A stretch of 64,000 bases of DNA from a virus. This document shows positions 1-64,000 of this stretch, piece by piece. Below the pieces are notes generated by a model. That model ran no database searches. It had not been told where the DNA came from and worked only from the letters and a program-made list of their open reading frames with translations. The stretch is from positions 1-64,000 of the IMG/VR virus record IMGVR_UViG_3300033149_004458; one strand, 5' to 3'. The translations under genes and the position numbers were made by a program. Position 1 is the first letter of the stretch, and the number at the start of each line of letters is the position of its first letter.

Positions 1-114
1 GGTGGTGGGAGGAGGAAGAATGAAATAATAGACTAGGTGAACACGAAGAGTTGGGGTAGAAAGGTTTTCTCGGTAAAGACGATAGCCAAATTATTAGAAT
101 GAGGGAGGTAAAAA

Positions 115-477
115 ATGCCGAAGGTGGTATTTGATGTAGAGTTTGGTTATGCGCCGCAGTATCGTAGACCGTGTTATGCACGGGTTAAGCTAGAACTTCC
201 ACGGGATGGAGACAAGTATGGTATTCCATGGGAGGTTCAGGCTCCAACCAGAGAGGTTTTTGGAAGTTGCCTAGGTAGGTTATGGGGGTATACTTCTTCT
301 TCTGGAAAGTATCGGTACAGTGTCGAGAAGGTTACCGGTACATCCTGGGGAGAAGTGAGTCAGAGGGTAAAGGAGCTGATCGAGGACACCCTGGTGACTT
401 TACGGAAGGTTGTCGAAGAAAACCGGAAGGTAAAGGATATGCAACCGGTTGATTATCGAAAGGAGGTGTGCTTATGA
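115..477 (+). CDS. Hypothetical protein, 120 aa
   Basis: I do not recognise this soluble 120-residue protein. It is rich in charged residues and has no signal peptide, membrane segment or obvious motif. The C-terminal half (about residues 75-110) looks like one long amphipathic helix with many Arg, Lys, Glu and Val. The start is well supported by GGGAGG five bases before the ATG. The gene is followed closely by an intrinsic terminator at 508-542, so it ends a transcription unit. It lies at the left end of the window on the plus strand, opposite to the late operon. Function is unknown. Confidence 0.75.
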   Translation: MPKVVFDVEFGYAPQYRRPCYARVKLELPRDGDKYGIPWEVQAPTREVFGSCLGRLWGYTSSSGKYRYSVEKVTGTSWGEVSQRVKELIEDTLVTLRKVVEENRKVKDMQPVDYRKEVCL

Positions 478-507
478 ACTGACAAATACTTCACCAACAA
501 TTGAATA

Positions 508-542
508 GGAACCGGTCTGGTCAACCGGTTCCATTTTTTTAT
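508..542 (+). terminator. Intrinsic terminator
   Basis: A 9-bp perfect stem GGAACCGGT / ACCGGTTCC encloses the 7-base loop CTGGTCA and is followed by A and a run of seven T. This is a classical rho-independent terminator for the gene ending at 477. The loop is identical to that of the terminator at 1056-1087. Confidence 0.92.
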
Positions 543-776
543 GTCTACCTGAATAATAGGGTATCTAACCTGATTTTGGGTGAGAGAAGAGCGCGGTTAC
601 CCCCAGATATAGCGGTTATCTACCAGCAACCCTTGGAATATTTCTGGGAATCCCACTGGTTTCTGGTGAATAAGCTTTCCGGTTAAGTGCGGAGTAGCAG
701 GTTAAATTGGAAAGATAATCAAATCTGCTTAGTGATAAGGTATCTAACCTAGAGATAGCGTGTAGGTTAAAGGGGC

Positions 777-805
777 TTGACTTCTGATTAACCATATGCT
801 ATACT
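777..805 (+). promoter_or_regulatory. Sigma70-type promoter, TTGACT-17-TATACT
   Basis: The -35 box TTGACT (777-782) and -10 box TATACT (800-805) are separated by exactly 17 bases. They would start transcription about 40 bases before the gene at 853. TAACC/GGTTA motifs of the surrounding repeat array lie upstream, in the spacer (GATTAACC) and downstream (CTAGGTTAG), so the promoter is probably regulated. Confidence 0.82.
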
Positions 806-852
806 GAGTATGTAGTGGGGACAGCTAGGTTAGACTGAAAGGAGCGGTTAAA

Positions 853-1041
853 ATGCAAGTAGTGGTAATCTCAGATGTGGTGGACCCAGAGTCTGGTGAA
901 GTCATTTTGTCCACGGGACATTATGACGACGCTGACCCCAGGGTCAGCCGGTGTCTCCGGTTGGAAGAGGCCGGAGACGAGAATATTAAGTCAACGTTCG
1001 TCCGCTTCAATGGGAGGCTTACCCTGATGGTTAAAGGATAA
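853..1041 (+). CDS. Small hypothetical protein, 62 aa
   Basis: This is a small acidic soluble protein with no recognised domain. It contains a His-Tyr-Asp-Asp-Ala-Asp segment around residues 23-28. It has its own strong promoter (777-805), an AGGAGCGG ribosome binding site before the ATG, and an intrinsic terminator directly after it. It is therefore an independent monocistronic unit inside the repeat array. Stand-alone units of this kind in phages often encode regulators or host-takeover peptides. That role is inference only, because no DNA-binding fold is evident. Confidence 0.75.
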   Translation: MQVVVISDVVDPESGEVILSTGHYDDADPRVSRCLRLEEAGDENIKSTFVRFNGRLTLMVKG

Positions 1042-1055
1042 GCCGATAGGTCAGC

Positions 1056-1087
1056 TAGGGCGGCCTGGTCAGCCGCCCTACTTTTTA
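1056..1087 (+). terminator. Intrinsic terminator
   Basis: The 9-bp stem TAGGGCGGC / GCCGCCCTA with loop CTGGTCA is followed by C and five T. It terminates the unit containing the gene at 853. The loop sequence is the same as in the terminator at 508-542. Confidence 0.92.
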
Positions 1088-1435
1088 CCTACCGCTTTAA
1101 TATGGTATCTAACCTGGACAGGAGCGAATTCTGGTAAGCAAGCTCCCAGGTTAAGTAAGATTTTCCTGGTTAAACCTCGTGTGAAATTAGAGCCAGAATA
1201 AAATAAAATATCTAACCGATTCTGGTAAGTAAACTCGCCGGTTAAGTATAATTTCCCAGGTTAAGTCGAATAAGAGGTTATCTGTGTATTGGGATAAGGT
1301 ATCCAACCTTGGGTAAGCAGGTTTTCCGGTTATATACCATGAGGCGGTAAGCAACCAACAGGGGGTCGGGCACCAGCGGGGTCTATGGCGGGCTCTGAAG
1401 TAGGGAAGCCTAGAGAGGGCCGTAGAGTGGGGACT

Positions 1436-1465
1436 GTGGAAACAGAAACTTTCCACTAGTGGAAA
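1436..1465. promoter_or_regulatory. Clustered GTGGAAA inverted repeats, candidate operator
   Basis: Three half-sites alternate here: GTGGAAA (1436-1442), TTTCCAC (1450-1456) and GTGGAAA (1459-1465). The last two form a perfect 16-bp palindrome, TTTCCACTAGTGGAAA (1450-1465). A further TTTCCA lies at about 1483. The cluster sits in a gene-free stretch about 130 bases upstream of the candidate promoter at 1598. Such spacing suits cooperative binding of a dimeric repressor or a site-specific recombination protein. The binding protein is unknown. Confidence 0.55.
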
Positions 1466-1597
1466 CTGACAATCCTATAAACTTTCCATGTATGACCTTC
1501 CTATAAGGGAGTAGAGCTATCTTGTAGATGCACAAAGTGTTGCACACAAGGCAATTGAATGAATCAAAAAATGTTAAGATTCGCCGGTCATTTGTGC

Positions 1598-1626
1598 TTG
1601 TGTTTATTTGACCTTTGGAGTATAAT
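1598..1626 (+). promoter_or_regulatory. Candidate sigma70-type promoter, TTGTGT-17-TATAAT
   Basis: A perfect -10 box TATAAT (1621-1626) lies 17 bases after a weak -35 TTGTGT (1598-1603). It precedes the small membrane protein at 1677. Only the -10 is convincing, so this may be an activator-dependent or extended promoter. Confidence 0.5.
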
Positions 1627-1676
1627 ATAGATAGTTGACTGGCTGATAGTCAAGACAATCTTATTTGGAGGGATGT

Positions 1677-1799
1677 ATGACTAGCGAGAGTGGAGCGAAA
1701 TTGGGCACGGTGTTGATTGTAGTATGCTTGCTGATACTAGTGATACTACTAGCGTCGGCCCATGGGCTGTCTAGCGGAATTATCCGTCTAGGCTTCTAA
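1677..1799 (+). CDS. Single-pass membrane microprotein, 40 aa
   Basis: This 40-codon frame begins with Met-Thr-Ser-Glu-Ser. It has one strongly hydrophobic helix at about residues 9-28 (starting LGTVLIVVCLLILVILLA) and ends in Gly-Phe. GGAGGG stands four bases before the ATG, and a candidate promoter is just upstream. An earlier ATG at 1673 in another frame stops after three codons. The next gene starts 14 bases downstream. It is probably an inner-membrane peptide. Holin-like or superinfection-exclusion roles are possible, but no sequence signature decides between them. Confidence 0.6.
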   Translation: MTSESGAKLGTVLIVVCLLILVILLASAHGLSSGIIRLGF

Positions 1800-1813
1800 A
1801 AGGGGGTAGGACA

Positions 1814-2482
1814 ATGGCAAAGAAAACTGTAACTAGTGTTGCACAGAGTGTCTTCGAGAAGGCCGTGGATACTTTTGTTGTTTCTGAGGAACTAGCTGCC
1901 TTCCTAAAGGCAAAACAGAGCAACGTGAATCTTGCTGAAGGGATTCGGGCCGCCTATACAAGGGCTGGTCAGAAGTTTTACTCAGCGAGAATCGATGGGG
2001 AGATTAACGTTGCTCTGGGTTCCAATGGAACAAAGGGCGCTAGTGTTAGGACGAAAGAGCTATTGGCTCTTTCGTCTAGCGCGTGGGATGACAAAGAGAG
2101 AGAAGAGCGACTTGTAGGATTGATTCTCTCTCTTCTCTGTCCTACTGAAATACAATTTCTGGCTGGGCAGATTGTCTATGAGTATGGGAAGTCGGCTTTT
2201 CAAAAACTACTTGCGAATCTGGGATATGAGCGCGAGTGGGCTGAACTAGCATACTCTGTAGGGAAAATCTATCATAATGCCACAGAGCATATTCCTAGTG
2301 AGAACAAGACAAAGAAAAGAAAATCTACTCCAGTAGACACAGAGAAGATAGAGAGAGCGCGTGCGAAACTGCGTGACTCTCTCTCCACTGTTCGTCAGCG
2401 GACGCGCCGCTACGCTAACATGGAAGAGTACCGCAAGGCGCACAGTAAGGAAAGTGAGGAAGAGAATAAAGACAATTCATAG
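1814..2482 (+). CDS. Hypothetical protein with basic C-terminal region, 222 aa
   Basis: This protein is not recognised. It is mostly helical, with a Lys/Arg-rich region at about residues 164-207 (beginning KTKKRKS) and an acidic tail of Glu, Lys and Asp. A basic segment of this kind would suit nucleic-acid binding, but no helix-turn-helix is clear. The start is supported by GGGGGTAGGAC before the ATG. The gene is cotranscribed with the 40-aa membrane peptide upstream and ends before a strong terminator at 2510. Codon use resembles the neighbours. Function is unknown. Confidence 0.75.
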   Translation: MAKKTVTSVAQSVFEKAVDTFVVSEELAAFLKAKQSNVNLAEGIRAAYTRAGQKFYSARIDGEINVALGSNGTKGASVRTKELLALSSSAWDDKEREERLVGLILSLLCPTEIQFLAGQIVYEYGKSAFQKLLANLGYEREWAELAYSVGKIYHNATEHIPSENKTKKRKSTPVDTEKIERARAKLRDSLSTVRQRTRRYANMEEYRKAHSKESEEENKDNS

Positions 2483-2509
2483 ATAAGACAATCCCCAAAC
2501 AACCGAATA

Positions 2510-2548
2510 AACCCGCTAGGCTTGGGCAACCTAGCGGGTTATTTTGTT
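2510..2548 (+). terminator. Intrinsic terminator at the convergent junction
   Basis: The 11-bp stem AACCCGCTAGG / CCTAGCGGGTT with a 9-base loop is followed by ATTTTGTTTG. It terminates the plus-strand genes just before they would run into the 3' end of the leftward late operon. In the reverse direction it is followed by TTTATT, so it may work weakly both ways. Confidence 0.9.
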
Positions 2549-2788
2549 TGTCCCCTGTTACATAACATAGTTATGCGTAACATGCCTGTGTATAAGTATT
2601 CTGTGCATAAGTATGTTATGTTAAAGAATGTTAAAAAAGAAGATACTCCCCCCCTTTATCTTAAAAAAGATGCCAATTGCCATTACTTTTGACGGCTTTC
2701 TTCATTCTAACAATTTTTTCCACATACGTCATGTCAATTTTTGCCAATGTTATATGTCAAATTTTGACAATATTATATATCTTATTGT
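2549..2788. other. AT-rich convergent intergenic region
   Basis: No gene is apparent. The stretch holds two near-direct copies of GTGTATAAGTAT / GTGCATAAGTAT (about 2590-2616) and several ATAACAT motifs. It also holds the short inverted repeat GTCAAATTTTGAC (about 2757-2769). It separates the convergent plus-strand genes from the end of the late operon. Confidence 0.5.
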
Positions 2789-3082
2789 TTAACCTCTTGG
2801 GGCTAATTTAATACCCAGGGCTGAGAGGATTTCATGTAGGATGGTAGGACCCACTCCGATTGCCAGGCTGGTTAACGTTCTTCCTACGTATTCGTTTGGG
2901 AAATAATCTACAAATAGGTTCATTTCGCTTAACCAGCCTACTGCTGCTCCTAATACTAGAGATACATAAAATAGGTACCATGAATCCCAGTTAGGGTATT
3001 TCTTTTTAATTGGTGCCACAGCTGCATCGATTAATACTTTTACTACGGTAGCCAGACTTACTATTTGTGCTGCTAATTCCAT
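2789..3082 (-). CDS. Membrane protein, candidate holin, 97 aa
   Basis: The 97-residue protein has three hydrophobic segments, about residues 4-24, 36-52 and 70-90. Lys-Lys-Lys-Tyr and an acidic stretch lie between them, and a short basic tail ends the protein. Size, topology and position as the last gene of the late operon, next to the tail and lysis-type genes, fit a class I-like phage holin that permeabilises the inner membrane for the endolysin. I cannot assign a named holin family, so this is inference from architecture. An AAAGGAC ribosome binding site precedes the ATG. Confidence 0.55.
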   Translation of the reverse strand: MELAAQIVSLATVVKVLIDAAVAPIKKKYPNWDSWYLFYVSLVLGAAVGWLSEMNLFVDYFPNEYVGRTLTSLAIGVGPTILHEILSALGIKLAPRG

Positions 3083-3140
3083 TTTTATTATGTCCTTTCT
3101 ATATATTTATAGCAAATTATACTTATGGCAGGTTAGGCCT

Positions 3141-3446
3141 TTACAAATTCTTATATACACGAAATGTACCTGTGTCTGAGTGCCAGGAGCCGGTGGGTAA
3201 TACAACACGGGCCTGGATTTTCCAGAGACCGATTGTGTCCAGGTCGTTAGCTACAGTTGTATATTTTAGTTTTCCATCTGTACCATCGGTGACGAAGGTG
3301 GCGTTTTTGGTCATTGTCGTGCCATTTGGTTTCTGGAACAAAATTTGCTTTGTCGTTGCTCCTGAGATGTCTACCACTGTTGTACCGTCCAATAATGTTA
3401 CCTGGAAAACTGTACCTACGTCTCCTTTGTGTATTTCTGCGCTCAT
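3141..3446 (-). CDS. Baseplate/fibre BppU N-domain-like protein, 101 aa
   Basis: The sequence resembles the N-terminal domain of upper baseplate protein BppU-type phage proteins. It starts with a short acidic lead (IHKGDVGTVFQVTLLDG), then beta strands with an NGTTMTKNATFV-like turn, and ends in a GLWKIQARV strand and a GTFRVYKNL finish. Such domains fold as a small beta sandwich that anchors receptor-binding proteins to the baseplate. I start it at the internal ATG at 3446, because GGAGGTAG stands four bases ahead. The longer open frame to 3527 has no site and adds 27 unrelated residues. The 253 bases between this gene and the beta-helix gene upstream contain no convincing gene. Confidence 0.6.
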   Translation of the reverse strand: MSAEIHKGDVGTVFQVTLLDGTTVVDISGATTKQILFQKPNGTTMTKNATFVTDGTDGKLKYTTVANDLDTIGLWKIQARVVLPTGSWHSDTGTFRVYKNL

Positions 3447-3699
3447 AATTCTACCTCCACGGGCCATTTCCTTGTTATTACCAATGATACCAATTTTTCT
3501 GAGCAGCGGTAAAATGTTGCTGCCCATGACTGCGACAGGTTTAGTATAGAATTTTTCTGCCGCGAAATATATAGTGTAAATGCAATAATTTCACCGCTCA
3601 AGGACCATCTCCTGCACCCTCAGAATGTGTAATGTAAATGAGATGGTTTCCTGAAATGGAAACCGATGAATATATGAATCAAGTAAAAGTAATAGCATG

Positions 3700-5667
3700 C
3701 TATCTTCCTATAATCCATCCCACCAAAATCTGTATGAATTGGTTGATGTTCTTGATTAGTGCTCCGAACGTCCCTGGCGACCAGGAAACTGAGCTTACAA
3801 CCGTGTTCATAATGTCGTTGGCCGTCATGCTGGGCTTCGGCACGACGCTTGGTATATCTCCCTCGAACCAATGCGCGAAGCTGTCTTGATCGTCGTCTAC
3901 GTAGACGCTTCCAGAGGCGTTCTGGCAGACGAACTCAATCTTGCAGAAGCCATTTTCTCCGGCTATACCAGAGACGGTCAACAATTCCCACGTATCTACA
4001 CTGTCTGTCATTGCGGCGGTGTCGGTCGTGATCCCTGCACCCGACAATCGAACGTAGGGCAGAGCCGCCATCGAGACATCCTTCCTCATATAACAGGAAT
4101 AGGCGACTGTCTCCCCTGCTTTGGCAAAGACGGTTGCCTCAGCAACCAGCTCGTTGTCAGCGTCGTTGGGGCTCATCAGCAGGGCATAGTCGCCAGAGTA
4201 TTTGACGGTGGATTGTTTCTCGTAAGAGCCGTAGTCCGCATAGGTCTTATGAGCGTAGGTTGTTCCTCCCAATGTTGTATTGCCAAATCTCACCCTAGAA
4301 CCAGAAAGAAGATTGCTGATATTAGTCATAGTGGCACTATCAAAAGAGGAGTCATGAATATAAGCATCATTATAACCAGAACTAAAAGTTATCGCTCCAG
4401 TTCCCAGATTGGTTGCTGTCAGATTGTCAATGACTATATTGGCATTGGAAAAGTAAATGCGGATAGCATGTTCTGCTGAGTCAATGGTTGTGTTTGAAAC
4501 AGTGAAGGAGAAACATCCCGCAAAGCATAACGGAGAATATGTGCCATGATTGAAGTCTCTAAACTCATTACTATCAAGAGTACAGTTTGCCGCACTATCC
4601 CACCCAAAAAAACCATAGTATCTACTGTCGTGGATAATATTGTTATTAAAAGAAGAATTATTAGCTCTTCTGTTCTCGATCCCTGCTGCCAAAGCAAATC
4701 TAGCTCCAAAATTATTCGAGATATTGCTTCCAGTTGCCACATAAACAAGCAAAAAAGCCCCTGCCGAACCCCCAGCCAACAGATTGCCAAAATTATAGCC
4801 CACATTATAGGTTAAAGTTGAAGGCTGATTTTTAAGATAGAAACCACCGCTAACTCCATTGGTTGTATAAGCCGAACAGTAACTAACAGTTCCTCCTCCC
4901 TCAAGAGTTACACCATGAGAAGAAACAGAGGGGTTAGTAGCAATATCCTTGAACTCCACCCAAGTAATAGTTGCCTGAACACTCCGTGTATCAAACTTTA
5001 TGAAAGTTTCATAAGAAGTGTCATAAGCAATAAATCTGATATTCCTAGTTAAATTACCCACATACCTAGTAGCATCGTGGGAATAAGAAAAATTGGAGTC
5101 AACTGTTATCTGGTTGCCAGAAAAGCCTACGATAGTTTTCCTTTCGGTCTGATTATACGCACCGCTGACAAAAATCTCATCTCCAACATTCCAACAAGAG
5201 GAATTGTCGTTGGTCGTTGAGATAGTGTCCCCACTAGCCGATACAGAAACGCTATCGTAACTCCGTGTCTTGTCAAAGCCCTGAAGGACTATAATCGCAC
5301 CATTCTCTGACTTAATGCCATATTTAATGTCAGCCAAACTTGCCGAATAGTTTAACTTAATCGTCAAGGTCTTTGTCCCGTCAGAAGTGCCATCTAAATC
5401 TAGTGTTCCCCCATTCCTGATATAGAGGTCTCCCTTGAGAATGAGTGTGTCGTCCCCCGCATTATCCCAATCCAGCGTTCCCCCATTGAGGATGTCCAGC
5501 GCAGGCGTTGCAGTATCATCACCAACGGTGATGTCAGTGTCAATCGTGATCGTGTCACCAGAGACGATCTGGACAGTATCGCCCTCACCTGGCACGACCC
5601 CGCCAGCCCAGCTTGCTGGGTCTGACCAGTTGCCGCCACCCGTGCCGTTGGACTGAATCGCAGCCAC
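3700..5667 (-). CDS. Parallel beta-helix tail spike/fibre with G8-like N-terminus, 655 aa
   Basis: This is a large virion adhesin. Residues 13-34 carry the G8-like signature WSDPASWAGGVVP followed by GDTVQI. Next come rows of short beta strands (about 35-470) rich in Asn, Ser, Thr and Gly with NN/DS turns, typical of a right-handed parallel beta-helix like those of tail spikes and polysaccharide-binding proteins. Residues about 480-590 resemble a carbohydrate-binding beta-sandwich. The C-terminus ends in a hydrophobic helix. The start is GTG, overlapping the upstream stop (TAGTG), with GGAGG ten bases before. It probably binds or trims host surface glycans. No catalytic residues are identified. 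Confidence 0.75.
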   Translation of the reverse strand: MAAIQSNGTGGGNWSDPASWAGGVVPGEGDTVQIVSGDTITIDTDITVGDDTATPALDILNGGTLDWDNAGDDTLILKGDLYIRNGGTLDLDGTSDGTKTLTIKLNYSASLADIKYGIKSENGAIIVLQGFDKTRSYDSVSVSASGDTISTTNDNSSCWNVGDEIFVSGAYNQTERKTIVGFSGNQITVDSNFSYSHDATRYVGNLTRNIRFIAYDTSYETFIKFDTRSVQATITWVEFKDIATNPSVSSHGVTLEGGGTVSYCSAYTTNGVSGGFYLKNQPSTLTYNVGYNFGNLLAGGSAGAFLLVYVATGSNISNNFGARFALAAGIENRRANNSSFNNNIIHDSRYYGFFGWDSAANCTLDSNEFRDFNHGTYSPLCFAGCFSFTVSNTTIDSAEHAIRIYFSNANIVIDNLTATNLGTGAITFSSGYNDAYIHDSSFDSATMTNISNLLSGSRVRFGNTTLGGTTYAHKTYADYGSYEKQSTVKYSGDYALLMSPNDADNELVAEATVFAKAGETVAYSCYMRKDVSMAALPYVRLSGAGITTDTAAMTDSVDTWELLTVSGIAGENGFCKIEFVCQNASGSVYVDDDQDSFAHWFEGDIPSVVPKPSMTANDIMNTVVSSVSWSPGTFGALIKNINQFIQILVGWIIGR

Positions 5668-5927
5668 TAGTGCACTGCCTCCTCAGACTGCAACTTGATC
5701 TCTGTGCCAACGTACCGTTGAAGTTGGGCCTCAGCGTCATAGCCTGCCTTGAAACGACGCAACGCATCACGAATGAGCTCGACGGCCTCCTCCCTGGTCG
5801 CAGTTCCGGCATCAACGCTGATCGTCGGGCCAGGAAAGCTCTCGTCATCCCGCCAGAAAGAGCACGTGATGTCAATCCTGTCGTCTACTTTCGTGATCCG
5901 CTCGATAACTGCTTTGTACTCCGCCAT
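5667..5927 (-). CDS. Small hypothetical tail-region protein, 86 aa
   Basis: This unknown 86-residue protein probably has an N-terminal beta sheet and a C-terminal helix. I chose the ATG at 5927 over a GTG at 5933, because GGAGG lies seven bases before that ATG and would overlap the GTG. Its stop overlaps the GTG start of the beta-helix gene (TAGTG), so the two are translationally coupled. Base composition is clearly richer in G and C than genes at 3 or 8 kb, a trait shared with the next three genes upstream. It may be an assembly chaperone or a small tail component. Confidence 0.65.
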   Translation of the reverse strand: MAEYKAVIERITKVDDRIDITCSFWRDDESFPGPTISVDAGTATREEAVELIRDALRRFKAGYDAEAQLQRYVGTEIKLQSEEAVH

Positions 5928-5929
5928 TC

Positions 5930-6433
5930 TCACACCTCCGCCCAGGCTGACATAGATTGAAGCTCGCCAGAACTCCAGGTGAGCGTCCGCTGATATGCCG
6001 TTCCGCCAATAGTCGCCTGGATCGTTTGCAACTCGCCTGAGGACCAGGTGAAGGCCAGCGACGGGTTGTTCTTGCTCGCGTCGGTCGGTGGTGTCTCCTG
6101 TTCCTCAACAGGCTGTGTCTCAGATAGATCGGCCTTGGCCTGAAGCTCCGTCAAGAGAGACTGCAACTCTGACAGAATGGATGCCGAATTATCCTCCGTC
6201 ACCAGGCCACGGGAACCGGAGATGAAGTTGTCAATGATCTCGACCGCAGCCTGGATCGCTGTCAGTTCTGCGCCTTGGACGTGGACCGCGTTCCCAGAGA
6301 CGCCTGCCTGGTCTCCGCTGTCATCGACGATGGCGATAGCCTGGATATGATCTCCATCGCCGTCTACGAATGTCTTAATGCTCTTGCCTGACGTATCATC
6401 GCGTCGGGTTGCTGAGGATTCTGAGAGTGCCAT
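5930..6433 (-). CDS. Putative tail fibre accessory protein with repeated WSSGELQ motif, 167 aa
   Basis: The protein has a beta-rich N-terminal half and a helical segment (about 95-115). The C-terminal region contains two copies of TWSSGELQ, at about residues 129-136 and 152-159, each followed by a short strand. Similar N-terminal segments (VDGDGDHIQAIAIVDDSGDQ) occur in small phage virion proteins, but I cannot name the family. The start at 6433 is supported by GGAGG ten bases ahead; the open frame continues six codons further. It ends two bases before the next gene. It belongs to the G+C-rich block 5667-7612. Confidence 0.65.
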   Translation of the reverse strand: MALSESSATRRDDTSGKSIKTFVDGDGDHIQAIAIVDDSGDQAGVSGNAVHVQGAELTAIQAAVEIIDNFISGSRGLVTEDNSASILSELQSLLTELQAKADLSETQPVEEQETPPTDASKNNPSLAFTWSSGELQTIQATIGGTAYQRTLTWSSGELQSMSAWAEV

Positions 6434-6867
6434 TACTCGCTTTCCTCCCACAAATCCCTATGCGCCGCCAGGTAGCCTCGTGCCTCGTCGCCGCTTTCCT
6501 CCCAGGAGGCTCCTACCCCGCCGAACAGCGCCATGCGCAGGTAGTCAGTGCCCCCGCGCGAGAAGGTTGCGACGGGCGTATCACCGCCCGCGAAGTGGGC
6601 CGTTGTCAGGCTGTGGTCGATGGTCGCAGGATCAACACCGAACAGCGCCACCAACCGTTCCTTGAACCACTCCACGGTCAGGTTGTTCTCGTCAAACAGC
6701 GCCTCGAAGATAGCAGCCTCGCCGTCCAACCGCGTCCGCCAATGGCATAGCATACACGGCAGATTGTGATGTGCTGGCCCCAGGCGGCGCAGGGCCTCCA
6801 CCAGCGTCGCCCGCTGACTGGCGTTAAGGTTTAGGTTCTCTATGCCAAAGTAGCCGTGCCAGGCCAT
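6433..6867 (-). CDS. Hypothetical protein, 144 aa, in the tail fibre block
   Basis: This unknown soluble protein is mostly alpha-helical. Residues 20-45 carry SQRATLVEALRRLG followed by a Cys-Met-Leu-Cys-His segment (about 38-42), a possible partial metal site. The middle part has GVDPATIDHSLTTAHFAGGDT, and the C-terminus is rich in Glu and Trp. GAGG lies five bases before the ATG at 6867; a GTG at 6873 is less likely. It overlaps the next start by one base (ATG of the 167-aa gene). It belongs to the G+C-rich block. Its function is not known; the context suggests a virion or assembly role. Confidence 0.6.
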   Translation of the reverse strand: MAWHGYFGIENLNLNASQRATLVEALRRLGPAHHNLPCMLCHWRTRLDGEAAIFEALFDENNLTVEWFKERLVALFGVDPATIDHSLTTAHFAGGDTPVATFSRGGTDYLRMALFGGVGASWEESGDEARGYLAAHRDLWEESE

Positions 6868-6874
6868 AATCACC

Positions 6875-7612
6875 TCACGATATTACGTACAGGTCATCCA
6901 TCTGCGCCGTTGTCATCGCGTAGTCGAACAGCACAATACAGGAAATCCAGCCCTTCCAATAGAAGGAGAGACCATCGCTACTGCCGAAGTACACCTTCGT
7001 TAGATCCCCCGCCCAGGTCCCCAGGCCTGTGTCATTCGCGTTCATCTGCGCGCCGTTCCAGCGATACTGCACGATATCGCCAGATGCGCTCCACGTCGTT
7101 GCAGTGTAAAACCAGGCCGTCGTTGACGTAGTCTTATCGCCTACCTCGTAAGTACCTCCACGGCGGTGAATCCAGGTCGGTCTATTGCTGGCAACATTCC
7201 TGTGGAGCATTATGTAGTTATTGTCGTCCACAAACAGCCTGCCAATGGCCCGCTCAGCGTCATCGGTCCAAACCGTCGCATCGTAGGCTCGCGCCCAAAC
7301 CGCCAACGTGCCCTCATCGCCGTTGAACAAGCCACCATTCAGCGCCGAGAGGACGCTCGCCCCTGCGCCAACGTAGTCATTCACTCCGTCAAAGTAAAAC
7401 GCCCCCAGGCCCCCAGGCCCGCTTTGCCCCAGCGTGCAGCCCGTGATGCTTCCATGCAGCCCGTTCCCGCTCCAGTCGTGCGCCACCGACCCTGATAGCT
7501 CGTTTAAGGGCCAGAAGGCGATGGGCTCATACCACAGCACCTTGTCGTAGTAAGAACAACCAAATATCCCAGGGACGCTAGAAATTCCTGATAACCCTGA
7601 TACTCCACCCAT
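6875..7612 (-). CDS. LamG/concanavalin A-like lectin domain protein, 245 aa
   Basis: Residues about 28-240 fit a LamG-like jelly roll (Laminin_G_3 type). The chain opens with AFWPLNELSGSVAHDWSGNG, then GLGAFYFDGVNDYV, and later has FYTATTWSASGDIVQYRWNG, ending GWISCIVLFDYAMTTAQMDDLY. These are hallmark strands of the fold: W-x-L-(N/D)E, a phi-D-G-x-(N/D)-D-Y motif, and the closing A-(L/M)-T-x-x-(E/Q)-(I/M)-x-x-L-Y motif. A Gly/Ser-rich lead precedes it. Such domains bind carbohydrates, so this is a likely receptor-binding or glycan-attachment protein of the virion. It is the most upstream gene of the G+C-rich block. Confidence 0.8.
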   Translation of the reverse strand: MGGVSGLSGISSVPGIFGCSYYDKVLWYEPIAFWPLNELSGSVAHDWSGNGLHGSITGCTLGQSGPGGLGAFYFDGVNDYVGAGASVLSALNGGLFNGDEGTLAVWARAYDATVWTDDAERAIGRLFVDDNNYIMLHRNVASNRPTWIHRRGGTYEVGDKTTSTTAWFYTATTWSASGDIVQYRWNGAQMNANDTGLGTWAGDLTKVYFGSSDGLSFYWKGWISCIVLFDYAMTTAQMDDLYVIS

Positions 7613-7615
7613 GAT

Positions 7616-7972
7616 TTATTCCACCCAATGATTTAATACATTTACTTTGCCTGTAACCCCAGAACCACCCGCTGATAAAGTAACTACCATGTTTTTGCCT
7701 TTTGATCCATGCTTGGGGGCAGGGAAAATTATAAACCCTGCTCCTCCGGTTGTAATATCCATACTGAAAATAGTCGCCCCACCAACTGCAATACTAAGAT
7801 TTCCATTAGTAGGAACATTATCATAGCTCCAAGCCAAACCCGTGATTACATGACATGCCCCTCTTACTGCTGCATAGGTAATAACTGCATCAGTATTGGC
7901 AGCAGGTTCATCTACATCGTTATTATCCGAATAAACACTGCTGAATGTTATAGGCTTTAGTGTTTCTGACAT
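7616..7972 (-). CDS. Small beta-rich virion protein, 118 aa
   Basis: The sequence alternates short strands and Gly/Thr/Asp turns, as in a small jelly-roll or beta-sandwich domain. Such domains are common as phage decoration or fibre modules; the one at 12615 is similar in size and style. The ATG overlaps the stop of the 55-aa gene upstream (TAATG), indicating translational coupling. It lies among the adhesin genes and probably contributes to the tail tip or fibre. No specific family is recognised. Confidence 0.6.
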   Translation of the reverse strand: MSETLKPITFSSVYSDNNDVDEPAANTDAVITYAAVRGACHVITGLAWSYDNVPTNGNLSIAVGGATIFSMDITTGGAGFIIFPAPKHGSKGKNMVVTLSAGGSGVTGKVNVLNHWVE

Positions 7973-8139
7973 TATTTCTCTGCTCCAACATCTTGTCGTT
8001 TGAGAATAACCGGGTTACCGCCATTCTCTAACGAGTAGTTTATTTCCGCAAAAACCCTTGTATATTTTTGCAGGCTTATAATTATTTCTCTTCTTAATCT
8101 TTTAAGTTCCTCTAAATTATCCAGTATCTTGTTTGACAT
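7972..8139 (-). CDS. Small coiled-coil protein, 55 aa
   Basis: This 55-codon frame starts Met-Ser-Asn-Lys-Ile-Leu-Asp. It has a charged amphipathic helix (LEELKRLRREIIISLQK) over about residues 8-27. GGAGAGG lies shortly before the ATG. The start lies inside the 3' end of the 90-aa gene (23-base overlap) and the stop overlaps the next ATG by one base (TAATG). Such tight coupling on both sides argues that it is real. It is probably a small structural or lysis accessory protein. Function is unknown. Confidence 0.65.
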   Translation of the reverse strand: MSNKILDNLEELKRLRREIIISLQKYTRVFAEINYSLENGGNPVILKRQDVGAEK

Positions 8140-8389
8140 TTGCCAGCCTCTCCGCTAATATTTCCAATGAACGGTCAATCTGCATAATTAGTTTGTTGTG
8201 TTCCACTCTCATTGTTGCCTCATGTTCTATCTGTTCTTGAAGAACCCTCATCAGGGTGTTTCTACAAGTATTTAGTTCCTTCCATAAGCGTAAAACGACC
8301 ATGGCTAACCCAATAACCATAACGCCAAGTGGACCATAAGCTAATAAAACACTTTCTAGTGTAATGGGTTCCATTGTAGTAGATTCCAT
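8117..8389 (-). CDS. Membrane-anchored coiled-coil protein, candidate lysis accessory, 90 aa
   Basis: There is one hydrophobic helix near the N-terminus (about residues 16-37, starting LAYGPLGVMVIGLAMVVL). A charged coiled coil follows (about 38-88) with heptad-spaced Leu and Ile. This is the reverse order of XhlA-type proteins but a similar architecture to phage holin-accessory proteins. It follows directly downstream of the large cell-wall/glycan enzyme gene at 8408-10807, supporting a lysis or wall-penetration role. The start is uncertain: ATG at 8389 or at 8374, neither with a strong ribosome binding site. Confidence 0.55.
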   Translation of the reverse strand: MESTTMEPITLESVLLAYGPLGVMVIGLAMVVLRLWKELNTCRNTLMRVLQEQIEHEATMRVEHNKLIMQIDRSLEILAERLANVKQDTG

Positions 8390-8407
8390 TGTAATAAGGT
8401 TGTTCCA

Positions 8408-10807
8408 CTAACCTACTAATCTAGATAAATCCAATAGTTGCTTTCTGCTTATGCCAAAGTGTTCCCATTCTCCACTTCCTGGGAATGTGAAAATACATTG
8501 TCCTCGGCAACGGTTGCCGTGCTCTTTGTTCCATGCCTGAACGAGACTTCTATACTTGAGAAGGCTAGATTTATACCATTCCCAATCACCATTACATGTT
8601 TCCTTATAACGCCAACCAGCAGTTGCACTAGGCATACTACCATTCACTATCAGAATTCCTCCACCTTCGGTGAAGATGTATTGTGGATAAACTCCCTTTT
8701 TTCTAAATTCTACGTCCCAACTTAACAGAGGTCGCATAGAAAAGTGTCGCACCGAATCTGATAATGTACAATACCGTTGTTTATAATTGAACCCAATATA
8801 AGTATGTCCACCAAGGTAGCCGTTATATTTCACCACTTGCTCTGCCGCTGGCAACATAAGAAGGGCTTCTTCTCCATGTTGGGGGTTTCCCACCCCTGGG
8901 TTTAGCAAGCAGGGAACGACTGCGTTACCAAGTTCAGAGTATAGCCAATCAGCATAATGACATTCAAATTCAACTGTTCGTTGTATACCAGAAATATCGC
9001 CCGTTGCGATTGTTTCATTTACCCCTTCTACTGCGTCTATCCAATCAGCTTCCTCAAGTAAACTGTCTAGAATTTGTTCCAGATAAAGTCTGGCCCCCGC
9101 ACGCAACCCACCAGAATGGTTGAAATATGGATTATAGTTATTTATAACATGTCGGTATAATACATTTGTCTTTGGAGATATTGCTTTAATCTGGCGGCCC
9201 CACTGCATGTTCTCTACCAGCTTAACCCATTCAGGTTGAACTGTTGCAATGTATTCATAAATTCCTGAGCTATTATCTTGGATATGAAGACTCAAGAACT
9301 CACCTGGTTCTGGGTATTGTGGTTCTCCTGTTTCATACTTAGCAAGAAGTCGGAAACTTTCAGCCTGTCTACCATATAAATTATCTAAATAATCACATTC
9401 TCGCTTCCAAGGATCAAGGGCAATGAAACGTTGATTTGCAAATTCTACCAGTAAAACAAAGTGCTTACTATACCCCCAAGAGACATCAGCAAAAGCCAAC
9501 CCACCGCTTCTGAGGTGCTGTACTACTTCTGGGTAATCTTCAGTGTATTTTAAGACCTGCAAACCAAGAGCTTCTTTCATAGATACCCATTTTACTTCAC
9601 AGTTTGACGTAAAACCCCCTGGTCCAAGGTCTTCGTTTACAGTCAAAGGGGTGGCATCAGGTTTAATGCCAAAGATTCTTTGAGCCATAGCACACGCAGT
9701 GTCCCAACAACCATCCTCACCGATTGTGGTTGTACAATTTGCTCCTTTACGAACAACGTCTTTCCAGGGTTCGTCCCTTTGGCCCAGTAGATACTTTTCC
9801 CACTTTTTGCGTGGGTCAACCGGTAATACGTTACGGAAAACAAGCTCTGTCTCTGGTGACCTTTCCTTATACCATTCAGTTAGTGCTGCTTGTTTGTCCT
9901 CGTCGAAATCAAATAATTCTACCTTGTTAGAATTGACTAACTCCGGTTTGTAGTTTATTGCGTCGTCGTGTGACCAGCCCGCCGATCTTCTTTGGTATTT
10001 CGCCCACTTCTGTACTGTCTCCAGGGATTTGCTGTCCATGTTATCGGAATATACCCAGAAAACGCGGTTATACTTTTCTGCTGGTGGTTCTACTATAACT
10101 AAACGAACATCGTCCCAATAAGCATCATTATGTTTAAATCTCCAAAGAGTTTGCGATCTTAAGAATACAGTTATATAGTCATTTTCTGCTGTTACCTCTA
10201 CCTGGGGAACTTGGGCATAGCTGTTATAAATGTACGCCCCTCGCCCCCAGACCACGGTGTTAGCATATGGATTTGTTTTCCCTGTGGGGTCAATGCCAAG
10301 CCAAAAAGTAAAGTTTCTCCAATCGTCGTCCTCGGTATCACCCTCAAGAATAAACCCTGCGTTATAACCAGCGCCCTCGCTCCAACGAGCGTCGTCTGGG
10401 TGTGGGCCATCCTTACTATTACTCCAGGCATGTGCTTGTGCTGTTAACCTCAAATGCTGGCCCGGTTTTACAGCAACTCGTTGTAGGAAACCAGCGTCAT
10501 GGACACGAAAAAATGTGAATAACAAGGTTGCTTTTTTACCTTCTGCTACCCGTGTGGGATCGTGTGTTTTCCATGCATCTCTTACCTCTGGTTGGCACCA
10601 GCCCTCTTTATTTGACGGGTCATACCCAAAGCCGCCTTTAGGAAGGCCCTCTTTGAAAAACGTATACCATTCTGGGGGAGTGAAGATATTGCCCACCGAT
10701 CTTTCCCTTACAAACTTACCGTTAGGGGCAAAAACAAAAGCTATATGACTACCACCATCTGACCAGTCTGTTTCAAATCCCTGGTTATGCAATAAATTGT
10801 CGTTCAT
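8408..10807 (-). CDS. Multidomain tail/lysis enzyme: CBM-like, C39-like peptidase, glycosidase-like, 799 aa
   Basis: The order is three domains. Residues 1-240 form a beta-sandwich resembling carbohydrate-binding modules that begin NLLHNQGFETDW and end YWDDVRLVIVE. Residues about 340-470 resemble a papain-like C39-type peptidase: Cys367 in EDGCWDTACAMA, His449 in KHFVLLV and Asp465 in ALDPW form a plausible catalytic triad. Residues about 500-750 look like a TIM-barrel glycoside hydrolase, with VLYRHVIN, a VEGVNE motif (Glu598 as candidate acid/base) and GGHTYIGFNY. Together these would bind glycans and cut peptide and sugar bonds of the cell envelope during entry or lysis. No signal peptide is present. 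Catalytic assignments are inferred from motif spacing. Confidence 0.72.
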   Translation of the reverse strand: MNDNLLHNQGFETDWSDGGSHIAFVFAPNGKFVRERSVGNIFTPPEWYTFFKEGLPKGGFGYDPSNKEGWCQPEVRDAWKTHDPTRVAEGKKATLLFTFFRVHDAGFLQRVAVKPGQHLRLTAQAHAWSNSKDGPHPDDARWSEGAGYNAGFILEGDTEDDDWRNFTFWLGIDPTGKTNPYANTVVWGRGAYIYNSYAQVPQVEVTAENDYITVFLRSQTLWRFKHNDAYWDDVRLVIVEPPAEKYNRVFWVYSDNMDSKSLETVQKWAKYQRRSAGWSHDDAINYKPELVNSNKVELFDFDEDKQAALTEWYKERSPETELVFRNVLPVDPRKKWEKYLLGQRDEPWKDVVRKGANCTTTIGEDGCWDTACAMAQRIFGIKPDATPLTVNEDLGPGGFTSNCEVKWVSMKEALGLQVLKYTEDYPEVVQHLRSGGLAFADVSWGYSKHFVLLVEFANQRFIALDPWKRECDYLDNLYGRQAESFRLLAKYETGEPQYPEPGEFLSLHIQDNSSGIYEYIATVQPEWVKLVENMQWGRQIKAISPKTNVLYRHVINNYNPYFNHSGGLRAGARLYLEQILDSLLEEADWIDAVEGVNETIATGDISGIQRTVEFECHYADWLYSELGNAVVPCLLNPGVGNPQHGEEALLMLPAAEQVVKYNGYLGGHTYIGFNYKQRYCTLSDSVRHFSMRPLLSWDVEFRKKGVYPQYIFTEGGGILIVNGSMPSATAGWRYKETCNGDWEWYKSSLLKYRSLVQAWNKEHGNRCRGQCIFTFPGSGEWEHFGISRKQLLDLSRLVG

Positions 10808-10852
10808 TTTACTTTTCCTCTTCCATTTCTAAGCAGTCCTTATTAAATATAT

Positions 10853-12364
10853 TCATACTTCCCTTCTGGTCTCAAGGACCTCTGTCTGTACCGTTTTCTT
10901 ATTCATTGGGTAGACTACCTTCTTGGTGGTGTATCCTGTTTTTGAGATCGTGACAGTAAAGGGTGTATAGTCTATCCGGTTGGTACTGTTGTAATAGGTC
11001 CCCCCGCCTGGGTTAGTCATCACCCACGCCAGGAGGGGTTGGCTGATGTTCCCGTCCGTATCAGTAGTAAGGGGGCTGCCGCTTACTTCATCACCATCCA
11101 CATCTTGTATTTTGACACTAGCCCCCTCAATTGGGTTGTTGTCTTCGTCAACAACAGTTAGATCCAGGGTAAACTCAATCTTGAGAGGATTAGTGTATGA
11201 GGATTGCCAATAAACACGGGGGATGTTATCACCTCGCCTTTCAAAGACACAATCTCTGAAAATGCTGTCGCCATTCCCAGAATAGCGACTGCATCTCAGG
11301 TCACCTTCCCAATGACCCCAGATTTTACCCTCTACGACCAAAAGTGTGCCACTATCGTTGTAAAGTTCATCCTGAAAATAAGCATTTCTAAGGACTGGGC
11401 GAGTAACGGTGCATGGATCAAGAGCGCCGAACTTCCACCCATCTCCTGTTACCTCAACATCGGAGCAATCAATATAGGTCTGGAACATTGTTTCCACCCT
11501 GCTCCCATTAAATGAGGTGGAAGTGTAGTTCAGACGACAGTATGAATCAGCATTGATCACCTTGTCTAATCTCTCCACACCGCCCCACTCACCTTTGAGC
11601 GTGCAGCCATAGAATTTGCAGCCATAGGAATACCCGCCGGTTCGGTTGCCAAACTGAAGCCCGTAAATGGTGCAACCGTTGTAGCCTCGCTGGGCAGCCG
11701 CATCATAATCTCCAAAAGTTAACACCGCGTTGGGGTTGTAAATCTGCAAACCACCGTTGATAAAGATAATGGTTTTGTTTTTCTCCGTCAGGCTGGCCGC
11801 TGCTGTGCCGGTCAAGTAGATGCAGCCTATCAGCTCGAATACCCCACCATCGTAGAAACAAGCATTGGACAACCCCGCCGCATCCAAGGCATCCTTGATA
11901 TCTTGAAGAGTCGTCTCGCCCGTGAAACTGATCAGCGGTTTGCCGATGTTCTTATCTAAACCATTGGGCAAATCATAGGGGTAGGTGAACAGGTGGCGGG
12001 GGTCATACAGGTTCTCACTGCTGATAGTAATGGAGTTGGTCGTGGTGGAATAGGAATAATCGCCCCCGACGTGGCTGGGATTGGAAGCGTAGTCACCAGG
12101 TGCCTTGGTCAGGTAAACATGATAGCCACCGGCACCCGGAACAGCGTCCCACGTAATTTGGACCTGTCTATCAGTATCTGTCGTGGCGAAAGATTGCTCA
12201 GCTGAGGCCACCCCCTCTCTCACATAGAGATTGTAGGTAGCACCATGATTGCTGGCCAGGATACGAAAGTAGTAAGTAGTATTAGGATCAAGCGACCCGC
12301 CAGCCTGAACAGTCGGGACAATGTTGGTAGGGGCAGCATAAGGAGCTGTGATCGTTACTGCCAT
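10853..12364 (-). CDS. Tail fibre protein: FN3-like, beta-helix, carboxypeptidase-regulatory-like domain, 503 aa
   Basis: Residues about 1-105 look like a fibronectin type III domain (PNTTYYFRILASN, ITWDAVPGAGGYHVYL). Residues about 130-390 consist of short strand repeats with Gly/Tyr/Asn turns, suggestive of a parallel beta-helix fibre shaft. Residues about 400-490 resemble a carboxypeptidase regulatory-like / Big-type domain (LTVVDEDNNPIEGASVKI, then SKTGYTTKKVVYPM). It is a virion adhesin that probably contacts the host surface. Its ATG overlaps the stop of the coiled-coil gene upstream (TAATG). Base composition is richer in G and C than in the adjacent 799-aa gene. Confidence 0.75.
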   Translation of the reverse strand: MAVTITAPYAAPTNIVPTVQAGGSLDPNTTYYFRILASNHGATYNLYVREGVASAEQSFATTDTDRQVQITWDAVPGAGGYHVYLTKAPGDYASNPSHVGGDYSYSTTTNSITISSENLYDPRHLFTYPYDLPNGLDKNIGKPLISFTGETTLQDIKDALDAAGLSNACFYDGGVFELIGCIYLTGTAAASLTEKNKTIIFINGGLQIYNPNAVLTFGDYDAAAQRGYNGCTIYGLQFGNRTGGYSYGCKFYGCTLKGEWGGVERLDKVINADSYCRLNYTSTSFNGSRVETMFQTYIDCSDVEVTGDGWKFGALDPCTVTRPVLRNAYFQDELYNDSGTLLVVEGKIWGHWEGDLRCSRYSGNGDSIFRDCVFERRGDNIPRVYWQSSYTNPLKIEFTLDLTVVDEDNNPIEGASVKIQDVDGDEVSGSPLTTDTDGNISQPLLAWVMTNPGGGTYYNSTNRIDYTPFTVTISKTGYTTKKVVYPMNKKTVQTEVLETRREV

Positions 12365-12603
12365 TACGCCTCCCGTGTCCCAATAAGAGCCTCAATCTGT
12401 GCAATCTGAGCCTCCAAATAATCTATCCGCGCTTCCCTCTCTTGGTAGTAAGGGTGACATTGCTGGCCCAGTTCAGCCAACTCTCGGAGAGTCGGTGGCT
12501 CCATTGCTTTCAGCCTTTCAAGCTCGCGCTTCATCCTCGTCAGGTTGACCTTGGTTGTAACCTCGTCAACTCGGTAAACTTTGCCATCTAGTATGCGATA
12601 CAT
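12364..12603 (-). CDS. Small coiled-coil protein, possible fibre chaperone, 79 aa
   Basis: A short N-terminal beta hairpin (MYRILDGKVYRVDEV) is followed by two charged helices with heptads of Leu (about 20-40 and 53-75), typical of a coiled-coil dimer. It is coupled to the fibre gene downstream by a one-base overlap. Proteins of this size and position beside fibre genes often act as assembly chaperones or capping subunits. That is inference from context and shape only. Confidence 0.6.
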   Translation of the reverse strand: MYRILDGKVYRVDEVTTKVNLTRMKRELERLKAMEPPTLRELAELGQQCHPYYQEREARIDYLEAQIAQIEALIGTREA

Positions 12604-12614
12604 AGCTGGTCTCC

Positions 12615-12947
12615 TTAGCTGATTTCTGCACCTGAGACGTGGACCGTGATCTGGTCTGCGATTTCGGCCTGAGCCCGAATTGTATCACCAGCAGTATCTA
12701 GTACCTGGAAGCCTGTCCAGTGAACGAAGTCATGGGCTGGCACACTCCATTGGTAAAACATAACGTTTTCATCAGTTGGACTATTACCACTAGGGACTAA
12801 CCAAAAAGAAATGTAGCAGCCGCTGACTGTGTTATTACAGATATGAATATCTTTGACGATTGCTATTGTCGATGCAGGAACGGTGTAGAGGGTCTCTACG
12901 GAGCTGCCTACTGCTTGTCTTACTAATACTTTTTCCTGAAATGCCAT
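12615..12947 (-). CDS. Small jelly-roll-like virion protein, 110 aa
   Basis: This beta-rich protein has the pattern LYTVPASTIAIVKDIHICNNT, then ISFWLVPSGN and a strand ending ITVHVSGAEIS. The pattern is common to small phage structural domains annotated as tail or baseplate accessory proteins. It lies one base from the 1204-aa fibre gene. It probably forms an outer trimeric or decoration domain of the tail tip. No enzymatic residues are seen. Overall style and length resemble the 118-aa protein at 7616. Confidence 0.6.
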   Translation of the reverse strand: MAFQEKVLVRQAVGSSVETLYTVPASTIAIVKDIHICNNTVSGCYISFWLVPSGNSPTDENVMFYQWSVPAHDFVHWTGFQVLDTAGDTIRAQAEIADQITVHVSGAEIS

Positions 12948-12948
12948 T

Positions 12949-15900
12949 TTACCTCCCCATCATAAAACTGTAGCGGAATAGGTCTCTACCATCTTCTATG
13001 AGTATGTTTGTATTTATCTCGCCGGCATATACGTCCCACCGATGTGTTGCGTCCCCCAGAGCCTGACCACTGGCGGCAACAGGAAGAACGTCTCCCCCGT
13101 CCATTGTTAAAGCTTCAGCCATAGCACTTAATGTGGTGTGCTGTGCACCGGTAACGTGATAGTAATCATCCGCAGCCCCACCCTGGATAGCACCCGTGTC
13201 ATTGTGGTCGATGGCACCAACAAGGGGGAAGGCTACATCGTATGCACCTGCCACAGCATGGAAATTTGTGGCCCCCTGCTTGATTATAATCTTAGCAGCT
13301 AATATACTAAAGCCGCTTACGATGGGCGGTGTCTCTGGGGGCATTACTGCCTGCGCTTCTGCTAACCTATAGCTACCCCTACCGACTACAACGTGCAAGT
13401 CACTATCGTAGTTGATGTACACCCAGAATACACCATATCTATTATTTGCAATATTGGCTAAGTCAGTTCCATTGTCATATTGATAAGCAGTGGCACAAAT
13501 CTGTGATTGTGTGTCAGAGGCCCAAACTCCACCGGAGTGGTAGTGCCTGGTGAATGTTGCTGCACCAGAGGTATCTACTCCAGTTGTAGTAATCCTGTTT
13601 CTACCGAGATAGAATACACCAGCCGTGGATTCTAGGTAACGGTTGCCCTTCTCTGAGATTGTTCCGCCTGATGCTCGCTCAAACCCCCGCACGGCCATAA
13701 TCCGCTCGTGCTCTTCCCGCTGGAAATTTGGCAGTTGGATGCCAGACTGAATAATACGTAGAGTAGTTCCATCTCTGTAGACCTGACCAAGAGGAAACTG
13801 ACGATTCAACTCTATGTCAGAACGAGTGGTGGTCACATCGAACTTCGGCCCACCTACGTAATTCACAAACACGTAGTTGGTCATCGCGTCTGTGATGGCA
13901 AAATTGGTTGTACCCGCCAAATCAAATGATCGAGTCTCACCTATTTCACTATCTGTGGTCTTAAGAAATCCAGTGAGTGCTGAGATGTCTATCCTACCAT
14001 TGGCAATATTGCCATCGGCTGTTCCATCTGTTACCGCTTCATCGACCGGGATAGTAGTTACCCCACCAGCGTATGACGAGCCCCCAGCTGATACTGTATA
14101 GTCTCCATCATTTCCTGTACTGCCACTAACGGTAATTGTGTCGCCTGCTTCATAGCCTGCGGTCTGATCTCCAGCCACCTCAAATGACCCTGCACCTGCG
14201 CCCCCAACATTAGCCGCGGTGATGGGGTCCGAGTGAGCCGAAAGAGTGCCACCACTGATATAGCCCGCGCTCTGGACATTGTTAAGCCAGTCTTGAACGT
14301 CATCATATGTGGCAGTGTCGATTTCTGCAACTTCAACCTGAGAGGCTGGAACGGCTCCTGGCTGCCACTCGCTGGCAGTATCATTCCATATATATGTCTG
14401 GCCGTCTGCCGGCGCGCCAGCCCCCACCGCCCTGCCTTGAATACCTATGACGGTAGCTGCTCCTGTATTGTCCAGGGACACATCCTGGCTGACAGGCACG
14501 CTATTGATGTCAGTGCCATCACCTACTAAAATCTGGCCGTCTGCCTTGGCAGCGTAAGCTTCCCAATCAGATGCGCCACCACGAATAATCGACCCACGTG
14601 CATAATCATTTAAGCTCTCTAAGGCATTGCCATCCAAGAAAGTAATTGTGCCATTAGCGGTATCATATTGTACATTGAATACTTGTAAGGTGCCAGCGGT
14701 CTGCCGAAGGTCATATGGATTGCCAGCACTTGATGTGGTCTCTATTTTTCCACCAATTACTTTTATTGTGGCACCGGACACTTCATTGTTGACTCCATAG
14801 CTATCACCGGTGCCACTAGATTGTATGTCTACATCTAGCAATGTAATTGTACCCGTGCATGTTCCGCCTACAACGTCTACGCCTCTCGCAGACCCATTTG
14901 CCGTGCTGACCTCGATGTTTCCCTCATACACAATATTAGATGTCGATGTACGCCCAGCAGAGGTATTTGATAGCCCAATTGCGTAACTATTATCTGTAGT
15001 TAATACCATACGACCGCAAATATAAATTTCACATGCACCGTCTCGTGCAAGGATACCTCTGATATGGTCATCACTATGTGCCGTAATATCTCCATGGTAT
15101 GTAAGGGACCCGCCAGCCCTTGTGTGTATTACGTCGCTGTCTGTTGCGCAATTTAAGTAGAAATCTCCATTCCATACCCATGTTGCGGCATTACGGTTTT
15201 GTAGACAATATCCCCAACACCCTGTATTTGGGCATTGGATTCTGATGCTGCCCTCACCATAAATATCACCTGTGCTTTCTCCACGCACTCCATAGGCTCC
15301 CCAATCGTTACCGTCTGACTGTACATCAATGTTCCATTCTGCGTCTTGGCCTCTGTAAACAATCTTTCCAGTTGAGGTATTGCGAATACCTATTGCTGTG
15401 GCGTCACCACTGGTATATGTATTGTGGCAATAAAGGTCTGCTATAATAGTAGCTGTCCCAGATGTATGGTTACAAACCACTGCTGTCAACCCGGTTGATG
15501 CCGCGCCACTGTTAAGGGATGCCTCTATGCTGATGCTACGCACGTTGATGTAGTAATCTCCAGGGGACGATGGGATAGTTACTGCAACTTGTCCACCAGT
15601 GCAGAATATATCCACAGTCCCTTTGTAGATTTCTACCACAGGAACATCTGATACAAGAACTATATTCTCATCGTATGTTCCAGGTGGAATTAACACCACG
15701 TACCCTGCCCCTGCATAATCTATTGCGGTCTGGATTGTATCATATTCTGTTAGTGTGTTGGTTGTTGGGTTAAATAACGCCGGCCTATCTGGAGAAAAGG
15801 CAAGTGTCATCCCACCGTCTAGTGCTTCCAACCAAGCGCCAGCAGACATTCCGCCTGAACCCACACAAGAACATGTTATTCCAGAACCACAGGGGTTAAA

Positions 15901-16563
15901 TGTTACAAATGGACGTATATCTTTCCAAATGTAACCACTATAGGACATTCTCTCTCTCGGCCACCCAACAGCATACGCGCCAGACATTAGATATACAATA
16001 GCTAGTGGCATAATTGGGTTACCAGACCCCATACACTCAGGGGGCATAACAACTGATGGTATTTCGGCTTCTTGCCCTTGTTGTATCCCAATCTCCCCAG
16101 ACGCAGTAATATATACTACATCATATCTTGAGTGTCTCATTGGACTTGTGATTGTTGGCGAATCTCCACCCTCAAAATCCAAGTATTGTACACCATTGTA
16201 GTGCCAAATTCCACTAGCCACATGCACCCTCATTGCTCTTGGTGTTGTAACTGTTACTTCAAACCACGTTGCAGGTTTATGATGCCAACGGATATGGTTC
16301 AAGTTGTCTACAAGTGAAGAGTGACCACTCATTAAGAAGTGCCCACTTGTCAACATAGTGGCCGCTTCTGTTGTATCATAACAGACTAAAGATTGCGGGA
16401 GCTGTCCTTGTGGTGTTCTCCAGGGGCCACCAGTTCCACCATATGGTCCTTCGTCTCCGCCAAGGATTAGACCGCCACCCTGGACTATTCCGAGCATGGC
16501 GTCGTCTATTTCCCCCTCAACGAAATCAATTAGGGTGTCATTCCAACTATTTTTACGTCCCAT
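12949..16563 (-). CDS. Giant tail fibre/beta-helix adhesin, 1204 aa
   Basis: This is the longest adhesin in the window. The N-terminal about 260 residues anchor the fibre (LIDFVEGEIDDAMLG, then HLRWHH-type segments). Residues about 275-660 carry pectate-lyase-like beta-helix rungs beginning TEYDTIQTAIDYAGAGYVVLIPPGTYDE, a typical phage tailspike entry motif. Gly/Asp-rich repeats and further beta domains follow. The C-terminus has LGDATHRWDVYAGEIN, a motif often found near the ends of tail fibre proteins. The ATG lies 11 bases inside the end of the hub-propeller gene. It probably recognises host polysaccharide. No catalytic Asp/Glu pair can be assigned by eye. Confidence 0.8.
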   Translation of the reverse strand: MGRKNSWNDTLIDFVEGEIDDAMLGIVQGGGLILGGDEGPYGGTGGPWRTPQGQLPQSLVCYDTTEAATMLTSGHFLMSGHSSLVDNLNHIRWHHKPATWFEVTVTTPRAMRVHVASGIWHYNGVQYLDFEGGDSPTITSPMRHSRYDVVYITASGEIGIQQGQEAEIPSVVMPPECMGSGNPIMPLAIVYLMSGAYAVGWPRERMSYSGYIWKDIRPFVTFNPCGSGITCSCVGSGGMSAGAWLEALDGGMTLAFSPDRPALFNPTTNTLTEYDTIQTAIDYAGAGYVVLIPPGTYDENIVLVSDVPVVEIYKGTVDIFCTGGQVAVTIPSSPGDYYINVRSISIEASLNSGAASTGLTAVVCNHTSGTATIIADLYCHNTYTSGDATAIGIRNTSTGKIVYRGQDAEWNIDVQSDGNDWGAYGVRGESTGDIYGEGSIRIQCPNTGCWGYCLQNRNAATWVWNGDFYLNCATDSDVIHTRAGGSLTYHGDITAHSDDHIRGILARDGACEIYICGRMVLTTDNSYAIGLSNTSAGRTSTSNIVYEGNIEVSTANGSARGVDVVGGTCTGTITLLDVDIQSSGTGDSYGVNNEVSGATIKVIGGKIETTSSAGNPYDLRQTAGTLQVFNVQYDTANGTITFLDGNALESLNDYARGSIIRGGASDWEAYAAKADGQILVGDGTDINSVPVSQDVSLDNTGAATVIGIQGRAVGAGAPADGQTYIWNDTASEWQPGAVPASQVEVAEIDTATYDDVQDWLNNVQSAGYISGGTLSAHSDPITAANVGGAGAGSFEVAGDQTAGYEAGDTITVSGSTGNDGDYTVSAGGSSYAGGVTTIPVDEAVTDGTADGNIANGRIDISALTGFLKTTDSEIGETRSFDLAGTTNFAITDAMTNYVFVNYVGGPKFDVTTTRSDIELNRQFPLGQVYRDGTTLRIIQSGIQLPNFQREEHERIMAVRGFERASGGTISEKGNRYLESTAGVFYLGRNRITTTGVDTSGAATFTRHYHSGGVWASDTQSQICATAYQYDNGTDLANIANNRYGVFWVYINYDSDLHVVVGRGSYRLAEAQAVMPPETPPIVSGFSILAAKIIIKQGATNFHAVAGAYDVAFPLVGAIDHNDTGAIQGGAADDYYHVTGAQHTTLSAMAEALTMDGGDVLPVAASGQALGDATHRWDVYAGEINTNILIEDGRDLFRYSFMMGR

Positions 16564-19480
16564 CTTCTATATCATACTCCCCAACAACCACACTAGTGAT
16601 TCTATAAGAATGAGTTAGTCCGGCACTTAACTCATCCCAAAGTTGCCCGGTAAGATTGCTTCTCTGTAGGACATTAGTTCCGCCACTCATCGCTCCCGCG
16701 AAAACACCGCCAGAAAAATCTTCGGCCCCGCAGTTTACATCGAATGGCAAATTAGCCCGTTTCTCCCAAGATTCTGCGTCCTGATTATACCCCCATGCCT
16801 CGCCATCAAGTAAAGCAACATCATCTCCGAAGAATCCTTGTATGAAAGAGCGAACAGTAGATGATTGGGGGAGTCCAGAGCTTATTATCTCCCACGAGTC
16901 TCCAAAATAATTAGAATACGCAACTTTGGCTAAATTTGACCAGTTGCCAAATGTCCAAACTCCTTGCGGGTTAAACCTGTCTATCGCAACGCCGGCCCAG
17001 CCGCCAGGGATACCGTTTTTTGCCTGTGTGGTTATTGCAGACAATGTATCAGAAGTAATTACTAGCCTGGGCATGTCTCTATCTTTTAACGTAGCATATA
17101 TTTCCTTGCCGCTAGGAGTTATTGCCATCGTGTGCGTTTGCCCAGTGTCATAAAGCTCAAGGTATCCTCCTGTTGGGCATACTTTAAATATAAGTCCATA
17201 AGGTAGACAATGGACATATAAATGGTTATCATGGTAAGCAATTCGAGTTACTGTCATTTCAGAGACAACGTTAGAGATATCACAGATTTCAACATATTGT
17301 GTTGCTGTTCTCTTGTATACCTTTGACCCAGCGCCAACATACAGAACCCCATCTGCTGAGACTCCGCACCTGATTGTGTCTGGGCAGATAATAGAGTCAT
17401 TAACCCAAGAGCCGCCAACACGTTTTAATAGTGTTGTAGATGCATGTGCTAAATATAGTGTATTATTATGGGTTATGAATCCACCAGCTCTATCAACGGC
17501 TGCATTTGTCTCTTCTATCCAGTTAGCATAGGTTTCTCCCCAGATTGCTCCAGGGACATCGGTAAAGTTTACAAACCTCAAAACTCTGTTTGGACCAGCT
17601 TGCATAAACAGATTTCCACCAAAAGAATGTAGGTGATAAGCTTGTGTGTAGCCCAAATTGGTATCTCCAGTCCAGTTAGAACATATGTGGTAACCATTCT
17701 CTACAAATGTACCATTTTGAGTGTATTGTGTTATGCTGTATGTTATGGGGCTTCCAGAAAAAGAGCTTGACAGTATCCAAATATATCCATTATGCGAACA
17801 GATGTCACCATTGGGATCGCGCTGTCCACTCCCCCCAGGGAGCAGGTGCCTAAAATATGATTCGTCGGCCTCTATCCATGTTGAACCGGTCCAAATCTGT
17901 GGTCTTTTATTAGCTGATGGCGTGCACCAAACACCAATATCACCAGTACATACACAGTACCCTAAGGTTGCACTTAGGTTTGGATTACTTGGTTGGTCCA
18001 CCCAAACCCCAAGTTGTCTTTCTTTTGCTCTGCTAGTGTATAAATTCCCTAAAAATGTAGCAAATCTATTACCTTTGGATGACACCCCCCAAACACCTGT
18101 TTCCCAGGCATATTCTGGTGTAATTTGTTTATATGTCCATGTGCTTCCCTTGTTGTCTGTTTTAGCGATCCATGGGACATCTTCTGATGTATAAGGGTCT
18201 ACTGTTTTACAAAGTACATATAGGATGTTTTTGTTTGTTGGGTCTGGAGCCAGGGCATATGGTGTTGGTGGACCATGTCCTGGAGTTGGTTCTGGCATTG
18301 TTTTCCCAACCCAAAGGTCCCCAGAATTCTCGGTTAGGTATAGCCCTCCAGCAGTGGCAACCCAGAGCATGTCTTGGTCTGCCGCCATTTTCATATCATA
18401 TACTGTTTTTGCGTTCCCAGAGAGGCCATTATTTATTTCAGACCATTGAACAGAGTAGCCATCCCATGGCGACCGCCAAACACCGCCCCCAAGTGTACTA
18501 CAGAACAAATACGGCAAATAGGTTGGTTCTGTATCCCAACCCCAAAAGTGCCTGCATTTTTCGTCCAAAGTCAATTCCATGGTATATCCATCTGCATCAT
18601 AAGTTGCGGTCAAACTAGTTAAAACACAATTTGTTTTATGGTATCCTGTGTGACGGTCATGGAAGTCTATGATTTGACCAATCCAATAATTGGGGTTTGC
18701 TACGACTTCTACTACCTTTACATCTAATGGATTAGCAAATTCTGCTAACATCTTATCAGCTAAAGCATAGGCTGTCGCAGGAAGATGTATTTGCCCTGTT
18801 CCTACTGCTGCCGTTCTAACCTCCCCTGGCAACAAATATGGATTATCACCACCATATCTTACCGCAGAAAATCCATTTCCAAAGACAACTATTCTATTTC
18901 TAATATAACTGTCATTTATGCTTCTGCTGTACTCGATGTATTCGTCTATGCTGTAGTCAGCGGGGGTATTTCTACTTATTTGCACTACCCAAACTTTGCC
19001 ATCGCTATCTGCGTAGATTTGGTATGGCGTCATCTTAAGAATACCAAAAATTGCCTCCAGGCATGATGTGTGGTCCCAACCATATCCTGGGAATATGCTT
19101 GCTCCTTCACGGACATTATAGCCCCAATTGGTAATTCCAGCCATTCTTAAAAATCTACCAATCCAAGCAATTGCCTGCTCGCCGTTTGAAATATGTGGTC
19201 CTATAAACCAATAGTCACGAGCAAGGATCAATGGGTCATAACAAGTTATTTCTTTTTTTACTGGTAGTCTGCCTTTTGCAAATGTATAAGTGTAACCAGT
19301 GAACACTTTAGTTCCATTCTCGTAGAATTCCATTTGCTCATATGGTTGAATGTCCCGTGGAAGATTCGGCGACAAGGTAATACTCATTCTACCAATTGGG
19401 TTGCATATAGAGAGTTCTCTGAGACTATCTACTACATAATTTGTGAAATCCTGACCGTCGATTATAAGCTGTACTGCCAT
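16553..19480 (-). CDS. Baseplate hub domain fused to beta-propeller, 975 aa
   Basis: Residues about 1-320 match the fold pattern of phage tail hub proteins (gp27/gpD-like): an N-terminal FTNYVVDSLRELSI strand set, ITCYDPLILARDYW, then a long IRNRIVVFGNGF region and VLTSLTATYDADGYTMELTLD. They are similar in order to the separate hub protein at 19482. From about residue 325 the chain becomes a WD/BNR-like propeller, with repeats such as WVATAGGLYLTENSGDLW and LYVGAGSKVYKR spaced about 45 residues apart. The hub part should sit at the tail tip ring; the propeller probably binds a surface ligand. Hub-propeller fusion is unusual. It overlaps the giant fibre gene by 11 bases. Confidence 0.75.
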   Translation of the reverse strand: MAVQLIIDGQDFTNYVVDSLRELSICNPIGRMSITLSPNLPRDIQPYEQMEFYENGTKVFTGYTYTFAKGRLPVKKEITCYDPLILARDYWFIGPHISNGEQAIAWIGRFLRMAGITNWGYNVREGASIFPGYGWDHTSCLEAIFGILKMTPYQIYADSDGKVWVVQISRNTPADYSIDEYIEYSRSINDSYIRNRIVVFGNGFSAVRYGGDNPYLLPGEVRTAAVGTGQIHLPATAYALADKMLAEFANPLDVKVVEVVANPNYWIGQIIDFHDRHTGYHKTNCVLTSLTATYDADGYTMELTLDEKCRHFWGWDTEPTYLPYLFCSTLGGGVWRSPWDGYSVQWSEINNGLSGNAKTVYDMKMAADQDMLWVATAGGLYLTENSGDLWVGKTMPEPTPGHGPPTPYALAPDPTNKNILYVLCKTVDPYTSEDVPWIAKTDNKGSTWTYKQITPEYAWETGVWGVSSKGNRFATFLGNLYTSRAKERQLGVWVDQPSNPNLSATLGYCVCTGDIGVWCTPSANKRPQIWTGSTWIEADESYFRHLLPGGSGQRDPNGDICSHNGYIWILSSSFSGSPITYSITQYTQNGTFVENGYHICSNWTGDTNLGYTQAYHLHSFGGNLFMQAGPNRVLRFVNFTDVPGAIWGETYANWIEETNAAVDRAGGFITHNNTLYLAHASTTLLKRVGGSWVNDSIICPDTIRCGVSADGVLYVGAGSKVYKRTATQYVEICDISNVVSEMTVTRIAYHDNHLYVHCLPYGLIFKVCPTGGYLELYDTGQTHTMAITPSGKEIYATLKDRDMPRLVITSDTLSAITTQAKNGIPGGWAGVAIDRFNPQGVWTFGNWSNLAKVAYSNYFGDSWEIISSGLPQSSTVRSFIQGFFGDDVALLDGEAWGYNQDAESWEKRANLPFDVNCGAEDFSGGVFAGAMSGGTNVLQRSNLTGQLWDELSAGLTHSYRITSVVVGEYDIEDGT

Positions 19481-19481
19481 C

Positions 19482-20468
19482 TTACCTACTCAAAGACATT
19501 GAAATTTTATAGCCATTGTCATCTAAGCGGTGGGTAACATCGTATACAAACCATTTGTCGTTGGACATCCCAATAAATGGCTCTGTGATACCAACGATAT
19601 CACGACAGCGAACTCTTGGGTCTCCTTCAGCCTCTACTCGCAACGTTTCCGTTAACTTATTATACAGATTTAGGTTGTATGAGGCAGAAGCATCTGCCAT
19701 CTTTTGTGTCTCAATAAGCTCGCTGGACACAATTGCTGTTTTATAAAAGTTTGGTGGTAAATAAGGACTACTTGTTTTTACTTCAGCATGAATTTTATCC
19801 TTGCCAAAAACAACAACTCTGTTTCTTAGTTCTTCTGTACTATATTCATAGTCAACCAGTATTATGTTGCCCCCTGTTCCAACATTAAATGAGTGCTCAA
19901 TCGGGTCGCCGGCTTCGGGGTAAGGAAATACTCGATCAAAGTAGACCGTTCCTCCCTCTGCCCAACAGTTATAAGCCAAAATATGACAAATTGTCCTCAC
20001 GGCATCCCACACCGACATGAGGTTGAACTCTGCATCATTGTTGACACCAAAAGTAAAACCAACATGTGCGCCGTTATAATTGGTTATTCCTGCCTCATGT
20101 AAAAGGTCTCTAACTAGATTCTCTGCTTGAATGTTTTTTCTGCTCCACGGGTTGTCTAGGTCCTCACTTACCAGCCAGTATTCCAAGGCAAGCTTCAATA
20201 TGTCTCTTCCTGTTACGATGTAGGTCCCTGGCAATCTGGTATATGTTATATCGTCTACATACCCAATAAATATAACTTCATGGTTATCTGGGTAGCCAAT
20301 ATCAATATTGATTACTTGGTTTAAGTTAATCCCACTCACATCTGAGAGTTCTATTGAGCATCTTGCGGCAACCTGCTTATAGCTTTCTGAAACATCAACA
20401 GAGATGAGGCTATCATTTCGTGGGACGCCACCAATTGTAATATTTCTATACAATTGCCTTGCAGTCAT
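19482..20468 (-). CDS. Baseplate hub (gp27/gpD-like) tail protein, 328 aa
   Basis: The domain order matches tail hub proteins: an initial beta barrel (YRNITIGGVPRNDSLISVDV, INIDIGYPDN, IFIGYVDDI), a TGRDILKLALEYW linker, an alpha/beta middle (ENLVRDLLHEAGI), and a final barrel ending VYDVTHRLDDNGYKISMSLS. It would form the trimeric hub below the distal tail protein and close the tube. The N-terminal part of the 975-aa protein just downstream has the same layout, including NRVVVFGK versus NRIVVFGN, so the two are probably paralogues. The start ATG overlaps the upstream TAA by one base. Confidence 0.75.
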   Translation of the reverse strand: MTARQLYRNITIGGVPRNDSLISVDVSESYKQVAARCSIELSDVSGINLNQVINIDIGYPDNHEVIFIGYVDDITYTRLPGTYIVTGRDILKLALEYWLVSEDLDNPWSRKNIQAENLVRDLLHEAGITNYNGAHVGFTFGVNNDAEFNLMSVWDAVRTICHILAYNCWAEGGTVYFDRVFPYPEAGDPIEHSFNVGTGGNIILVDYEYSTEELRNRVVVFGKDKIHAEVKTSSPYLPPNFYKTAIVSSELIETQKMADASASYNLNLYNKLTETLRVEAEGDPRVRCRDIVGITEPFIGMSNDKWFVYDVTHRLDDNGYKISMSLSR

Positions 20469-20827
20469 TATGGCCCATCCTTAATACATTCTATTGTCAC
20501 TCTATAAACAGGGTTGGGGTGGTTAATTGCCTGCAACCTATCTGCGCTGATACTTTTGATTGTAACATTGCCAGCACTGCCGTGGTCTGTACATAATTCT
20601 ACACCAGAGCAGACATCAGCTAGTGGTAAAATATTGTTTTCGTAACCACTGACGACCACAAATGTAAGATTCCTGGTGTAGCTAGGTCTTCCCGCACAAT
20701 GGATAATCGTCTCATTAGAATCTAATACATTGATTTCCCCACGACGCGGCTGCACTTTCCAACCAGAATCTTTTTCTACATATATTCTAACACCACCAAG
20801 ATACCATTTTCCAGATTTACATGTCAT
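20468..20827 (-). CDS. Tail tip/distal tail-like protein, 119 aa
   Basis: This small beta-rich protein contains WYLGGVRIYVEKDSGWK near the start, LTFVVVSGYEN in the middle and VYRVTIECI at the end. Its position between the tape measure and the hub protein is where siphophages encode the distal tail protein or an adaptor. It is too short for a canonical Dit with a galectin domain, so it may be a reduced adaptor. The stop overlaps the hub start. Moderate confidence in a tail role, low in the exact subunit. Confidence 0.6.
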   Translation of the reverse strand: MTCKSGKWYLGGVRIYVEKDSGWKVQPRRGEINVLDSNETIIHCAGRPSYTRNLTFVVVSGYENNILPLADVCSGVELCTDHGSAGNVTIKSISADRLQAINHPNPVYRVTIECIKDGP

Positions 20828-20829
20828 AA

Positions 20830-23800
20830 TTACCTAGGCCCTCCAGCGGGTGTAGAAGTTCTTGCCCGCAATAATGTGCTTAGGGCTTTCTCCAGGATTC
20901 TATTAACATAGCTTGCAATTATAGTCCCGTCCAACATAATTGTATTAGTAATATTAAAGGTGCCCTCAATTGGAGGGATCTCCACCTCTACTGTTTGAGC
21001 TTGCGGTTGAGCATAAAAATTAGGAAAGGTCGTCATTAGGACCGAACCAACTTGAGTAACTATATCTAAATAGTTTTTATTTGGAAAAGTTGTTTGTAGA
21101 ACTGCGCCAGGTGTGCGTATGTCATCTACAATTCTTACGGGAACAGCTTCGCCGTGCGGCCCAACAGAAACATATGGAGTATGTTGGGCGAAAGCGGTTG
21201 CACCGATATACCCTTCCGAAATTGCCATCATAATATCCTGTGCTGTTGCAAACCACTCACCAGCTTTCATGGCCTGCATATATTGATCGGCCCACTCAGT
21301 GGGAGTTGTTGGACCCGTCCAAGCCTCTGTTTTACTAATTGGAGCCAATTCCTCTAGCTTTTCAAACCACTGTCTTAATTCTAAGATAAACTCCTCTTCT
21401 GTTTGGTCTTTGTCCCAAACCGGGATGCCCAACTCAAGCATCTGTTGCATCTGTTGTGTCATTCTACTGGTACTATCTGCCGTAACTTGAGTTGGCGGTA
21501 ATAGCTCTGGCAATCCAGGCACACCGCCCTGTTGTTTCTGGTAAAAAAGTGAGGTTAGTGGCACCCAAAAGGTAGCACCAGCAGGAATATTCCACTGACC
21601 TTCAAGTTGTTTTTCTTCTATTTCTTTAATATCTTGAAGAGCGAACAACATTGCTTGATTTGTAGAGTAAATTTGTTGCCAGACGTTGTTCGGGCCAAGA
21701 ATAAGATTAAATGTTTTGCCCTCTGCCTTTAGATACTGCTGTGCGGTCATTCCTTGCAATCTTGCAAGGTATTCAACCCAATACCTACTTCTTGCAGCAA
21801 TTTCTCCCATCTTGCTTGGGTCAACATCACGCAAACGCATGATTTCCATGCCCTCTTCACGAGATTGTTTGAGCTCATCAAATTTAGCTTTTTGGGCACT
21901 TACAAATTGCTGCATTAGCCCATCAACGTATTGAAAACTATCATCGTTGTACATTACCCAACGATCCAAATCATCAAATGCCGAATCTGGAATACCCAAT
22001 TCTTGAGCGAATTGTTCTTGCATGGTCCGAGCGGCGTTTAGGATTTGCTGCATTTCTTCGGCAGTATATTCTGAGAAATCGGTAAACCCCGGTATATCAA
22101 ATATTTCTCTTAAATTTGCTGCGCTAATAGCGCCAAGTGTTCTACCAAATTCTTCAATTCCAGCATTAAGTTCTTCTATACCAACCGTCCCATCAAGAGC
22201 GGCCTGTTTTAGCCTCATAAGGTCAGTTGCCATTTGTGAGATAAACTCTATATCTGCTCTATCCCACTCTGCCATTTCATCCACTAAATCTTGCAACTGC
22301 GGAACTATACTCCCCAGTGTTTCTCCATGTTTCTCCCAAACAGCTGTGGCCGCAAAAGTTATTTCTGTCAAAGAATCTTGCACAGCGGCTATTTGCTCGT
22401 AACCAGCAGCCAGCTCATTAAGAGTTTCTATATCTCCAGCCTCAAAACCAACTAAGAATTCTTTACGCTTTCTTTGTAGAACTTTCTCTAGACCGGGGTA
22501 GATACCTTTTTGTCTAGAAAGTATCTCTGCCATCGCGGGCGTGGTGCCAGGGCCATATTCTTCTTCAACTTGTCTTTGCTTATCTAACTCAACAAGTTGT
22601 TCCAAAAGCTCTTCCACACGTTCCATTGCTCTTGGTGTAGGCCTGCCTTTCCACGCCTCTTCGCCACGAGCCACTCTTTCAGCTAATCTGGTAATTAACT
22701 CTTCATCAGTTAGCTCTCTGGCTTCTGGACGCCAGAGTCTTTCCATTGTCATGGCAAGCTGCCCAGGGAAACCCTTGCCCACAGCCCAAAATTGTAGCTC
22801 AGATAGAATTTGTTCTCTTGTTAATGCTTCTGCTTCAGGGGCCGGTGCCAACCCCAATGCCTGAGCTATAAATGGAGCTGATTCCTCGATTGCTTGTGCC
22901 GCTGCTTGTCCAATAAAGGCCCCAGCCATAGCTCCAACTGGCCCGCCAAGGGTAGCCCCAATTGCTGTACCAATACCAGCACCAGCGCCCTGTATCCAAC
23001 TTCCAGAGGCCAATCCAGTAGCAAGACCAGCAATACCACCATAAGCAAGCCCAGGGCCGAATGTTTTTAACCCATAACCTGCCATGCTTGTAAGGGGTTG
23101 CCCTAATGCCGCACCGCGTTCTTCCAAACGGCCACCCGCAAACAACATTCTCTCTGGTAAACCAATTCTGGCACCAATACCCATAGAAGTTAGGGCCGCC
23201 AGAATAGCTGTTGTTCCGGTTCCAGCAAAGGAGGTAAATTTGTTAAACAGCCCTATTAATCCAGTCAATGCATCAGTTAGCTTAGTAAGTAGTGATAAAA
23301 TACCACCCTCTTCACCAAGTACATATGACATTTTTGTAAATGCATTGTTTAGCTCTGTCGTAGCCTGTTTTAGGGTTCTGCTTTTTATAGCCAGGGCGTC
23401 CTCAAGGTTGCCCTGAGCGTTCATGCTCACATTTACAACTTCTTGAATTCTGTGTCTCTGGCGCAAAAAGCTTACATAGTCTGCCTGTCTCCTCGCTCCC
23501 TGGGCACCAAGAGCAGCGGCGATTTCTGCCATATCGCGCTCGCCAAGAACATTTCTGTCTAATAGAGCGCCAATGTCATCAAGAATGTCTGCCATGCTTC
23601 GGTAGTTATCATTTATGTCTTTAACAATAATACCATGCTGTTCCAGAGTTTTTTGTGTTGAGGGGGTTTGAATAGCAGCAAACATAGCACGAACAGCATT
23701 TGCTCCCTCAGTAGCAGACTTATTTGTAACCTCAGCCATCACTGCAATGTAAGCGTTAAGTTGGTCCTGGCTAACCCCAGCCATTTCTGCCGCAGCCGCT

Positions 23801-25191
23801 GTAATAGAATAGGCTTTGCCGAGGTCAACCATTGTAACTTTGGCCTCTTTAGATACAGCAAGCCATTTCTCCATAAGCTGTTCGCCCTCTGTGATAGAGT
23901 ATCCCATTTGCTTTAATGAGCTTACAAGAATATCAGTGGCTTGGTTCATATCTATACCAGTTAGCCTGGCATAAGCCATGGCGTCCCCAAGTAATACGAA
24001 CGCATCTGCTGCACGCTCTGCCTCTACAGACCCCCCGGTTGCTCGCATGGCTCCAATTACAGCTTCCATAGAATCGGTTACGCTAACACCGAAATCAGAA
24101 GCCATCTTTGCCACCTCAGTGAAATAACCAGAGATGGAAGACATACCCTCGCCTGTAACGATTGCAAGGTCTGTAACACTTTCTTGTAGTACAGATATAT
24201 TAGCAAATACATCTTGCATACGTCTGTATGCGCCAAAAACCACCTCTACAGCAATACCCCACTCGGTTACTTTGCCAATATTGCGTAGAATCATCTGTTC
24301 AAAACTCTTGAACCGAGTTGTCGTGTCACCTAATTCCCGACCAAACCTATCAAAGGTGAAAGTTGCAGTTCTTACAACTCTGTTGCCATCTACCATTCTG
24401 AACGTGAACTGCTTGACTCCAGTAGCGGCAGATTCACTTGCGGCATGCAAATCTTGCATGCTTAACCCCATACCGCGCAGTCTGTTTCTAAATTCATCGA
24501 GCCGCTTTTGTGTGCCAAGAAGTTTCTCTAAGGTTGCTGCGGGGGTTGATTCTGGTAAAATTTCTCCGGTTGTCGGGGACACACGTTTTGTGGCCTCTGT
24601 CACAGCCTTAATTCCAGGAGCTAACTCATTTACAAGTCTTGCCTGGACTGTGAGTGCTTCGTTTGTTAGGTCTAGACTTATTTTGGTCTTGTCTAATGTA
24701 AAACCAAGACTCTCATATTCATTTTTAATGTCCTGAACAGCAGAAGCAAGCGCCAAAGGCAAGGTTTTTACTTTGGGACCACCCATAAAAGCCTGAAGCT
24801 CTTCTAATGTTCCAGAGATCGGCATTGGTGGCGCTTGTATCTGCCCACCAGCCGGAATCTGTAACCCAAGTCCGCCCAGTCTATAGCGACGTTGTGCCTG
24901 TGACAATTGGCCTATTTGCTGAGCAGCGTTGGCGGCTCGATACGCAATCTGTTGGAACACACCGCCCATCTGGTCCAAATCACTGATATATTGGCGAAGC
25001 TGGGTTATTTGTTCTCTAGAGATGCCAACAGAGAACGTTGAAACCTGCCCAGTGGGTCTACTTTGTGTGACAATCAGATTTTCTACAGCCCTGGCAAGGT
25101 CTTGGAGCTGCTGTTTGCCTGTCCTTGAAGCGCCAGACAATTCGCGTATCCAATGTACCAGGTCTCTAATTTGTTGAACAGATGTTGGCAT
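20830..25191 (-). CDS. Tail tape measure protein, 1453 aa
   Basis: Length, position after the chaperones and the TP901-type tail region identify it. The N-terminus is coiled coil. Residues about 320-600 carry the conserved block (VTDSMEAVIGAMRATGG, DILVSSLKQMGYSITEGEQ, GAQGARRQADYVSFLRQ) typical of the PhageMin_Tail/TP901 family. A Gly/Ala-rich hydrophobic stretch at about 715-775 (GLKTFGPGLAYGGIAGLATG) would cross the host membrane during DNA ejection. The remainder is helical. It sets tail length; 1453 residues predict a tail of roughly 200 nm by the usual 1.5 angstrom per residue rule. No lysozyme or peptidase domain is evident. Confidence 0.92.
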   Translation of the reverse strand: MPTSVQQIRDLVHWIRELSGASRTGKQQLQDLARAVENLIVTQSRPTGQVSTFSVGISREQITQLRQYISDLDQMGGVFQQIAYRAANAAQQIGQLSQAQRRYRLGGLGLQIPAGGQIQAPPMPISGTLEELQAFMGGPKVKTLPLALASAVQDIKNEYESLGFTLDKTKISLDLTNEALTVQARLVNELAPGIKAVTEATKRVSPTTGEILPESTPAATLEKLLGTQKRLDEFRNRLRGMGLSMQDLHAASESAATGVKQFTFRMVDGNRVVRTATFTFDRFGRELGDTTTRFKSFEQMILRNIGKVTEWGIAVEVVFGAYRRMQDVFANISVLQESVTDLAIVTGEGMSSISGYFTEVAKMASDFGVSVTDSMEAVIGAMRATGGSVEAERAADAFVLLGDAMAYARLTGIDMNQATDILVSSLKQMGYSITEGEQLMEKWLAVSKEAKVTMVDLGKAYSITAAAAEMAGVSQDQLNAYIAVMAEVTNKSATEGANAVRAMFAAIQTPSTQKTLEQHGIIVKDINDNYRSMADILDDIGALLDRNVLGERDMAEIAAALGAQGARRQADYVSFLRQRHRIQEVVNVSMNAQGNLEDALAIKSRTLKQATTELNNAFTKMSYVLGEEGGILSLLTKLTDALTGLIGLFNKFTSFAGTGTTAILAALTSMGIGARIGLPERMLFAGGRLEERGAALGQPLTSMAGYGLKTFGPGLAYGGIAGLATGLASGSWIQGAGAGIGTAIGATLGGPVGAMAGAFIGQAAAQAIEESAPFIAQALGLAPAPEAEALTREQILSELQFWAVGKGFPGQLAMTMERLWRPEARELTDEELITRLAERVARGEEAWKGRPTPRAMERVEELLEQLVELDKQRQVEEEYGPGTTPAMAEILSRQKGIYPGLEKVLQRKRKEFLVGFEAGDIETLNELAAGYEQIAAVQDSLTEITFAATAVWEKHGETLGSIVPQLQDLVDEMAEWDRADIEFISQMATDLMRLKQAALDGTVGIEELNAGIEEFGRTLGAISAANLREIFDIPGFTDFSEYTAEEMQQILNAARTMQEQFAQELGIPDSAFDDLDRWVMYNDDSFQYVDGLMQQFVSAQKAKFDELKQSREEGMEIMRLRDVDPSKMGEIAARSRYWVEYLARLQGMTAQQYLKAEGKTFNLILGPNNVWQQIYSTNQAMLFALQDIKEIEEKQLEGQWNIPAGATFWVPLTSLFYQKQQGGVPGLPELLPPTQVTADSTSRMTQQMQQMLELGIPVWDKDQTEEEFILELRQWFEKLEELAPISKTEAWTGPTTPTEWADQYMQAMKAGEWFATAQDIMMAISEGYIGATAFAQHTPYVSVGPHGEAVPVRIVDDIRTPGAVLQTTFPNKNYLDIVTQVGSVLMTTFPNFYAQPQAQTVEVEIPPIEGTFNITNTIMLDGTIIASYVNRILEKALSTLLRARTSTPAGGPR

Positions 25192-25194
25192 ATT

Positions 25195-25476
25195 TTATCC
25201 TTCTATGTCTGAGATAACAAGTTCCACAGAATTAGGTTTGCTGAAATCAAATACATCATCAAACCAAGTTTCAAGTCTCTCTGGATCATCCCAGATTTCT
25301 TCTGGTGGTCGTTTGTCTTTGGGCAATTCCATATATGAATCTATTTGCATTTGCCTTTTTATACAGAAATTAACTGTGTGTGGATAGCTGCTTGGGTCGG
25401 TTAGTGACGGATGCAATGGCAAACTCAAACTCTTAGCAACGAGCCAAATAGTCCTGAGCTCGTTGCTTTTAGCTAG
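25195..25476 (-). CDS. Frameshifted C-terminal extension of the tail assembly chaperone (gpT-like part)
   Basis: This frame is reached by a -1 ribosomal slip from the gene at 25473-26192. It adds 93 residues, giving a fusion of about 332 residues. It has no ATG with a ribosome binding site; the first internal possible start is a TTG at 25428. The extension begins with Leu-Ala-Lys-Ser-Asn and ends in an acidic segment with PEEIWDDPERLETWFDDVF. As in lambda gpGT, the extension probably recruits the tail tube subunit to the tape measure bound by the shorter form. It stops four bases before the tape measure ATG. Confidence 0.85.
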   Translation of the reverse strand, partial: LAKSNELRTIWLVAKSLSLPLHPSLTDPSSYPHTVNFCIKRQMQIDSYMELPKDKRPPEEIWDDPERLETWFDDVFDFSKPNSVELVISDIEG

Positions 25477-25482
25477 TTTTTT
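25435..25482 (-). promoter_or_regulatory. Programmed -1 ribosomal frameshift signal
   Basis: On the minus strand the heptamer A AAA AAC (25482-25476) lies in the correct phase (CTA AAA AAC), directly before the zero-frame TAG. Eight bases later follows a perfect 10-bp stem AGCAACGAGC / GCTCGTTGCT (25467-25458 with 25444-25435, 13-base loop). The slip enters the frame of 25195-25476. Slippery site, spacer length and stem all match textbook signals of the lambda G/GT kind. Confidence 0.93.
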
Positions 25483-26192
25483 AGTTCCTTACCTCCAATT
25501 TCTAGAGCCAGATATGAATCTATTAATTGACCTTTCAGTTGTGTTGCACTATTAGCAAAAGCCGCGAAACTAGGAAAAGCTCTTTGGGTCATTGTTTTAT
25601 TTTTATATGTACCAAGGTAAGTGCACCATTCATTGAAAGTCCTGACCATCTCTGTTTGACATAATGAATTAATAAGCGCGCCAGTAAAAATATCTATCAA
25701 TTCTTGTCTTGATTTACTAGACAATTCTTCTTTTTTCTGCTCGATAAGTTCTTTAGTTCTTTCAACAATAGCTTTTTCTACCTTGTCATCATATTTCTCA
25801 AGAGCTACCTCGTAATTTTCTTGTTCCTCTAAGTCGGCGTCGCTGCCTGGCTGAACTGGCTTACGGGGTTTCTTGTAAGTCTTTTCTGCTTCATTTCTAA
25901 TAGAAAATGCTTCTGCTAAGATAATACCATTGATTATGGTCTCGTTGTCCATTTCATTGAAATCGGGAAATAAAGCATTATGCTCAGGTGTATCAGGGTC
26001 TCTGAGTTTCTGACGTAGCAGTCTACTAGCACTTAATGCTTGCTTTCTCGCTTCACTTATTTCAAAGTCCCCAACGACCCTCTGATAAACTACAACTGGT
26101 TTGCCGTTGATCTCAACGGAATTACCACTTCTATCCTTGATTGTTAGTTCTTTGTGCCATTTGAACAGTGAATCTAATAAATTTTTACTCAT
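25473..26192 (-). CDS. Tail assembly chaperone (gpG-like), 239 aa
   Basis: This is the zero-frame product of the frameshifting chaperone pair. It is a helical, acidic protein with a conserved-looking middle part (ARKQALSASRLLRQKLRDPD) and a long charged helix (about 130-165). Its place between the tail tube gene and the tape measure gene is diagnostic for chaperones that coat the tape measure during tail assembly and are absent from the virion. A minority of ribosomes should slip near its last codons and make the longer fusion. AGGAGAGGTAGG stands before the ATG. A hairpin at 26218-26253 separates it from the tail tube gene and may adjust its expression. Confidence 0.85.
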   Translation of the reverse strand: MSKNLLDSLFKWHKELTIKDRSGNSVEINGKPVVVYQRVVGDFEISEARKQALSASRLLRQKLRDPDTPEHNALFPDFNEMDNETIINGIILAEAFSIRNEAEKTYKKPRKPVQPGSDADLEEQENYEVALEKYDDKVEKAIVERTKELIEQKKEELSSKSRQELIDIFTGALINSLCQTEMVRTFNEWCTYLGTYKNKTMTQRAFPSFAAFANSATQLKGQLIDSYLALEIGGKELKN

Positions 26193-26217
26193 ATTCCTAC
26201 CTCTCCTATAAAGAAAT

Positions 26218-26253
26218 GAGGCTATACCACCTTAATACAAGATGTATAGCCTC
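26218..26253 (-). terminator. Hairpin attenuator/terminator between tail tube and chaperone genes
   Basis: A 10-bp stem GAGGCTATAC / GTATAGCCTC encloses a 16-base loop. In the direction of the late operon it is followed by ATTTCTTTAT, a weak U-tract; on the other strand by CTTTTCT. It could reduce transcription after the highly expressed tail tube gene, or protect the 3' end of its mRNA. Confidence 0.65.
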
Positions 26254-26305
26254 CTTTTCTAAGTCCTTTATGGCGTTAATTAAATTGTGAACAGGCGGTT
26301 GTTGC

Positions 26306-27520
26306 TTATGGGCAAGCTACCCGCGAGCCGCTATAAACATATAGTGACCCATCCAAAGATTTCCAACCAAACGTCTGTGTGGCATTTCCTCCAACGTTAG
26401 TTGAATGTCCCTCGGAAGTAATGACGATTTCTGGGATGTATAGAGTCTTCATAATATCATCACAACTCAGGGTGTCATCACAACCGGCCCCTGGTTTGTA
26501 TAGCCTAATCTCCAGTGAAATCCCACTAGCAGTAAGCTCACAGCTTCTGAACTCAGTTACACCAGAAGGTGAAACTTCTCCGGTTGTCAGAAGAGCAATT
26601 AATTCTAAATCTGTATCTAGAACACTGATGTCTCCAGTGACCTGCGGCACCTGTACTATTGTCCCTACGACATCTGTATTACCCATCTCTTTAATTACGG
26701 TATTGGGGAATGTGCCACGGATTGTTACAGATTGAACACGCTCAATTTGATTTGCTGCAATATAAACCGGAATATGTTGCCCACGGATAGCAGCTGGAAT
26801 ATCGTTGTCGACTACATCTGACCAGTTGTTTCCCGCCGGGTTAGCATGGTAAACAACCACTAAGGCGTCACTAATGGTATCAGCGAATGAGATATTGCCA
26901 CCAGAATAGCTATATTCACCACTCGCTGGAGCGCCTGCCACTTCAGTTAAGTATTCTCCATCCAGGATAACACTTAGAAGCCAATTGCCATTCTTTAACT
27001 GAATTGGTGTTTCGGAAAGAGCCTGTGGGCTCCCAGCCCCAGCATCAAAGGTGTCTACAACTACGTCATATCTGAACCACCGCTTTTCTGTACCAGAAAC
27101 AGTGTATTCTTCAGTCGCCTCAGCATCAACAGAATACGTATACGTAAATCCCGTGACCTGGCAGCGTCGCAAATGAATACTTTTAACGTAATCTGCTACA
27201 TCCTCATCTCTGACGACGCCAATAACGTCAATTTCTCCTAGTTGGTTAACATCTACTCCCACCCCAGGGGACCATGAGGTTGTTCCAGTTAGTGCGCCAA
27301 ACAACTTTACCGAAGCATCCATTGCCTGGAAAGTCGCTGTCACTTCTGGAATATCCTGGGTTGTACCTGCATGATGGGGATTCCCTAATTCATCCACGTC
27401 AGTCGATGTAATGTTCACCGGCATATCCAAACGCTGGATACGTGCAGCTAGATAATCTCCAGCAGGCCCGACTACTTTTAGCGCCATCTTTTGGAACGGT
27501 ATGGCGATCCTCTTTGCCAT
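26306..27520 (-). CDS. Major tail tube protein, 404 aa
   Basis: Position before the chaperones, a hairpin after the gene and the sequence pattern point to the tail tube subunit. The N-terminus (MALKVVGPAGDYLAARIQRLDMPVN) and a later GDISVLDTDLELIALLTTGEV resemble tube proteins that line the tube with beta sandwiches. A middle segment (about residues 180-250, with GNWLLSVILDGEYL and YSYSGGNISFADTISDALVVVYHAN) looks like an inserted surface domain, which explains a length above the usual 150-250. The Cys pair near the C-terminus (CDDTLSCDD) is unusual. No sheath gene is next to it, consistent with a siphovirus tail. Confidence 0.78.
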   Translation of the reverse strand: MAKRIAIPFQKMALKVVGPAGDYLAARIQRLDMPVNITSTDVDELGNPHHAGTTQDIPEVTATFQAMDASVKLFGALTGTTSWSPGVGVDVNQLGEIDVIGVVRDEDVADYVKSIHLRRCQVTGFTYTYSVDAEATEEYTVSGTEKRWFRYDVVVDTFDAGAGSPQALSETPIQLKNGNWLLSVILDGEYLTEVAGAPASGEYSYSGGNISFADTISDALVVVYHANPAGNNWSDVVDNDIPAAIRGQHIPVYIAANQIERVQSVTIRGTFPNTVIKEMGNTDVVGTIVQVPQVTGDISVLDTDLELIALLTTGEVSPSGVTEFRSCELTASGISLEIRLYKPGAGCDDTLSCDDIMKTLYIPEIVITSEGHSTNVGGNATQTFGWKSLDGSLYVYSGSRVACP

Positions 27521-27532
27521 TTATTTTACTCC

Positions 27533-27973
27533 TTAACTCGGTTGATAATAGGTATAAAATGTTATACCAGCGCGCCAGTATAACTTTTCAACCAAATCTT
27601 TAAAAACATATATTGGTTTTAATACTCTATCGCTGACTATTAAATAACCAATTTGTGTTGGTGAAGCGCCAGGGGGGAACCCTTCATCATAATTGTATAC
27701 AGGGATTTGTTGTTCTAAAGCGTCAAAGATTAAAAATGCAAGCTCGTCTCTTTGAGGTGTGTCCTCCGCGAAAATATCAATTCTCCAAAATTCTTTGTCG
27801 AGCTCACATCCTCCCAATTCAAATGGCACTCCCCTGATGTCAAGAGAAACAACTGAAACAGTAGGCAGTAACAGCTTTCCAGAAGGAAAGCCGTCTTCTA
27901 CATTTACACCAGTTGGTACTAAACTTGACAGCCAGTAATATATAGATTGACGTAGCTTTCGCTTTATGTTCAT
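27533..27973 (-). CDS. Tail terminator/completion-like protein, 146 aa
   Basis: The alpha/beta pattern (IKRKLRQSIYYWL, then VSVVSLDIRGVPFELGG, FWRIDIFAEDTPQRDELAFLIFDALEQQIPVYNYD) is typical of tail terminator proteins of the gpU / minor tail completion type. These cap the tube and join it to the head. Length and position between the neck proteins and the tail tube gene agree with that role. The functional call rests on context plus fold pattern rather than a diagnostic motif. Confidence 0.68.
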   Translation of the reverse strand: MNIKRKLRQSIYYWLSSLVPTGVNVEDGFPSGKLLLPTVSVVSLDIRGVPFELGGCELDKEFWRIDIFAEDTPQRDELAFLIFDALEQQIPVYNYDEGFPPGASPTQIGYLIVSDRVLKPIYVFKDLVEKLYWRAGITFYTYYQPS

Positions 27974-27994
27974 CTATACCTCTACAAAACAAAT

Positions 27995-28870
27995 TTACGG
28001 TGAGAATATTTCTCCTGTTGGTAATCGTTCTCCAGGACGAATTCTCCCAACATAGCGCCCCCTGACTTTTAACATGAACCATATACCTGTTTTACTTGTT
28101 CTTGCCTCTACGTGAACAGATGGTCCTGGAGATTCATAACGAACTTGGTCCAAAACTACAGGCACGCTCTCATTAGGGTTCTCAAACTGAAAACCTACAG
28201 CGTCTTCTATAGAGTGTACCATGTCCTCAGCAACGTCATCAAGAGCCTCGCTTACTATAGCAGGTACTTCTGCGCGCACCTTAGAGATGAACCCAGTACC
28301 TGCAAATGATGGATATGCTGGCGCTCCACTGGCATTACCATACTCTAGAAAAATCCAATAAGGAGCTTTTGTGCCCCAGGCATCAAGTCTTGCTTTAATT
28401 ACTTCTTCATATGTAGGAAGTTCCTCAAAGCTAACTGATTTGTTTTTCTTGGTAACAAATGCCCTTGGGCCACCCTCTCTGGCCGGCTTATATATTCCGA
28501 ACATCCACACAAAGAGGTTTTGCTCTGGTGTCCCGGTGCCTGGCCCACCTCCAGCAATTTGCCCCTCCAGAATATCACTCGGCATACCTGCTATCTGCTC
28601 GTTAAATACTTTGGCTCCCCTTAAATCTGGGGATACATAATAATGTTCCCAGTTGAGTAAATTTTCCATTAGTCGCTCTTCAAGAGGGGGGTATTGAAAC
28701 TCCTCAATGGTATTAATTGCCTCCTCTGCCATCTTTAGCATGTAATCTCGAATTCTGCTTTCTGCTAGATATTTGGCATTTGATCTAATGGCACTATCAA
28801 TATTCATCGTGTCAAATTGAGAGCCAAAATATATAAAACGGTCTAGTTCGTTCAATACGTCTTCTAACAT
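27995..28870 (-). CDS. Neck/head-tail joining protein (HK97 gp10-like), 291 aa
   Basis: The C-terminal half contains a hallmark of gp10-type proteins: PYWIFLEYGNASGAPAYPSFAGTGFISK, near residues 170-200, where a (W/F)-x-x-x-(E)-x-G-T/S motif precedes a proline-rich loop. The N-terminal about 110 residues are helical. A Gly-rich stretch (GGGPGTGTPEQNL) links the halves. It probably sits in the neck above the tail terminator. Its ATG overlaps the end of the 79-aa gene upstream. Length is about twice that of simple gp10 homologues, so the N-terminal domain may be an addition. Confidence 0.62.
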   Translation of the reverse strand: MLEDVLNELDRFIYFGSQFDTMNIDSAIRSNAKYLAESRIRDYMLKMAEEAINTIEEFQYPPLEERLMENLLNWEHYYVSPDLRGAKVFNEQIAGMPSDILEGQIAGGGPGTGTPEQNLFVWMFGIYKPAREGGPRAFVTKKNKSVSFEELPTYEEVIKARLDAWGTKAPYWIFLEYGNASGAPAYPSFAGTGFISKVRAEVPAIVSEALDDVAEDMVHSIEDAVGFQFENPNESVPVVLDQVRYESPGPSVHVEARTSKTGIWFMLKVRGRYVGRIRPGERLPTGEIFSP

Positions 28871-29109
28871 TACCTGAATGTAAGCCCCTCTACTTCCTCT
28901 CCAAACAATGCCCTAAACACCGAACGAGCATAGTCATTAAATGAATCTAAAATAGTCTTTCTGACGAGGCCATACTTCTCATGGTCGGAACCAAGTATTT
29001 CCTCTATATCACTAAGCAGGATAGCAAGATACCGCCTCTTTCTGCGTTCTATGATTGCGGTTATATCTTGTATATCTAATCCATTAATTTCTACAGTATT
29101 CACCTTCAA
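28870..29109 (-). CDS. Small helical neck-region protein, 79 aa
   Basis: This short protein has a central basic helix (ITAIIERRKRRYLAILLSDIEEILG) and a C-terminal helix. No family is recognised. It overlaps the 291-aa neck gene by one base and follows the 147-aa zinc-motif protein by five bases, so it belongs to the same translational unit and is probably a small connector or assembly factor. Confidence 0.6.
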   Translation of the reverse strand: MKVNTVEINGLDIQDITAIIERRKRRYLAILLSDIEEILGSDHEKYGLVRKTILDSFNDYARSVFRALFGEEVEGLTFR

Positions 29110-29114
29110 CCTCT

Positions 29115-29558
29115 TTATACCCCAGCCGGGTCCTCAATCAGGGTAATTCTTATTCTATTTACATCTTGTACCCCGCGAAGAGCATAATTTTTCAAGTATA
29201 AGTTCTTTCCATCCACAACAAAATATTTAGAGTTATTAATTGTATTTAGAATTCCACTGCTGTAAGTAACTGTTACAGTGCAATCGCCATCGTCAATAAC
29301 TCCACCAGAAACCCAATATGGCTGACCGGCATATTTCCATCTAATGTGTCCATCATATACATGTTCTGACAAAGTAGTAAGCCAATAAGAACCATTACAG
29401 CCGCTGCAAAATGGATCGGTAGATTTGTTTGTTGTTGGATCAAGGCTACATAGTGGGCAAGCGCCATATATCTCCTCTGTATAGATACTGAATGGTCTTC
29501 CAATTGTTTCACGTATATTATCTATGATTTCTTTTGTGTTGGATGGAAAATTAACCAT
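29115..29558 (-). CDS. Head closure-like protein with four-Cys zinc motif, 147 aa
   Basis: Residues about 34-54 hold CPLC and, 14 residues later, CSGC, a likely zinc ribbon. The rest is beta-rich (YWVSGGVIDDGDCTVTVTY, IRITLIEDP), like head-closure or head-tail joining proteins. It starts eight bases inside the end of the glycosyltransferase gene at 29551, so it is translated in coupling with the glycan cassette. The neck role is inferred from its position between connector and tail genes. Confidence 0.6.
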   Translation of the reverse strand: MVNFPSNTKEIIDNIRETIGRPFSIYTEEIYGACPLCSLDPTTNKSTDPFCSGCNGSYWLTTLSEHVYDGHIRWKYAGQPYWVSGGVIDDGDCTVTVTYSSGILNTINNSKYFVVDGKNLYLKNYALRGVQDVNRIRITLIEDPAGV

Positions 29559-30708
29559 TACTTAAAACTTCCTCAAAAAGTTCATCCCATTGTTTACCAA
29601 TATTTTCCCAGCGGAATTTGTCCTGGGTGACAAAATTATAAATTGCCTCTGCCTCTACTTCGCGCCGGTCGGGGTGTTCATAATAATAATCTAATGCCCT
29701 GGCTACTTCTTCTGGGGTTACTACCGCTCCTTCTGTTAATAGCCCAGGGTAGGTATCGTAATGGTCTATCGGAATCAAATATGCCAAACCATGATAAAGT
29801 TCACTAGTAGCAGAACTATCTGGAACTACTTGTGCCCTTTTACAAGCAGCATGCTCAAAGGTTGTTAAGCCCCAACCCTCTCCCATTCCTGTGTTTAGTC
29901 CAACATCGCAAGCGTTGTAAATCCAGTTTAATCTCTCGTCCGAAACACTCATTGCTGGACTCAAATCAAGCGAAGTGAGAATCAATCTATCGACAATCCC
30001 ATGCCGTTTACACATTTTAATGAGATTCCACCCGGCGTCTTCCAGTCCCGCGTGGCAATACAACTTAACCGATTTTGGTTTATTTCTTGCGAATTCAGCA
30101 AACCCCTTGATTGTTAGATCAAATCTTTTTCTTGGTTGGTTACGGTTTGCATTTAGCACCACGAATTCATCGTCTTCCATGTCAACTAAATGACTTCTGG
30201 CCTCCCTCATACCTATAGGGTAAAATACTGATGTATCGAGTCCATGAGGGATCACCCTTACCTTATCGGTTTTCACGTTGTCCAAAATAGCCTGTTTACC
30301 AAACTCTGTATATGCTACTGGCGTTGACCTCTCTACGATTTTCTGGCACCATTCCCCATCTAGTGGTTTGGCGTCAACCGGAAAGTATGTTACAACTTTT
30401 ATGTTTTCTGGCATCCTGGACAAATAGTCATAAAGTATCCAAGTGTCATTTAAAATGAAAACTAAATCTGGTCTGACATAATCTAACAACGGCTGTATTC
30501 TACCAAAGCCGTATAGATCACCACCAATAAACGCGGGGTACATTAAATGCTCCGCTTGTGGGTAGGGGTCGCCTCGATAGTTAATTGCCAAATGATGAAT
30601 GTCATATTTATTTTTTGGCAGATTATTAATAATACTATGATTCACTCTGGCGAACCCTGTTGCAACACCACCATCTCCTATCCAAAGTATTCTGAACTTA
30701 TTCCCCAT
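29551..30708 (-). CDS. Glycosyltransferase, GT4 (GT-B fold), 385 aa
   Basis: The N-terminus RILWIGDGGVATGFARVNHSI is a typical acceptor-side start of GT4 enzymes. The C-terminal half has FVVLNANRNQPRKRFDLTIKGF (donor-binding Rossmann start) and the signature YNACDVGLNTGMGEGWGLTTFEHAAC, which corresponds to the E-x7-E nucleotide-sugar motif. It transfers a sugar from an activated donor to an acceptor in the cytoplasm. It is the last gene of the six-gene cassette and overlaps the neck gene at 29115. The natural acceptor could be a virion protein or a host glycan. Confidence 0.85.
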   Translation of the reverse strand: MGNKFRILWIGDGGVATGFARVNHSIINNLPKNKYDIHHLAINYRGDPYPQAEHLMYPAFIGGDLYGFGRIQPLLDYVRPDLVFILNDTWILYDYLSRMPENIKVVTYFPVDAKPLDGEWCQKIVERSTPVAYTEFGKQAILDNVKTDKVRVIPHGLDTSVFYPIGMREARSHLVDMEDDEFVVLNANRNQPRKRFDLTIKGFAEFARNKPKSVKLYCHAGLEDAGWNLIKMCKRHGIVDRLILTSLDLSPAMSVSDERLNWIYNACDVGLNTGMGEGWGLTTFEHAACKRAQVVPDSSATSELYHGLAYLIPIDHYDTYPGLLTEGAVVTPEEVARALDYYYEHPDRREVEAEAIYNFVTQDKFRWENIGKQWDELFEEVLSNG

Positions 30709-30720
30709 ATGCCTCCCCCT

Positions 30721-31587
30721 TTATATCTCCTCCAATATTCTACTAAACATCTTGGGAACTAGAACTTTCCAACTGAATGTCTTTAAAATCTGTTCATACT
30801 CAGAGTCAGTTATTGGTTCTGGTTCTTGACTTAAAATGTGGACCAGCTGTTCTACAATATCATCCTCATGATTTACAAAGTAAGCAAATCCCTTATACGC
30901 AGAATACGTTGGAAGGTCAAAGACTATTGGCCGTGCCCCGCAGAATAATCCCTCTACGCCTAACAGCTCAAAACCCTCTACCAATCTTAGGCAAGAAGTA
31001 TATTTTGTGTAATTTAATAAGCCGGCCAACGCTAGAATGGGCATAAACCTTAAATGGCGATAGTGGCCTGTATCCCAACCAAACTGTTCTACAAAATTCC
31101 TTCCTGTGTGATGGACTATTTTATCTGCCTTTACTGCTGCCTCATAGAGTTTGTCTATGCACTCATCCTTCGCTATATATCCTGTGGTGAGAACATCAAC
31201 AGTACGAATATCTCTATTTGTATATGTAAATATATCCGGGTCTGCTCCCCAAGGCATATAGTGGAAGTTAAATGATTCGTCAGTATAATCTGTAAGTTTA
31301 TGAAACGATATTACTAGCTTAGCTTCCTTCCAAAATGGTATATAGTCTACTCGATCTATTTGTGCTGTCCAATAACAATGTTGAACAATAACCTTGTTTG
31401 GGTGTTCCCTCTCTAATACTGGGACCTCTCCTTCTCCAACAACGTGAATAATAAAAATATCACTATCTTCCCAATTTGGCACCCAAACAATATTTTCTGG
31501 TGAATATTTGCGGAAAGCCTCACTGATTCTAGTGAAAGCTGTTCCCCATGATGGGTGTCTATACTCAGATACTTTTATCTTTCCCAT
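30721..31587 (-). CDS. Glycosyltransferase-like protein (GT-B type), 288 aa
   Basis: This is a shorter, divergent GT-B protein. It includes FTRISEAFRKYSP near the N-terminus, a VDVLTTGYIAKDECIDKLYEAA Rossmann segment at about 135-155, and CLRLVEGFELLGVEGLFCGARPIVFDLP near 205-230, which occupies the place of the donor-binding Glu motif. The start at ATG 31587 has AAAGGAG five bases before; a GTG two codons earlier is less likely. It lies 12 bases from the GT4 gene. Donor and acceptor are unknown. Confidence 0.72.
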   Translation of the reverse strand: MGKIKVSEYRHPSWGTAFTRISEAFRKYSPENIVWVPNWEDSDIFIIHVVGEGEVPVLEREHPNKVIVQHCYWTAQIDRVDYIPFWKEAKLVISFHKLTDYTDESFNFHYMPWGADPDIFTYTNRDIRTVDVLTTGYIAKDECIDKLYEAAVKADKIVHHTGRNFVEQFGWDTGHYRHLRFMPILALAGLLNYTKYTSCLRLVEGFELLGVEGLFCGARPIVFDLPTYSAYKGFAYFVNHEDDIVEQLVHILSQEPEPITDSEYEQILKTFSWKVLVPKMFSRILEEI

Positions 31588-31605
31588 AACCACTCCTTTA
31601 GTATA

Positions 31606-33315
31606 CTACCCTTTTATCTCAAATGGCTTGTGCCAGTTTTTCCTTGGCACTCTGATCCCCGGTTTACTCTCCCACTTTTCTCTTAGCCGTCTAATTTTAT
31701 TTCCGTAAGTTCCATCATCACCACTACAGGAACCTACATGGTGAACTCCGACAGCATTTGCATCTATGACAAGATAGCCAGCATTTCTGGCCTTTAAGCA
31801 GAAATCAGCGTCCTCGTGCCAGAATTTACCATATCCTTCATCAATGAAACCTATCTTGTTAACTAATCTTTTAGGAAATAATTGACAGTACCCTTGAACA
31901 ACATCTGCTTCAGTTACCCCTTTTGCTTCCCAAAACTGTCCCCACCTTCCTTCTGGGATATAAGTTCCGGTTTGCCCGACAATACCAACGCGCTTATCAG
32001 CAAAGAACCGTAATAGCTTGTTTAGCCAGTCATACTTTACAATGTGGGCATCATCATCTAAGAGAAGAATGTATTCTCCTCTGGCAGCCTTTATGCCAAT
32101 ATTTCTACCCTTAGAAACTCCTGAATTATAGTTTAACCTTATAACCTGATTGTGGGGATGTAATAATGCTAAATCAACCGGAATTTCCCAATTAGCCATA
32201 TTTTGGTCGACAATAACGATCTCAAAACCAGGGTCTTCGTCTCTGGTTGTATACTTGTAAATACTTTTTAGACAACGAGCAAGCATTTTTTGTGGTCGAT
32301 CAACAGCAAGAATAACAATACTGACTTTAATTGGTTTGGCGGCAGCTTTTAAAATATATTCTAGTCTTTCAGCAGACTTATCCCAAGTCCATTCTGTTCT
32401 TATATAATCACTTGCCTCTAAACCTCGTTTTCTGGCCTCGCCTGGGTGATTGACTAACCACCTCATAGTATTTACCAGATGGTCTAACTCTGGCTCCATC
32501 CAATATGGTTCCATGCTATCAGTTTTATAATGATGTGTTGTCCTTACAGTGTTAAATCTTATCTTATAAATATATTTACCATATTCTTTTATTCCGCTTC
32601 CAAAGGGCGCTATTACTGGAATACCACAAGCCATTGCTTCCATTGCGATTAGCCCTGGGCCTACACCACGAACTGGGAATAAAAGACAGTCTGCCTGGTG
32701 GTAAATATCTGCCATGCTTTTTACGTTTTTTCTAATTATTTTTATTCTTGGGTCATTAATAGATTCTTCTATTGGTGGGTAATTTGTATCTAGTTTCATA
32801 AGAAGCTTAACATTCTTATTATCTGAAAAGGCAGCTTTGAACGCTTTGATCGCTAAATCCCAACCATGTCTTTTGTCTGTACCTCCAGCCCATAGAAAAG
32901 TAAATGTGCCACCTGTTTGTTTTTCTCTGGGCTGAAATTCTTCTGGGTCTACTCCCATGTGGAGAGTTGTAACGTTTTTCAGTCCATTTGCATGGAAAAC
33001 TCTTCCCACCCAATCGCTAATAGCAACCACAAGATCATAATTTTTATTGGCGGCTTTTTTCCAGCCAATAGGAAAAGAATTATTTCCACCAAACTCCCAA
33101 GTCATAAAACCAACAGTTAATGGGTGCCTAACCTTTATATCAAAATTATATTCGTATGTAAAGGTAATATAAATAGGAGTTAACTCTCCAGCGGAATTTC
33201 TGTGTTGGTTTTTGTAAACAGTGTGCCCTCTACGCTCAAGGGCTTGTGACAGTTTCCGGTTTATAGTCGGAAAAGCGTAAACTTTATCGAAGGCACCTTG
33301 CCAAGTAATCTCCAT
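31606..33315 (-). CDS. Bifunctional glycosyltransferase: GT4 fused to GT2, 569 aa
   Basis: Residues 1-330 form a GT4 (GT-B) enzyme with GTFTFLWAGGTDKRHGWDLAIKAF and the donor motif GVGPGLIAMEAMACGIPVIAP. Residues about 330-555 form a GT2 (GT-A) enzyme, starting KVSIVILAVDRPQKMLARCL, with NYNSGVSKGRNIGIKAARG and the metal-binding LLLDDDAH, then FWHEDADFCLKARNAGY near the catalytic base. One chain therefore adds two sugars or extends one glycan in two steps. The end of the FkbM gene overlaps its start by 32 bases. Fusion of GT-B and GT-A modules is known in polysaccharide and phage glycan clusters but is not common. Confidence 0.87.
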   Translation of the reverse strand: MEITWQGAFDKVYAFPTINRKLSQALERRGHTVYKNQHRNSAGELTPIYITFTYEYNFDIKVRHPLTVGFMTWEFGGNNSFPIGWKKAANKNYDLVVAISDWVGRVFHANGLKNVTTLHMGVDPEEFQPREKQTGGTFTFLWAGGTDKRHGWDLAIKAFKAAFSDNKNVKLLMKLDTNYPPIEESINDPRIKIIRKNVKSMADIYHQADCLLFPVRGVGPGLIAMEAMACGIPVIAPFGSGIKEYGKYIYKIRFNTVRTTHHYKTDSMEPYWMEPELDHLVNTMRWLVNHPGEARKRGLEASDYIRTEWTWDKSAERLEYILKAAAKPIKVSIVILAVDRPQKMLARCLKSIYKYTTRDEDPGFEIVIVDQNMANWEIPVDLALLHPHNQVIRLNYNSGVSKGRNIGIKAARGEYILLLDDDAHIVKYDWLNKLLRFFADKRVGIVGQTGTYIPEGRWGQFWEAKGVTEADVVQGYCQLFPKRLVNKIGFIDEGYGKFWHEDADFCLKARNAGYLVIDANAVGVHHVGSCSGDDGTYGNKIRRLREKWESKPGIRVPRKNWHKPFEIKG

Positions 33316-34033
33316 AATACGGTTCCTTTAAACACAAGATGTCTGTGTGGCAACCAGCCTGTCTATAGTAAGTTACTAGCTTTTTGGGCGTTGTGCGTAC
33401 AATCTCTCTAGTATTTTCATCTATATTCCAAATATATTTATAATTATTTTTAGCGAGTAGTTCAAGAAGTTGCCCCGCTGGTACCGCTGTTTGGTCTAGA
33501 TGTCTTGGGGAGAACTCTATTATTAAAATAGGAGAATGGTTTCTTAGAGTCCGAAGCATACCAAGAACAATTAGTCCCTCACTACCTTGTGTGTCTAATT
33601 TTATCATATCAATGGATATGTAAGAATTGCAATATTTACATTTATTCCTTTCCATCCAGGAATCTATAGTAATAACTTCTACCATTTCTTCTTCACGAGC
33701 CACATCGCCAGATGGGTGTAAACGGTTGTCAACGAGTTTTTTCGGATTGACATAGAGAATACCTTGCTTTGAGCAGACATCCCCAACGGCGACATTGTAT
33801 GTCGTAACATTTTTAAATTGCCTAGTATTGTTAACTAGCTCGTTGTAAGATTCTTTGTGTGGCTCAAATGCATAAACGCGGCCACTTGTCCATGATGCAA
33901 ATTTCTGTGTGTAATATCCGATATATGCCCCTATATCAAGAATGTTACCATCTGCAAGGTGAGATAGCACTGTTGTCAAAAATGGAGAACGGTATTTATA
34001 TTGTAGAATATCAAACTGGTCACTCACCTTCAA
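33284..34033 (-). CDS. FkbM family methyltransferase, 249 aa
   Basis: S-adenosylmethionine motifs are clear: NILDIGAYIGYYT (about 30-42), VYAFEPHKESYNELV (about 53-67), and MIKLDTQGSEGLIVLG (about 143-158), the conserved K-(I/L)-D-x-(E/Q)-G-x-E block of FkbM enzymes. The C-terminus includes PILIIEFSP. FkbM proteins O-methylate sugars or small molecules, so here it probably methylates a sugar added by the neighbouring transferases. It overlaps the next gene by 32 bases. Confidence 0.88.
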   Translation of the reverse strand: MKVSDQFDILQYKYRSPFLTTVLSHLADGNILDIGAYIGYYTQKFASWTSGRVYAFEPHKESYNELVNNTRQFKNVTTYNVAVGDVCSKQGILYVNPKKLVDNRLHPSGDVAREEEMVEVITIDSWMERNKCKYCNSYISIDMIKLDTQGSEGLIVLGMLRTLRNHSPILIIEFSPRHLDQTAVPAGQLLELLAKNNYKYIWNIDENTREIVRTTPKKLVTYYRQAGCHTDILCLKEPYYGDYLARCLR

Positions 34034-34051
34034 TCCTTACATTTAGCACAA

Positions 34052-34552
34052 TTATTTTCTTGCTGTAATTCTCATTTCTATATGATCTTCTAGCTGTTTG
34101 TGCCGCTCTATTTGTTTAAACCCAACACTACTTAGCAATTTGCGCAGAGCTAGGTAATTCCAACCAGCCTTGTGAGTATTCTCTGGATACTCTTGCCCAC
34201 CATAGAGGTAGTAAGCAAATAACAAAACGTCAAATCTCTTGCCTGTATAACTATCTCTTACATGGTTAGTGTAATTATAAACCAACTTATCAAGGTCAGG
34301 GCAATGAATTTCTAACGTTCCCCCAGGCCTCAACACTCTATACCATTCCCTTAACACTGCCTCTGTCCTACGGTGGGACCAATGTTCCAAAACATGCCTA
34401 GCGTATATTCCATCTAATTGGTTGTCTGAGAACCTACTTAGGTTAGCTCCATCTCCAACGATATCAACTTTGCCTGGAATATACCGCGCATCTAGACGAA
34501 TAGTTGATTTTGGGTTGGGATGAGCACCACCACCTATCTCTAAGATTTGCAT
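34052..34552 (-). CDS. Class I SAM-dependent methyltransferase, 166 aa
   Basis: This is a compact Rossmann methyltransferase: ILEIGGGAHPNPKSTIRLDARY (SAM motif I and II), VDIVGDGANLSRFSDNQLDGIYARHVLEHW and YRVLRPGGTLEIHCPD, typical of the Methyltransf_11 group found in O-antigen and glycan clusters. It is short but retains all core elements. The start lies 12 bases inside the sulfatase-like gene. It probably modifies the same glycan as FkbM. Confidence 0.85.
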   Translation of the reverse strand: MQILEIGGGAHPNPKSTIRLDARYIPGKVDIVGDGANLSRFSDNQLDGIYARHVLEHWSHRRTEAVLREWYRVLRPGGTLEIHCPDLDKLVYNYTNHVRDSYTGKRFDVLLFAYYLYGGQEYPENTHKAGWNYLALRKLLSSVGFKQIERHKQLEDHIEMRITARK

Positions 34553-35280
34553 AATTCCTCCACAAGAAACCTATGCAGCTCAATGTGTCCTTCTATATTG
34601 TAACTAATTTCTCTATTTATCCATAGAGGGACTTCGTACAAATGTTTCCCAGAACCACCATGAAAGAACTCGTTTAAATTGTGTCTATATTTGTTTTCTA
34701 ATCCCTCAGAGTGGTCTCCTGTTATTATAAACAGATCATCTTCATTCAACCAAGAGCTAACTTTCTTAATAGCAATCTCTACCTGTCTGAAATAAGCATT
34801 TTTAAGTTCCTGCGTTGTTCTCGTTTGAAGAAGTTCTTTGGCAGCACTTACAGAGTATCTACCAAAATATTCGTTAGAATAATGCCCTTTTAACCCAAGC
34901 TCGTATGGTAGATGTGTTTTCCAGAAATGAAGAAGAGAGAAACAATTATTGCCGTGGCGGGGGAGAAGTCTAAGAGAATCCGCCCATCCATCTAATCGCT
35001 GTTTACATGGGCGGTTCCAATGGGAATAATTGTAGTTATCAATTAGAAACAGGTTTCCCATGGTATAAGCAGAGACAGAAAACCTGTGTTCTCTTGCCAA
35101 CATAAATAAATCCTTTCCAGGCCTTCCCCACCTTTTCCCTAACAATATTGCATACATAGATGCAGGCGTTAGGGTTGCATATGACTTAAAATCAGGAAAA
35201 TAGGTTCCTTGTTTAAGATTGAAAACCCTCTCAAATGTTTTCTTTTGCAAGGAATCTATCACAATTAGCCATAGATTCAT
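34540..35280 (-). CDS. Alkaline-phosphatase-superfamily (sulfatase/phosphotransferase-like) protein, 246 aa
   Basis: Metal-binding and nucleophile features of the superfamily are visible: LWLIVIDSL (Asp9 in the N-terminal strand), TLTPASMYAILLGKRW (nucleophile loop, a Thr or Ser), DLFIITGDHSEGL (about 179-191, metal-binding Asp-His) and FHGGSGKHLYEVPLWI (metal His and the strand that follows). There is no Cys for formylglycine, so it is more like phosphoglycerol or phosphoethanolamine transferases than true sulfatases. No membrane segments are present, unlike the bacterial transferases. Position at the head of the glycan cassette suggests it edits phosphate or sulfate groups on a sugar. Confidence 0.7.
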   Translation of the reverse strand: MNLWLIVIDSLQKKTFERVFNLKQGTYFPDFKSYATLTPASMYAILLGKRWGRPGKDLFMLAREHRFSVSAYTMGNLFLIDNYNYSHWNRPCKQRLDGWADSLRLLPRHGNNCFSLLHFWKTHLPYELGLKGHYSNEYFGRYSVSAAKELLQTRTTQELKNAYFRQVEIAIKKVSSWLNEDDLFIITGDHSEGLENKYRHNLNEFFHGGSGKHLYEVPLWINREISYNIEGHIELHRFLVEELCKS

Positions 35281-35411
35281 TCCATATATCCTAACTCCCT
35301 CAGTCTTTCTCTGAGTATTTCTAGATCATCTTCTTGATCTTCTTCACTCAGCTCCTTCTCTGATGTTTCCTGGTAATTTATATCCTTCGAGGGATTGTCG
35401 TGAGGCTCCAT
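35277..35411 (-). CDS. Small acidic helical protein, 44 aa
   Basis: This 44-codon frame starts Met-Glu-Pro-His. It contains a strongly acidic run with Glu and Asp (about 17-31) and a helix LEILRERLRELGY. It begins inside the 3' end of the connector gene and its stop overlaps the ATG of the sulfatase-like gene (ATGA), which suggests translational coupling. The ribosome binding site is weak. It could be a real microprotein linking the connector to the glycan cassette or a chance frame. Confidence 0.45.
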   Translation of the reverse strand: MEPHDNPSKDINYQETSEKELSEEDQEDDLEILRERLRELGYME

Positions 35412-35826
35412 ATAATCTCGCCTTGAGTAACCGTTCTAGTTCTTCCAGGTCGCGCCCAATACTTGAATCTGCCGATTTCGCAGCAGCAATGTTAGAATAT
35501 GCCACCTCATCGTCTCTCCAGCTACCTATATCCCAAACGTGGCCCTCATATTGGGCACCCTTCAGAATAATAGCTGCCTGAAGGATGATTGGCCGTTCAT
35601 CTGCCGCTGCAATTGTTGGCGGAGCAGCATCTCGGAAAGTTGCTGTGCTACTACGTGTAACTGTCCCAGAAGAAGTGGCAGAATATCTATAAGACCATCG
35701 CCTGCCAAGAGCGTTAATAGCAGAGATTAATGCTGTCTCCATAACAGAATCAGAAAAAGTATATGGGGCGGTGTAATCTCCCATATGTAACCTTAGTTGA
35801 TCTATTAATTGAGTAACGTCACTCAT
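35344..35826 (-). CDS. Head-tail connector protein (gp6-like), 160 aa
   Basis: The pattern IDQLRLHMGDYTAPYTFSDSVMETALISAINALGRRW is typical of phage connector/adaptor proteins of the gp6 type. These form a ring under the portal: an N-terminal helix pair with LR-x-x-(L/M)-GD and a following (Y/F)-(S/T)-D. The rest is helical with AAIILKGAQYEGHVWDIGSW. It overlaps the 165-aa gene by four bases. It fits the expected place after capsid genes. It is directly followed by the glycan cassette instead of the next neck gene. Confidence 0.7.
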   Translation of the reverse strand: MSDVTQLIDQLRLHMGDYTAPYTFSDSVMETALISAINALGRRWSYRYSATSSGTVTRSSTATFRDAAPPTIAAADERPIILQAAIILKGAQYEGHVWDIGSWRDDEVAYSNIAAAKSADSSIGRDLEELERLLKARLYGASRQSLEGYKLPGNIREGAE

Positions 35827-36320
35827 GTATTTGCCTGTAGCTCAGAAAGTCTTTCCTCAATTCTACCTACAACGCCAACAGAAACATTCATTTCCTTAGC
35901 CAGGCGCAACATCCTCTCTACTGGAACCGGTGAGGTAAATTTGTCTAACAGGGCTTTCACAGCAAAGAATTTCTTTTTGAGGGCTTCCTCTAGCTCTGCG
36001 TCAGAGATTTCATTTACAGAGATTTTTTCCTCTATTTCTTCAGTAAATGGGGCAATGTCACCACGGTCTAGTAGCGGCTTATTTGCCCTCCTGAAGAATT
36101 CATGTTCAAAATCTGTCCAGAATGTAAGAACGATATCTTCGATAGGGACTTTGCCTGGCTCACCCGCGAGAATTAGCTCTGTTGGCGATCCAGTGAATTG
36201 GTCTATTACTTTTACACAAACCTTGCCAACAATAGTTTTGACATACTTGGCTACTGGTTGGCCGGTTGCCCGCGCTTTTTGCAAAGCGTCGTAATATATT
36301 TTACTTGCAGTTAACTCCAT
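35823..36320 (-). CDS. Hypothetical head-region protein, 165 aa
   Basis: This is an unknown mostly helical protein: LTASKIYYDALQKARATGQPVAKYVKTIVGKVCVKVI at the N-terminus, an acidic centre and a C-terminal helix LRLAKEMNVSVGVVGRIEERL. It lies between the capsid gene and the connector gene, separated from the capsid gene by a perfect palindrome. It may be a minor head protein or another connector. No diagnostic motif is seen. Confidence 0.6.
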   Translation of the reverse strand: MELTASKIYYDALQKARATGQPVAKYVKTIVGKVCVKVIDQFTGSPTELILAGEPGKVPIEDIVLTFWTDFEHEFFRRANKPLLDRGDIAPFTEEIEEKISVNEISDAELEEALKKKFFAVKALLDKFTSPVPVERMLRLAKEMNVSVGVVGRIEERLSELQANT

Positions 36321-36344
36321 TCCTACCTCCCCGTTAAAATGGTT

Positions 36345-36372
36345 ATAGGAGGGGATAATTATCCCCTCCTAT
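36345..36372 (-). terminator. 28-bp perfect palindrome after the capsid gene
   Basis: ATAGGAGGGGAT, then AATT, then ATCCCCTCCTAT form a perfect palindrome ten bases beyond the capsid stop codon. On the minus strand it is followed by AACCATTTTAAC, so there is no strong U-tract. It may act as a partial terminator or an mRNA 3' stabiliser that keeps capsid mRNA in excess over downstream genes. Confidence 0.6.
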
Positions 36373-36381
36373 CCGATTTTA

Positions 36382-37308
36382 TTAGTCTGTACCAGCAAGA
36401 GCTGTGCAGTCAATCACGTAAATACCGATGGCCTTATCAATAATCATACCAAACTGCTGGTATAATTCAAGATACCAATCTGGCGGTGTGGGAGCCATGT
36501 CTTCCCATTGCTTCCATTTTGCATCACCGTAGGTGATGAATTCTCCAACATGATTGCCCAAAACCACAACATAGCGGTTCGAGATCATTGGAGTGTAAGT
36601 CACCTGGTCTGACCAGACCTGGTCAATGGCAACAATATTGGCTCCATACCAGCTACCAAGCCAGCCAGTGCGGTAAATTTCGCGGATTGCGTCCTCATTT
36701 CCCCAGGCATTGTTGTTTACTGGGTCAACGTGGAACCCGCCAAACTGAGTGATTGGTGCCAAGCTTCGTCGTGTACCAACAACAGCGCGTACACCCCCAG
36801 GAATACGATAGTTGATCTCATTAATTGCATTGCGTAAAGCGGCCTGAGTTAGATTGGCTACAGCAACGTAGTTATTTGGTGTGTTGACAGCGGTCCAAAT
36901 ATTTGCCAAAGCAGTGAACACACGCCCAACGTAAAAATCTGTCAGGGTGGCCTGCATTTCAGCACGAATACTTTCAACCGTACCAAGCTCGCCAGATTCA
37001 AGCTCCCAAAGGTTGGCTCGAACCTTTACGTCTGCTCCATCAAGCATATAGTTAATACGGTCAGCAACCGTGATCTCACTTGCTAGATGAACAGAGCCAG
37101 GAACCAAAGTTCTCACATCAATTCCTGTACGCACCTTCTTGACTAAAGCGTCGCCAGGTTTTAATGCGCGGGTATCTAAAAAGAGCCCCACGATGTTTTC
37201 TGTGATATGCCCAGGATCAATATACTCAACAATTAACGAGGCCAGGGCTTCGCGTTGTGACTTGTCCTTAGCTAGTGCAGCATAAGCAGTTTTAAATTTT
37301 TCGTCCAC
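36382..37308 (-). CDS. Major capsid protein, HK97-like, 308 aa
   Basis: Size, position after protease and decoration genes, and pattern fit an HK97-fold capsid protein. The N-terminal helices are followed by VKKVRTGIDVRTLVPGS, an A-domain-like centre (IWTAVNTPNNYVAVANLTQAALRNAINEI), VRAVVGTRRSLAPITQFGGF, and a C-terminal GEFITYGDAKWKQWEDMAP beta region. The family is of the type often annotated as DUF-like capsid proteins with a C-terminal NRYVVVLGN strand. No long N-terminal delta domain is visible, because the scaffold is a separate fused protein at 37914. Confidence 0.8.
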   Translation of the reverse strand: MDEKFKTAYAALAKDKSQREALASLIVEYIDPGHITENIVGLFLDTRALKPGDALVKKVRTGIDVRTLVPGSVHLASEITVADRINYMLDGADVKVRANLWELESGELGTVESIRAEMQATLTDFYVGRVFTALANIWTAVNTPNNYVAVANLTQAALRNAINEINYRIPGGVRAVVGTRRSLAPITQFGGFHVDPVNNNAWGNEDAIREIYRTGWLGSWYGANIVAIDQVWSDQVTYTPMISNRYVVVLGNHVGEFITYGDAKWKQWEDMAPTPPDWYLELYQQFGMIIDKAIGIYVIDCTALAGTD

Positions 37309-37321
37309 GAAGGCACCTCCT

Positions 37322-37906
37322 CTATCCCGGTAGTCTCAGCGTTCTAAATGTCAGAGCGAATGTCGAAGTATTGAAACGCTCTGTAATAGCGACGCGAGTA
37401 GTACCACTAGCCATAACTGCTAACATGCCAGCAAATGCGGCCCCATCAGTTGCGGCATCACAAGCACGCAAACGGCAACCAGGAACCTGAATCGCTGGAC
37501 TATAGACATATTGCCCAGACGGAACAGTAAAGACACCACCACCAAAAGCTAGTGCCTGGGACCCACTGGGGATTACCACGCTCTCTTGGTAACCAGGATA
37601 CGTTAGATATACTGTTCCTGTGAATGGCGCGTTTCCAGTCTGGTCAAACCCATGGCGCAGAGCGTATGAATATGAGGGATAGTTAATCAGAGGTGGCTCT
37701 CTGCGATCATTCTGCCAAGTAAGAACAAACATGGCTTCCGCGGCCTCAGCTGGTGTGTCGGGCAATTTTACGCCAGGAAGATCAGTTAGGCGGCCAGTCA
37801 AATCGCTGGGGTACCCAGGATTAGAGGTAAATAATACCATACGGCCCTCTGTGATGTCTTCTGTTACAACAACACCTGTTACATCCGTGTTCTTGTTGAT
37901 TTCCAT
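37322..37906 (-). CDS. Capsid decoration/stabilisation-like protein, 194 aa
   Basis: A beta-rich protein lies between protease-scaffold and capsid genes, the usual place of decoration proteins. It has an N-terminal MEINKNTDVTGVVVTEDITEGRMVLFTS stretch, in which the GxVVTEDI(T/A)EGRMV pattern matches small head stabilisation proteins, and a Cys/Ala-rich later part (CRLRACDAATDGAAF). It is larger than typical lambda gpD-like subunits, so a second surface domain is probable. Its exact fold cannot be fixed by eye. Confidence 0.66.
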   Translation of the reverse strand: MEINKNTDVTGVVVTEDITEGRMVLFTSNPGYPSDLTGRLTDLPGVKLPDTPAEAAEAMFVLTWQNDRREPPLINYPSYSYALRHGFDQTGNAPFTGTVYLTYPGYQESVVIPSGSQALAFGGGVFTVPSGQYVYSPAIQVPGCRLRACDAATDGAAFAGMLAVMASGTTRVAITERFNTSTFALTFRTLRLPG

Positions 37907-37913
37907 TTAATTT

Positions 37914-38846
37914 TTACTCCCGTCTTAATTCTTTCAGACCCTGGCGAACGATTTCCACAATGTCGTTCTCGCTAGGATCATCTCCGTGTACATCTGGTAC
38001 ATGGACCGAAGCAGCAGAACTTTTAACCTTTTTCATTGCTTCTAGCATTAACTCAAAAGTATTATCGTCCATTGCAGCCCATGCGTCTTGCTTCTCCTGG
38101 ATTTCTTCCAGAGAAAACTCAAAACCAGCGGCTTTTAAAGCCTCTACACGTTCAGCGAGTTTGCTGGCCTTTGCGTCGGCTTCTTCTCGCTCTTTCTTAT
38201 ACTTACGTAGTGTGGCGACTTCTTCCTCTAAAGTAGCCAATGTTTCCTTTAGCTTTGCCAACTCCTTTTCTGCCGGAGATTCAGTTTCCCCAGATGAGTC
38301 CTCTGTGGTTACTTCTTCTTGTGCAGTATTCTCATCATCAACTGTAGAGGCCACGGAGAGAACTGGTGTCCGATCTCCATATGCCGGTTTGCTGACAATA
38401 GCAGCTCCAACCAACACGGGGTCAGAAAGCCATTCCACACCATCATCATCAATAGTTGATTTTGAATAAAGAATTTCCCAAGAGATATTAATAGGCTCAT
38501 CACTAGAGTGTTTTTCGACAAGCATTTTGTATTCGTCTGGTTTGTCAGCTTTCCAAATTGCCGCCTTGCCTAAAATTTTATCCTCTTCTGGGGTTAGTTT
38601 GGCAATAGTGCCAAGAGGCTTGGCGTTATCGTGGTCTTTACTGATCTCGCCTTCACCGATCTTGAGTGGCATAAATAACCCAGAATCTACCAACGCAGCA
38701 AAAGCAGAACGTGGAACACCCTGCTTATTCTCGTTTGGCTTGTCATCTGTTAATATAAATTCTAACCACCCAAGGTTGGGATGCCCCTCGGAGGCATTAG
38801 CCTGGACAAACTGTGCGGAAGAAGTTAGCCTTAACTTTTTGTCCAT
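37914..38846 (-). CDS. Prohead protease-like domain fused to coiled-coil scaffold, 310 aa
   Basis: Residues about 1-165 resemble a serine prohead protease of the U35-like type: GHPNLGWLEFILTDDKP, a KIGEGEISKDHDNAKPLGT segment with candidate His at about 72, and EPINISWEILYSKS with candidate Ser121. Residues about 170-280 are a highly charged coiled coil (LAKLKETLATLEEEVATLRKY), as in capsid scaffolds, ending IVRQGLKELRRE. A single protein would thus guide capsid assembly and cleave the scaffold. Catalytic residues are inferred, so proteolytic activity is uncertain. Confidence 0.68.
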   Translation of the reverse strand: MDKKLRLTSSAQFVQANASEGHPNLGWLEFILTDDKPNENKQGVPRSAFAALVDSGLFMPLKIGEGEISKDHDNAKPLGTIAKLTPEEDKILGKAAIWKADKPDEYKMLVEKHSSDEPINISWEILYSKSTIDDDGVEWLSDPVLVGAAIVSKPAYGDRTPVLSVASTVDDENTAQEEVTTEDSSGETESPAEKELAKLKETLATLEEEVATLRKYKKEREEADAKASKLAERVEALKAAGFEFSLEEIQEKQDAWAAMDDNTFELMLEAMKKVKSSAASVHVPDVHGDDPSENDIVEIVRQGLKELRRE

Positions 38847-38852
38847 TTATTG

Positions 38853-40310
38853 TTACTCCATATTTTGTTTATCTGGTTGGGGGCTGAAGGGTACCGGAGC
38901 AAAGTCTGGAAGGCCTAGTTCCTTCATTTTCTTCTGTTCCTTAGCACGTCGTTCCATTTCGACATTGAAGTCAAAATCAGCGATTTCCCCAAGCCCGGTC
39001 TTAGAAATAACTCCACGGTCATGTAATTCCACACCAATACTCAATAGGTCTGCAAGCTTTTGCAGCCTGATTGGAGGATAATATGGTTCTGGTACTCCCT
39101 TGAAATTATTTCGTTTCTGTATTTCCTTATAAAGGTGCCTCACAAAAGATAGCAAATCTTCCCGCATAGAGTCAATTGAACAACTCGACGGCAACATAGC
39201 TACCTCTGATGTTCCAGCACCACTTCTAAGGTTCTCTCCTACCAAGACAAGCCTTGGTAAGCCAAGAGCAACAAGTATATCCTCATTGATTGAGCGGTAC
39301 TTACCCTCGTCCAAAAGAGCCTTAGTGTCTGGCATTATCCAATCAATTTGTAAAGTATGATTACTGAACAATTGAAAGACTCTTTCAACGTTGTTGGGCA
39401 AACCCCTCCAATACATTTGTTCTCTTAATTCAGTTATTTGGTCGGCATCATCCTCTGTAAGAGGATATTCGTCATTTCCTAATCTAAACAACTGAATGGC
39501 CTGAATAACTCGTGCAGCGATAGAGTAATCCATTTTTCTTAAATTGCGTTTGTGCATAAAAAGCTCAAGAGCTGGTAACAAATACGGCGTCGGCCACACG
39601 TTACCACTTCTTGGCTTTCTTCGCACGACAAACGGATCAGGAAGTTTGAAGAAAGTATCTCCATTTTTTACAGCACGTACAAAATCTGGGTAATTTTCAA
39701 CTAATAGCTCATAAGTTTCTTTATCTTGTGACCCATCTTTAAATTTACCATTGTTCATAATGAAATAGCGATCTTCGTCTGATACCTTTACAAATACTAC
39801 TAATCGGTTAGGTAAAGGTGTTTTCTTTATGTCTAATGAGTTCGGGTCTCTAACCCAGATATCTACAGGCAATAAAACACTACCGCGACGCCGTTGCTCT
39901 ATACTACTAAGTCTAATTCTGTCCCACGTAACTTCTGGTATAACAAGCCCAGACAATAGATACTCCAAGGATGCCTCATTGAGAAACCTAGAAATTCTTT
40001 CATTTAATGATTTATAGACGACAAATTCCCTATCCGTACAGCTCCCTTGATTGATCTTGTAGCCATTGTTTGCAATTTCCACTTGTTTATTAATTGTGGA
40101 GTGGGCTAAACCCTCATGTGTATAGAAAAACCTACAAAGGCTGACAATTGCATGATAATCGGTTGGGACAACCATTTTATCTATTGCAGAACGCCCTTTG
40201 CCCAGGCTCCAAAGGGCTCCATCAGTGTCTACTTCTGTTGGAAAACTATAAGCAGCCTTTGCCAGGCGAAACACTTGCGTCTCTCCACCAATTACTATTT
40301 CTTCCGGCAT
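38853..40310 (-). CDS. Portal protein, 485 aa
   Basis: It lies directly after the large terminase in the transcription direction and has the length and layout of portal proteins. The N-terminal wing includes DYHAIVSLCRFFYTHEG. The central part has SLEYLLSGLVIPEVTWD and VDIWVRDPNSLDIKK. The stem and crown have PYLLPALELFMHKRNLRKMDYSIAARVIQAIQLFRLG, then EDILVALGLPRLVLVGENLRSGAGTSEVAMLP, and the C-terminal AEQ/KKMKELGLPDFAPVPF segment. It forms a dodecameric channel for DNA packaging at one capsid vertex. Confidence 0.85.
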   Translation of the reverse strand: MPEEIVIGGETQVFRLAKAAYSFPTEVDTDGALWSLGKGRSAIDKMVVPTDYHAIVSLCRFFYTHEGLAHSTINKQVEIANNGYKINQGSCTDREFVVYKSLNERISRFLNEASLEYLLSGLVIPEVTWDRIRLSSIEQRRRGSVLLPVDIWVRDPNSLDIKKTPLPNRLVVFVKVSDEDRYFIMNNGKFKDGSQDKETYELLVENYPDFVRAVKNGDTFFKLPDPFVVRRKPRSGNVWPTPYLLPALELFMHKRNLRKMDYSIAARVIQAIQLFRLGNDEYPLTEDDADQITELREQMYWRGLPNNVERVFQLFSNHTLQIDWIMPDTKALLDEGKYRSINEDILVALGLPRLVLVGENLRSGAGTSEVAMLPSSCSIDSMREDLLSFVRHLYKEIQKRNNFKGVPEPYYPPIRLQKLADLLSIGVELHDRGVISKTGLGEIADFDFNVEMERRAKEQKKMKELGLPDFAPVPFSPQPDKQNME

Positions 40311-40314
40311 TTAT

Positions 40315-41868
40315 TTACCCCCATCTTGGCCTATACAATCCTTTGTGTTTTCGCCAAGAATAATCTTCAAATTCTTCAGTCATATAATGACCCACTATAA
40401 AGCAGAGTAGCGCAGCGAGGTTATGATCTTCTCCGTGTCTTGTCCCCCCGCGTAAAGTAAGAGTCTTAAAAACTAATTCGCCACTAGGAGTCTTTGAATA
40501 AGTAGTTCTCTCTAACTCACCGATAACCGCCTCATCCAAAGAAGTAAACTGTATCTCATGGTTATTGACTTTGGTTTGCAAAAGCTGCATAGCAAACTCT
40601 TTTGCTCTTACTTCGACACGATCACCCGCTTCATCCATTCCGACAGGAAGCATAGAACGGAATTGGACAGGTACTATTCTATCCTTATAGTTTTTATACT
40701 TAAACTTTTGGTCGCCCAAGAGGTGTTGAACGACCGCCTTGCCAGAACTCCCTTCATCTATCCCCAATACCTGTGGATTATAAAAAGAATCCAGCCTATC
40801 TATAATAACTTCTTGCAGTGGGTACTCTACATGCCTCAGTGTAATCCTTGCAAGATACCGCCACAAACGAGCAACTCTATAAAGAACAAAGATCACAGTG
40901 GGGTCAGTATAACCAAGGTCAATCCCGAATTCTACCATATTTACATCTTTTTCCATTTGTGGGAGTGCGTTGTAAAATCTGGTAAGATAGGTCTTGTCCT
41001 CCTTTATCTTCGTTCCAGAGAGAGTGGCCCTGAAAACACTGTATTTACCAATAAGCATCCTTGCGCGGTCGAATAAAGCATAAGAAGGAGCGCCATGTTC
41101 TCCAAGAACCAGGTGAACGTAATCCTCACCCTCAACACCACCATATTGTCTCCTATTTCTTTTTTCATCAGCATCGGTGTATCTTGGGTTCATGTGCTGA
41201 GAAACTCGATGTTTTGTATACCCAGTCTCCCTTTGGTCTACTTGGTAGAGAACGTTTTTCTCTCTCATGCCGGTCGGCACACCAGAAACTATTAGTTGAA
41301 ATCCTTCTTCCCAAGTGTTAAGGCATGGTTGAAGCTCTAGCCAGGTTCCCCAAGGGTATAAAGCGGCCTCGTCAACGATTATAATTGGAGAATGAAGCCC
41401 AACCACATTTGCTCCAGTCCCAGATTGTCCAGCTATTCTACAATCTATTACTGCTGAATTGTAAAGAATTATTCGGTATGACTGAGAATTAATTCCAGTT
41501 CTTCCAATGAAACTACTCAAGAAGGGGTTCGTTCTAAACCAACGAGACATTCTTAAGAATACTGGTTCTAAGTGTACCTTATTAGGAACAGTGTAAACTA
41601 GAGGGTCATTCCAAAATTTATTAATTGAATACCATACCAATTTATCAATAATAGAAACGGTTTTTCCTATGCTTCGTCCACAACAAATAGAAACATAAGG
41701 GTTGAAATCGCAGAGAAACTCTTTCTGGTAGCTTGTGTATTCCCACTGTTCTTCTTTGGGCAAATCATCGTTGTCCAAAGCACGAATAAACTCACCAAAC
41801 CAAAGCGGGTGACGGATAACTTCCAGTAAAGCCAGCTCTTCTTCATCGAGTCTTTTTACTATCGCCAT
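40315..41868 (-). CDS. terL: Terminase large subunit, 517 aa
   Basis: The ATPase domain has Walker A CCGRSIGKT (residues 62-70) and Walker B with catalytic Glu, IIIVDEA (162-168). The RNase H-like nuclease has the three acidic sites GIDLGYTDP (Asp317), GIDEGSSG (Asp371) and GEDHNLAAL (Asp481). It pumps DNA through the portal and cuts concatemers. It lies between the putative small subunit and the portal gene with one- to four-base gaps. Motif spelling resembles the T4-like/DNA_pack families; the packaging strategy cannot be decided from it. Confidence 0.95.
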   Translation of the reverse strand: MAIVKRLDEEELALLEVIRHPLWFGEFIRALDNDDLPKEEQWEYTSYQKEFLCDFNPYVSICCGRSIGKTVSIIDKLVWYSINKFWNDPLVYTVPNKVHLEPVFLRMSRWFRTNPFLSSFIGRTGINSQSYRIILYNSAVIDCRIAGQSGTGANVVGLHSPIIIVDEAALYPWGTWLELQPCLNTWEEGFQLIVSGVPTGMREKNVLYQVDQRETGYTKHRVSQHMNPRYTDADEKRNRRQYGGVEGEDYVHLVLGEHGAPSYALFDRARMLIGKYSVFRATLSGTKIKEDKTYLTRFYNALPQMEKDVNMVEFGIDLGYTDPTVIFVLYRVARLWRYLARITLRHVEYPLQEVIIDRLDSFYNPQVLGIDEGSSGKAVVQHLLGDQKFKYKNYKDRIVPVQFRSMLPVGMDEAGDRVEVRAKEFAMQLLQTKVNNHEIQFTSLDEAVIGELERTTYSKTPSGELVFKTLTLRGGTRHGEDHNLAALLCFIVGHYMTEEFEDYSWRKHKGLYRPRWG

Positions 41869-41869
41869 A

Positions 41870-42499
41870 CTACAATGGTGGCCCTATTTCTATATTTTTG
41901 CCTGACTTTAACTCTGAGCTAGAAACGGTGAAAACCTTCCTACAACGCTTCCTGCCACAAGATAAAGTAATTTTGTTGTCCTGTTCTGGGTAGAGAAACC
42001 ACACCTTAGCAATCAACATTCCACACTTTGGGCAATAAATTTCTGCTAAGCGGTCAGCAAGAAAATGTTTTGCTCGCTTTTTCAAATCTGTTAAAAGCTC
42101 ATGAACGGATTCCCCGCTCTGCTCTTTTCTAGCCTTTCTTGTAATATTTAAGTCGCCCTGAATAGTAGAAGCAGTTGCGCGTAGTCGCGCTGCCATACGG
42201 TCTATTTTCTCCAATGCGGTCAGGTCTGGTTCATCATCGTTTAAAATATCTTGTTGTCTCTCCGAAAGCTGGTCTAGCATTACTGAGATTTTGGCAAGCT
42301 CACGCAACGACAGCATGTCATTTGCTGTCATATCAGAGAGATCATAGTCTGTCTCAAATGATTTTAAGACCTTTGCTATTCTACCTTCCAGGCCACCACT
42401 TCTTACATTATCTACGACTTTTTCTAGTTCCTCTTCTGAAAGTCCTCGATATTGTGGTAAATTAGCAAGCTGCTTCGCCGTCATTCTTTTCTTAGCCAT
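41870..42499 (-). CDS. Putative terminase small subunit with C-terminal zinc ribbon, 209 aa
   Basis: Its place before terL and its N-terminal helical part (MTAKQLANLPQYRGLSEEELEKVV, then EKIDRMAARLRATASTIQ) suggest the DNA-recognising small terminase. Residues about 155-185 contain CPKCG and, about 21 residues later, CGRKRC, a zinc ribbon. I start at 42499, not at 42586, because the small zinc-finger gene at 42492-42659 reads through that stretch and overlaps this ATG by eight bases. Zinc ribbons are not usual in small terminases. Confidence 0.6.
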   Translation of the reverse strand: MAKKRMTAKQLANLPQYRGLSEEELEKVVDNVRSGGLEGRIAKVLKSFETDYDLSDMTANDMLSLRELAKISVMLDQLSERQQDILNDDEPDLTALEKIDRMAARLRATASTIQGDLNITRKARKEQSGESVHELLTDLKKRAKHFLADRLAEIYCPKCGMLIAKVWFLYPEQDNKITLSCGRKRCRKVFTVSSSELKSGKNIEIGPPL

Positions 42500-42659
42500 A
42501 ATCACACTTGCTCCAACCACAAGACATACATAAACTGCACCTTCCTGTTCGGTATAGAGTTTCTCCACAGATAGGACAGGTTTCATCTACACTTAACTCT
42601 TTGTCCATTGGTGGTTCCTCCTCATGTGGTTCATATGTTATAATGGGTTCGCTATCCAT
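42492..42659 (-). CDS. Zinc-finger microprotein, 55 aa
   Basis: This 55-codon frame begins Met-Asp-Ser-Glu-Pro. After an acidic lead it has CPICG (about 28-32), then CSLCMSCGWSKCDYG at the C-terminus, typical of a small zinc ribbon. It overlaps the next ATG by eight bases, which supports coupling with the terminase gene. The reading frame is clearly better than the overlapping N-terminal extension of the 238-codon frame. It may bind DNA or a polymerase subunit; the role is unknown. Confidence 0.7.
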   Translation of the reverse strand: MDSEPIITYEPHEEEPPMDKELSVDETCPICGETLYRTGRCSLCMSCGWSKCDYG

Positions 42660-42662
42660 AAT

Positions 42663-42860
42663 CTACAAATCATCTCCTAGAGGAACAGTGAAAATTCTAT
42701 GCCTGGCACGCTTATTTCTTTGCTCTATAGTTACCAGAGCTTTGACCCAGGCCGGCCAATCTCTATAGTCCACACCAACCAGACCATATTTTTCTTCGCA
42801 TTGTCTACACACCCAAAACTGGGGTGTTATTGGTTTATCGCAAATAACACATCTGTTCAT
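42663..42860 (-). CDS. Zinc-finger microprotein, 65 aa
   Basis: The N-terminus has CVICDKPITPQFWVCRQC, a CxxC...CxxC zinc knuckle, and a basic C-terminal region with QRNKRARHRIF. I place the start at the ATG at 42860, with 42866 a possible alternative; neither has a strong ribosome binding site. It sits three bases before the next small zinc-finger gene. It is likely a nucleic-acid binding or assembly cofactor of unknown role. Confidence 0.6.
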   Translation of the reverse strand: MNRCVICDKPITPQFWVCRQCEEKYGLVGVDYRDWPAWVKALVTIEQRNKRARHRIFTVPLGDDL

Positions 42861-42885
42861 TGGCATCTTCTGAGAAAAGTTAATC

Positions 42886-43068
42886 TTAATGATAGAGAAC
42901 GTCTTTGGCAACAAGGTAAAGCCAAACGATTAGCATAAAAGCCACACTAAGTACAACTCTAAGTGAAACACTAGCAACTTTAACACAACTAAGTAAAATG
43001 TAAACAAGAGCCCCACAAAGAATGGCTATAAAACATCTTGCAAATGTTGCTATAACTTCTGCATCCAT
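42886..43068 (-). CDS. Two-helix membrane protein, 60 aa
   Basis: There are two hydrophobic segments (about 10-27, FARCFIAILCGALVYILL; and about 32-53, VSLRVVLSVAFMLIVWLYLV) separated by a short Lys-containing turn. GGGAGAAG precedes the ATG by four bases. It belongs to a run of tiny membrane proteins just upstream of the terminase genes. It may be a holin-like or membrane-remodelling peptide; there is no family match by eye. Confidence 0.6.
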   Translation of the reverse strand: MDAEVIATFARCFIAILCGALVYILLSCVKVASVSLRVVLSVAFMLIVWLYLVAKDVLYH

Positions 43069-43079
43069 TTTTCTTCTCC

Positions 43080-43178
43080 CTATGGAATATCATAAAAAAT
43101 CCAGTATAGCCCCGCCGCAAGAGCGATTATCCCAATAATAAGTAGGAAAACAGTGATTCCGCTCGGACACTTTTGCAT
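43080..43178 (-). CDS. Single-pass membrane microprotein, 32 aa
   Basis: Only 32 codons, Met-Gln-Lys-Cys-Pro then a single hydrophobic helix (ITVFLLIIGIIALAAGLYWI) and a short tail. A near-ideal AAGGAG lies six bases before the ATG, which makes translation likely despite its size. Eleven bases separate it from the two-helix membrane gene. Function is unknown. Confidence 0.65.
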   Translation of the reverse strand: MQKCPSGITVFLLIIGIIALAAGLYWIFYDIP

Positions 43179-43205
43179 CTTGTGCTCCTTTTCATCTTAA
43201 TGTTA

Positions 43206-43397
43206 CTAATCGTGGGCATACCACAGCACTTCTCTAATACGCCAGAGCTCTTCTAACAGATCAAGCAAATCGGACGAATCATTTATAACTTTCCTGGCGA
43301 TTTCTGTAGTAGACATTCCAGCTTGATTGTTTAGGTAATCTCTCATTTTATCTAAGACCGACCGCATGTCACGTAGAATTCGCTCTTCACTATTCAT
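43206..43397 (-). CDS. Small helical protein, 63 aa
   Basis: Helical throughout, with MRDYLNNQAGMSTTEIARKVINDSSDLL and a C-terminal LEELWRIREVLWYAHD helix. I start at the ATG at 43397 with GAGAGG ten bases before it; the longer frame to 43415 would start with TTG. It precedes the 32-aa membrane peptide. No fold or function recognised. Confidence 0.6.
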   Translation of the reverse strand: MNSEERILRDMRSVLDKMRDYLNNQAGMSTTEIARKVINDSSDLLDLLEELWRIREVLWYAHD

Positions 43398-43411
43398 AGT
43401 GTTGTTTCCTC

Positions 43412-43975
43412 TCAATAAGATGTTGCAGCTTCAGCTGCTTCAAGAAAGTTAACTGGCTTGAAATCCCAACAGTCTACCCCAACATCACATGAGTTTATTA
43501 GCTTCCTGAGCTTTCCGTGGCTATGCCCATAGAAGTGTAATGCTCCATAGTGAGATTTATCCCAAACGCGCATAGCATAATGACAGAGGACCACGGGTAA
43601 TTTGGGAAGCAGTCCAGAAATAGAAACCATCCGTGGGAGTATCTCTATTTTCCCAGAGGTTGCCCAACCGGGGCTCAGCCGCTGAATCCATCTATAGTCG
43701 TGGCTCCCTGGGACAACTTTTATATTCCCATTGAGCCTGCCCAAATATTGATTAACCCTCTCTAATAGAGAGAAATCCCCTAAATATAAAACTAGGTCGT
43801 TCTGTTTAACCAGAGCGTTCCAGTTAGAGATCAGTTTTTCATCCATTTCCTCTACTGAACTAAAGGGTCTGTTGCAGAATCTTATTATATTGGCATGTCC
43901 AAAGTGATGGTCTGCCGAAAGCCAGATGTTCTTATAATTAACACCTGTAAATTTTATGGTCCTCTTGTAATCCAT
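43412..43975 (-). CDS. Metallophosphoesterase, 187 aa
   Basis: All calcineurin-like motifs are present in order: IWLSADHHFGHANII (about 18-32), LVLYLGDFS (about 62-70), VVPGSHDYRW (about 87-96, the GNHD site with Ser), VLCHYAMRVWD (about 129-139) and HFYGHSHG (about 147-154). This is the YvnB/MJ0936-like group of small phosphoesterases common in phages. It hydrolyses phosphodiester or phosphomonoester bonds using two metal ions. The ATG at 43975 is preferred over a TTG one codon earlier. An RNA ligase gene lies nearby (44308), so nucleic-acid end processing is possible. Confidence 0.85.
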   Translation of the reverse strand: MDYKRTIKFTGVNYKNIWLSADHHFGHANIIRFCNRPFSSVEEMDEKLISNWNALVKQNDLVLYLGDFSLLERVNQYLGRLNGNIKVVPGSHDYRWIQRLSPGWATSGKIEILPRMVSISGLLPKLPVVLCHYAMRVWDKSHYGALHFYGHSHGKLRKLINSCDVGVDCWDFKPVNFLEAAEAATSY

Positions 43976-44090
43976 CAATGCTCTTCCTGACTTTATTATA
44001 GGTAAATACTAAAAGTAGTCCAACTAAAATAAAAGCAACAAATAAAGCAATAAGGGCAATATAGTCAAACTGAATGATTAAAGCTAACAT
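43938..44090 (-). CDS. Single-pass membrane microprotein, 50 aa
   Basis: The 50-codon frame has a long hydrophobic helix (about 2-31, including YIALIALFVAFILVGLLLVF) followed by a basic and charged tail (KVRKSIDGLQEDHK). It starts inside the end of the gene at 44084 and ends 38 bases inside the metallophosphoesterase. The ribosome binding site is weak (GAGGGAACAAG is rather far). Overlaps on both sides are like others in this block. Function is unknown. Confidence 0.5.
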   Translation of the reverse strand: MLALIIQFDYIALIALFVAFILVGLLLVFTYNKVRKSIDGLQEDHKIYRC

Positions 44091-44308
44091 AATTTATCTT
44101 GTTCCCTCGCTATATTACTTTGCGCAAGCAAATTTAACATTTCGCGCAACTGCTGAATGAGAGTATAAACATCTCCAGCTTTTAAAGTAACAAACCTTTC
44201 AATTTTGCCGGTTTCTTCACCTATTATGAAACTAATAAATCCAAGTGCGTCGGTATCCACAGTAAGTTTGTTACCATATATTCCACTATATATTATTTTT
44301 GACATCAT
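44084..44308 (-). CDS. Small hypothetical protein, 74 aa
   Basis: A compact protein with beta strands first (KIIYSGIYGNKLTVDTDALGFISFIIG) and a C-terminal helix with LIQQLREMLNLLAQ. A GGGAGAT site lies directly before two ATG codons. Its first base overlaps the stop of the RNA ligase gene, so it is coupled to it. No known family. The beta-then-helix pattern resembles small phage regulators, but nothing confirms that. Confidence 0.62.
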   Translation of the reverse strand: MMSKIIYSGIYGNKLTVDTDALGFISFIIGEETGKIERFVTLKAGDVYTLIQQLREMLNLLAQSNIAREQDKLC

Positions 44309-45207
44309 TATCTCCCATCAAAGATTTCCGGTAGAAGTCGCTTTACCTCCTCGATGGTACTAGAATAAAAGAAGCGAAAATTTATTGTTACGTTTCCATA
44401 CGATTTCAAAATATTCCACATCTCTTCAGTGATAATCTCGTGCCAAACACGACCAAACAGCTCTGGGATTCGCTTACGTGAGAATGGGCCGGTTTCTCTC
44501 ATTTTAGCTAAAACCTTGTTTAGTCTTGCCTCTGTAACAAATTCCTGAGCTAGTTTGTGTTCAAGGGGGGACATTTGTGCCCGTGGCAGGCCAAAATTAT
44601 TAATATGCTTCTCTCTAAACTCATTTCTCACAAGCTTCGCCCAGACTGTTCTACCATAGTTATTTTTAAAACCATATCTCTTTACAACAATTCCCTCTCC
44701 ACTACCTTTGCCATCCTCAATCAGAAAAGTATTAGAACTCAGCAACTTGACAAGATGTTCTTCTGTTGGGTTATCAACAATCTCTATTGGCGGAATAAAA
44801 TCAACTCCGTATTCTTGTAAGGCTTCTATGTATTCATAATATGGGAGATATTCTTCTCTAGCATCATCAAAGACATCAAAAACATAAAAATGTTTCCATG
44901 CATCTTCTCTATACGTTTTAAGAGTATGCGGAACCAACCATTCTCCATATAGTCTCCAAGAAGGCTTATCAGAGAATAACGCGAGAAGCCGTTTTTCCAT
45001 TGGCGAAGATAAAACAAAGTCTAAAAATCCTGCGTTATCTTTCTCTAGTGTCAGCTCCCGTTTTCTACTTCCTGCATGTAGCTTCCCATTATACCAAACT
45101 GAGGCATTGGTGCCATCTATTTTAGGGAATATATAGCATGTTCCAACATTTATTCCTGCAACCTCATCAAGACCAAATCGCTCAATGTGCATATATGGCT
45201 TAAACAT
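44308..45207 (-). CDS. RNA ligase, 299 aa
   Basis: The nucleotidyltransferase motifs are clear: motif I KIDGTN with Lys29 as the adenylated residue, a motif Ia-like AGSRKREL, motif III YGEWL (about 87-91) and FYVFDVF, motif IV EGIVVK (171-176), and motif V VWAKLV with Lys191. The order and spacing fit ATP-dependent Rnl2-like RNA ligases. The C-terminal about 90 residues are helical. It joins RNA ends and in phages commonly repairs tRNA cleaved by host defence nucleases; this phage carries a tRNA gene less than 1 kb away. Repair function is inference. Confidence 0.9.
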   Translation of the reverse strand: MFKPYMHIERFGLDEVAGINVGTCYIFPKIDGTNASVWYNGKLHAGSRKRELTLEKDNAGFLDFVLSSPMEKRLLALFSDKPSWRLYGEWLVPHTLKTYREDAWKHFYVFDVFDDAREEYLPYYEYIEALQEYGVDFIPPIEIVDNPTEEHLVKLLSSNTFLIEDGKGSGEGIVVKRYGFKNNYGRTVWAKLVRNEFREKHINNFGLPRAQMSPLEHKLAQEFVTEARLNKVLAKMRETGPFSRKRIPELFGRVWHEIITEEMWNILKSYGNVTINFRFFYSSTIEEVKRLLPEIFDGR

Positions 45208-45239
45208 TATCCTTGCCTCATTTCTAGAGTAAGCATATC

Positions 45240-45533
45240 TCAGTATGGGTATCTTTTCTGTTCTTTCTCAGCAATTTCATCTTCTATATCTGTTGCTTGT
45301 TCTCCTAGAATCTCATGTCTAAGCCTGATAAAAGCTCTCTCTGGAACAGTGTGCCCACGCTTAAGATGTTCCTGAAGATGCTCATACGCTTCCTCTAAAG
45401 ACGTAAAGACAGAATTCCATGTTTTTCCTTGGCGCTGGTCTTCTATAAGAATAAGACACATCTGACAGACAATAGTGCCGTCGACACTGGGATACATATA
45501 AACATCCCCCTCGCTAAATCTACAGTATGACAT
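45240..45533 (-). CDS. Conserved phage-type hypothetical protein, 97 aa
   Basis: The N-terminus MSYCRFSEGDVYMYPSVDG is a familiar start of small phage proteins of unknown role, with Cys at positions 4, 23 and 26 (a possible metal site with CQMC). The C-terminal half is a charged helix. GGAG stands four bases before the ATG, and a very strong promoter lies at 45598-45626, so it heads an early minus-strand operon leading to the RNA ligase and phosphoesterase genes. Its biochemical role is unknown. Confidence 0.72.
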   Translation of the reverse strand: MSYCRFSEGDVYMYPSVDGTIVCQMCLILIEDQRQGKTWNSVFTSLEEAYEHLQEHLKRGHTVPERAFIRLRHEILGEQATDIEDEIAEKEQKRYPY

Positions 45534-45597
45534 ATTGCTCCTCTCTTGTTTAATGATAAAATTCTTGGTGCCTGTATTTCTCTCCTAATCTATTTCC

Positions 45598-45626
45598 ATT
45601 ATAGCAAATGGTAAGATTTTTGTCAA
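45598..45626 (-). promoter_or_regulatory. Consensus sigma70 promoter, TTGACA-17-TATAAT
   Basis: On the minus strand TTGACA (45626-45621) and TATAAT (45603-45598) are perfect, with a 17-base spacer starting AAAATC. It drives the gene at 45533 and probably the downstream RNA ligase operon. Confidence 0.93.
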
Positions 45627-45693
45627 GTTAGTTCAACCATAAGATTTCTTCGTTGTTATTAGTCAGTGAGAAGTTATCCTTTTGTCTTTCGAC

Positions 45694-45891
45694 TCATTTC
45701 AGTTCACGCTCCACCTGTTCTGAGGATAGCTTTGGAAGAGTGTCGCACAATGTATCAGGAACACACGGTGTTGTCTTTAGCCCTCCCCGCTCGCTATGTT
45801 CAAGCCTATATGATATCCAGCATCCTGTGGCAACCGCGATCAAGACAGCTCCTAGTATCAATATTCCTATCCAGGCAGAAATCATTTCCAT
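45694..45891 (-). CDS. Membrane-anchored small protein, 65 aa
   Basis: An N-terminal hydrophobic helix (about 4-26, ISAWIGILILGAVLIAVATG) is followed by a polar tail with two Cys and a charged end (SSEQVERELK). It has its own strong promoter (45924-45952) and AAGGAG ten bases before the ATG. No lipobox is seen. It is a likely inner-membrane peptide with a cytoplasmic or periplasmic tail; function unknown. Confidence 0.7.
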   Translation of the reverse strand: MEMISAWIGILILGAVLIAVATGCWISYRLEHSERGGLKTTPCVPDTLCDTLPKLSSEQVERELK

Positions 45892-45923
45892 TCTTTCTAA
45901 ACTCCTTTCCTTGAATCATTTTC

Positions 45924-45952
45924 ATTTTATCATGTGATGAAATTTTTGTCAA
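45924..45952 (-). promoter_or_regulatory. Sigma70 promoter, TTGACA-17-TAAAAT
   Basis: TTGACA (45952-45947) and TAAAAT (45929-45924) with a 17-base spacer beginning AAAATT lie on the minus strand before the membrane gene at 45891. It lies immediately downstream of the tRNA-Trp gene, so it restarts transcription after the tRNAs. Confidence 0.88.
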
Positions 45953-45985
45953 GCCAAACCAACCGTTTTTCTTTATTGCTACAGA

Positions 45986-46057
45986 CGAGAGAGCCAGGGA
46001 TCGAACCTAGATCTCTGATTTTGGAGACCAGTATTTTGCCGATTAAACTACTCTCTC
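45986..46057 (-). tRNA. tRNA-Trp (anticodon CCA)
   Basis: On the minus strand a full cloverleaf is present: acceptor GAGAGAG / CTCTCTC, D arm GTTT / AAAT with one G-T pair, anticodon stem CTGGT / ATCAG with loop CTCCAAA (CCA at positions 34-36), and T arm CTAGG / CCTGG with loop TTCGATC. The discriminator is G and the CCA tail is not encoded. It may offset codon bias or replace host tRNA-Trp cut by defence nucleases. Confidence 0.92.
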
Positions 46058-46108
46058 TTAGTCTAATACGAAGGGGCAATACTCATAAGTCCTGCTCACC
46101 CATGTCAG

Positions 46109-46180
46109 TGGAGGTGTGAGGAATCGAACCTCAGTTTCCAAGACAACATATGTCATCTTAGAACGAACCCTTTCACCCCC
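46109..46180 (-). tRNA. Degenerate tRNA-like element
   Basis: The acceptor GGGGGTG / CACCTCC (one G-T pair) and a perfect T arm TGAGG / CCTCA with loop TTCGATT are separated by 40 bases, the normal tRNA spacing. The D arm is poor, with no GG in the loop. The anticodon arm pairs only as ATGAC / GTCTT with a T-T mismatch and loop ATATGTT (apparent anticodon ATG, His). It is either a decayed tRNA, an unusual one, or a tRNA mimic. It lies 51 bases from tRNA-Trp. Confidence 0.55.
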
Positions 46181-46264
46181 GACTTAATTGTGTCTATTTA
46201 AAACTCTTCTTTCACTTCGCACAACTCTTTTACTTTTCCTGTTTAAATAGCTGCTTGAGATAAG

Positions 46265-46486
46265 CTACTCTCTCTTAGTTTGTCCAAACAACGATGTTCT
46301 TACGCTTTGATACGCATCCAAATAATAAACGGCCCACTTAACGCCATGCTCCTTAGCGGCTCTCCAGTAATCAATGCACTCATCAAGATACCTTTTTACG
46401 GCCTCTTCGGTGAGCTCAATCTTCTTGGTCACTGGTTCCGTCCCCGCATCTTTTCTTCCTCTGATTCCTATATCTAGTCCTACCAT
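46265..46486 (-). CDS. Small hypothetical protein, 73 aa
   Basis: This is a soluble basic-acidic protein: MVGLDIGIRGRKDAGTEP, then helices KKIELTEEAVKRYLDECIDYW and HGVKWAVYYLDAYQSVRTSLFG. The ATG at 46486 overlaps the stop of the 46-aa gene upstream (TGATG), which I take as the start; the frame continues three codons further. It lies just upstream of the tRNA genes on the same strand. No known family. Confidence 0.62.
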   Translation of the reverse strand: MVGLDIGIRGRKDAGTEPVTKKIELTEEAVKRYLDECIDYWRAAKEHGVKWAVYYLDAYQSVRTSLFGQTKRE

Positions 46487-46626
46487 CAGTGGCATCTCTT
46501 AAACCAGCCATAACGCCACTTGACGACCACAAGTGGTGTCCATTTATATCCTTTCAGGTAAATGCGTTCGCGGATAAAGTAAGAACCATGCGCACTACAC
46601 CATTTGCCGAATGATAACCAAATCAT
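46486..46626 (-). CDS. Basic Trp-rich microprotein, 46 aa
   Basis: This 46-residue, strongly basic protein has five Trp and several Lys/Arg, ending in WRYGWFKRCH. A good GGGAGGT lies four bases before the ATG, and the stop overlaps the next start (TGATG). It is not clearly a membrane peptide, though WTPLVVVKW is hydrophobic. Size and charge resemble toxin-like or host-takeover peptides, but this is only a shape argument. Confidence 0.62.
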   Translation of the reverse strand: MIWLSFGKWCSAHGSYFIRERIYLKGYKWTPLVVVKWRYGWFKRCH

Positions 46627-46647
46627 TATTACCTCCCAACTCTTATA

Positions 46648-46881
46648 TCACAGACCGCGCTCCAGGAGTGCTAATCCATCCCTCAAGATAAAGGCCCGAC
46701 CAGTAACGTCTTTGAGCAGCGTATCAATTCTCGCTAGAGCAGTATAGCGCAGCTGTTGGTCAGACACTTCAAGATCACATGGCCCTATGATGCCCTCCAA
46801 GTGGTTTATTGCATGGACCAGCAGGGAATTAATCTCTTCGAGCCTATCCGTGATTTTCTCTGTTGTTCCGTTATCTGCCAT
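46648..46881 (-). CDS. Small helical hypothetical protein, 77 aa
   Basis: The protein is predicted helical with ITDRLEEINSLLVHAINHLEG and a C-terminal RAFILRDGLALLERGL. GGGAGAG lies four bases before the ATG. It sits in the block of small accessory genes and lacks any recognised motif. A dimeric helical bundle is plausible. Confidence 0.65.
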   Translation of the reverse strand: MADNGTTEKITDRLEEINSLLVHAINHLEGIIGPCDLEVSDQQLRYTALARIDTLLKDVTGRAFILRDGLALLERGL

Positions 46882-46893
46882 TTTACTCTCCCT

Positions 46894-47334
46894 TTATGAT
46901 TTTTGTGTCTCTTTATGTCTACTCACAACGCCCCGTTCTGGTCGGCGGGCATCGTTGAAACCCCTGGTATATGCTCGATCTATATCCTCGCACCAGCTAC
47001 AATATCGTGTGCCATCATCTCGTAGTTTCTCAGCAATATGTGGATGACCACATGGCATCGGTCTAAACCACTTAGAGAGCTCCTCGATATATGCTGCCAT
47101 TTGCTGTATAGCATCAACCGGATTGCGAAAAGCGGTATAGATACCCGCAATATCACAAGCATCTAGAGCTTGTTCGATTTTAGTTGATTCCTCGCGGTAG
47201 TGCTGAATTGTATCATCCAGACGCCGTTGCAGCTCCTCACATTGTCCCACTAGACCAGTGACTATCCCAACCCAATCAACATGGGCCTCTAGACAAATCC
47301 ACCTTTGAAGATCATTAAGTAACTCGCTGTTCAT
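46894..47334 (-). CDS. Hypothetical protein with Cys/His metal-site-like region, 146 aa
   Basis: I take the ATG at 47334, with AGGAGA seven bases before it; the frame is open 12 codons further without a site. The N-terminal part has a long helix (LQRRLDDTIQHYREESTKIEQAL). The C-terminal part contains CGHPHIAEKLRDDGTRYCSWC, a Cys/His cluster suggesting a zinc site. It ends with basic residues. It is followed 12 bases later by the next small gene. Function not known. Confidence 0.65.
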   Translation of the reverse strand: MNSELLNDLQRWICLEAHVDWVGIVTGLVGQCEELQRRLDDTIQHYREESTKIEQALDACDIAGIYTAFRNPVDAIQQMAAYIEELSKWFRPMPCGHPHIAEKLRDDGTRYCSWCEDIDRAYTRGFNDARRPERGVVSRHKETQKS

Positions 47335-47374
47335 TGTACTTCTCCTATCCACCCGGTTATTTACGACCAACCAC

Positions 47375-47551
47375 TCATTTTGCGTACTTTCTCTGTCTTT
47401 TCCTCTCCGTTCCTGTTAAACACCCTGCTATCAGTCTGGCCTTATCCATCAATTCGCCCGCGTCGATACAGTGAGGATTCCAATATCCCAACCTGACCAG
47501 CGCACGCACCCATGTATCAAATATGTAATACTGTATTTTTCTCGTCGTCAT
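47375..47551 (-). CDS. Small basic protein, 58 aa
   Basis: Starts Met-Thr-Thr-Arg-Lys. It contains IFDTWVRALVRLGYWNP and a basic C-terminus (TERKRQRKYAK). A GGGG-containing site lies five bases before the ATG. It fills an otherwise empty 230-base gap between the genes at 47334 and 47581 on the same strand with no overlap, which favours a real gene. Could bind nucleic acid through its basic tail. Confidence 0.6.
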   Translation of the reverse strand: MTTRKIQYYIFDTWVRALVRLGYWNPHCIDAGELMDKARLIAGCLTGTERKRQRKYAK

Positions 47552-47580
47552 TTTATCCCCAATGTCGTTGGCGTCAGCAA

Positions 47581-47808
47581 TTACCCCTCATCTACTTTAC
47601 ACAACTTCAGTGCCTCTTCCAAAGGATACAGCGTCTCTACGCCGTCAGCATTGATCTTGTAGCAACGCATTGCCTTCTGTCCATCGAAGCCACAGATACG
47701 GCACACATTGTCTCGTTCCCAGGCAGCAGAGATCGATGCAGCGATCACAGCAGTAGCAATTAGTATCCATGCCAGGCCCAGAAGCAAAGCGGCTCCAAAC
47801 CTCTTCAT
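47581..47808 (-). CDS. Signal-anchor protein with CxxC, 75 aa
   Basis: The N-terminus is MKRFGAALLLGLAWILIATAV, a basic start followed by a hydrophobic helix like a signal peptide or signal anchor. Then come CRICGFDGQKAMRCYKI (three Cys) and an acidic helix. It starts at 47808, where its ATG overlaps the previous stop (ATGA), with GGAGG ten bases before. It is likely exported or membrane-tethered facing the periplasm or cell exterior. Confidence 0.68.
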   Translation of the reverse strand: MKRFGAALLLGLAWILIATAVIAASISAAWERDNVCRICGFDGQKAMRCYKINADGVETLYPLEEALKLCKVDEG

Positions 47809-48080
47809 TCTCTTACTTCCTCCTCCGCCAATTCCGCCCGTGTCCAAACACCACCAGCAAAAAGTGCCTTGTCAAATGGTGGCGGCTTTTGGCAAGGGCT
47901 ACGGTAGATACACCACATAGTAGGACTAACCCACACGCAAATGGAACATGCGGAGTGTACGTCTCTAATAGCATGACATAAGGTTAATGACAATCGCCGA
48001 TGTCTCCATAGCCATAACCAATCGTGCCAATGCCGCAAGGATTCTCTCCAGCGGGAAAGACATTCACTTATTCGAGCCAC
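47805..48080 (-). CDS. Possible membrane-anchored protein, start uncertain, 91 aa as given
   Basis: As given, it begins with a GTG that has no ribosome binding site. The frame stays open upstream and would encode a strongly hydrophobic segment (PGILLILLIVVIVARIS), but no usual start codon occurs there. A separate 26-codon frame with a good GGGG site begins at about 48144 (Met-Leu-Glu-Ile-Met) and would join this frame by a one-base shift. So the true product may be a membrane protein expressed through a frameshift, or there is an assembly error. The C-terminus is acidic and ends at the next start. Confidence 0.45.
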   Translation of the reverse strand: MARISECLSRWRESLRHWHDWLWLWRHRRLSLTLCHAIRDVHSACSICVWVSPTMWCIYRSPCQKPPPFDKALFAGGVWTRAELAEEEVRE

Positions 48081-48155
48081 AATTACAACTATTAATAAGA
48101 TAAGTAGTATACCAGGCCAGCCATAACAACATAATTTCCAACATCTAAATCCCCT

Positions 48156-48935
48156 TTAATTGTTACTAGCCTCAACATTGGTTTTAGCCAGTTCTTTACG
48201 CACTTCAGCACGACCTTCCTCACGAGCCTTTTCTAACATTTCCTCAAGCTCACACTTGCGGCATTGCCATTCACCCGGTCGTACAAGGTCCATTTCAGAG
48301 TTACAGTTAGGACACAGACAAACTTGATCGGCCTTATCCCACTCATATTCCGCGCCACACTTAAGTTCCTGAAACGCTTTGACCTTCAACATTTTAGTGA
48401 TTTCCGCGAGGTCTGCTGCTAATTCGTCCCTTGCCTGCTTCAGTGTTCCAGCTAACTCGCGGGCCGCATCACGCTGCGCTTCCAAACGTCCAAGTTTCTC
48501 AGCGGCTACCTGCTGGTGTAGCATTTCCAGTTTCAACAGTGCATTATACTGTATCCCTAGCCGCCTGGCCTCTGCCTCAGCTGTTCGCTTCTCTAGCCTC
48601 AACAATGCATTGTCACCTTGCAACCATTCAACCTCATCCAGCAGCGCCGCCAGCCAGCGACGGGCGTTAGCGAAAAGCCGCGCATAAGCACGACCATCTG
48701 GTCCGCACAGGACATCATTATTCCACGTGCCATCAATGAAAGCGGCTATAGTCCAATACGGTCCAACTGGTCCAGTTTCCAGCGGCACATCTGGTGTAGC
48801 TTCCACATTAGTCCAGTATCCATCAATGTCGCCCCAGACTGAAGCGCCATAGTCATCACCCGTGTTGCTCACAAGCCTTGTGTCCGGCGTGGCTTCAATA
48901 GCCTCTTTGATCTCATCCAGCAACGCAGCATCCAT
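48156..48935 (-). CDS. Coiled-coil protein with zinc ribbon, 259 aa
   Basis: The N-terminal about 85 residues have a repeated small motif (EATPDTRLV... and EATPDVPLE...) within a beta-rich domain. Residues about 90-190 form a long Ala/Glu/Leu coiled coil. Residues about 205-235 hold CLCPNCNSEMDLVRPGEWQC and RKC, a zinc ribbon. A charged helix ends the protein. The ATG overlaps the previous stop (TAATG). No enzymatic features; perhaps a scaffold or DNA-binding regulator. G+C-rich compared with the RNA ligase region. Confidence 0.68.
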   Translation of the reverse strand: MDAALLDEIKEAIEATPDTRLVSNTGDDYGASVWGDIDGYWTNVEATPDVPLETGPVGPYWTIAAFIDGTWNNDVLCGPDGRAYARLFANARRWLAALLDEVEWLQGDNALLRLEKRTAEAEARRLGIQYNALLKLEMLHQQVAAEKLGRLEAQRDAARELAGTLKQARDELAADLAEITKMLKVKAFQELKCGAEYEWDKADQVCLCPNCNSEMDLVRPGEWQCRKCELEEMLEKAREEGRAEVRKELAKTNVEASNN

Positions 48936-49021
48936 TATTCACTCCTTTTACTCACAAGTCTACCGGCCCACGACATTTCCGAGAAACGCACCATCAAGTC
49001 ATATCTGCTCGGCGTCGTCAT
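48935..49021 (-). CDS. Possible microprotein, 28 aa
   Basis: A 28-codon frame (Met-Thr-Thr-Pro-Ser) has an ATG overlapping the previous stop (ATGA) and a stop overlapping the next ATG (TAATG). Such perfect stop-start chaining on both sides is what one expects for a coupled gene. It has no own ribosome binding site and no recognisable domain. It might only serve to pass ribosomes between the flanking genes. Confidence 0.4.
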   Translation of the reverse strand: MTTPSRYDLMVRFSEMSWAGRLVSKRSE

Positions 49022-49206
49022 GCCATCATCATCCATTCCCATACACCACTGTCATCAATATCGAGGTCGTCGCTATCTCTTTCGTCATAACTGCTCACCA
49101 CTTGCTCCTCAACAACAGCTACCTGGTGTTGGCAAATGCCATACAGCCTGTCGACCGCCCCTTGCTTCATGGCCTGCTCTTGTGCTCTGGCTAGTAACTC
49201 ATCCAT
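49018..49206 (-). CDS. Small acidic protein, 62 aa
   Basis: MDELLARAQEQAMKQGAVDRL forms a helix. The C-terminal part is very acidic (YDERDSDDLDIDDSG) and ends in WEWMMMA. GGAGG lies eight bases before the ATG. Strongly acidic small phage proteins can mimic DNA or bind basic host proteins, but this is only a suggestion. It overlaps the 99-aa gene by eight bases. Confidence 0.62.
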   Translation of the reverse strand: MDELLARAQEQAMKQGAVDRLYGICQHQVAVVEEQVVSSYDERDSDDLDIDDSGVWEWMMMA

Positions 49207-49498
49207 TGATTGTCCTCCGATACAACATCTCTACAATCATGCCCCAGAAATTACCTTGTGCATGTTCGTACACCGAGGGGCTTTCTAGCTTCAATTCCTC
49301 TGGTGTTATTTGGTTGAGACCGTGCCGCAATGCTACGTCGAACCAAAACGCTTTATCTCTCCAGATATACGGCTTAATCCGCCTTAGCCGAGGTCCAGTT
49401 ACACCAGTGCCGCCCCCACTACCACCGACAACCCATTGCTCAATAAAGTGGTTCCAGATCAAATGCTTGCGCTCATCCGTCAATTCAACACTCATCAT
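49199..49498 (-). CDS. Small hypothetical protein, 99 aa
   Basis: This protein has LTDERKHLIWNHFIEQWVVGGSGGGTG at the N-terminus and later RHGLNQITPEELKL, ending in a basic helix. The Gly-rich linker divides two small helical parts. AAGGGACAA precedes two ATG codons (49498 and 49495). It may be a small DNA-associated protein. No family recognised. Confidence 0.62.
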   Translation of the reverse strand: MMSVELTDERKHLIWNHFIEQWVVGGSGGGTGVTGPRLRRIKPYIWRDKAFWFDVALRHGLNQITPEELKLESPSVYEHAQGNFWGMIVEMLYRRTING

Positions 49499-49538
49499 TT
49501 GTCCCTTTTGCTCAAACCTACCAGTACACCGTGGGCAA

Positions 49539-49778
49539 TCACATTAAAATTTTAACGGTATTTTTCTTATTCTTAGTAGTCTCTGCTTGATCCTTTAAAA
49601 GCTTTAACCTCTTAGCCATATTAACTAGTGTTTCATACTGTTCAAACGTAAGTAGTGACACATCTCCATTTGAGAAATAAGCCACTCTCCAGCCGTCCTC
49701 TTGCAACTTAACTACAAATGCTGTTTTATCTGGGATAACAACTTTTATTGCTTGGTCGATGCCAACAGTGTTATTCAT
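49539..49778 (-). CDS. Small hypothetical protein, 79 aa
   Basis: Begins MNNTVGIDQAIKVVIPDKTAF, with strands KTAFVVKLQEDGWRVAYFSNGDVSLLT in the middle and a basic Lys-rich C-terminal helix (AKRLKLLKDQAETTKNKKN). AGAAAGG lies about seven bases before the ATG. It may be a small DNA-binding or regulatory protein, but no motif is decisive. Confidence 0.65.
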   Translation of the reverse strand: MNNTVGIDQAIKVVIPDKTAFVVKLQEDGWRVAYFSNGDVSLLTFEQYETLVNMAKRLKLLKDQAETTKNKKNTVKILM

Positions 49779-49818
49779 TTTCTAGCCTTTCTGAAAGTAT
49801 TTTCCTGGTTTTCTGATG

Positions 49819-50049
49819 CTAAATACATTTCTCAAGAAGTTCTTCAATCTGCTCCAGGTCCTCTCGAATCAAAGACAATAATACACAAGCCATACGAATT
49901 CTCTTGGCTTCGTCTTTATAACTAATGCGGTTTGCGATGGACTTACCAATACAATTGAATATCTCTTCAATTTCTTCCAGGTGCTCTATCTTTGTTTTCT
50001 GAGGGGTATTTAAAAGTCCCCCAGAAGGTCTATGAAGTTTGGTTGACAT
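49819..50049 (-). CDS. Small helical protein, 76 aa
   Basis: I place the start at the ATG at 50049, preceded by GTGGAGACC, because the frame to 50085 lacks a site. It overlaps the previous gene by 40 bases. The chain is helical: EHLEEIEEIFNCIGKSIANRI and a LLSLIREDLEQIEELLEKC end, likely forming a coiled coil. No named family. Confidence 0.6.
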   Translation of the reverse strand: MSTKLHRPSGGLLNTPQKTKIEHLEEIEEIFNCIGKSIANRISYKDEAKRIRMACVLLSLIREDLEQIEELLEKCI

Positions 50050-50429
50050 GGTCTCCACTCTCCAGTTTCTAGTTTTCTCTGCCAATAACGGGCTCTTGCA
50101 CCATATCCTGTTACTATAACATCAGAGGCTACGATTAAACCTCCAACTAAACCTGTGTTGGGGTCTTCGCACAAGTAAAGCTCTCTACTCCCATTGCAGT
50201 AATATCGGACTGTAGCACAGGACCTAGAGCTAATTAGCGTCGCAATACGCCAGGCGTCTAAACTCTCACCGACGTGCTTGGCAGCATGAGCTGAGATTGG
50301 TGGTTGGGAAATGGCTGGCTGTTCCCACAAATTCTGTATTTGAATTGTCAGGACTAAGCCGCCAACCAGCAGCAAGAGAAACACAAACCCCGCCATCCCG
50401 CCTTGTCTCTGTGTATTATCCTGGATCAT
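50010..50429 (-). CDS. Membrane-anchored protein, 139 aa
   Basis: A hydrophobic helix follows a short polar N-terminus (about 11-29, GMAGFVFLLLLVGGLVLTI). The rest is soluble, with Cys-containing strands (SRSCATVRYYCNGSRELYLCEDPN) and GLIVASDVIVTGY. GGAGG stands about nine bases before the ATG. The topology suggests a membrane-tethered extracytoplasmic domain, with the Cys residues possibly disulfide-bonded. A host-surface role such as superinfection exclusion is conceivable but unproved. Confidence 0.68.
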   Translation of the reverse strand: MIQDNTQRQGGMAGFVFLLLLVGGLVLTIQIQNLWEQPAISQPPISAHAAKHVGESLDAWRIATLISSRSCATVRYYCNGSRELYLCEDPNTGLVGGLIVASDVIVTGYGARARYWQRKLETGEWRPCQPNFIDLLGDF

Positions 50430-50511
50430 TTTTACTGACCTCCATAACTCTCCAACCCAAGAATCACTTTTGGCCCACGCCTTATATTCTAGGTTTTATT
50501 GTTTATACTCT

Positions 50512-50604
50512 TTACCAGCCCCCGCACCGTGCCACACATGCTAATATAATAACTAGAGCTAAAATCAATAGTATTAGCAAGCCCACTTTGTCTGCATCTT
50601 TCAT
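50512..50604 (-). CDS. Single-pass membrane microprotein, 30 aa
   Basis: Thirty codons: MKDADKVG, then one hydrophobic helix (LLILLILALVIILACVA) and a short RCGGW tail. GGAAAG and GGAAAGTAGAG lie directly before the ATG, a fair ribosome binding site. It follows the DNA methyltransferase gene by 18 bases. Its size and topology are like the 32-aa peptide at 43080. Confidence 0.55.
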   Translation of the reverse strand: MKDADKVGLLILLILALVIILACVARCGGW

Positions 50605-50622
50605 CTCTACTTTCCTTTCCAG

Positions 50623-51444
50623 TTAAGATGAGTTATCGGTATGAATAAACTCTACTGCATCTTGGTCAAATAAATTTGGCTGTAATCGTAATCTAAGAAT
50701 ATCTTCAAGGGACTTATTCTTTTCAATGCCTATACCAACCCTACCAAGGTCTCTTGCCACTTTAATGGTGGTTCCTGTGCCAACAAATGGGTCCAAAATA
50801 ATATCTTCTCTTGCTGTATACATCGTTATCAGTCTCTTTGGTAATTCCTCTGGGAAAGTAGCCTGTTTGCTCCCTTCTACTATAATGTTATCTGCCACAC
50901 TACTAAAATTCCATACTCCATGAACATATTGCGACCATTCTTCTTTGCTCATATTTAACTGCTTTGGTTTCAATTGTGCTCCTTTGGAATACTTGCGCCA
51001 AACAAATATATATTCCCAAGAAGGCGATACACGCATTTGTCCTTCAAACCTTGATTTCTGAGTTAGGTGTCTGGCTGCATCTAACATAGGCCTATTTTTA
51101 TTCCAGATAATCCTGGCCCACAAGTCCATCCCGACCCGATTCATAATATCCACATAGAAGGGAACATATGATATCTCTAATGGTCTACCGAACTCTTTAG
51201 CGTTTGCATATTTATCAGCAAAATTGATAGCAATCTTGCCCCAAGGTTCAAGCAATGGTACACATCTGGAGAAAACTATGTCTAACAGTTTAAGATATTC
51301 TTCCCAATTGTTCAGATATAGTTCATATTCTCGATTAACAAAATAAGGAGGGCTGGTAACCACTAAGGCTACTTTTTCTTTCAGCTCTCCTGCTAACTCC
51401 AATAGAACTTCTCTGCTATCTCCAAAATAAATCCTATGATTCAT
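50623..51444 (-). CDS. DNA methyltransferase (N4/N6, beta class), 273 aa
   Basis: The catalytic TSPPYF motif lies near the N-terminus (about 35-40) and the SAM-binding DPFVGTGTTI near the C-terminus (about 229-238). That order is the beta class of N6-adenine or N4-cytosine methyltransferases. The chain ends in a positive region. I start at ATG 51444 (GGAG just before) and not at 51486. The target recognition part is the centre with LTQKSRFEGQMRVSP. It probably methylates phage DNA to evade restriction. No partner endonuclease gene is adjacent, so it is an orphan enzyme. Confidence 0.9.
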   Translation of the reverse strand: MNHRIYFGDSREVLLELAGELKEKVALVVTSPPYFVNREYELYLNNWEEYLKLLDIVFSRCVPLLEPWGKIAINFADKYANAKEFGRPLEISYVPFYVDIMNRVGMDLWARIIWNKNRPMLDAARHLTQKSRFEGQMRVSPSWEYIFVWRKYSKGAQLKPKQLNMSKEEWSQYVHGVWNFSSVADNIIVEGSKQATFPEELPKRLITMYTAREDIILDPFVGTGTTIKVARDLGRVGIGIEKNKSLEDILRLRLQPNLFDQDAVEFIHTDNSS

Positions 51445-51643
51445 CCGCTCCCCAGTAGTTAAGCTTGCCCTCTCTCGTAAATGCAAAATATATTACTTCT
51501 GGACCTATAGATGGAAGCTCAACATATGTATGTGTTTTTCCACAAGGAGAGGCTTTCCCTCTACGAACAATCCCTCTATGAACAACTCTATAATTTACCT
51601 GAGCGCCGTTTAGCATATGCAAAAACATCTCCAGATCAGACAT
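51434..51643 (-). CDS. Small hypothetical protein, 69 aa
   Basis: This protein starts with MSDLEMFLHMLNGAQVNYRV and continues with beta strands (THTYVELPSIGPEVIYFAFTREGKLNYWG), a pattern of small alpha-beta phage proteins. AAAGGAG lies seven bases before the ATG. It overlaps the methyltransferase gene by 11 bases, so it may be coupled to it. Function unknown. Confidence 0.68.
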   Translation of the reverse strand: MSDLEMFLHMLNGAQVNYRVVHRGIVRRGKASPCGKTHTYVELPSIGPEVIYFAFTREGKLNYWGADES

Positions 51644-51644
51644 A

Positions 51645-51827
51645 TCAAACTCCTTTATCAGTCTTTCCTTTCAACGAGAAATTTCTAATAGCTAATTCCT
51701 TCTGTTCTTCTGTTGCTTTCTTCCAACATTGTTTGTGCCAAATAATATTAGCGTATGGACGATCACTTGCTTGTAAAAATTGTTCTTGTTCTTCTTCTAT
51801 TGGTTTGTTACAGCCAGGGCAAATCAT
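51645..51827 (-). CDS. Zinc-finger microprotein, 60 aa
   Basis: MICPGCNKPIEEEQEQFLQ at the N-terminus has a CxxC knuckle, with WHKQCWKK further on supplying His and Cys for a third and fourth ligand. AGGAAG precedes the ATG. It overlaps the upstream zinc-finger gene by four bases. Probably a small regulator of nucleic acids or polymerase. Confidence 0.68.
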   Translation of the reverse strand: MICPGCNKPIEEEQEQFLQASDRPYANIIWHKQCWKKATEEQKELAIRNFSLKGKTDKGV

Positions 51828-52063
51828 CTTAGCTTCCTATATCTTTTCAATGTATCCCACAAAGTCTTAGTCAAAAAGCGGTCTTCCTTAGTAACTATAA
51901 AGTTCAGCAGGCTTTCTACGTCTGCTCTTAGCAGTGGTACATATACTACTTTATGTTTCTCTTCACACTGCTTAGCCCTCTTAAATGCTTTTTCTCTATC
52001 ATTACTTGTATAGGTCCTACCACAGATTGAGCACCTATAAGTATGCTTTAAACTTTCTGGCAT
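51824..52063 (-). CDS. Zinc-finger protein, 79 aa
   Basis: TYRCSICGRTYTSNDREKAFKRAKQCEEKH at the N-terminus contains CxxC followed by Cys and His, a C2H2-like or treble-clef type zinc motif. A helical basic C-terminus follows. It is the first gene after the divergent control region and has an ideal AAGGAG six bases before the ATG. A role as early regulator of the divergent promoters is plausible from position only. Confidence 0.72.
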   Translation of the reverse strand: MPESLKHTYRCSICGRTYTSNDREKAFKRAKQCEEKHKVVYVPLLRADVESLLNFIVTKEDRFLTKTLWDTLKRYRKLR

Positions 52064-52072
52064 ATCAGCTCC

Positions 52073-52101
52073 TTGACAAAATTTTTATTTTATGTTATTA
52101 T
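52073..52101 (+). promoter_or_regulatory. Candidate sigma70 promoter, TTGACA-17-TATTAT
   Basis: TTGACA (52073-52078), a 17-base spacer starting AAATTT and TATTAT (52096-52101) lie on the plus strand. If active, it would read rightward through the AT-rich gap towards the polymerase gene. It overlaps the ribosome binding site of the minus-strand gene at 52063. Confidence 0.6.
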
Positions 52102-52255
52102 GAATTTTAAGAGTAGCCAGAATTATGCTTAATAACAAAACCTCTTAATTTAAAAAAAATTTAAAAGCTTAAAATTTTAAATCTTCATTTATATATAAAA
52201 ATTTATTTGTTTTAACTTTTAAACTTCCTGTACCTCCGCAGTATTCGGCGGCGAC
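52102..52255. other. Very AT-rich stretch, candidate origin or control region
   Basis: This gene-free stretch is almost entirely A and T (for example around 52145-52185), followed by a short G+C-rich inverted sequence CCGC...GCGG near 52236-52251. It lies between divergent operons just upstream of the replication genes, a common place for origin unwinding elements. No iterons are evident here. Confidence 0.4.
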
Positions 52256-52284
52256 ATTTTAATTTTAATTTTCATTTTTGTCAA
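52256..52284 (-). promoter_or_regulatory. Sigma70 promoter, TTGACA-17-TAAAAT
   Basis: On the minus strand TTGACA (52284-52279) and TAAAAT (52261-52256) are 17 bases apart, with AAAATG after the -35. It fires leftward towards the zinc-finger gene at 52063 and is the downstream member of a tandem pair. Confidence 0.82.
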
Positions 52285-52288
52285 TAAT

Positions 52289-52317
52289 ATTGTAACACAA
52301 AAAAGATTTTTTGTCAA
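52289..52317 (-). promoter_or_regulatory. Sigma70 promoter, TTGACA-17-TACAAT
   Basis: On the minus strand TTGACA (52317-52312) and TACAAT (52294-52289) are 17 bases apart. It is the upstream member of a tandem leftward pair; its -10 lies five bases before the -35 of the next promoter. Confidence 0.82.
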
Positions 52318-52389
52318 GGGAATTTTGCGCTAAGAACGTCAAAAATTTCTTAAAAATTTCTTAAAATACGTAGAAACGCTGTTTTTGTC

Positions 52390-52418
52390 TTGACAAAATT
52401 TGCTTTTTGTGCTATAAT
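52390..52418 (+). promoter_or_regulatory. Consensus sigma70 promoter, TTGACA-17-TATAAT
   Basis: TTGACA (52390-52395), a spacer beginning AAATTTGC and TATAAT (52413-52418) lie about 30 bases before the polymerase ATG. This is the main rightward promoter of the replication operon. Confidence 0.94.
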
Positions 52419-52448
52419 AAGGAAGATCAAAAATTTTAAAGGAGCAGC

Positions 52449-54239
52449 ATGGAGTTTGTAACTTCTGATATTGTCTTACAAGAGGAGATATTGCCTGATA
52501 TACTTAGGCATGATATTCTCTCTTTGGACGTTGAGACTACAGGCTTTAATCCTAGAGAGAGTGTTTTAGTTCTAGTTCAAATTGCTACTCCAGAAGAGAT
52601 ATATGTTTTTGATGCTAGAGCATGTAATCTCACACCGCTATTCTCTGGGATTGAGCAAGTAAACCCACTTATCATTGGACACAACCTAAAGTTTGACCTG
52701 AAATTTCTCAAGCAAAAATACAATTTTACACCTAAAAGATTATTTGACACAATGTTAGCTTGGGGAATAATCTACAACGGAAAGCGAAGTCAATTTGCTT
52801 CGTTGCATGAGTTGACTCTTCTCCTGTTAGGGGAAACTCTGGATAAAGACTTAAGAGCATCTTTCCAATATACTTATGGAGATGTTACTGAAGAACAGAT
52901 AAAGTATGCTGCCAACGACGTTCGCTTTTTATACAATATATTCAGAGAGGAGCTGACACTATTAAAACAAGATGACCTTATTGCTACTGCCAAGCTAGAG
53001 TTCTCCCTTATTCCTGTAGTAGTTGATCTGGAACTTACTGGCATAAGAATAGATAGAAATAAATGGGAAGAAATAATCGCCAGACTCCCAGAAGAGATAC
53101 AGGCACTAGAGCAAGAAATAGGGAAAATGTTATCTAACAGAAGTAGTGGTTACTTGCAAAGCGCCCTTGTCGAAAAAAGCGGGAGCTTGGTGCAAACAGA
53201 TGGCCTACCTGTAGACTTTAACCCAAGAAGCAATTTACAAGTCAGAAGAGAATTGGTTAATTTTGGTTACAACGTAGATAATGTTCGTGCTTCGACCTTG
53301 CGGTCTATTCCGCACCCATTTGCACGGGCAATCCTCAAACATAGAAATCTGGCAAAGATAGCATCTACGTATGGAAAGAATTTCCTTGCGCTGATTGAGT
53401 CTGATGGGAAGATACATGCAAACTTTAATCAGAATGGTTCTAGAAGCGGGAGATTCTCAAGCAGCAACCCGAATTTACAGAATATTCCAAGATCGAGTGC
53501 TTTTAGAGGTTGCTTTATTGCAGATGCTGGTTGTAAATTTATTACGGCGGATTTTTCTCAAATTGAGTTAAGAACAGCGGCGGTTCTTAGTGGAGAGCCA
53601 AAGATGCTGGAAGAGTATTCCAGGAAGGACGCTGATTTACATAGAAGAACTGCCTCTTACATTTACAAGATACCAGTAGATAAAGTAACAAGTGAACAAC
53701 GATCTGTTGGAAAAAATGGGAACTTTAGTATCATTTACCAGATTTCTCCGGCAGGCTTTGCCTCTAGATATGAAATTAGCATCAAAGAGGCAGAGAGAAT
53801 AATAAGCGGTTTTTGGTCTGCCTATGACATGCTCCATAATTATATGTTGTCGCAGGGGGACTTGGCAGTTACTCGTGGATACACCAAAACAGCTATTGGT
53901 AGACGCCGATACTTCCTTCCACCGAGCCAAAATTCTAGAATGTACAGAGCAGAGATTTCTAAAATTCGTAGAGAGGGAGCAAACTTTCCTGTTCAGGGTA
54001 CCGCAGCAGATATTATGAAGCTTGCTCTCATAAAAGTACGAGAAGCAATAATGCCATACGGTGCTAGTATAGTAAATACTGTACACGATGAGCTCGTAGT
54101 CAACACTCCAGAGGAAACTGTTGCTGAAGTTGCGGCACTTGTCTACAACGAAATGATTAATGCTGCTATCGATACTCTTGGAGATGAGTTGCCATGGGAA
54201 GTGAACATGAAGATTGGAAATTGTTGGGAAAAAGCTTGA
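52449..54239 (+). CDS. DNA polymerase I-like (family A) with 3'-5' exonuclease, 596 aa
   Basis: Residues about 20-165 form a DEDDy exonuclease: LDVETTG (Asp27, Glu29), GHNLKFD (Asp83) and YAANDV (Tyr153, Asp157). The polymerase follows: motif A ITADFSQIELR (Asp368, Glu373), motif B RSVGKNGNF (Arg418, Lys422, Phe426) and motif C VNTVHDELV (His546, Asp547). There is no 5'-nuclease domain, as in many phage polymerases. Phe426 corresponds to the residue that favours dNTP over ddNTP. AAAGGAG lies before the ATG, and a consensus promoter is just upstream. It is the phage replicase. Confidence 0.96.
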   Translation: MEFVTSDIVLQEEILPDILRHDILSLDVETTGFNPRESVLVLVQIATPEEIYVFDARACNLTPLFSGIEQVNPLIIGHNLKFDLKFLKQKYNFTPKRLFDTMLAWGIIYNGKRSQFASLHELTLLLLGETLDKDLRASFQYTYGDVTEEQIKYAANDVRFLYNIFREELTLLKQDDLIATAKLEFSLIPVVVDLELTGIRIDRNKWEEIIARLPEEIQALEQEIGKMLSNRSSGYLQSALVEKSGSLVQTDGLPVDFNPRSNLQVRRELVNFGYNVDNVRASTLRSIPHPFARAILKHRNLAKIASTYGKNFLALIESDGKIHANFNQNGSRSGRFSSSNPNLQNIPRSSAFRGCFIADAGCKFITADFSQIELRTAAVLSGEPKMLEEYSRKDADLHRRTASYIYKIPVDKVTSEQRSVGKNGNFSIIYQISPAGFASRYEISIKEAERIISGFWSAYDMLHNYMLSQGDLAVTRGYTKTAIGRRRYFLPPSQNSRMYRAEISKIRREGANFPVQGTAADIMKLALIKVREAIMPYGASIVNTVHDELVVNTPEETVAEVAALVYNEMINAAIDTLGDELPWEVNMKIGNCWEKA

Positions 54240-54264
54240 CAAAAAATAACGAATCTGATATAAT
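54236..54264 (+). promoter_or_regulatory. Consensus promoter inside the polymerase 3' end, giving a leaderless recA mRNA
   Basis: TTGACA (54236-54241) overlaps the polymerase stop codon, and TATAAT (54259-54264) follows at a 17-base spacing. The ATG of the recA-like gene starts only seven bases after the -10 box, so transcription would begin at or next to the start codon. There is no Shine-Dalgarno sequence in between. Confidence 0.9.
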
Positions 54265-54270
54265 TGTAAT

Positions 54271-55254
54271 ATGGAAAAAACTAACGAAGTTTTGAAAAAA
54301 ATTAAACGCTTGTATGGAGAAGAGGCTATTTATCTTCTTAACGATTTCCCGACGCAGGATGTTGACGTAATCCCGACTGGAGCCCTACTATTAGACCAAG
54401 CATTAGGAGTGGGGGGAATTCCTAGAGGAAGAGTAACAGAAATATTTGGTCTATATAATACTGGCAAGACAACAATCTGTCAGCATATTATTGCGGAGGC
54501 ACAAAGACTCGGGTTGACCCCCGCTTATATTGACGTAGAAAATGTACTTGACTTTCAGTGGGCGTCTCTTTGTGGTGTAGATTTTGACAATCTCCTTTTG
54601 TCTCAACCAAGCTTTGCAGAAACAGCTCTTGGAATTGCAGAAAAATTGATCAAAAGTGGTGAGATTGGGTTAGTAGTAATTGACTCCGCTGCAGCTCTGA
54701 CTCCTAAGTCTGAAGAGACGGAAGAAGAATTTAAAGATGTTAATACCACAGGGATGCGGCGCGCAAAATTACTGTACCACTTCTTCCGCGTCGTAGTTCC
54801 TGCACTTAGAAGAAATAACGTGGCCCTGGTTTTTACAAATCAGATGCGAGATAATACCAAATCCATATATGGAGGAGTTCTTCCAGGCTGCGGCCACGCA
54901 ATTAAATATTATGCCTCTGTTAGAATGGAATTAAAAGTGAAGAAAAGTGGAAGAGTGTTCTCTGGAGACACAGTAGTTGGTCAGGAGGTTCAGGCTAATA
55001 TTGTGAAGAACAGGGTGGCACCGCCATTAAAGACTGCCTCTTTCGTGATATTATTTGACGCTGGTATAGATAAAGCAGCGGACGTGTTAACAGCGGCCCT
55101 CTCTTTTGGGATAGTAACGAAGGCTGGACCGTATTTACGTTACAATGAAACTACTATAGGACAGGGGAAAGCAAAAACTATTCAAGCGTTACGCGAAAAC
55201 CCAGAATTACTATTGGCTATAGAGCAAGAGTGCAAGGAGATTTTGTATGGCTGA
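54271..55254 (+). CDS. RecA-like recombinase, 327 aa
   Basis: The RecA core is clear: IPTGALLLDQALGVGGIPRGRVTEIFG, Walker A GLYNTGKTT (60-68), AYIDVENVLD with the catalytic Glu region (about 85-94), Walker B LVVIDSAAAL (134-143) and NQMRDN (L2-region start). Walker A has the unusual LYNT in place of the bacterial PESS. It binds ssDNA, promotes strand exchange and supports recombination-dependent replication. Its own consensus promoter lies directly upstream and would give a leaderless transcript. The next gene overlaps by eight bases. Confidence 0.95.
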   Translation: MEKTNEVLKKIKRLYGEEAIYLLNDFPTQDVDVIPTGALLLDQALGVGGIPRGRVTEIFGLYNTGKTTICQHIIAEAQRLGLTPAYIDVENVLDFQWASLCGVDFDNLLLSQPSFAETALGIAEKLIKSGEIGLVVIDSAAALTPKSEETEEEFKDVNTTGMRRAKLLYHFFRVVVPALRRNNVALVFTNQMRDNTKSIYGGVLPGCGHAIKYYASVRMELKVKKSGRVFSGDTVVGQEVQANIVKNRVAPPLKTASFVILFDAGIDKAADVLTAALSFGIVTKAGPYLRYNETTIGQGKAKTIQALRENPELLLAIEQECKEILYG

Positions 55255-55546
55255 TACAACTTCGATAGAGCGGCTTTTTAATCTCGGAGAGTTTAGTAAT
55301 ATCAGAATAACCGTAGCAGATATTAGCAAACCCTTACAAGAGCGCAGGATAGAGATGCTAGAAAGGATTTTAGATATCTACGAAGCATTTTACCTGCAAC
55401 AAGTTATAAGGTATATGCTACAAGACAATGATAAGCTAACTGAACTTTGGTGTACCAGATATGAGAATTTAATCGCAAATAGAGATACCTATTTCAAGGA
55501 ACTTACTAAGAATGAGGAGGAAACGCAAGATGACACAACTAACTGA
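55247..55546 (+). CDS. Small hypothetical protein in the replication operon, 99 aa
   Basis: An unknown helical protein (ERRIEMLERILDIYEAFYLQQVIRYML). AAGGAG lies seven bases before the ATG, and it overlaps the recA gene by eight bases and the SSB-like gene by 17 bases. Such coupling suggests a role with them, for instance as a recombination mediator or helicase accessory. No known domain is seen. Confidence 0.7.
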   Translation: MADTTSIERLFNLGEFSNIRITVADISKPLQERRIEMLERILDIYEAFYLQQVIRYMLQDNDKLTELWCTRYENLIANRDTYFKELTKNEEETQDDTTN

Positions 55547-56276
55547 CTTTTCAGGACCAGAGAAGGTTGCACGATCTAATGACTTTATCAAAATTGTTCC
55601 TGGTATTCCGGTGACAATTCAGATTTTAGATAAGAAGTCACATCACATTGTGGTCCACTGGATTGCCGATGGGACTGGCAGACGATTCAGCTTCCGCTGT
55701 TTGGGGAAAGACGTTTGCCCTGTGTGTATTAGAAATGCAGAAATTGGTTGGGACCGGAAACACCCGAACTATATTCCTGCCCAGAACAGGTATAGAGTTA
55801 ATGTCCTTGACTTGACTCAGGGGAAAATTTGTCCGGCATGCGGTGCGGTCTATGTCGGAAATATTCCAGAAGTTTGCACTAATGAGGCTTGTTCTGCGAG
55901 CTTGCGGGATGTAGAGGCAGCTCCACTGAACCGAGTTCGTATCTTGGAGCGTGGGCGTAGGCTCTTCCAGAAATTTAATGCACTACAAGAAGTCCCGAAC
56001 CCGTTTGCGAATGATGAGATTATTCCTATTCAGTCCTACCCGATTAGATTAGTTGCTACTGGGCAGGGAACACAGATGGAGATTACTGTGTTGCCACAAC
56101 CCCCCAATAACATTGATCCAACCCAATATGAGCTTTTAGACCTAGATGCTGGACTGGTCCTCACTCCAGAGGAAATTCAGTTCATCATGGACGGCGGCTC
56201 TTTGAATGACGTGTTGTCAGAGCGTCGTGCGGCAAAGGCAAATGCATCATCTGACGAAGGCGATATTCCATTTTAA
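55530..56276 (+). CDS. Single-stranded DNA-binding-like protein with zinc sites, 248 aa
   Basis: The C-terminus ends in DEGDIPF, the acidic tip used by SSB proteins to recruit partners. The N-terminal half should hold the DNA-binding OB-like fold, with two metal sites: C57...CPVC (63-66), and CPAC (101-104) with C116 and C121. T4 gp32-like SSBs also carry a zinc site, though with different spacing. I place the start at the ATG at 55530 because GAGGAGG lies nine bases before it; an upstream ATG at 55512 adds only six basic residues. Function rests on the tail motif, zinc sites and location between recA and helicase. Confidence 0.7.
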   Translation: MTQLTDFSGPEKVARSNDFIKIVPGIPVTIQILDKKSHHIVVHWIADGTGRRFSFRCLGKDVCPVCIRNAEIGWDRKHPNYIPAQNRYRVNVLDLTQGKICPACGAVYVGNIPEVCTNEACSASLRDVEAAPLNRVRILERGRRLFQKFNALQEVPNPFANDEIIPIQSYPIRLVATGQGTQMEITVLPQPPNNIDPTQYELLDLDAGLVLTPEEIQFIMDGGSLNDVLSERRAAKANASSDEGDIPF

Positions 56277-56284
56277 TTACTCCT

Positions 56285-56316
56285 GGTTGGTGGGTGTAAA
56301 TTTACACCCACCAACC
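56285..56316 (+). other. 32-bp perfect palindrome after the SSB-like gene
   Basis: GGTTGGTGGGTGTAAA is followed directly by TTTACACCCACCAACC. The palindrome lies nine bases after the SSB-like stop. On the plus strand it is followed by AAAAATTATT, so it is not a classical terminator. It may form an mRNA 3' stabiliser or an attenuator, or bind a dimeric protein. The next gene begins 14 bases later without a ribosome binding site. Confidence 0.75.
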
Positions 56317-56329
56317 AAAAATTATTACA

Positions 56330-56671
56330 ATGGTCGGGAAATTTCTAAGCCAACTTAATCAAAATGAGAAGGGGTCGCATTTAATATTGGCTAGAGTCTT
56401 CTCAGAGATTTTTGGGAGGAAATTGAGGAACGAAGAATGGGGGTGGCTTCGGAGGCTAATAAAACTTTATGGTAGTGAGACAGTCTTTTGGGCTTTACTT
56501 TCTAGTGTTGGCATAAGCAACACGAACAAACCTTTAGCTTACGTGAGTAAAATCTGTATAAATTGGCTGGCTGATGGGGTCGAAGAGGCCTACAGGGATA
56601 CAGCGAATAACTTTATTGACGAAACACAAGAACTGCTTTTGGAACTAAGAGGGGAAAATGCTGCTGAATAG
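56330..56671 (+). CDS. Helicase-loader-like protein (DnaD/DnaB_2 type), 113 aa
   Basis: The arrangement FSEIFGRKLRNEEWGWLRRLIKLYGSETVFWAL and later LAYVSKICINWL resembles the C-terminal DnaD/DnaB_2 domain, whose Y-x-x-x-I-x-x-x-W motif loads DnaB helicase onto DNA. It directly precedes the dnaB-like gene and overlaps it by 14 bases, supporting that role. No Shine-Dalgarno sequence precedes the ATG. Short relative to full DnaD proteins, it keeps only one domain. Function is inferred. Confidence 0.68.
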   Translation: MVGKFLSQLNQNEKGSHLILARVFSEIFGRKLRNEEWGWLRRLIKLYGSETVFWALLSSVGISNTNKPLAYVSKICINWLADGVEEAYRDTANNFIDETQELLLELRGENAAE

Positions 56672-57965
56672 ACCAAATAGTCTGCAAGATGAACGGGCAG
56701 TATTGAAATGCTTGATTTTGAATTACGAATTGTACTTTGACATGAAACAACAGCTCACCCCAGATATGTTCTTCGGTGAGGACAATGCGCTTGTCTATAA
56801 AGTTTTCTTAGAGTTAGTGCTAGATGGACAATCCCCAGACACGGTTCTTGTTATGTCAAAGTTGCAAGAGAAGGGCCATCTTGACCTAATAGGGGGGGAG
56901 GAATATTTCAAAAGTCTGCTTGGCCTTGAAACATTAGAAAGCAACTTTAGTAACTATGTGGATAACGTATTCTCCACATATCTGTCCAGGCAGATCATAG
57001 ATGCGGGGAAAGAGATAGTAGATGTTGGTTACAAAGAGAACGCTAATACAGCTCTTCAAGTTCTTTGCAATAAAACAGATACTTTGTTGACTATTTCTAC
57101 AAATAGGGGGTCCGCTGTTACAGCGGCAGACATAATGAGTACAGAACTTGAGGCACTCATTGATCGAATAAAGACTGGGACAGGGGGCTCTGGATATAAA
57201 ACCTTATTTTTGGATTATGACGATTTGACTGGGGGCTTGCACCCGTCAGATGAGGTTATTATCGCTGCAAGGCCCAGTGTTGGTAAAACAACAATGGCAA
57301 CGCGCTGGATGTTGAACCTTGCTAAGCAAGGCATACCTTGTCTATTTTTCTCTTATGAAATGTCTAGAACACAACTTGCTCAAAGAATGATGGCAATGGA
57401 GTCCGGTGTCAACCTGGCAAAAATAAGGTCTGGAAGATTGCCCGCTGGAGACGAGTACAATCGTGTTGTTGCTGCATCTAAAGAGGTTGGCTCTCTTCCT
57501 GTTTATATAAGTACCGCTGCTAGTGCTGGTGTATTGGATGTAATTAAAGAATCTAAAAAGATGTCTCGTAAACATGGGGTAAAGGCAGTTTTTATTGATT
57601 ATATTCAGCTGATGCCAATGAGAATTGAGTATGCAACACAGGATTTGGGAGAGATTGCTAGAAGTTTAAAAATGATGGCAATAGACACAAACCTGTTAGT
57701 TGTGTACCTTAGCCAGCTAAACCGTGGCGTAGAGTCCAGGGCGAATAAAGTCCCCCTGCTATCAGATTTGAGACAATCGGGCAACCTTGAAGAGCATGCC
57801 GATGTTGTCTTAATGCTTCACCGCGAAGAGCTGTATAATCCAACTCCAGATAACAGAGGGATAATAGAAATCTGGATTAGAAAAAATAGAAATGGACCAA
57901 TTGGAGTATTACCGGCAGTGTTCCATGCTGCTTCTGTAGACATATCTCCAGTTGGTGGAACTTAA
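56658..57965 (+). CDS. Replicative DNA helicase DnaB, 435 aa
   Basis: The N-terminal helical domain starts MLLNRPNSLQDERAVLKCLIL. The RecA-like motor domain has Walker A ARPSVGKTT (204-212), the ATPase Glu region SYEMSR, Walker B AVFIDYIQLM (310-319), and SQLNRGVESR with downstream SGNLEEHADVVLMLHRE, all hallmark DnaB motifs. It unwinds DNA ahead of the polymerase and would interact with the TOPRIM primase at 61359. It overlaps the loader gene. Confidence 0.96.
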   Translation: MLLNRPNSLQDERAVLKCLILNYELYFDMKQQLTPDMFFGEDNALVYKVFLELVLDGQSPDTVLVMSKLQEKGHLDLIGGEEYFKSLLGLETLESNFSNYVDNVFSTYLSRQIIDAGKEIVDVGYKENANTALQVLCNKTDTLLTISTNRGSAVTAADIMSTELEALIDRIKTGTGGSGYKTLFLDYDDLTGGLHPSDEVIIAARPSVGKTTMATRWMLNLAKQGIPCLFFSYEMSRTQLAQRMMAMESGVNLAKIRSGRLPAGDEYNRVVAASKEVGSLPVYISTAASAGVLDVIKESKKMSRKHGVKAVFIDYIQLMPMRIEYATQDLGEIARSLKMMAIDTNLLVVYLSQLNRGVESRANKVPLLSDLRQSGNLEEHADVVLMLHREELYNPTPDNRGIIEIWIRKNRNGPIGVLPAVFHAASVDISPVGGT

Positions 57966-57979
57966 ATCAAGGAGGAATC

Positions 57980-58195
57980 ATGCCTATCAATCCAAAAAAG
58001 GGTGAAGAGCAACAGGAATTTATCAGTCGTTGTATCGCTATTGAGAAGCGAGCACATCCTGAAATGAAGTCAGATCAGATTGCGGCTATTTGCTACAACG
58101 CCTGGCGTAAGGCTCATCCTGGCAGTGCTCCACCACCTACCAAGAGTTCAGAAGAACAAGAGTACAAATTGGCAACCGCAGAAAATGACGAGTAG
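57980..58195 (+). CDS. Small protein with SRC...CYNAW motif, 71 aa
   Basis: The N-terminal NPKKGEEQQEFISRCIAIEKR, followed by KSDQIAAICYNAWRKA, is a motif often seen near the N-terminus of phage prohead proteases and portal/capsid fusion proteins, here as a separate small protein in the replication operon. AAGGAGG precedes the ATG by six bases. The end is acidic. Its role is unknown. Confidence 0.65.
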   Translation: MPINPKKGEEQQEFISRCIAIEKRAHPEMKSDQIAAICYNAWRKAHPGSAPPPTKSSEEQEYKLATAENDE

Positions 58196-58622
58196 ACAAA
58201 AGAGGGCTGGAAGTAATTGGGAAAGGGAACTGGCAAAAAGGCTCAAGGGCAAAAGACAGCCTAGCTCTGGTGCTTTTGGAACACAACATCATGATGCAAA
58301 ACTCACAGGAGACGTTGTAGTTTCGTATCCATGGTGGAACAAGCCGCTTCACATTGAATGTAAATACGGCTATGGTGGCAAATCACAACTTTCACTTAAG
58401 CGGGGGTGGTTTACAAAAGTAAGACAAGAGGCAGCAAACGCTAACCGTTATCCATGCGTAGCTATAAAGTTTAGAGATGTAACCAGTGACGTTGAAACAG
58501 CTAAAGTAATTTGCTTTAATATAGATACTTGGGAAAGAATGATGCAAGAATTAAAATACTTATACTTAGATTATCTCTCGATGCTAAAGGAGCAATATGA
58601 GAACCAAGAAAAGAATAAGTGA
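58185..58622 (+). CDS. Holliday junction resolvase-like PD-(D/E)XK nuclease, 145 aa
   Basis: AGSNWERELAKRL (Glu13), RQPSSGAFG, LTGDVVV (Asp43) and HIECKYG (Glu58-Cys-Lys60) match the Hjc/archaeal-type resolvase layout, with active-site E, D and ExK. The start at 58185 overlaps the previous gene; the longer frame from 58080 runs in an alternative frame inside it. It likely cleaves branched DNA before packaging. The central part is beta-rich as expected for the fold. The C-terminal 40 residues are helical. Confidence 0.82.
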   Translation: MTSRQKRAGSNWERELAKRLKGKRQPSSGAFGTQHHDAKLTGDVVVSYPWWNKPLHIECKYGYGGKSQLSLKRGWFTKVRQEAANANRYPCVAIKFRDVTSDVETAKVICFNIDTWERMMQELKYLYLDYLSMLKEQYENQEKNK

Positions 58623-58875
58623 GTTTGCTGACCCCTATAGAGAGTGGGTTGTAGTTGCAGAGTTTCTGTTGGCCCTGGATAGGGACGCTACAATGTTTGA
58701 TCTTATTAAGGTTATGTATGAGTGGAAAACCAGTTGTCCTTTTCCAGAGATGCCAGACGAAGACGTAGTTTTATCTTTATTTGATAGCGGTATGTCGCCA
58801 GTGAATATTGCTCGCAACCTTGATACAGAATCAGGAGTAGTCAGAGCGATCTTAGAGAGTTGTAAAAGGATTTAA
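58597..58875 (+). CDS. Small protein with helix-turn-helix-like C-terminus, 92 aa
   Basis: The C-terminal region (about 60-90, DVVLSLFDSGMSPVNIARNLDTESGVVRAILESC) reads like a helix-turn-helix of the MarR/sigma type, with SPVNIARNL as turn and recognition helix. The N-terminal part is hydrophobic-charged without motif. AAAGGAG lies six bases before the ATG, and it overlaps the resolvase gene by 26 bases. It could be a small regulator. Confidence 0.62.
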   Translation: MRTKKRISEFADPYREWVVVAEFLLALDRDATMFDLIKVMYEWKTSCPFPEMPDEDVVLSLFDSGMSPVNIARNLDTESGVVRAILESCKRI

Positions 58876-58879
58876 AACT

Positions 58880-59254
58880 ATGGTAAAGCAAGAATCGCTT
58901 ATCCCTGATTTTGACCAGCTTGACCAAATGGTCAATACACTAGGGGAGCTCAAACGCAAGGAGTTACTTACTAAGCATACACTAAAAGCCTTGGAAGCCA
59001 GCTATATAAAGAGAGCTCTCACAGACCAAAATTGTTGGGTTGGTGGAAAGCGTCCAACAATGTCGTATTGTGAGCGGGTTGTTGCTGTTATTGGCAACAC
59101 AGAGGAAGAGAGGGAAGCTCTTCTAGGACTCAGAACAACATTGGCAGAGCTGGCTGAGGGGATAGAAATTACCGGGCAGCTAATTAGAACGATGCGAGAC
59201 AGACTTGATCTATATAGAACGCTATCAGCCAATGAAAGGAACTCTTTATTGTGA
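58880..59254 (+). CDS. Hypothetical helical protein, 124 aa
   Basis: Mostly helical, with LKRKELLTKHTLKALEASYIKRALTDQ, then TEEEREALLGLRTTLAELAEG and RTMRDRLDLYRTLSANERN. AAAGGA is found nine bases before the ATG. Its stop overlaps the GTG start of the Cas4-like nuclease (GTGA), so it may act with it. No known family. Confidence 0.65.
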   Translation: MVKQESLIPDFDQLDQMVNTLGELKRKELLTKHTLKALEASYIKRALTDQNCWVGGKRPTMSYCERVVAVIGNTEEEREALLGLRTTLAELAEGIEITGQLIRTMRDRLDLYRTLSANERNSLL

Positions 59255-60015
59255 TTTATATCTCTGCTTCGTCGCTTAAAGCATTTAATGACTGCATGTA
59301 CAAGATAAAGCTGCGACGAGAAAAAGCGGCTAGAATTATTACTGCAAGTCAAGTTGCGGGGTTGGTGGTGCATGATGCTATAGAGCATTATTCTGCTACT
59401 GCTGCGAATGACGTGGCAAGAATACTTGCTGAACGGCTAACGGAAAAGAACTTATTTTTCTACCCAAGACAATCTGTTGCTGGTTTAATTCGTGATAGTG
59501 TCACTTGTGTAAATAACTACAAGCAATTGCGTGAATACCTGCCAGAATCTAAAGGGAGAGAGGTAAACTTTCGTTTCAATTTCTCTAATAATGCAGAGAT
59601 ACTGGGAAGGTTTGACGAGTTATGCTACCCAGATGTAATAGTAGATTACAAGACCACTAAGCGACCGCCAACAAAGTATACTTTAGCTTATGACCTACAG
59701 GCAACTTTCTATACTTGGGCTTACAAACATATGTATGGAGTTTTGCCTGAATATTACTATGTCCATTTATTTTCAGCCAGGATATACAAGTTAGTTAGAA
59801 CTGATTTTAGAGATTTGATTAGTAACATCGAGAATTTTATATTTAGTTGTTCTAATGATTTTCTACCGAGGCAACCAGATGGGTACAAGTGTGGAAACTG
59901 TGAGTACAGGGAAAACTGCGCCGAATGGGGCAAAAATAGTGGCTCTCTTTTTGCGTCAGTACATGAATCTAGACAGAGAAAAGCTAGACGGGTTGATCCC
60001 CTCACTACGTTTTGA
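59251..60015 (+). CDS. Cas4/RecB-like PD-(D/E)XK exonuclease with Fe-S-type cysteines, 254 aa
   Basis: ISASSLKAFNDC begins as RecB/Cas4-family nucleases do. HDAIEHY (His41) and the GRFDEL (Asp122), VIVDYKTT (Asp132-x-Lys134), YDLQATFYTWA (Gln150) residues form the RecB active site. Cys15 with CGNCEYRENC (Cys214, 217, 223) form the four-Cys pattern of Cas4/AddB iron-sulfur clusters. It probably resects DNA ends for RecA recombination. It starts with GTG, four bases overlapping the previous stop. Confidence 0.85.
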   Translation: MIYISASSLKAFNDCMYKIKLRREKAARIITASQVAGLVVHDAIEHYSATAANDVARILAERLTEKNLFFYPRQSVAGLIRDSVTCVNNYKQLREYLPESKGREVNFRFNFSNNAEILGRFDELCYPDVIVDYKTTKRPPTKYTLAYDLQATFYTWAYKHMYGVLPEYYYVHLFSARIYKLVRTDFRDLISNIENFIFSCSNDFLPRQPDGYKCGNCEYRENCAEWGKNSGSLFASVHESRQRKARRVDPLTTF

Positions 60016-60220
60016 TATAGAAAATGCTATTAAGACTTTACTAGATAGCGGAGAATTTGGGAGTTACGAGAAGTTCCTCATAGATTTGTATGTCTTAGGG
60101 TTTTCTATTTCAGATATTTCTGCTATATTTGGTTGCGCCAGGTCTACATTAGACAAAGAAATGTTTAGAATTTGTAAGAGAATTGCTGACTTCCTTGGTG
60201 ATAATTATTTCGAGGTATAA
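59963..60220 (+). CDS. Small HTH protein, sigma-like region, 85 aa
   Basis: FGSYEKFLIDLYVLGFSISDISAIFGCARSTLDKEMFRICKRI is like a sigma-70 region 4 or LuxR-type helix-turn-helix, with ISDISAIFGCARSTL as the DNA-binding turn. It overlaps the nuclease gene by 53 bases. The start is uncertain (ATG 59963 or GTG 59939), with no strong ribosome binding site. It may direct phage transcription, perhaps of late genes. Confidence 0.62.
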   Translation: MNLDREKLDGLIPSLRFDIENAIKTLLDSGEFGSYEKFLIDLYVLGFSISDISAIFGCARSTLDKEMFRICKRIADFLGDNYFEV

Positions 60221-60221
60221 C

Positions 60222-60431
60222 ATGAAAAGATGTGTTATCTGCGGCAATTTTAGTTCGACTAGTATTTGCTCCAGTTGCTCTGAGGAGCTTGCTAATGTTT
60301 CTACAGCGGTTGTGAATAAGCTTGTACGCGCTATAGCAGCAAAGCATAGGGAGCCAAAGTATAAGAAAATGGAGGATGGATGCGAACCTATAGACGAGAT
60401 AGAGATGAATATCTTACAAGAAGAGCTTTAG
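60222..60431 (+). CDS. Zinc-finger microprotein, 69 aa
   Basis: MKRCVICGNFSSTSICSSCSEEL has the CxxC...CxxC pattern of a small zinc ribbon. A helix (VNKLVRAIAAKH) and an acidic end follow. CGAGGT stands before the ATG at 60222. The open frame starts 13 codons earlier, inside the previous gene, and lacks a site there. Similar style to the zinc-finger genes near 42.5 and 51.7 kb. Function unknown. Confidence 0.68.
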   Translation: MKRCVICGNFSSTSICSSCSEELANVSTAVVNKLVRAIAAKHREPKYKKMEDGCEPIDEIEMNILQEEL

Positions 60432-61390
60432 AATTATCTACGATATTCTCTGAATCTAGAATAGCTCAGATATTATCTGAGGAACTAGGCGAGGAGATAA
60501 CCAGGAATACGGTGCATGGAAGGATATATAGAAGAACCAGATCATCCGGCTTAGAGTGTAAGCCACGTACAAGCATGCCGTATTTTGAACGTTATGAACG
60601 TTATCTGAGAAAGGTAGAACCGCCCCCAGAGAAGGCTAACTTCTCTTTTGATAAAGGACATATTAAGATATTAGTAATCAATGATTTGCATGCTCCTTTT
60701 CAACATGAGGAAGCGTTACAAACAGCCTTGACAGATAACTTTTCTTCTGATATAATAGTTACATCGGAAATTTCAGACCTATATTCTTATTCTCCCTTTG
60801 CTAAAGATAAGCACGTGTCTTTTGAATTGGAAGTTGAGGAAATACTCAGACTGTTTGAATATTTTAATCAGACCTTTCCTGTTACTTTTGTTGTCAGTGC
60901 AGGACATGAGAAGAGAATAACTAGAGCAATAACTAGAAAAATACACACAGAGTTGCTATTTCTAATAGAGACAAATTTACTAGAGCTTCTTGCAAGTCCT
61001 TTTCCAAACATTATTACAATTCCAGAGCCATACTTCCAAATCAATGATGCGCTGTTTACACATCTAAATAAATATTCTCAGACAATTCCTATGAGAAGTG
61101 CGCACAACACACATCGTTGGATACAGAATTGGAAGAAGTCTTTGGGTATAGGGGAGTATCGGGTTTTAGCTCAAGCCCACTCTCATCATAGTGGTATATA
61201 CAATATGCCGACGGTACAGCTTATTGAGACCGGCTGCTTGCAAAAAATACCAGAGTGGGTACTTGATAGGTGTCCAATGTTACCATGGATGACAGGGTGG
61301 ACTGTGATTGAGCAGAATGACGGAAGGACGGATTTGAACGCAACGAAAGTAGTGATATATGAAGATAGACGAGTTGGCACAAAGGGTTAG
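60380..61390 (+). CDS. HTH plus metallophosphoesterase-like protein, 336 aa
   Basis: The N-terminal about 65 residues look like a helix-turn-helix (ESRIAQILSEELGEEITRNTVHGRIYRR). Then follows a calcineurin-like fold: INDLHAPFQHEEAL in place of D-x-H, TSEISD where the GD motif is expected, SAGHEKR where GNHD is expected, and AQAHSHHSG near the end for the final GH-x-H. The changed second and third motifs suggest altered metal binding. GGAGGATGG precedes the ATG. DNA-binding plus phosphoesterase suggests a phage DNA-metabolism factor, not yet named. Confidence 0.75.
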   Translation: MRTYRRDRDEYLTRRALELSTIFSESRIAQILSEELGEEITRNTVHGRIYRRTRSSGLECKPRTSMPYFERYERYLRKVEPPPEKANFSFDKGHIKILVINDLHAPFQHEEALQTALTDNFSSDIIVTSEISDLYSYSPFAKDKHVSFELEVEEILRLFEYFNQTFPVTFVVSAGHEKRITRAITRKIHTELLFLIETNLLELLASPFPNIITIPEPYFQINDALFTHLNKYSQTIPMRSAHNTHRWIQNWKKSLGIGEYRVLAQAHSHHSGIYNMPTVQLIETGCLQKIPEWVLDRCPMLPWMTGWTVIEQNDGRTDLNATKVVIYEDRRVGTKG

Positions 61391-62306
61391 TATTGTTCCA
61401 ATTATCGAGGAGGCTTTTACTCTACGGCAGTCTGGGCAACATTACTTGCGTGGGGTAGAGCACGATAGCCTGGTTGTAGATATAAGAAAGAATAAGTTTT
61501 ACTGGAATTCTCTTGGGATTTCAGGGGGGCCTATTACCTGGCTAATGCAGATACGCGGTTTATCTTATAGACATGCTTTAGACGAGCTCCAGAGATTTAG
61601 CGGGTTACCATTTAGAGAGGCATTATTGAAAATAGATAAGCCTACTCCGATCTACCCCAGACTGCTAGATACGTTTTTTGAGTTGGGGAAAAGAAATAGG
61701 AGCTATTGGTATAGCCGTGGTTTTACAGATGATTCGATTGATAAGTTCAAACTTGGTTTTACCGGTAAAGCCAATGTTATACCAATTATCCAGGATGGAG
61801 TGTTAGAGAATTTCCAGTGTAGAATTGGACAAGGGGCTGAGAAAAGAGTTTGGTGGTGGGCAAAACACAAGGCCTTAAATCTGTTCGGTGCAGATGACTT
61901 GAGATCAAGTTATGTGGTTTTAACAGAGGGTCCAATAGACGCAATAACTTTACATCAGGTTGGTATTCCAGCAATTACTCAATCTGCGATAAACTATTGG
62001 AATAACTTGTGGAATAAATATTTAGTCGATTGTTACACTATATACATTTTATATGATAATGATTTAGCTGGAAGGACGGCGGCAAGAAAGATAGTCAAGC
62101 GGTTTTTAAATAGAGGGAAGATCGCTTATTGGCCGTCATTCTTACCGGAAAAGTTTGACGTAAATGATGGGCTTATTCAGTTTGGGGAAGATACTTTGAA
62201 GAAGCTACTAACTGAAATAATCTTTCCATATTCTGTTTATCAGGCAGAGGAAAATGATACCAGTTATATAAAGGAGCGGGATGAAGCAGCACGAAAAATT
62301 CTTTGA
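61359..62306 (+). CDS. TOPRIM primase (DnaG-like) lacking zinc cysteines, 315 aa
   Basis: The TOPRIM motifs are YVVLTEGPIDAITLHQVG (Glu190) and YILYDNDLAGRTAARK (Asp233-Asn-Asp235), as in DnaG and phage primases. The N-terminal region (about 28-65, HYLRGVEHDSLVVDIRKNKFYWNSLG) aligns with the CHC2 zinc domain layout but has no Cys, so the fold is likely kept without zinc. It synthesises RNA primers for replication with the DnaB helicase. It overlaps the previous gene by 32 bases and the next by 26 bases. Confidence 0.85.
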   Translation: MKIDELAQRVSIVPIIEEAFTLRQSGQHYLRGVEHDSLVVDIRKNKFYWNSLGISGGPITWLMQIRGLSYRHALDELQRFSGLPFREALLKIDKPTPIYPRLLDTFFELGKRNRSYWYSRGFTDDSIDKFKLGFTGKANVIPIIQDGVLENFQCRIGQGAEKRVWWWAKHKALNLFGADDLRSSYVVLTEGPIDAITLHQVGIPAITQSAINYWNNLWNKYLVDCYTIYILYDNDLAGRTAARKIVKRFLNRGKIAYWPSFLPEKFDVNDGLIQFGEDTLKKLLTEIIFPYSVYQAEENDTSYIKERDEAARKIL

Positions 62307-62679
62307 TTTCCCTTGGCCGTTGAAACGAGCAAGGAAGGAAAGTAGAAAGGTAAAACACAGCGGCAGACATGTCGGTGCGGCAATAACAAAAGGGGGAAGG
62401 TTGTTGTCTGTAGGAAGAAACAAGCTAAAGACGCACCCCGCTCTAACTACGTTTTCGATACACGCAGAGCAAGATGCCATTCTCTCTAGAATTCATTGCG
62501 ACGACATGACTGGGGCAACGATGTGGGTGTTTAGAGAGACCGCAGATGGTATGCCAGCGATGGCAAAGCCGTGTGACAAGTGTGTTAATATGATGTTGGC
62601 TTTTGGAATTAAAAAAGCAGTATATAGTGTGCCTTACCCACCATATATTGGGGTAACTGTTTATAGAGGTGAAACATGA
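62281..62679 (+). CDS. dCMP/cytidine deaminase-like protein, 132 aa
   Basis: The zinc-dependent deaminase motifs HAEQDAI (His61-Ala-Glu63) and PCDKC (Cys98, Cys101) are present. The first part has HVGAAITKGGRLLSVGRNK, typical of the cytidine/deoxycytidylate deaminase fold. AAGGAGCGGG precedes the ATG. It would deaminate dCMP (or a related nucleotide) to feed dTTP synthesis; substrate is not certain. No thymidylate synthase appears in the window. Confidence 0.85.
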   Translation: MKQHEKFFDFPWPLKRARKESRKVKHSGRHVGAAITKGGRLLSVGRNKLKTHPALTTFSIHAEQDAILSRIHCDDMTGATMWVFRETADGMPAMAKPCDKCVNMMLAFGIKKAVYSVPYPPYIGVTVYRGET

Positions 62680-63053
62680 AATTTGTAGCGGTAGGAAAGG
62701 AAAGGATTTACCTCTCCGACTACGAAGGCAATGCTGAAGAGCTTGAACGCCTTCTTAGGTCATGGGCTTCGTCTGTAGAAGCTGTTATGACCAAGAACCT
62801 TGAGTTGTATCATAAACTCTACAAGGAGGTTTTTGGTATCCCAGAGGGTGTCAAAACGCCAGAAGAAGAGCGTGAGTTTATGGTTGCGCGTTGGGGAGAG
62901 GATCTATTGAAGAATGAAGAGGTCGTTGAGTTGCTTCGTGAAGCTACGGTAAAGTATGAAGAGGTAAAGAATGAATTGCCCAGTTTTGAAGATTGGGCAA
63001 CGGAACATAATTTGGAATTGGAGATAATTCCATACGTTGTTGAGATTCCTTAA
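62676..63053 (+). CDS. Hypothetical protein, 125 aa
   Basis: An acidic helical protein (NAEELERLLRSWASSVEAVM, then REATVKYEEVKNELPSFEDWATEHN). Overlaps the deaminase gene by four bases (ATGA), and AGAGGT lies five bases before the ATG, so it is in the same translational unit. No known domain. Confidence 0.7.
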   Translation: MKFVAVGKERIYLSDYEGNAEELERLLRSWASSVEAVMTKNLELYHKLYKEVFGIPEGVKTPEEEREFMVARWGEDLLKNEEVVELLREATVKYEEVKNELPSFEDWATEHNLELEIIPYVVEIP

Positions 63054-63063
63054 GGAGGGTAAT

Positions 63064-63237
63064 ATGGTAGACGTAGCAGTGCTGGTTGGTTTGGAAGTTA
63101 TTGCGGTAAAGAAGTTAGATAATGGTGGCGTTGCTTTTCTGTTTGATGACGGTTTGATTTTTGTTGCCAGTGAAGAGGATGGTTACTCCCTGGTTAGAGC
63201 CGAGAACTGGGAAACTGTCTTTGATAGTTTATCATAG
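63064..63237 (+). CDS. Small beta-rich protein, 57 aa
   Basis: Start at 63064 (AAGGAGG eight bases before the ATG) instead of at 63037. The protein is mostly strands: VAVLVGLEVIAVKKLDNGGVAFLFDDGLIFVASEEDG. Such small acidic beta proteins are common in phage early regions. It is the last gene before the hairpin at 63247. Function unknown. Confidence 0.7.
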   Translation: MVDVAVLVGLEVIAVKKLDNGGVAFLFDDGLIFVASEEDGYSLVRAENWETVFDSLS

Positions 63238-63246
63238 GCTTCTTTG

Positions 63247-63281
63247 GTTTGGGGGAAGTTGTTAAAAGGCTTCCCCCAAAC
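63247..63281 (+). other. 12-bp stem hairpin after the small beta protein gene
   Basis: GTTTGGGGGAAG and CTTCCCCCAAAC form a 12-bp stem with an 11-base loop. The following bases TAACTAAAAG are not a U-tract, so on the plus strand it is a poor intrinsic terminator. It may protect an mRNA end or attenuate transcription before the methyltransferase gene. Confidence 0.7.
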
Positions 63282-63297
63282 TAACTAAAAGCAGGAC

Positions 63298-63963
63298 ATG
63301 AAAGCCAAGAGTAAATCAGAAGGCGACAAGAGGCTGTATAAGATTATCTATGCAGACCCACCTTGGAGATATAAGAATTGGTCTATGTCTGAGCTTGCCC
63401 AACGTGGTGAGAAGTGGGCCAGGCGGATGGGTAGAAGCCCTTATGATGTCATGGACACAGAGGATATTTGTAAACTTCCTGTTGGGGAATTAGCTGCTAA
63501 AGATTGTGTTCTTTTTCTTTGGGTTACAGACCCAAAGCTTGAGGAGGCTTTCAAAGTTATTAATGCATGGGGATTTAGCTACCGAACGGTTGCATTTACG
63601 TGGGTTAAGACGAACAAGAAACGCGGTCTTGCCCCATTAGGAGAACATTTAGGCGCTTTAATGGCTTATGGCCTAGAGGGATACTTTGATTGGTTGTTTT
63701 GCTTCGGGCTCGGTTTCTGGACAAGGGCAAATCCAGAAATGTGCTTACTTGCTACACGGGGACACCCGAAGAGAGTTAGCAACAAGGTACAACAGCTATG
63801 TATTGCTCCAAGAAGAGATCACAGTAGAAAGCCTGATGAGATAAGAGACAGAATAGTTGAATTGTGTGGAGATTTACCTAGAATTGAATTATTTGCCAGG
63901 CCCCCAATTCCCGAAGGATGGGACGTTTGGGGAGATGAAGTAGAAAGTGATGTAATTCTATGA
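63298..63963 (+). CDS. MT-A70 family N6-adenine methyltransferase, 221 aa
   Basis: The signature YADPPWRY occurs near residue 18-25 (DPPW is the catalytic motif). Later VLFLWVTDPKLEEAF and GFSYRTVAFTWVKTNKK follow, and the C-terminal RPPIPEGWDVWGDEVE closes the fold. These are standard MT-A70/Dam-like features found in many phages, methylating adenine in DNA (or, less likely, RNA). It provides a second methyltransferase besides the beta-class enzyme at 50623. The stop overlaps the next ATG (ATGA). Confidence 0.92.
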   Translation: MKAKSKSEGDKRLYKIIYADPPWRYKNWSMSELAQRGEKWARRMGRSPYDVMDTEDICKLPVGELAAKDCVLFLWVTDPKLEEAFKVINAWGFSYRTVAFTWVKTNKKRGLAPLGEHLGALMAYGLEGYFDWLFCFGLGFWTRANPEMCLLATRGHPKRVSNKVQQLCIAPRRDHSRKPDEIRDRIVELCGDLPRIELFARPPIPEGWDVWGDEVESDVIL

Positions 63964-64000
63964 AAGACACAATTAGATATAGAAAGGAAAATAGACTGGT
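63960..64000 (+). CDS. Partial hypothetical protein, cut by the window end
   Basis: An ATG overlaps the methyltransferase stop (ATGA) and the frame stays open to the window end: Met-Lys-Asp-Thr-Ile-Arg-Tyr-Arg-Lys-Glu-Asn-Arg-Leu. The start is basic. Too short to identify; the rightward operon evidently continues beyond the window. Confidence 0.5.
   Translation, partial: MKDTIRYRKENRL

Follow-up and report, generated by a model that had tools for sequence, protein, structure and literature searches.

The window, the whole 64,000-base stretch analysed here, comprises bases 1-64000 of an 80,112-bp virus record (IMGVR_UViG_3300033149_004458). The final 114 bases of the record are a copy of its initial 114, and because of this 114-bp terminal repeat we read the record as a 79,998-bp circle; positions above 64,000 are genome coordinates of that circle. 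The genome encodes a terminase, a portal, a family A DNA polymerase, a RecA/UvsX-like protein, a DnaB helicase, a primase, a ribonucleotide reductase, two DNA methyltransferases and an amidoligase operon. The phage looks lytic and apparently non-integrating, because no integrase, partition or repressor family is among the 25 top families listed from batch scans with Pfam and PHROGs. Known phages are remote: the terminase is 21-25% identical to those of two records and the capsid protein 26% to that of one. Searches by blastn of positions 1-2600 against phages and of 478-1700 against plasmids gave no match. Between 67.05 and 76.1 kb the genome carries a leftward operon that may serve peptide or surface modification and is partly kept in the relative described below; its genes encode an amidoligase, a phiEco32-like COOH-NH2 ligase, an ATP-grasp protein and a glutamine amidotransferase.

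The early + region at the start of the window contains small genes separated by gene-free spaces, and these spaces are filled with short repeated motifs (Table 1). A preliminary description of the locus had proposed an array of two-motif modules around a lone promoter and small gene. We confirmed that the array is real, and it is larger than that description had it.

Table 1. Features of the array and related sites. Positions above 64,000 are genome coordinates.
Position	Strand	Feature	Details
507..541	+	Intrinsic terminator of the gene 115-477 transcript	AGGAACCGGT-CTGGTCA-ACCGGTTCCA-TTTTTTT; first array unit begins 27 bp past its stem
560..571	+	A motif, window copy 1	GGTATCTAACCT
574..618	+	B-C-C' module	GGTGA 579, GGTTA 595 (+16), 614 (+19)
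660..706	+	B-C-C' module	TTTCTGGTGA (GGT at 665), GGTTAAG 681, GGTTAAA 700
739..750	+	A motif upstream of promoter P765	GGTATCTAACCT
743, 825		Perfect 10-bp inverted arms flanking P765	TCTAACCTAG (743), CTAGGTTAGA (825)
765..805	+	P765 with operator-like GGTTAA-N17-TTAACC over the -35	TTGACT 777, TATACT 800
825..850	+	Two more GGTTA in the promoter-to-start codon interval	828, 846
853..1041	+	Small gene, 62 aa	No known family, no G004 relative
1055..1086	+	Intrinsic terminator	A motif starts 23 bp past its stem
1104..1115	+	A motif	GGTATCTAACCT
1128..1173	+	B-C-C' module	TTCTGGTAAG 1129, GGTTAAG 1149, GGTTAAA 1168
1207..1217	+	Degenerate A motif	AATATCTAACC
1219..1282	+	B-C-C' module	TTCTGGTAAG 1220, GGTTAAG 1240 and 1259, GGTTA 1276
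1298..1309	+	A motif	GGTATCCAACCT
1310..1351	+	B-C module	GGTAAG 1312, GGTTA 1328, GGTAAG 1346
1437..1488	none	Second element	Four TGGAAA/TTTCCA half-sites, offsets 0, 13, 23, 46
1586..1630	+	Probable promoter of the 1677 and 1814 genes	TTGTGT-N17-TATAAT
1814..2482	+	Gene of the 222-aa protein	Final gene of the early + region
45594..45638	-	Looser promoter dyad	GGTTGA...CTTACC, TTGACA-N17-TATAAT
45920..45964	-	Weakest promoter dyad	Left half GGTTGG, right half unconserved; 33 bits
66990, 79124, 79233, 79349	+	Further A motifs	Motif search
66874, 76760, 76816, 79052, 79143, 79275	+	Further modules	Module search

The A motif, TATCYAACC, occurs nine times genome-wide, always on the + strand (none on -; 0.7 expected per strand). 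Five copies lie in the window, at 562, 741, 1106, 1209 and 1300, each on +, against a shuffle mean of 1.2; none of 100 shuffles reached five, in agreement with the earlier claim of at least five upstream-type motifs. The companion claim of at least five GGTTAAG-type motifs held only in part. The exact heptamer occurs four times in the interval (681, 1149, 1240 and 1259) and is not enriched over the window (10 seen, 8.75 expected), whereas its GGTTA core occurs 14 times on the + strand of 540-1360, where about 1.2 would be expected at the genome-wide rate. The informative unit is this core with its fixed spacings, rather than the heptamer.

In a genome-wide count covering every distance of 6-60 bp, we found GGTRR followed by GGTTA at 16 bp in 11 cases on the + strand (mean over spacings about 0.95) and GGTTA followed by GGTTA at 19 bp in five (mean over spacings 0.38). 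These spacings are the genome-wide maxima on + only, with nothing comparable on -, and in dinucleotide shuffles of three gene-free stretches they average 0.04 and 0.00, respectively. B-C modules above 21 bits number 11 on + and none on -. A unit consists of one TATCYAACC, then GGTRR and GGTTA 16 bp apart, often with a further GGTTA 19 bp on; along the array, a single inverted core (A) is repeatedly followed by two to four direct ones. Two modules had been said to share a middle sequence, and TTCTGGTAAG does have exactly two copies in 80 kb (1129 and 1220). Overall, the module copies differ by 25-40%, and the fixed motifs and spacings are for this reason not merely a trace of recent duplication. 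The A motif and the C core have different flanks, and the two may be bound by two separate proteins.

The array runs on past the contig ends, at 79.05-79.5, 76.76-76.85 and 66.87-67.0 kb. In all, its sites are spread over five gaps (66.9, 76.8, 79.1, 0.55 and 1.1 kb), one of which is the convergent end of the replication operon, and nearly all A motifs and B-C modules lie in gaps or at gene ends. Every A motif (9/9) and every module (11/11) is on +, adjoining + genes. Most of the genome consists of leftward operons, and in these we found no reversed copies. A second element, made of TGGAAA/TTTCCA half-sites, lies between the array and the promoter that follows and recurs with identical offsets at genome 79371-79422. 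Its last pair, TGGAAA-N17-TTTCCA, has the same gap as the GGTTAA dyad at the promoters. These half-sites are probably the sites of a second regulator. The elements at 1437 and 79371 may simply be copies of one another.

The core also occurs in the promoters. The preliminary description had placed a strong promoter at 777, with one motif just upstream and another inside its spacer; P765 indeed matches the consensus (TTGACT-N17-TATACT, 777-805), with GGTTAA at 765 and TTAACC in the spacer at 788. The dyad GGTTRA-N17-TTAACC covers the -35 of five promoters and recurs in two looser versions (Table 1). The close dyads, four on + and one leftward at 76.05 kb, belong to P765, 79467, 76071, 76951 (left half GGTGAA) and 76055 (leftward). 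A dyad matrix scores 45-54 bits at the six sites from which it was built, values that are consequently not independent, 33 bits at a seventh, found with the matrix, and 12 bits at the next candidate. The promoter of the replication operon (52378) has no dyad. The dyads contain the GGTTA core, and the full A or B-C motif is absent from them. At the probable promoter of the 1677 and 1814 genes we noted a dyad GGTCA...TGACC, at positions similar to those of the GGTTAA dyad (a weak match, 4.8 bits), as if of variant specificity.

The module pattern gave 13 isolated matches in viral contigs, none with clustered motifs, which we attribute to chance, and just three isolated matches in genome contigs, from unrelated organisms. 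No relatives were obtained through the 222-aa, 120-aa, TerL or ribonucleotide reductase proteins, and the DNA polymerase returned only loci about 25-30% identical. The major capsid protein returned 17 loci, including IMGVR_UViG_3300037826_000057 (77,053 bp; hereafter G004), which was also the only locus returned by the ATP-grasp gene. G004 is colinear with the phage of the window, and most of the structural, replication, ribonucleotide reductase and amidoligase genes have relatives in it at 28-70% identity. The genes adjoining the array (115, 853 and 1814) have no G004 relative by tblastn. G004 is the only relative that covers the array region; the more distant relatives G003 and G005-G009 showed no array counterpart, but these are fragments or do not span the region.

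Applied to G004, the module matrix gave six matches of at least 14 bits on + and none on - (shuffle mean 0.27 on +). The best, at 21681, scores 25.6 bits, against a maximum of 21.2 in 60 dinucleotide shuffles; it lies directly past the ribonucleotide reductase stop codon and is the counterpart of the copy at 66874. Two matches, at 21127 and 73300, are inside well-supported genes and may be due to chance; the other four fall within the gene-poor DNA of the early region or next to it. GGTATCYAACC is absent from G004. A different sequence, TAAYGAACC, is present there in nine copies, all on + (0.7 expected per strand); this count is post hoc, as the motif was spotted by reading the G004 gaps, and better evidence comes from its positions. 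At the ribonucleotide reductase gene, a copy lies past the module and before the operon terminator, as the A motif does in the phage of the window. TAAYGAACC takes the place of TATCYAACC, with diverged letters in a kept position. Early + genes with a clear terminator have an A-type motif 19-30 bp past its stem in five of five cases (terminators at 507 and 1055 in the phage of the window and at 37438, 39430 and 40553 in G004), including a variant, GGTATATAACC, at G004 37484. The terminators that close the early region (2509, and 43242 in G004) have no A-type motif, and we saw no GGTTAA dyad at G004 promoters. The small early genes are almost wholly different between the two phages while the blocks remain. 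Instead of losing the motifs and keeping the flanking genes, G004 loses the flanking small genes and keeps the modules in position and orientation. This conservation, with a core common to the promoter dyads (five and two looser), supports the multi-site operator suggested in the preliminary description.

Which protein might bind these sites? The 62-aa gene had been put forward as regulator or target. The first role finds no backing, as its product has neither a family match nor a relative in G004, and the second is more likely: the gene is probably a target of P765 and not the regulator. The 222-aa protein yields a poor AlphaFold model (pLDDT 41); its gene is syntenic with a gene for 287 aa in G004, to which it shows no BLASTP homology and only a weak hhalign match. 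A 92-aa protein of the replication operon (58597-58875) is 48% identical in G004. Its C-terminal half has sub-threshold PDB matches, all to helix-turn-helix proteins (E 0.098-0.94), and its model (pLDDT 64) gave no fold match. We consider it a candidate binder, and a host protein is possible too. No repressor or tyrosine-recombinase/integrase-type protein is among the 25 top families listed, from which a diverged fold could escape.

From the observed sites, spacings and orientation, the promoter dyads and their conservation in G004, we infer that a single phage-encoded regulator binds the short asymmetric GGTTA core at all sites and acts by repression or blocking. At early promoters, two cores would face each other over the -35, and the bound protein would prevent RNA polymerase from initiating. 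In the spacers, the protein would occupy units in which a single inverted core (the A motif) precedes direct cores spaced at fixed steps of 16 and 19 bp. These units are aligned with transcription and lie directly past early terminators, before the early promoter that follows, and where the replication operon ends convergently. At these places the protein might form a one-way roadblock or silencing complex against elongation. Such a roadblock would insulate each early operon and shut early transcription down, in the manner of the operators and stoperators of cluster A mycobacteriophages, for which one-way DNA roadblocks are well documented. We propose, with a probability of about 0.5, that the array consists of orientation-specific, operator- or stoperator-like sites of a phage DNA-binding protein that silences or insulates the early operons.

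Two known systems offer comparisons. In cluster A mycobacteriophages (L5, Bxb1), the repressor gp71/Rep has 20-30 short asymmetric sites, mostly intergenic, which follow the direction of transcription, lie in some cases inside early promoters and diverge in consensus between related phages (PMC6550527, PMC9283540). The array resembles this system in its many short asymmetric sites, chiefly intergenic (nine A motifs, 11 B-C modules), and in their orientation with transcription (9/9 A motifs, 11/11 modules, and 9/9 in G004). In contrast to cluster A, the phage of the window groups its sites into composite units with steps fixed at 16/19 bp, has a 29-bp dyad at its promoters and restricts its sites to the early + region and the end of one operon; the families listed include no recognisable repressor or integrase. 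The SPBRE repeats of Bacillus phage SPbeta were likewise first seen in silico as a repeated intergenic element and later found to be the binding site of MrpR, the master repressor of that phage; SPBRE is a single 15-bp motif of a temperate phage, and MrpR has a tyrosine-recombinase fold (PMC10516654), unlike any protein among the families listed here. We do not file the array under either system, because we found no homologous repressor and the unit structure differs.

We more tentatively suggest that the system is novel: a composite unit of one inverted and at least two direct half-sites at 16- and 19-bp steps, in an apparently non-integrating lineage, with units following every early terminator and closing the replication operon. 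Bound there, a regulator outside any recognised family would impose a one-way block, and its specificity would co-diverge between genera. If this is true, the one-way roadblock strategy would prove more general, extending beyond the cluster A mycobacteriophages to an unrelated, apparently non-integrating lineage. Position kept while letters diverge would also make a clean two-species case for finding the regulator through the co-diverging protein.

Alternatively, the half-sites could be bound by a phage initiator and form, together with the adjoining DNA, a replication origin to which the DnaB helicase and a possible DnaB_2/DnaD-like loader (56330-56671) are recruited. We consider this improbable, and an origin close to the array less likely than the operator reading. 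Like the iteron origins of plasmids and phages, the array clusters direct repeats of a short predicted binding site, here beside gene-free DNA; the phage encodes a helicase, primase and polymerase, the possible loader being a sub-threshold Pfam match, and in G004 the syntenic gap (40.5-42.4 kb) has modules that adjoin a very AT-rich tract in which several families of short repeats occur. However, the sites are dispersed among five gaps, one of them at the convergent end of an operon, and have the same core as the promoter operators. The array gaps in the window have a G+C content of 0.42-0.44, which equals the genome mean, with no AT-rich unwinding tract and no cluster of DnaA boxes. Rather than the constant-period tandem repeats beside an AT-rich tract that characterise iterons, we find two alternating spacings and inverted sites in mixed orientations, and the iteron or origin option of the preliminary description is not favoured. 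A better candidate origin appears to be the 1-kb gap at 51445-52448 (0.33 G+C), which has divergent operons on either side and several consensus promoters and coincides with the cumulative GC-skew minimum near 52 kb, although skew here tracks gene strand and the minimum is only a hint. In G004, 40.96-41.5 kb is a very AT-rich, origin-like region of ACAATTAAATA and GATACACTGGCAATT repeats.

A further alternative is that the units work as part of the transcript, where they could signal, for instance, antitermination, processing or stability of the 3' end. Action at the RNA level would explain the single orientation, as every copy is on the sense strand; two copies lie at the stop codon of the upstream gene (66874 and 76760), the A core is complementary to the C core, and some modules fall within large hairpins (near 21686-21760 in G004 and at 76793-76862 in the phage of the window). 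Yet the 17 modules of both phages, which align without gaps, have no common structure: RNAalifold found no pair, and neither conserved covariation nor an Rfam match places the array in a structured RNA family. On the + strand, folding of array segments is mostly no better than that of shuffles (z -1.3 to +1.1, except 76765-77000); on the - strand a few segments fold lower, to -3.4. Several units lie downstream of a terminator and ahead of the following promoter, an interval in which transcripts should be scarce, and the GGTTA core also forms the DNA dyad over promoters. Recognition as DNA is favoured because there is no common RNA structure, + strand folding is mostly unremarkable and several units lie between terminator and promoter, and we regard an RNA-level role as quite unlikely.

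T4-type phages carry PeSL (promoter early stem-loop) cassettes, in which a terminator stem-loop and an early promoter lie between small early genes; PeSLs are not known to carry spaced multi-half-site arrays. Blocks of terminator and promoter similarly recur between the small early genes here, and these terminator-array-promoter blocks might be mobile regulatory cassettes that recombine at the repeats and shuffle small early genes, a very unlikely reading in our view: a similar block of three units, TGGAAA element and promoter is indeed present twice (79.05-79.51 and 1.10-1.62 kb), and blocks stay while genes differ between the phages, but the exact 16/19-bp spacing and single orientation despite 25-40% divergence point to binding constraints beyond homology.

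The early regions of both phages have other sequence features. Upstream of early promoters we noted GC-rich runs of alternating purines and pyrimidines (28, 28 and 20 nt at genome 76923-76950 and at G004 33929 and 39685), which are Z-DNA-prone; the run at 76923-76950 holds a perfect 26-bp palindrome. In G004, the gene-free stretches at 37.5-38.4 and 39.49-39.67 kb contain short degenerate tandem repeats with A-type motifs at their bounds. These repeats include about ten GGTATAA-type units, some of which resemble extended -10 boxes.
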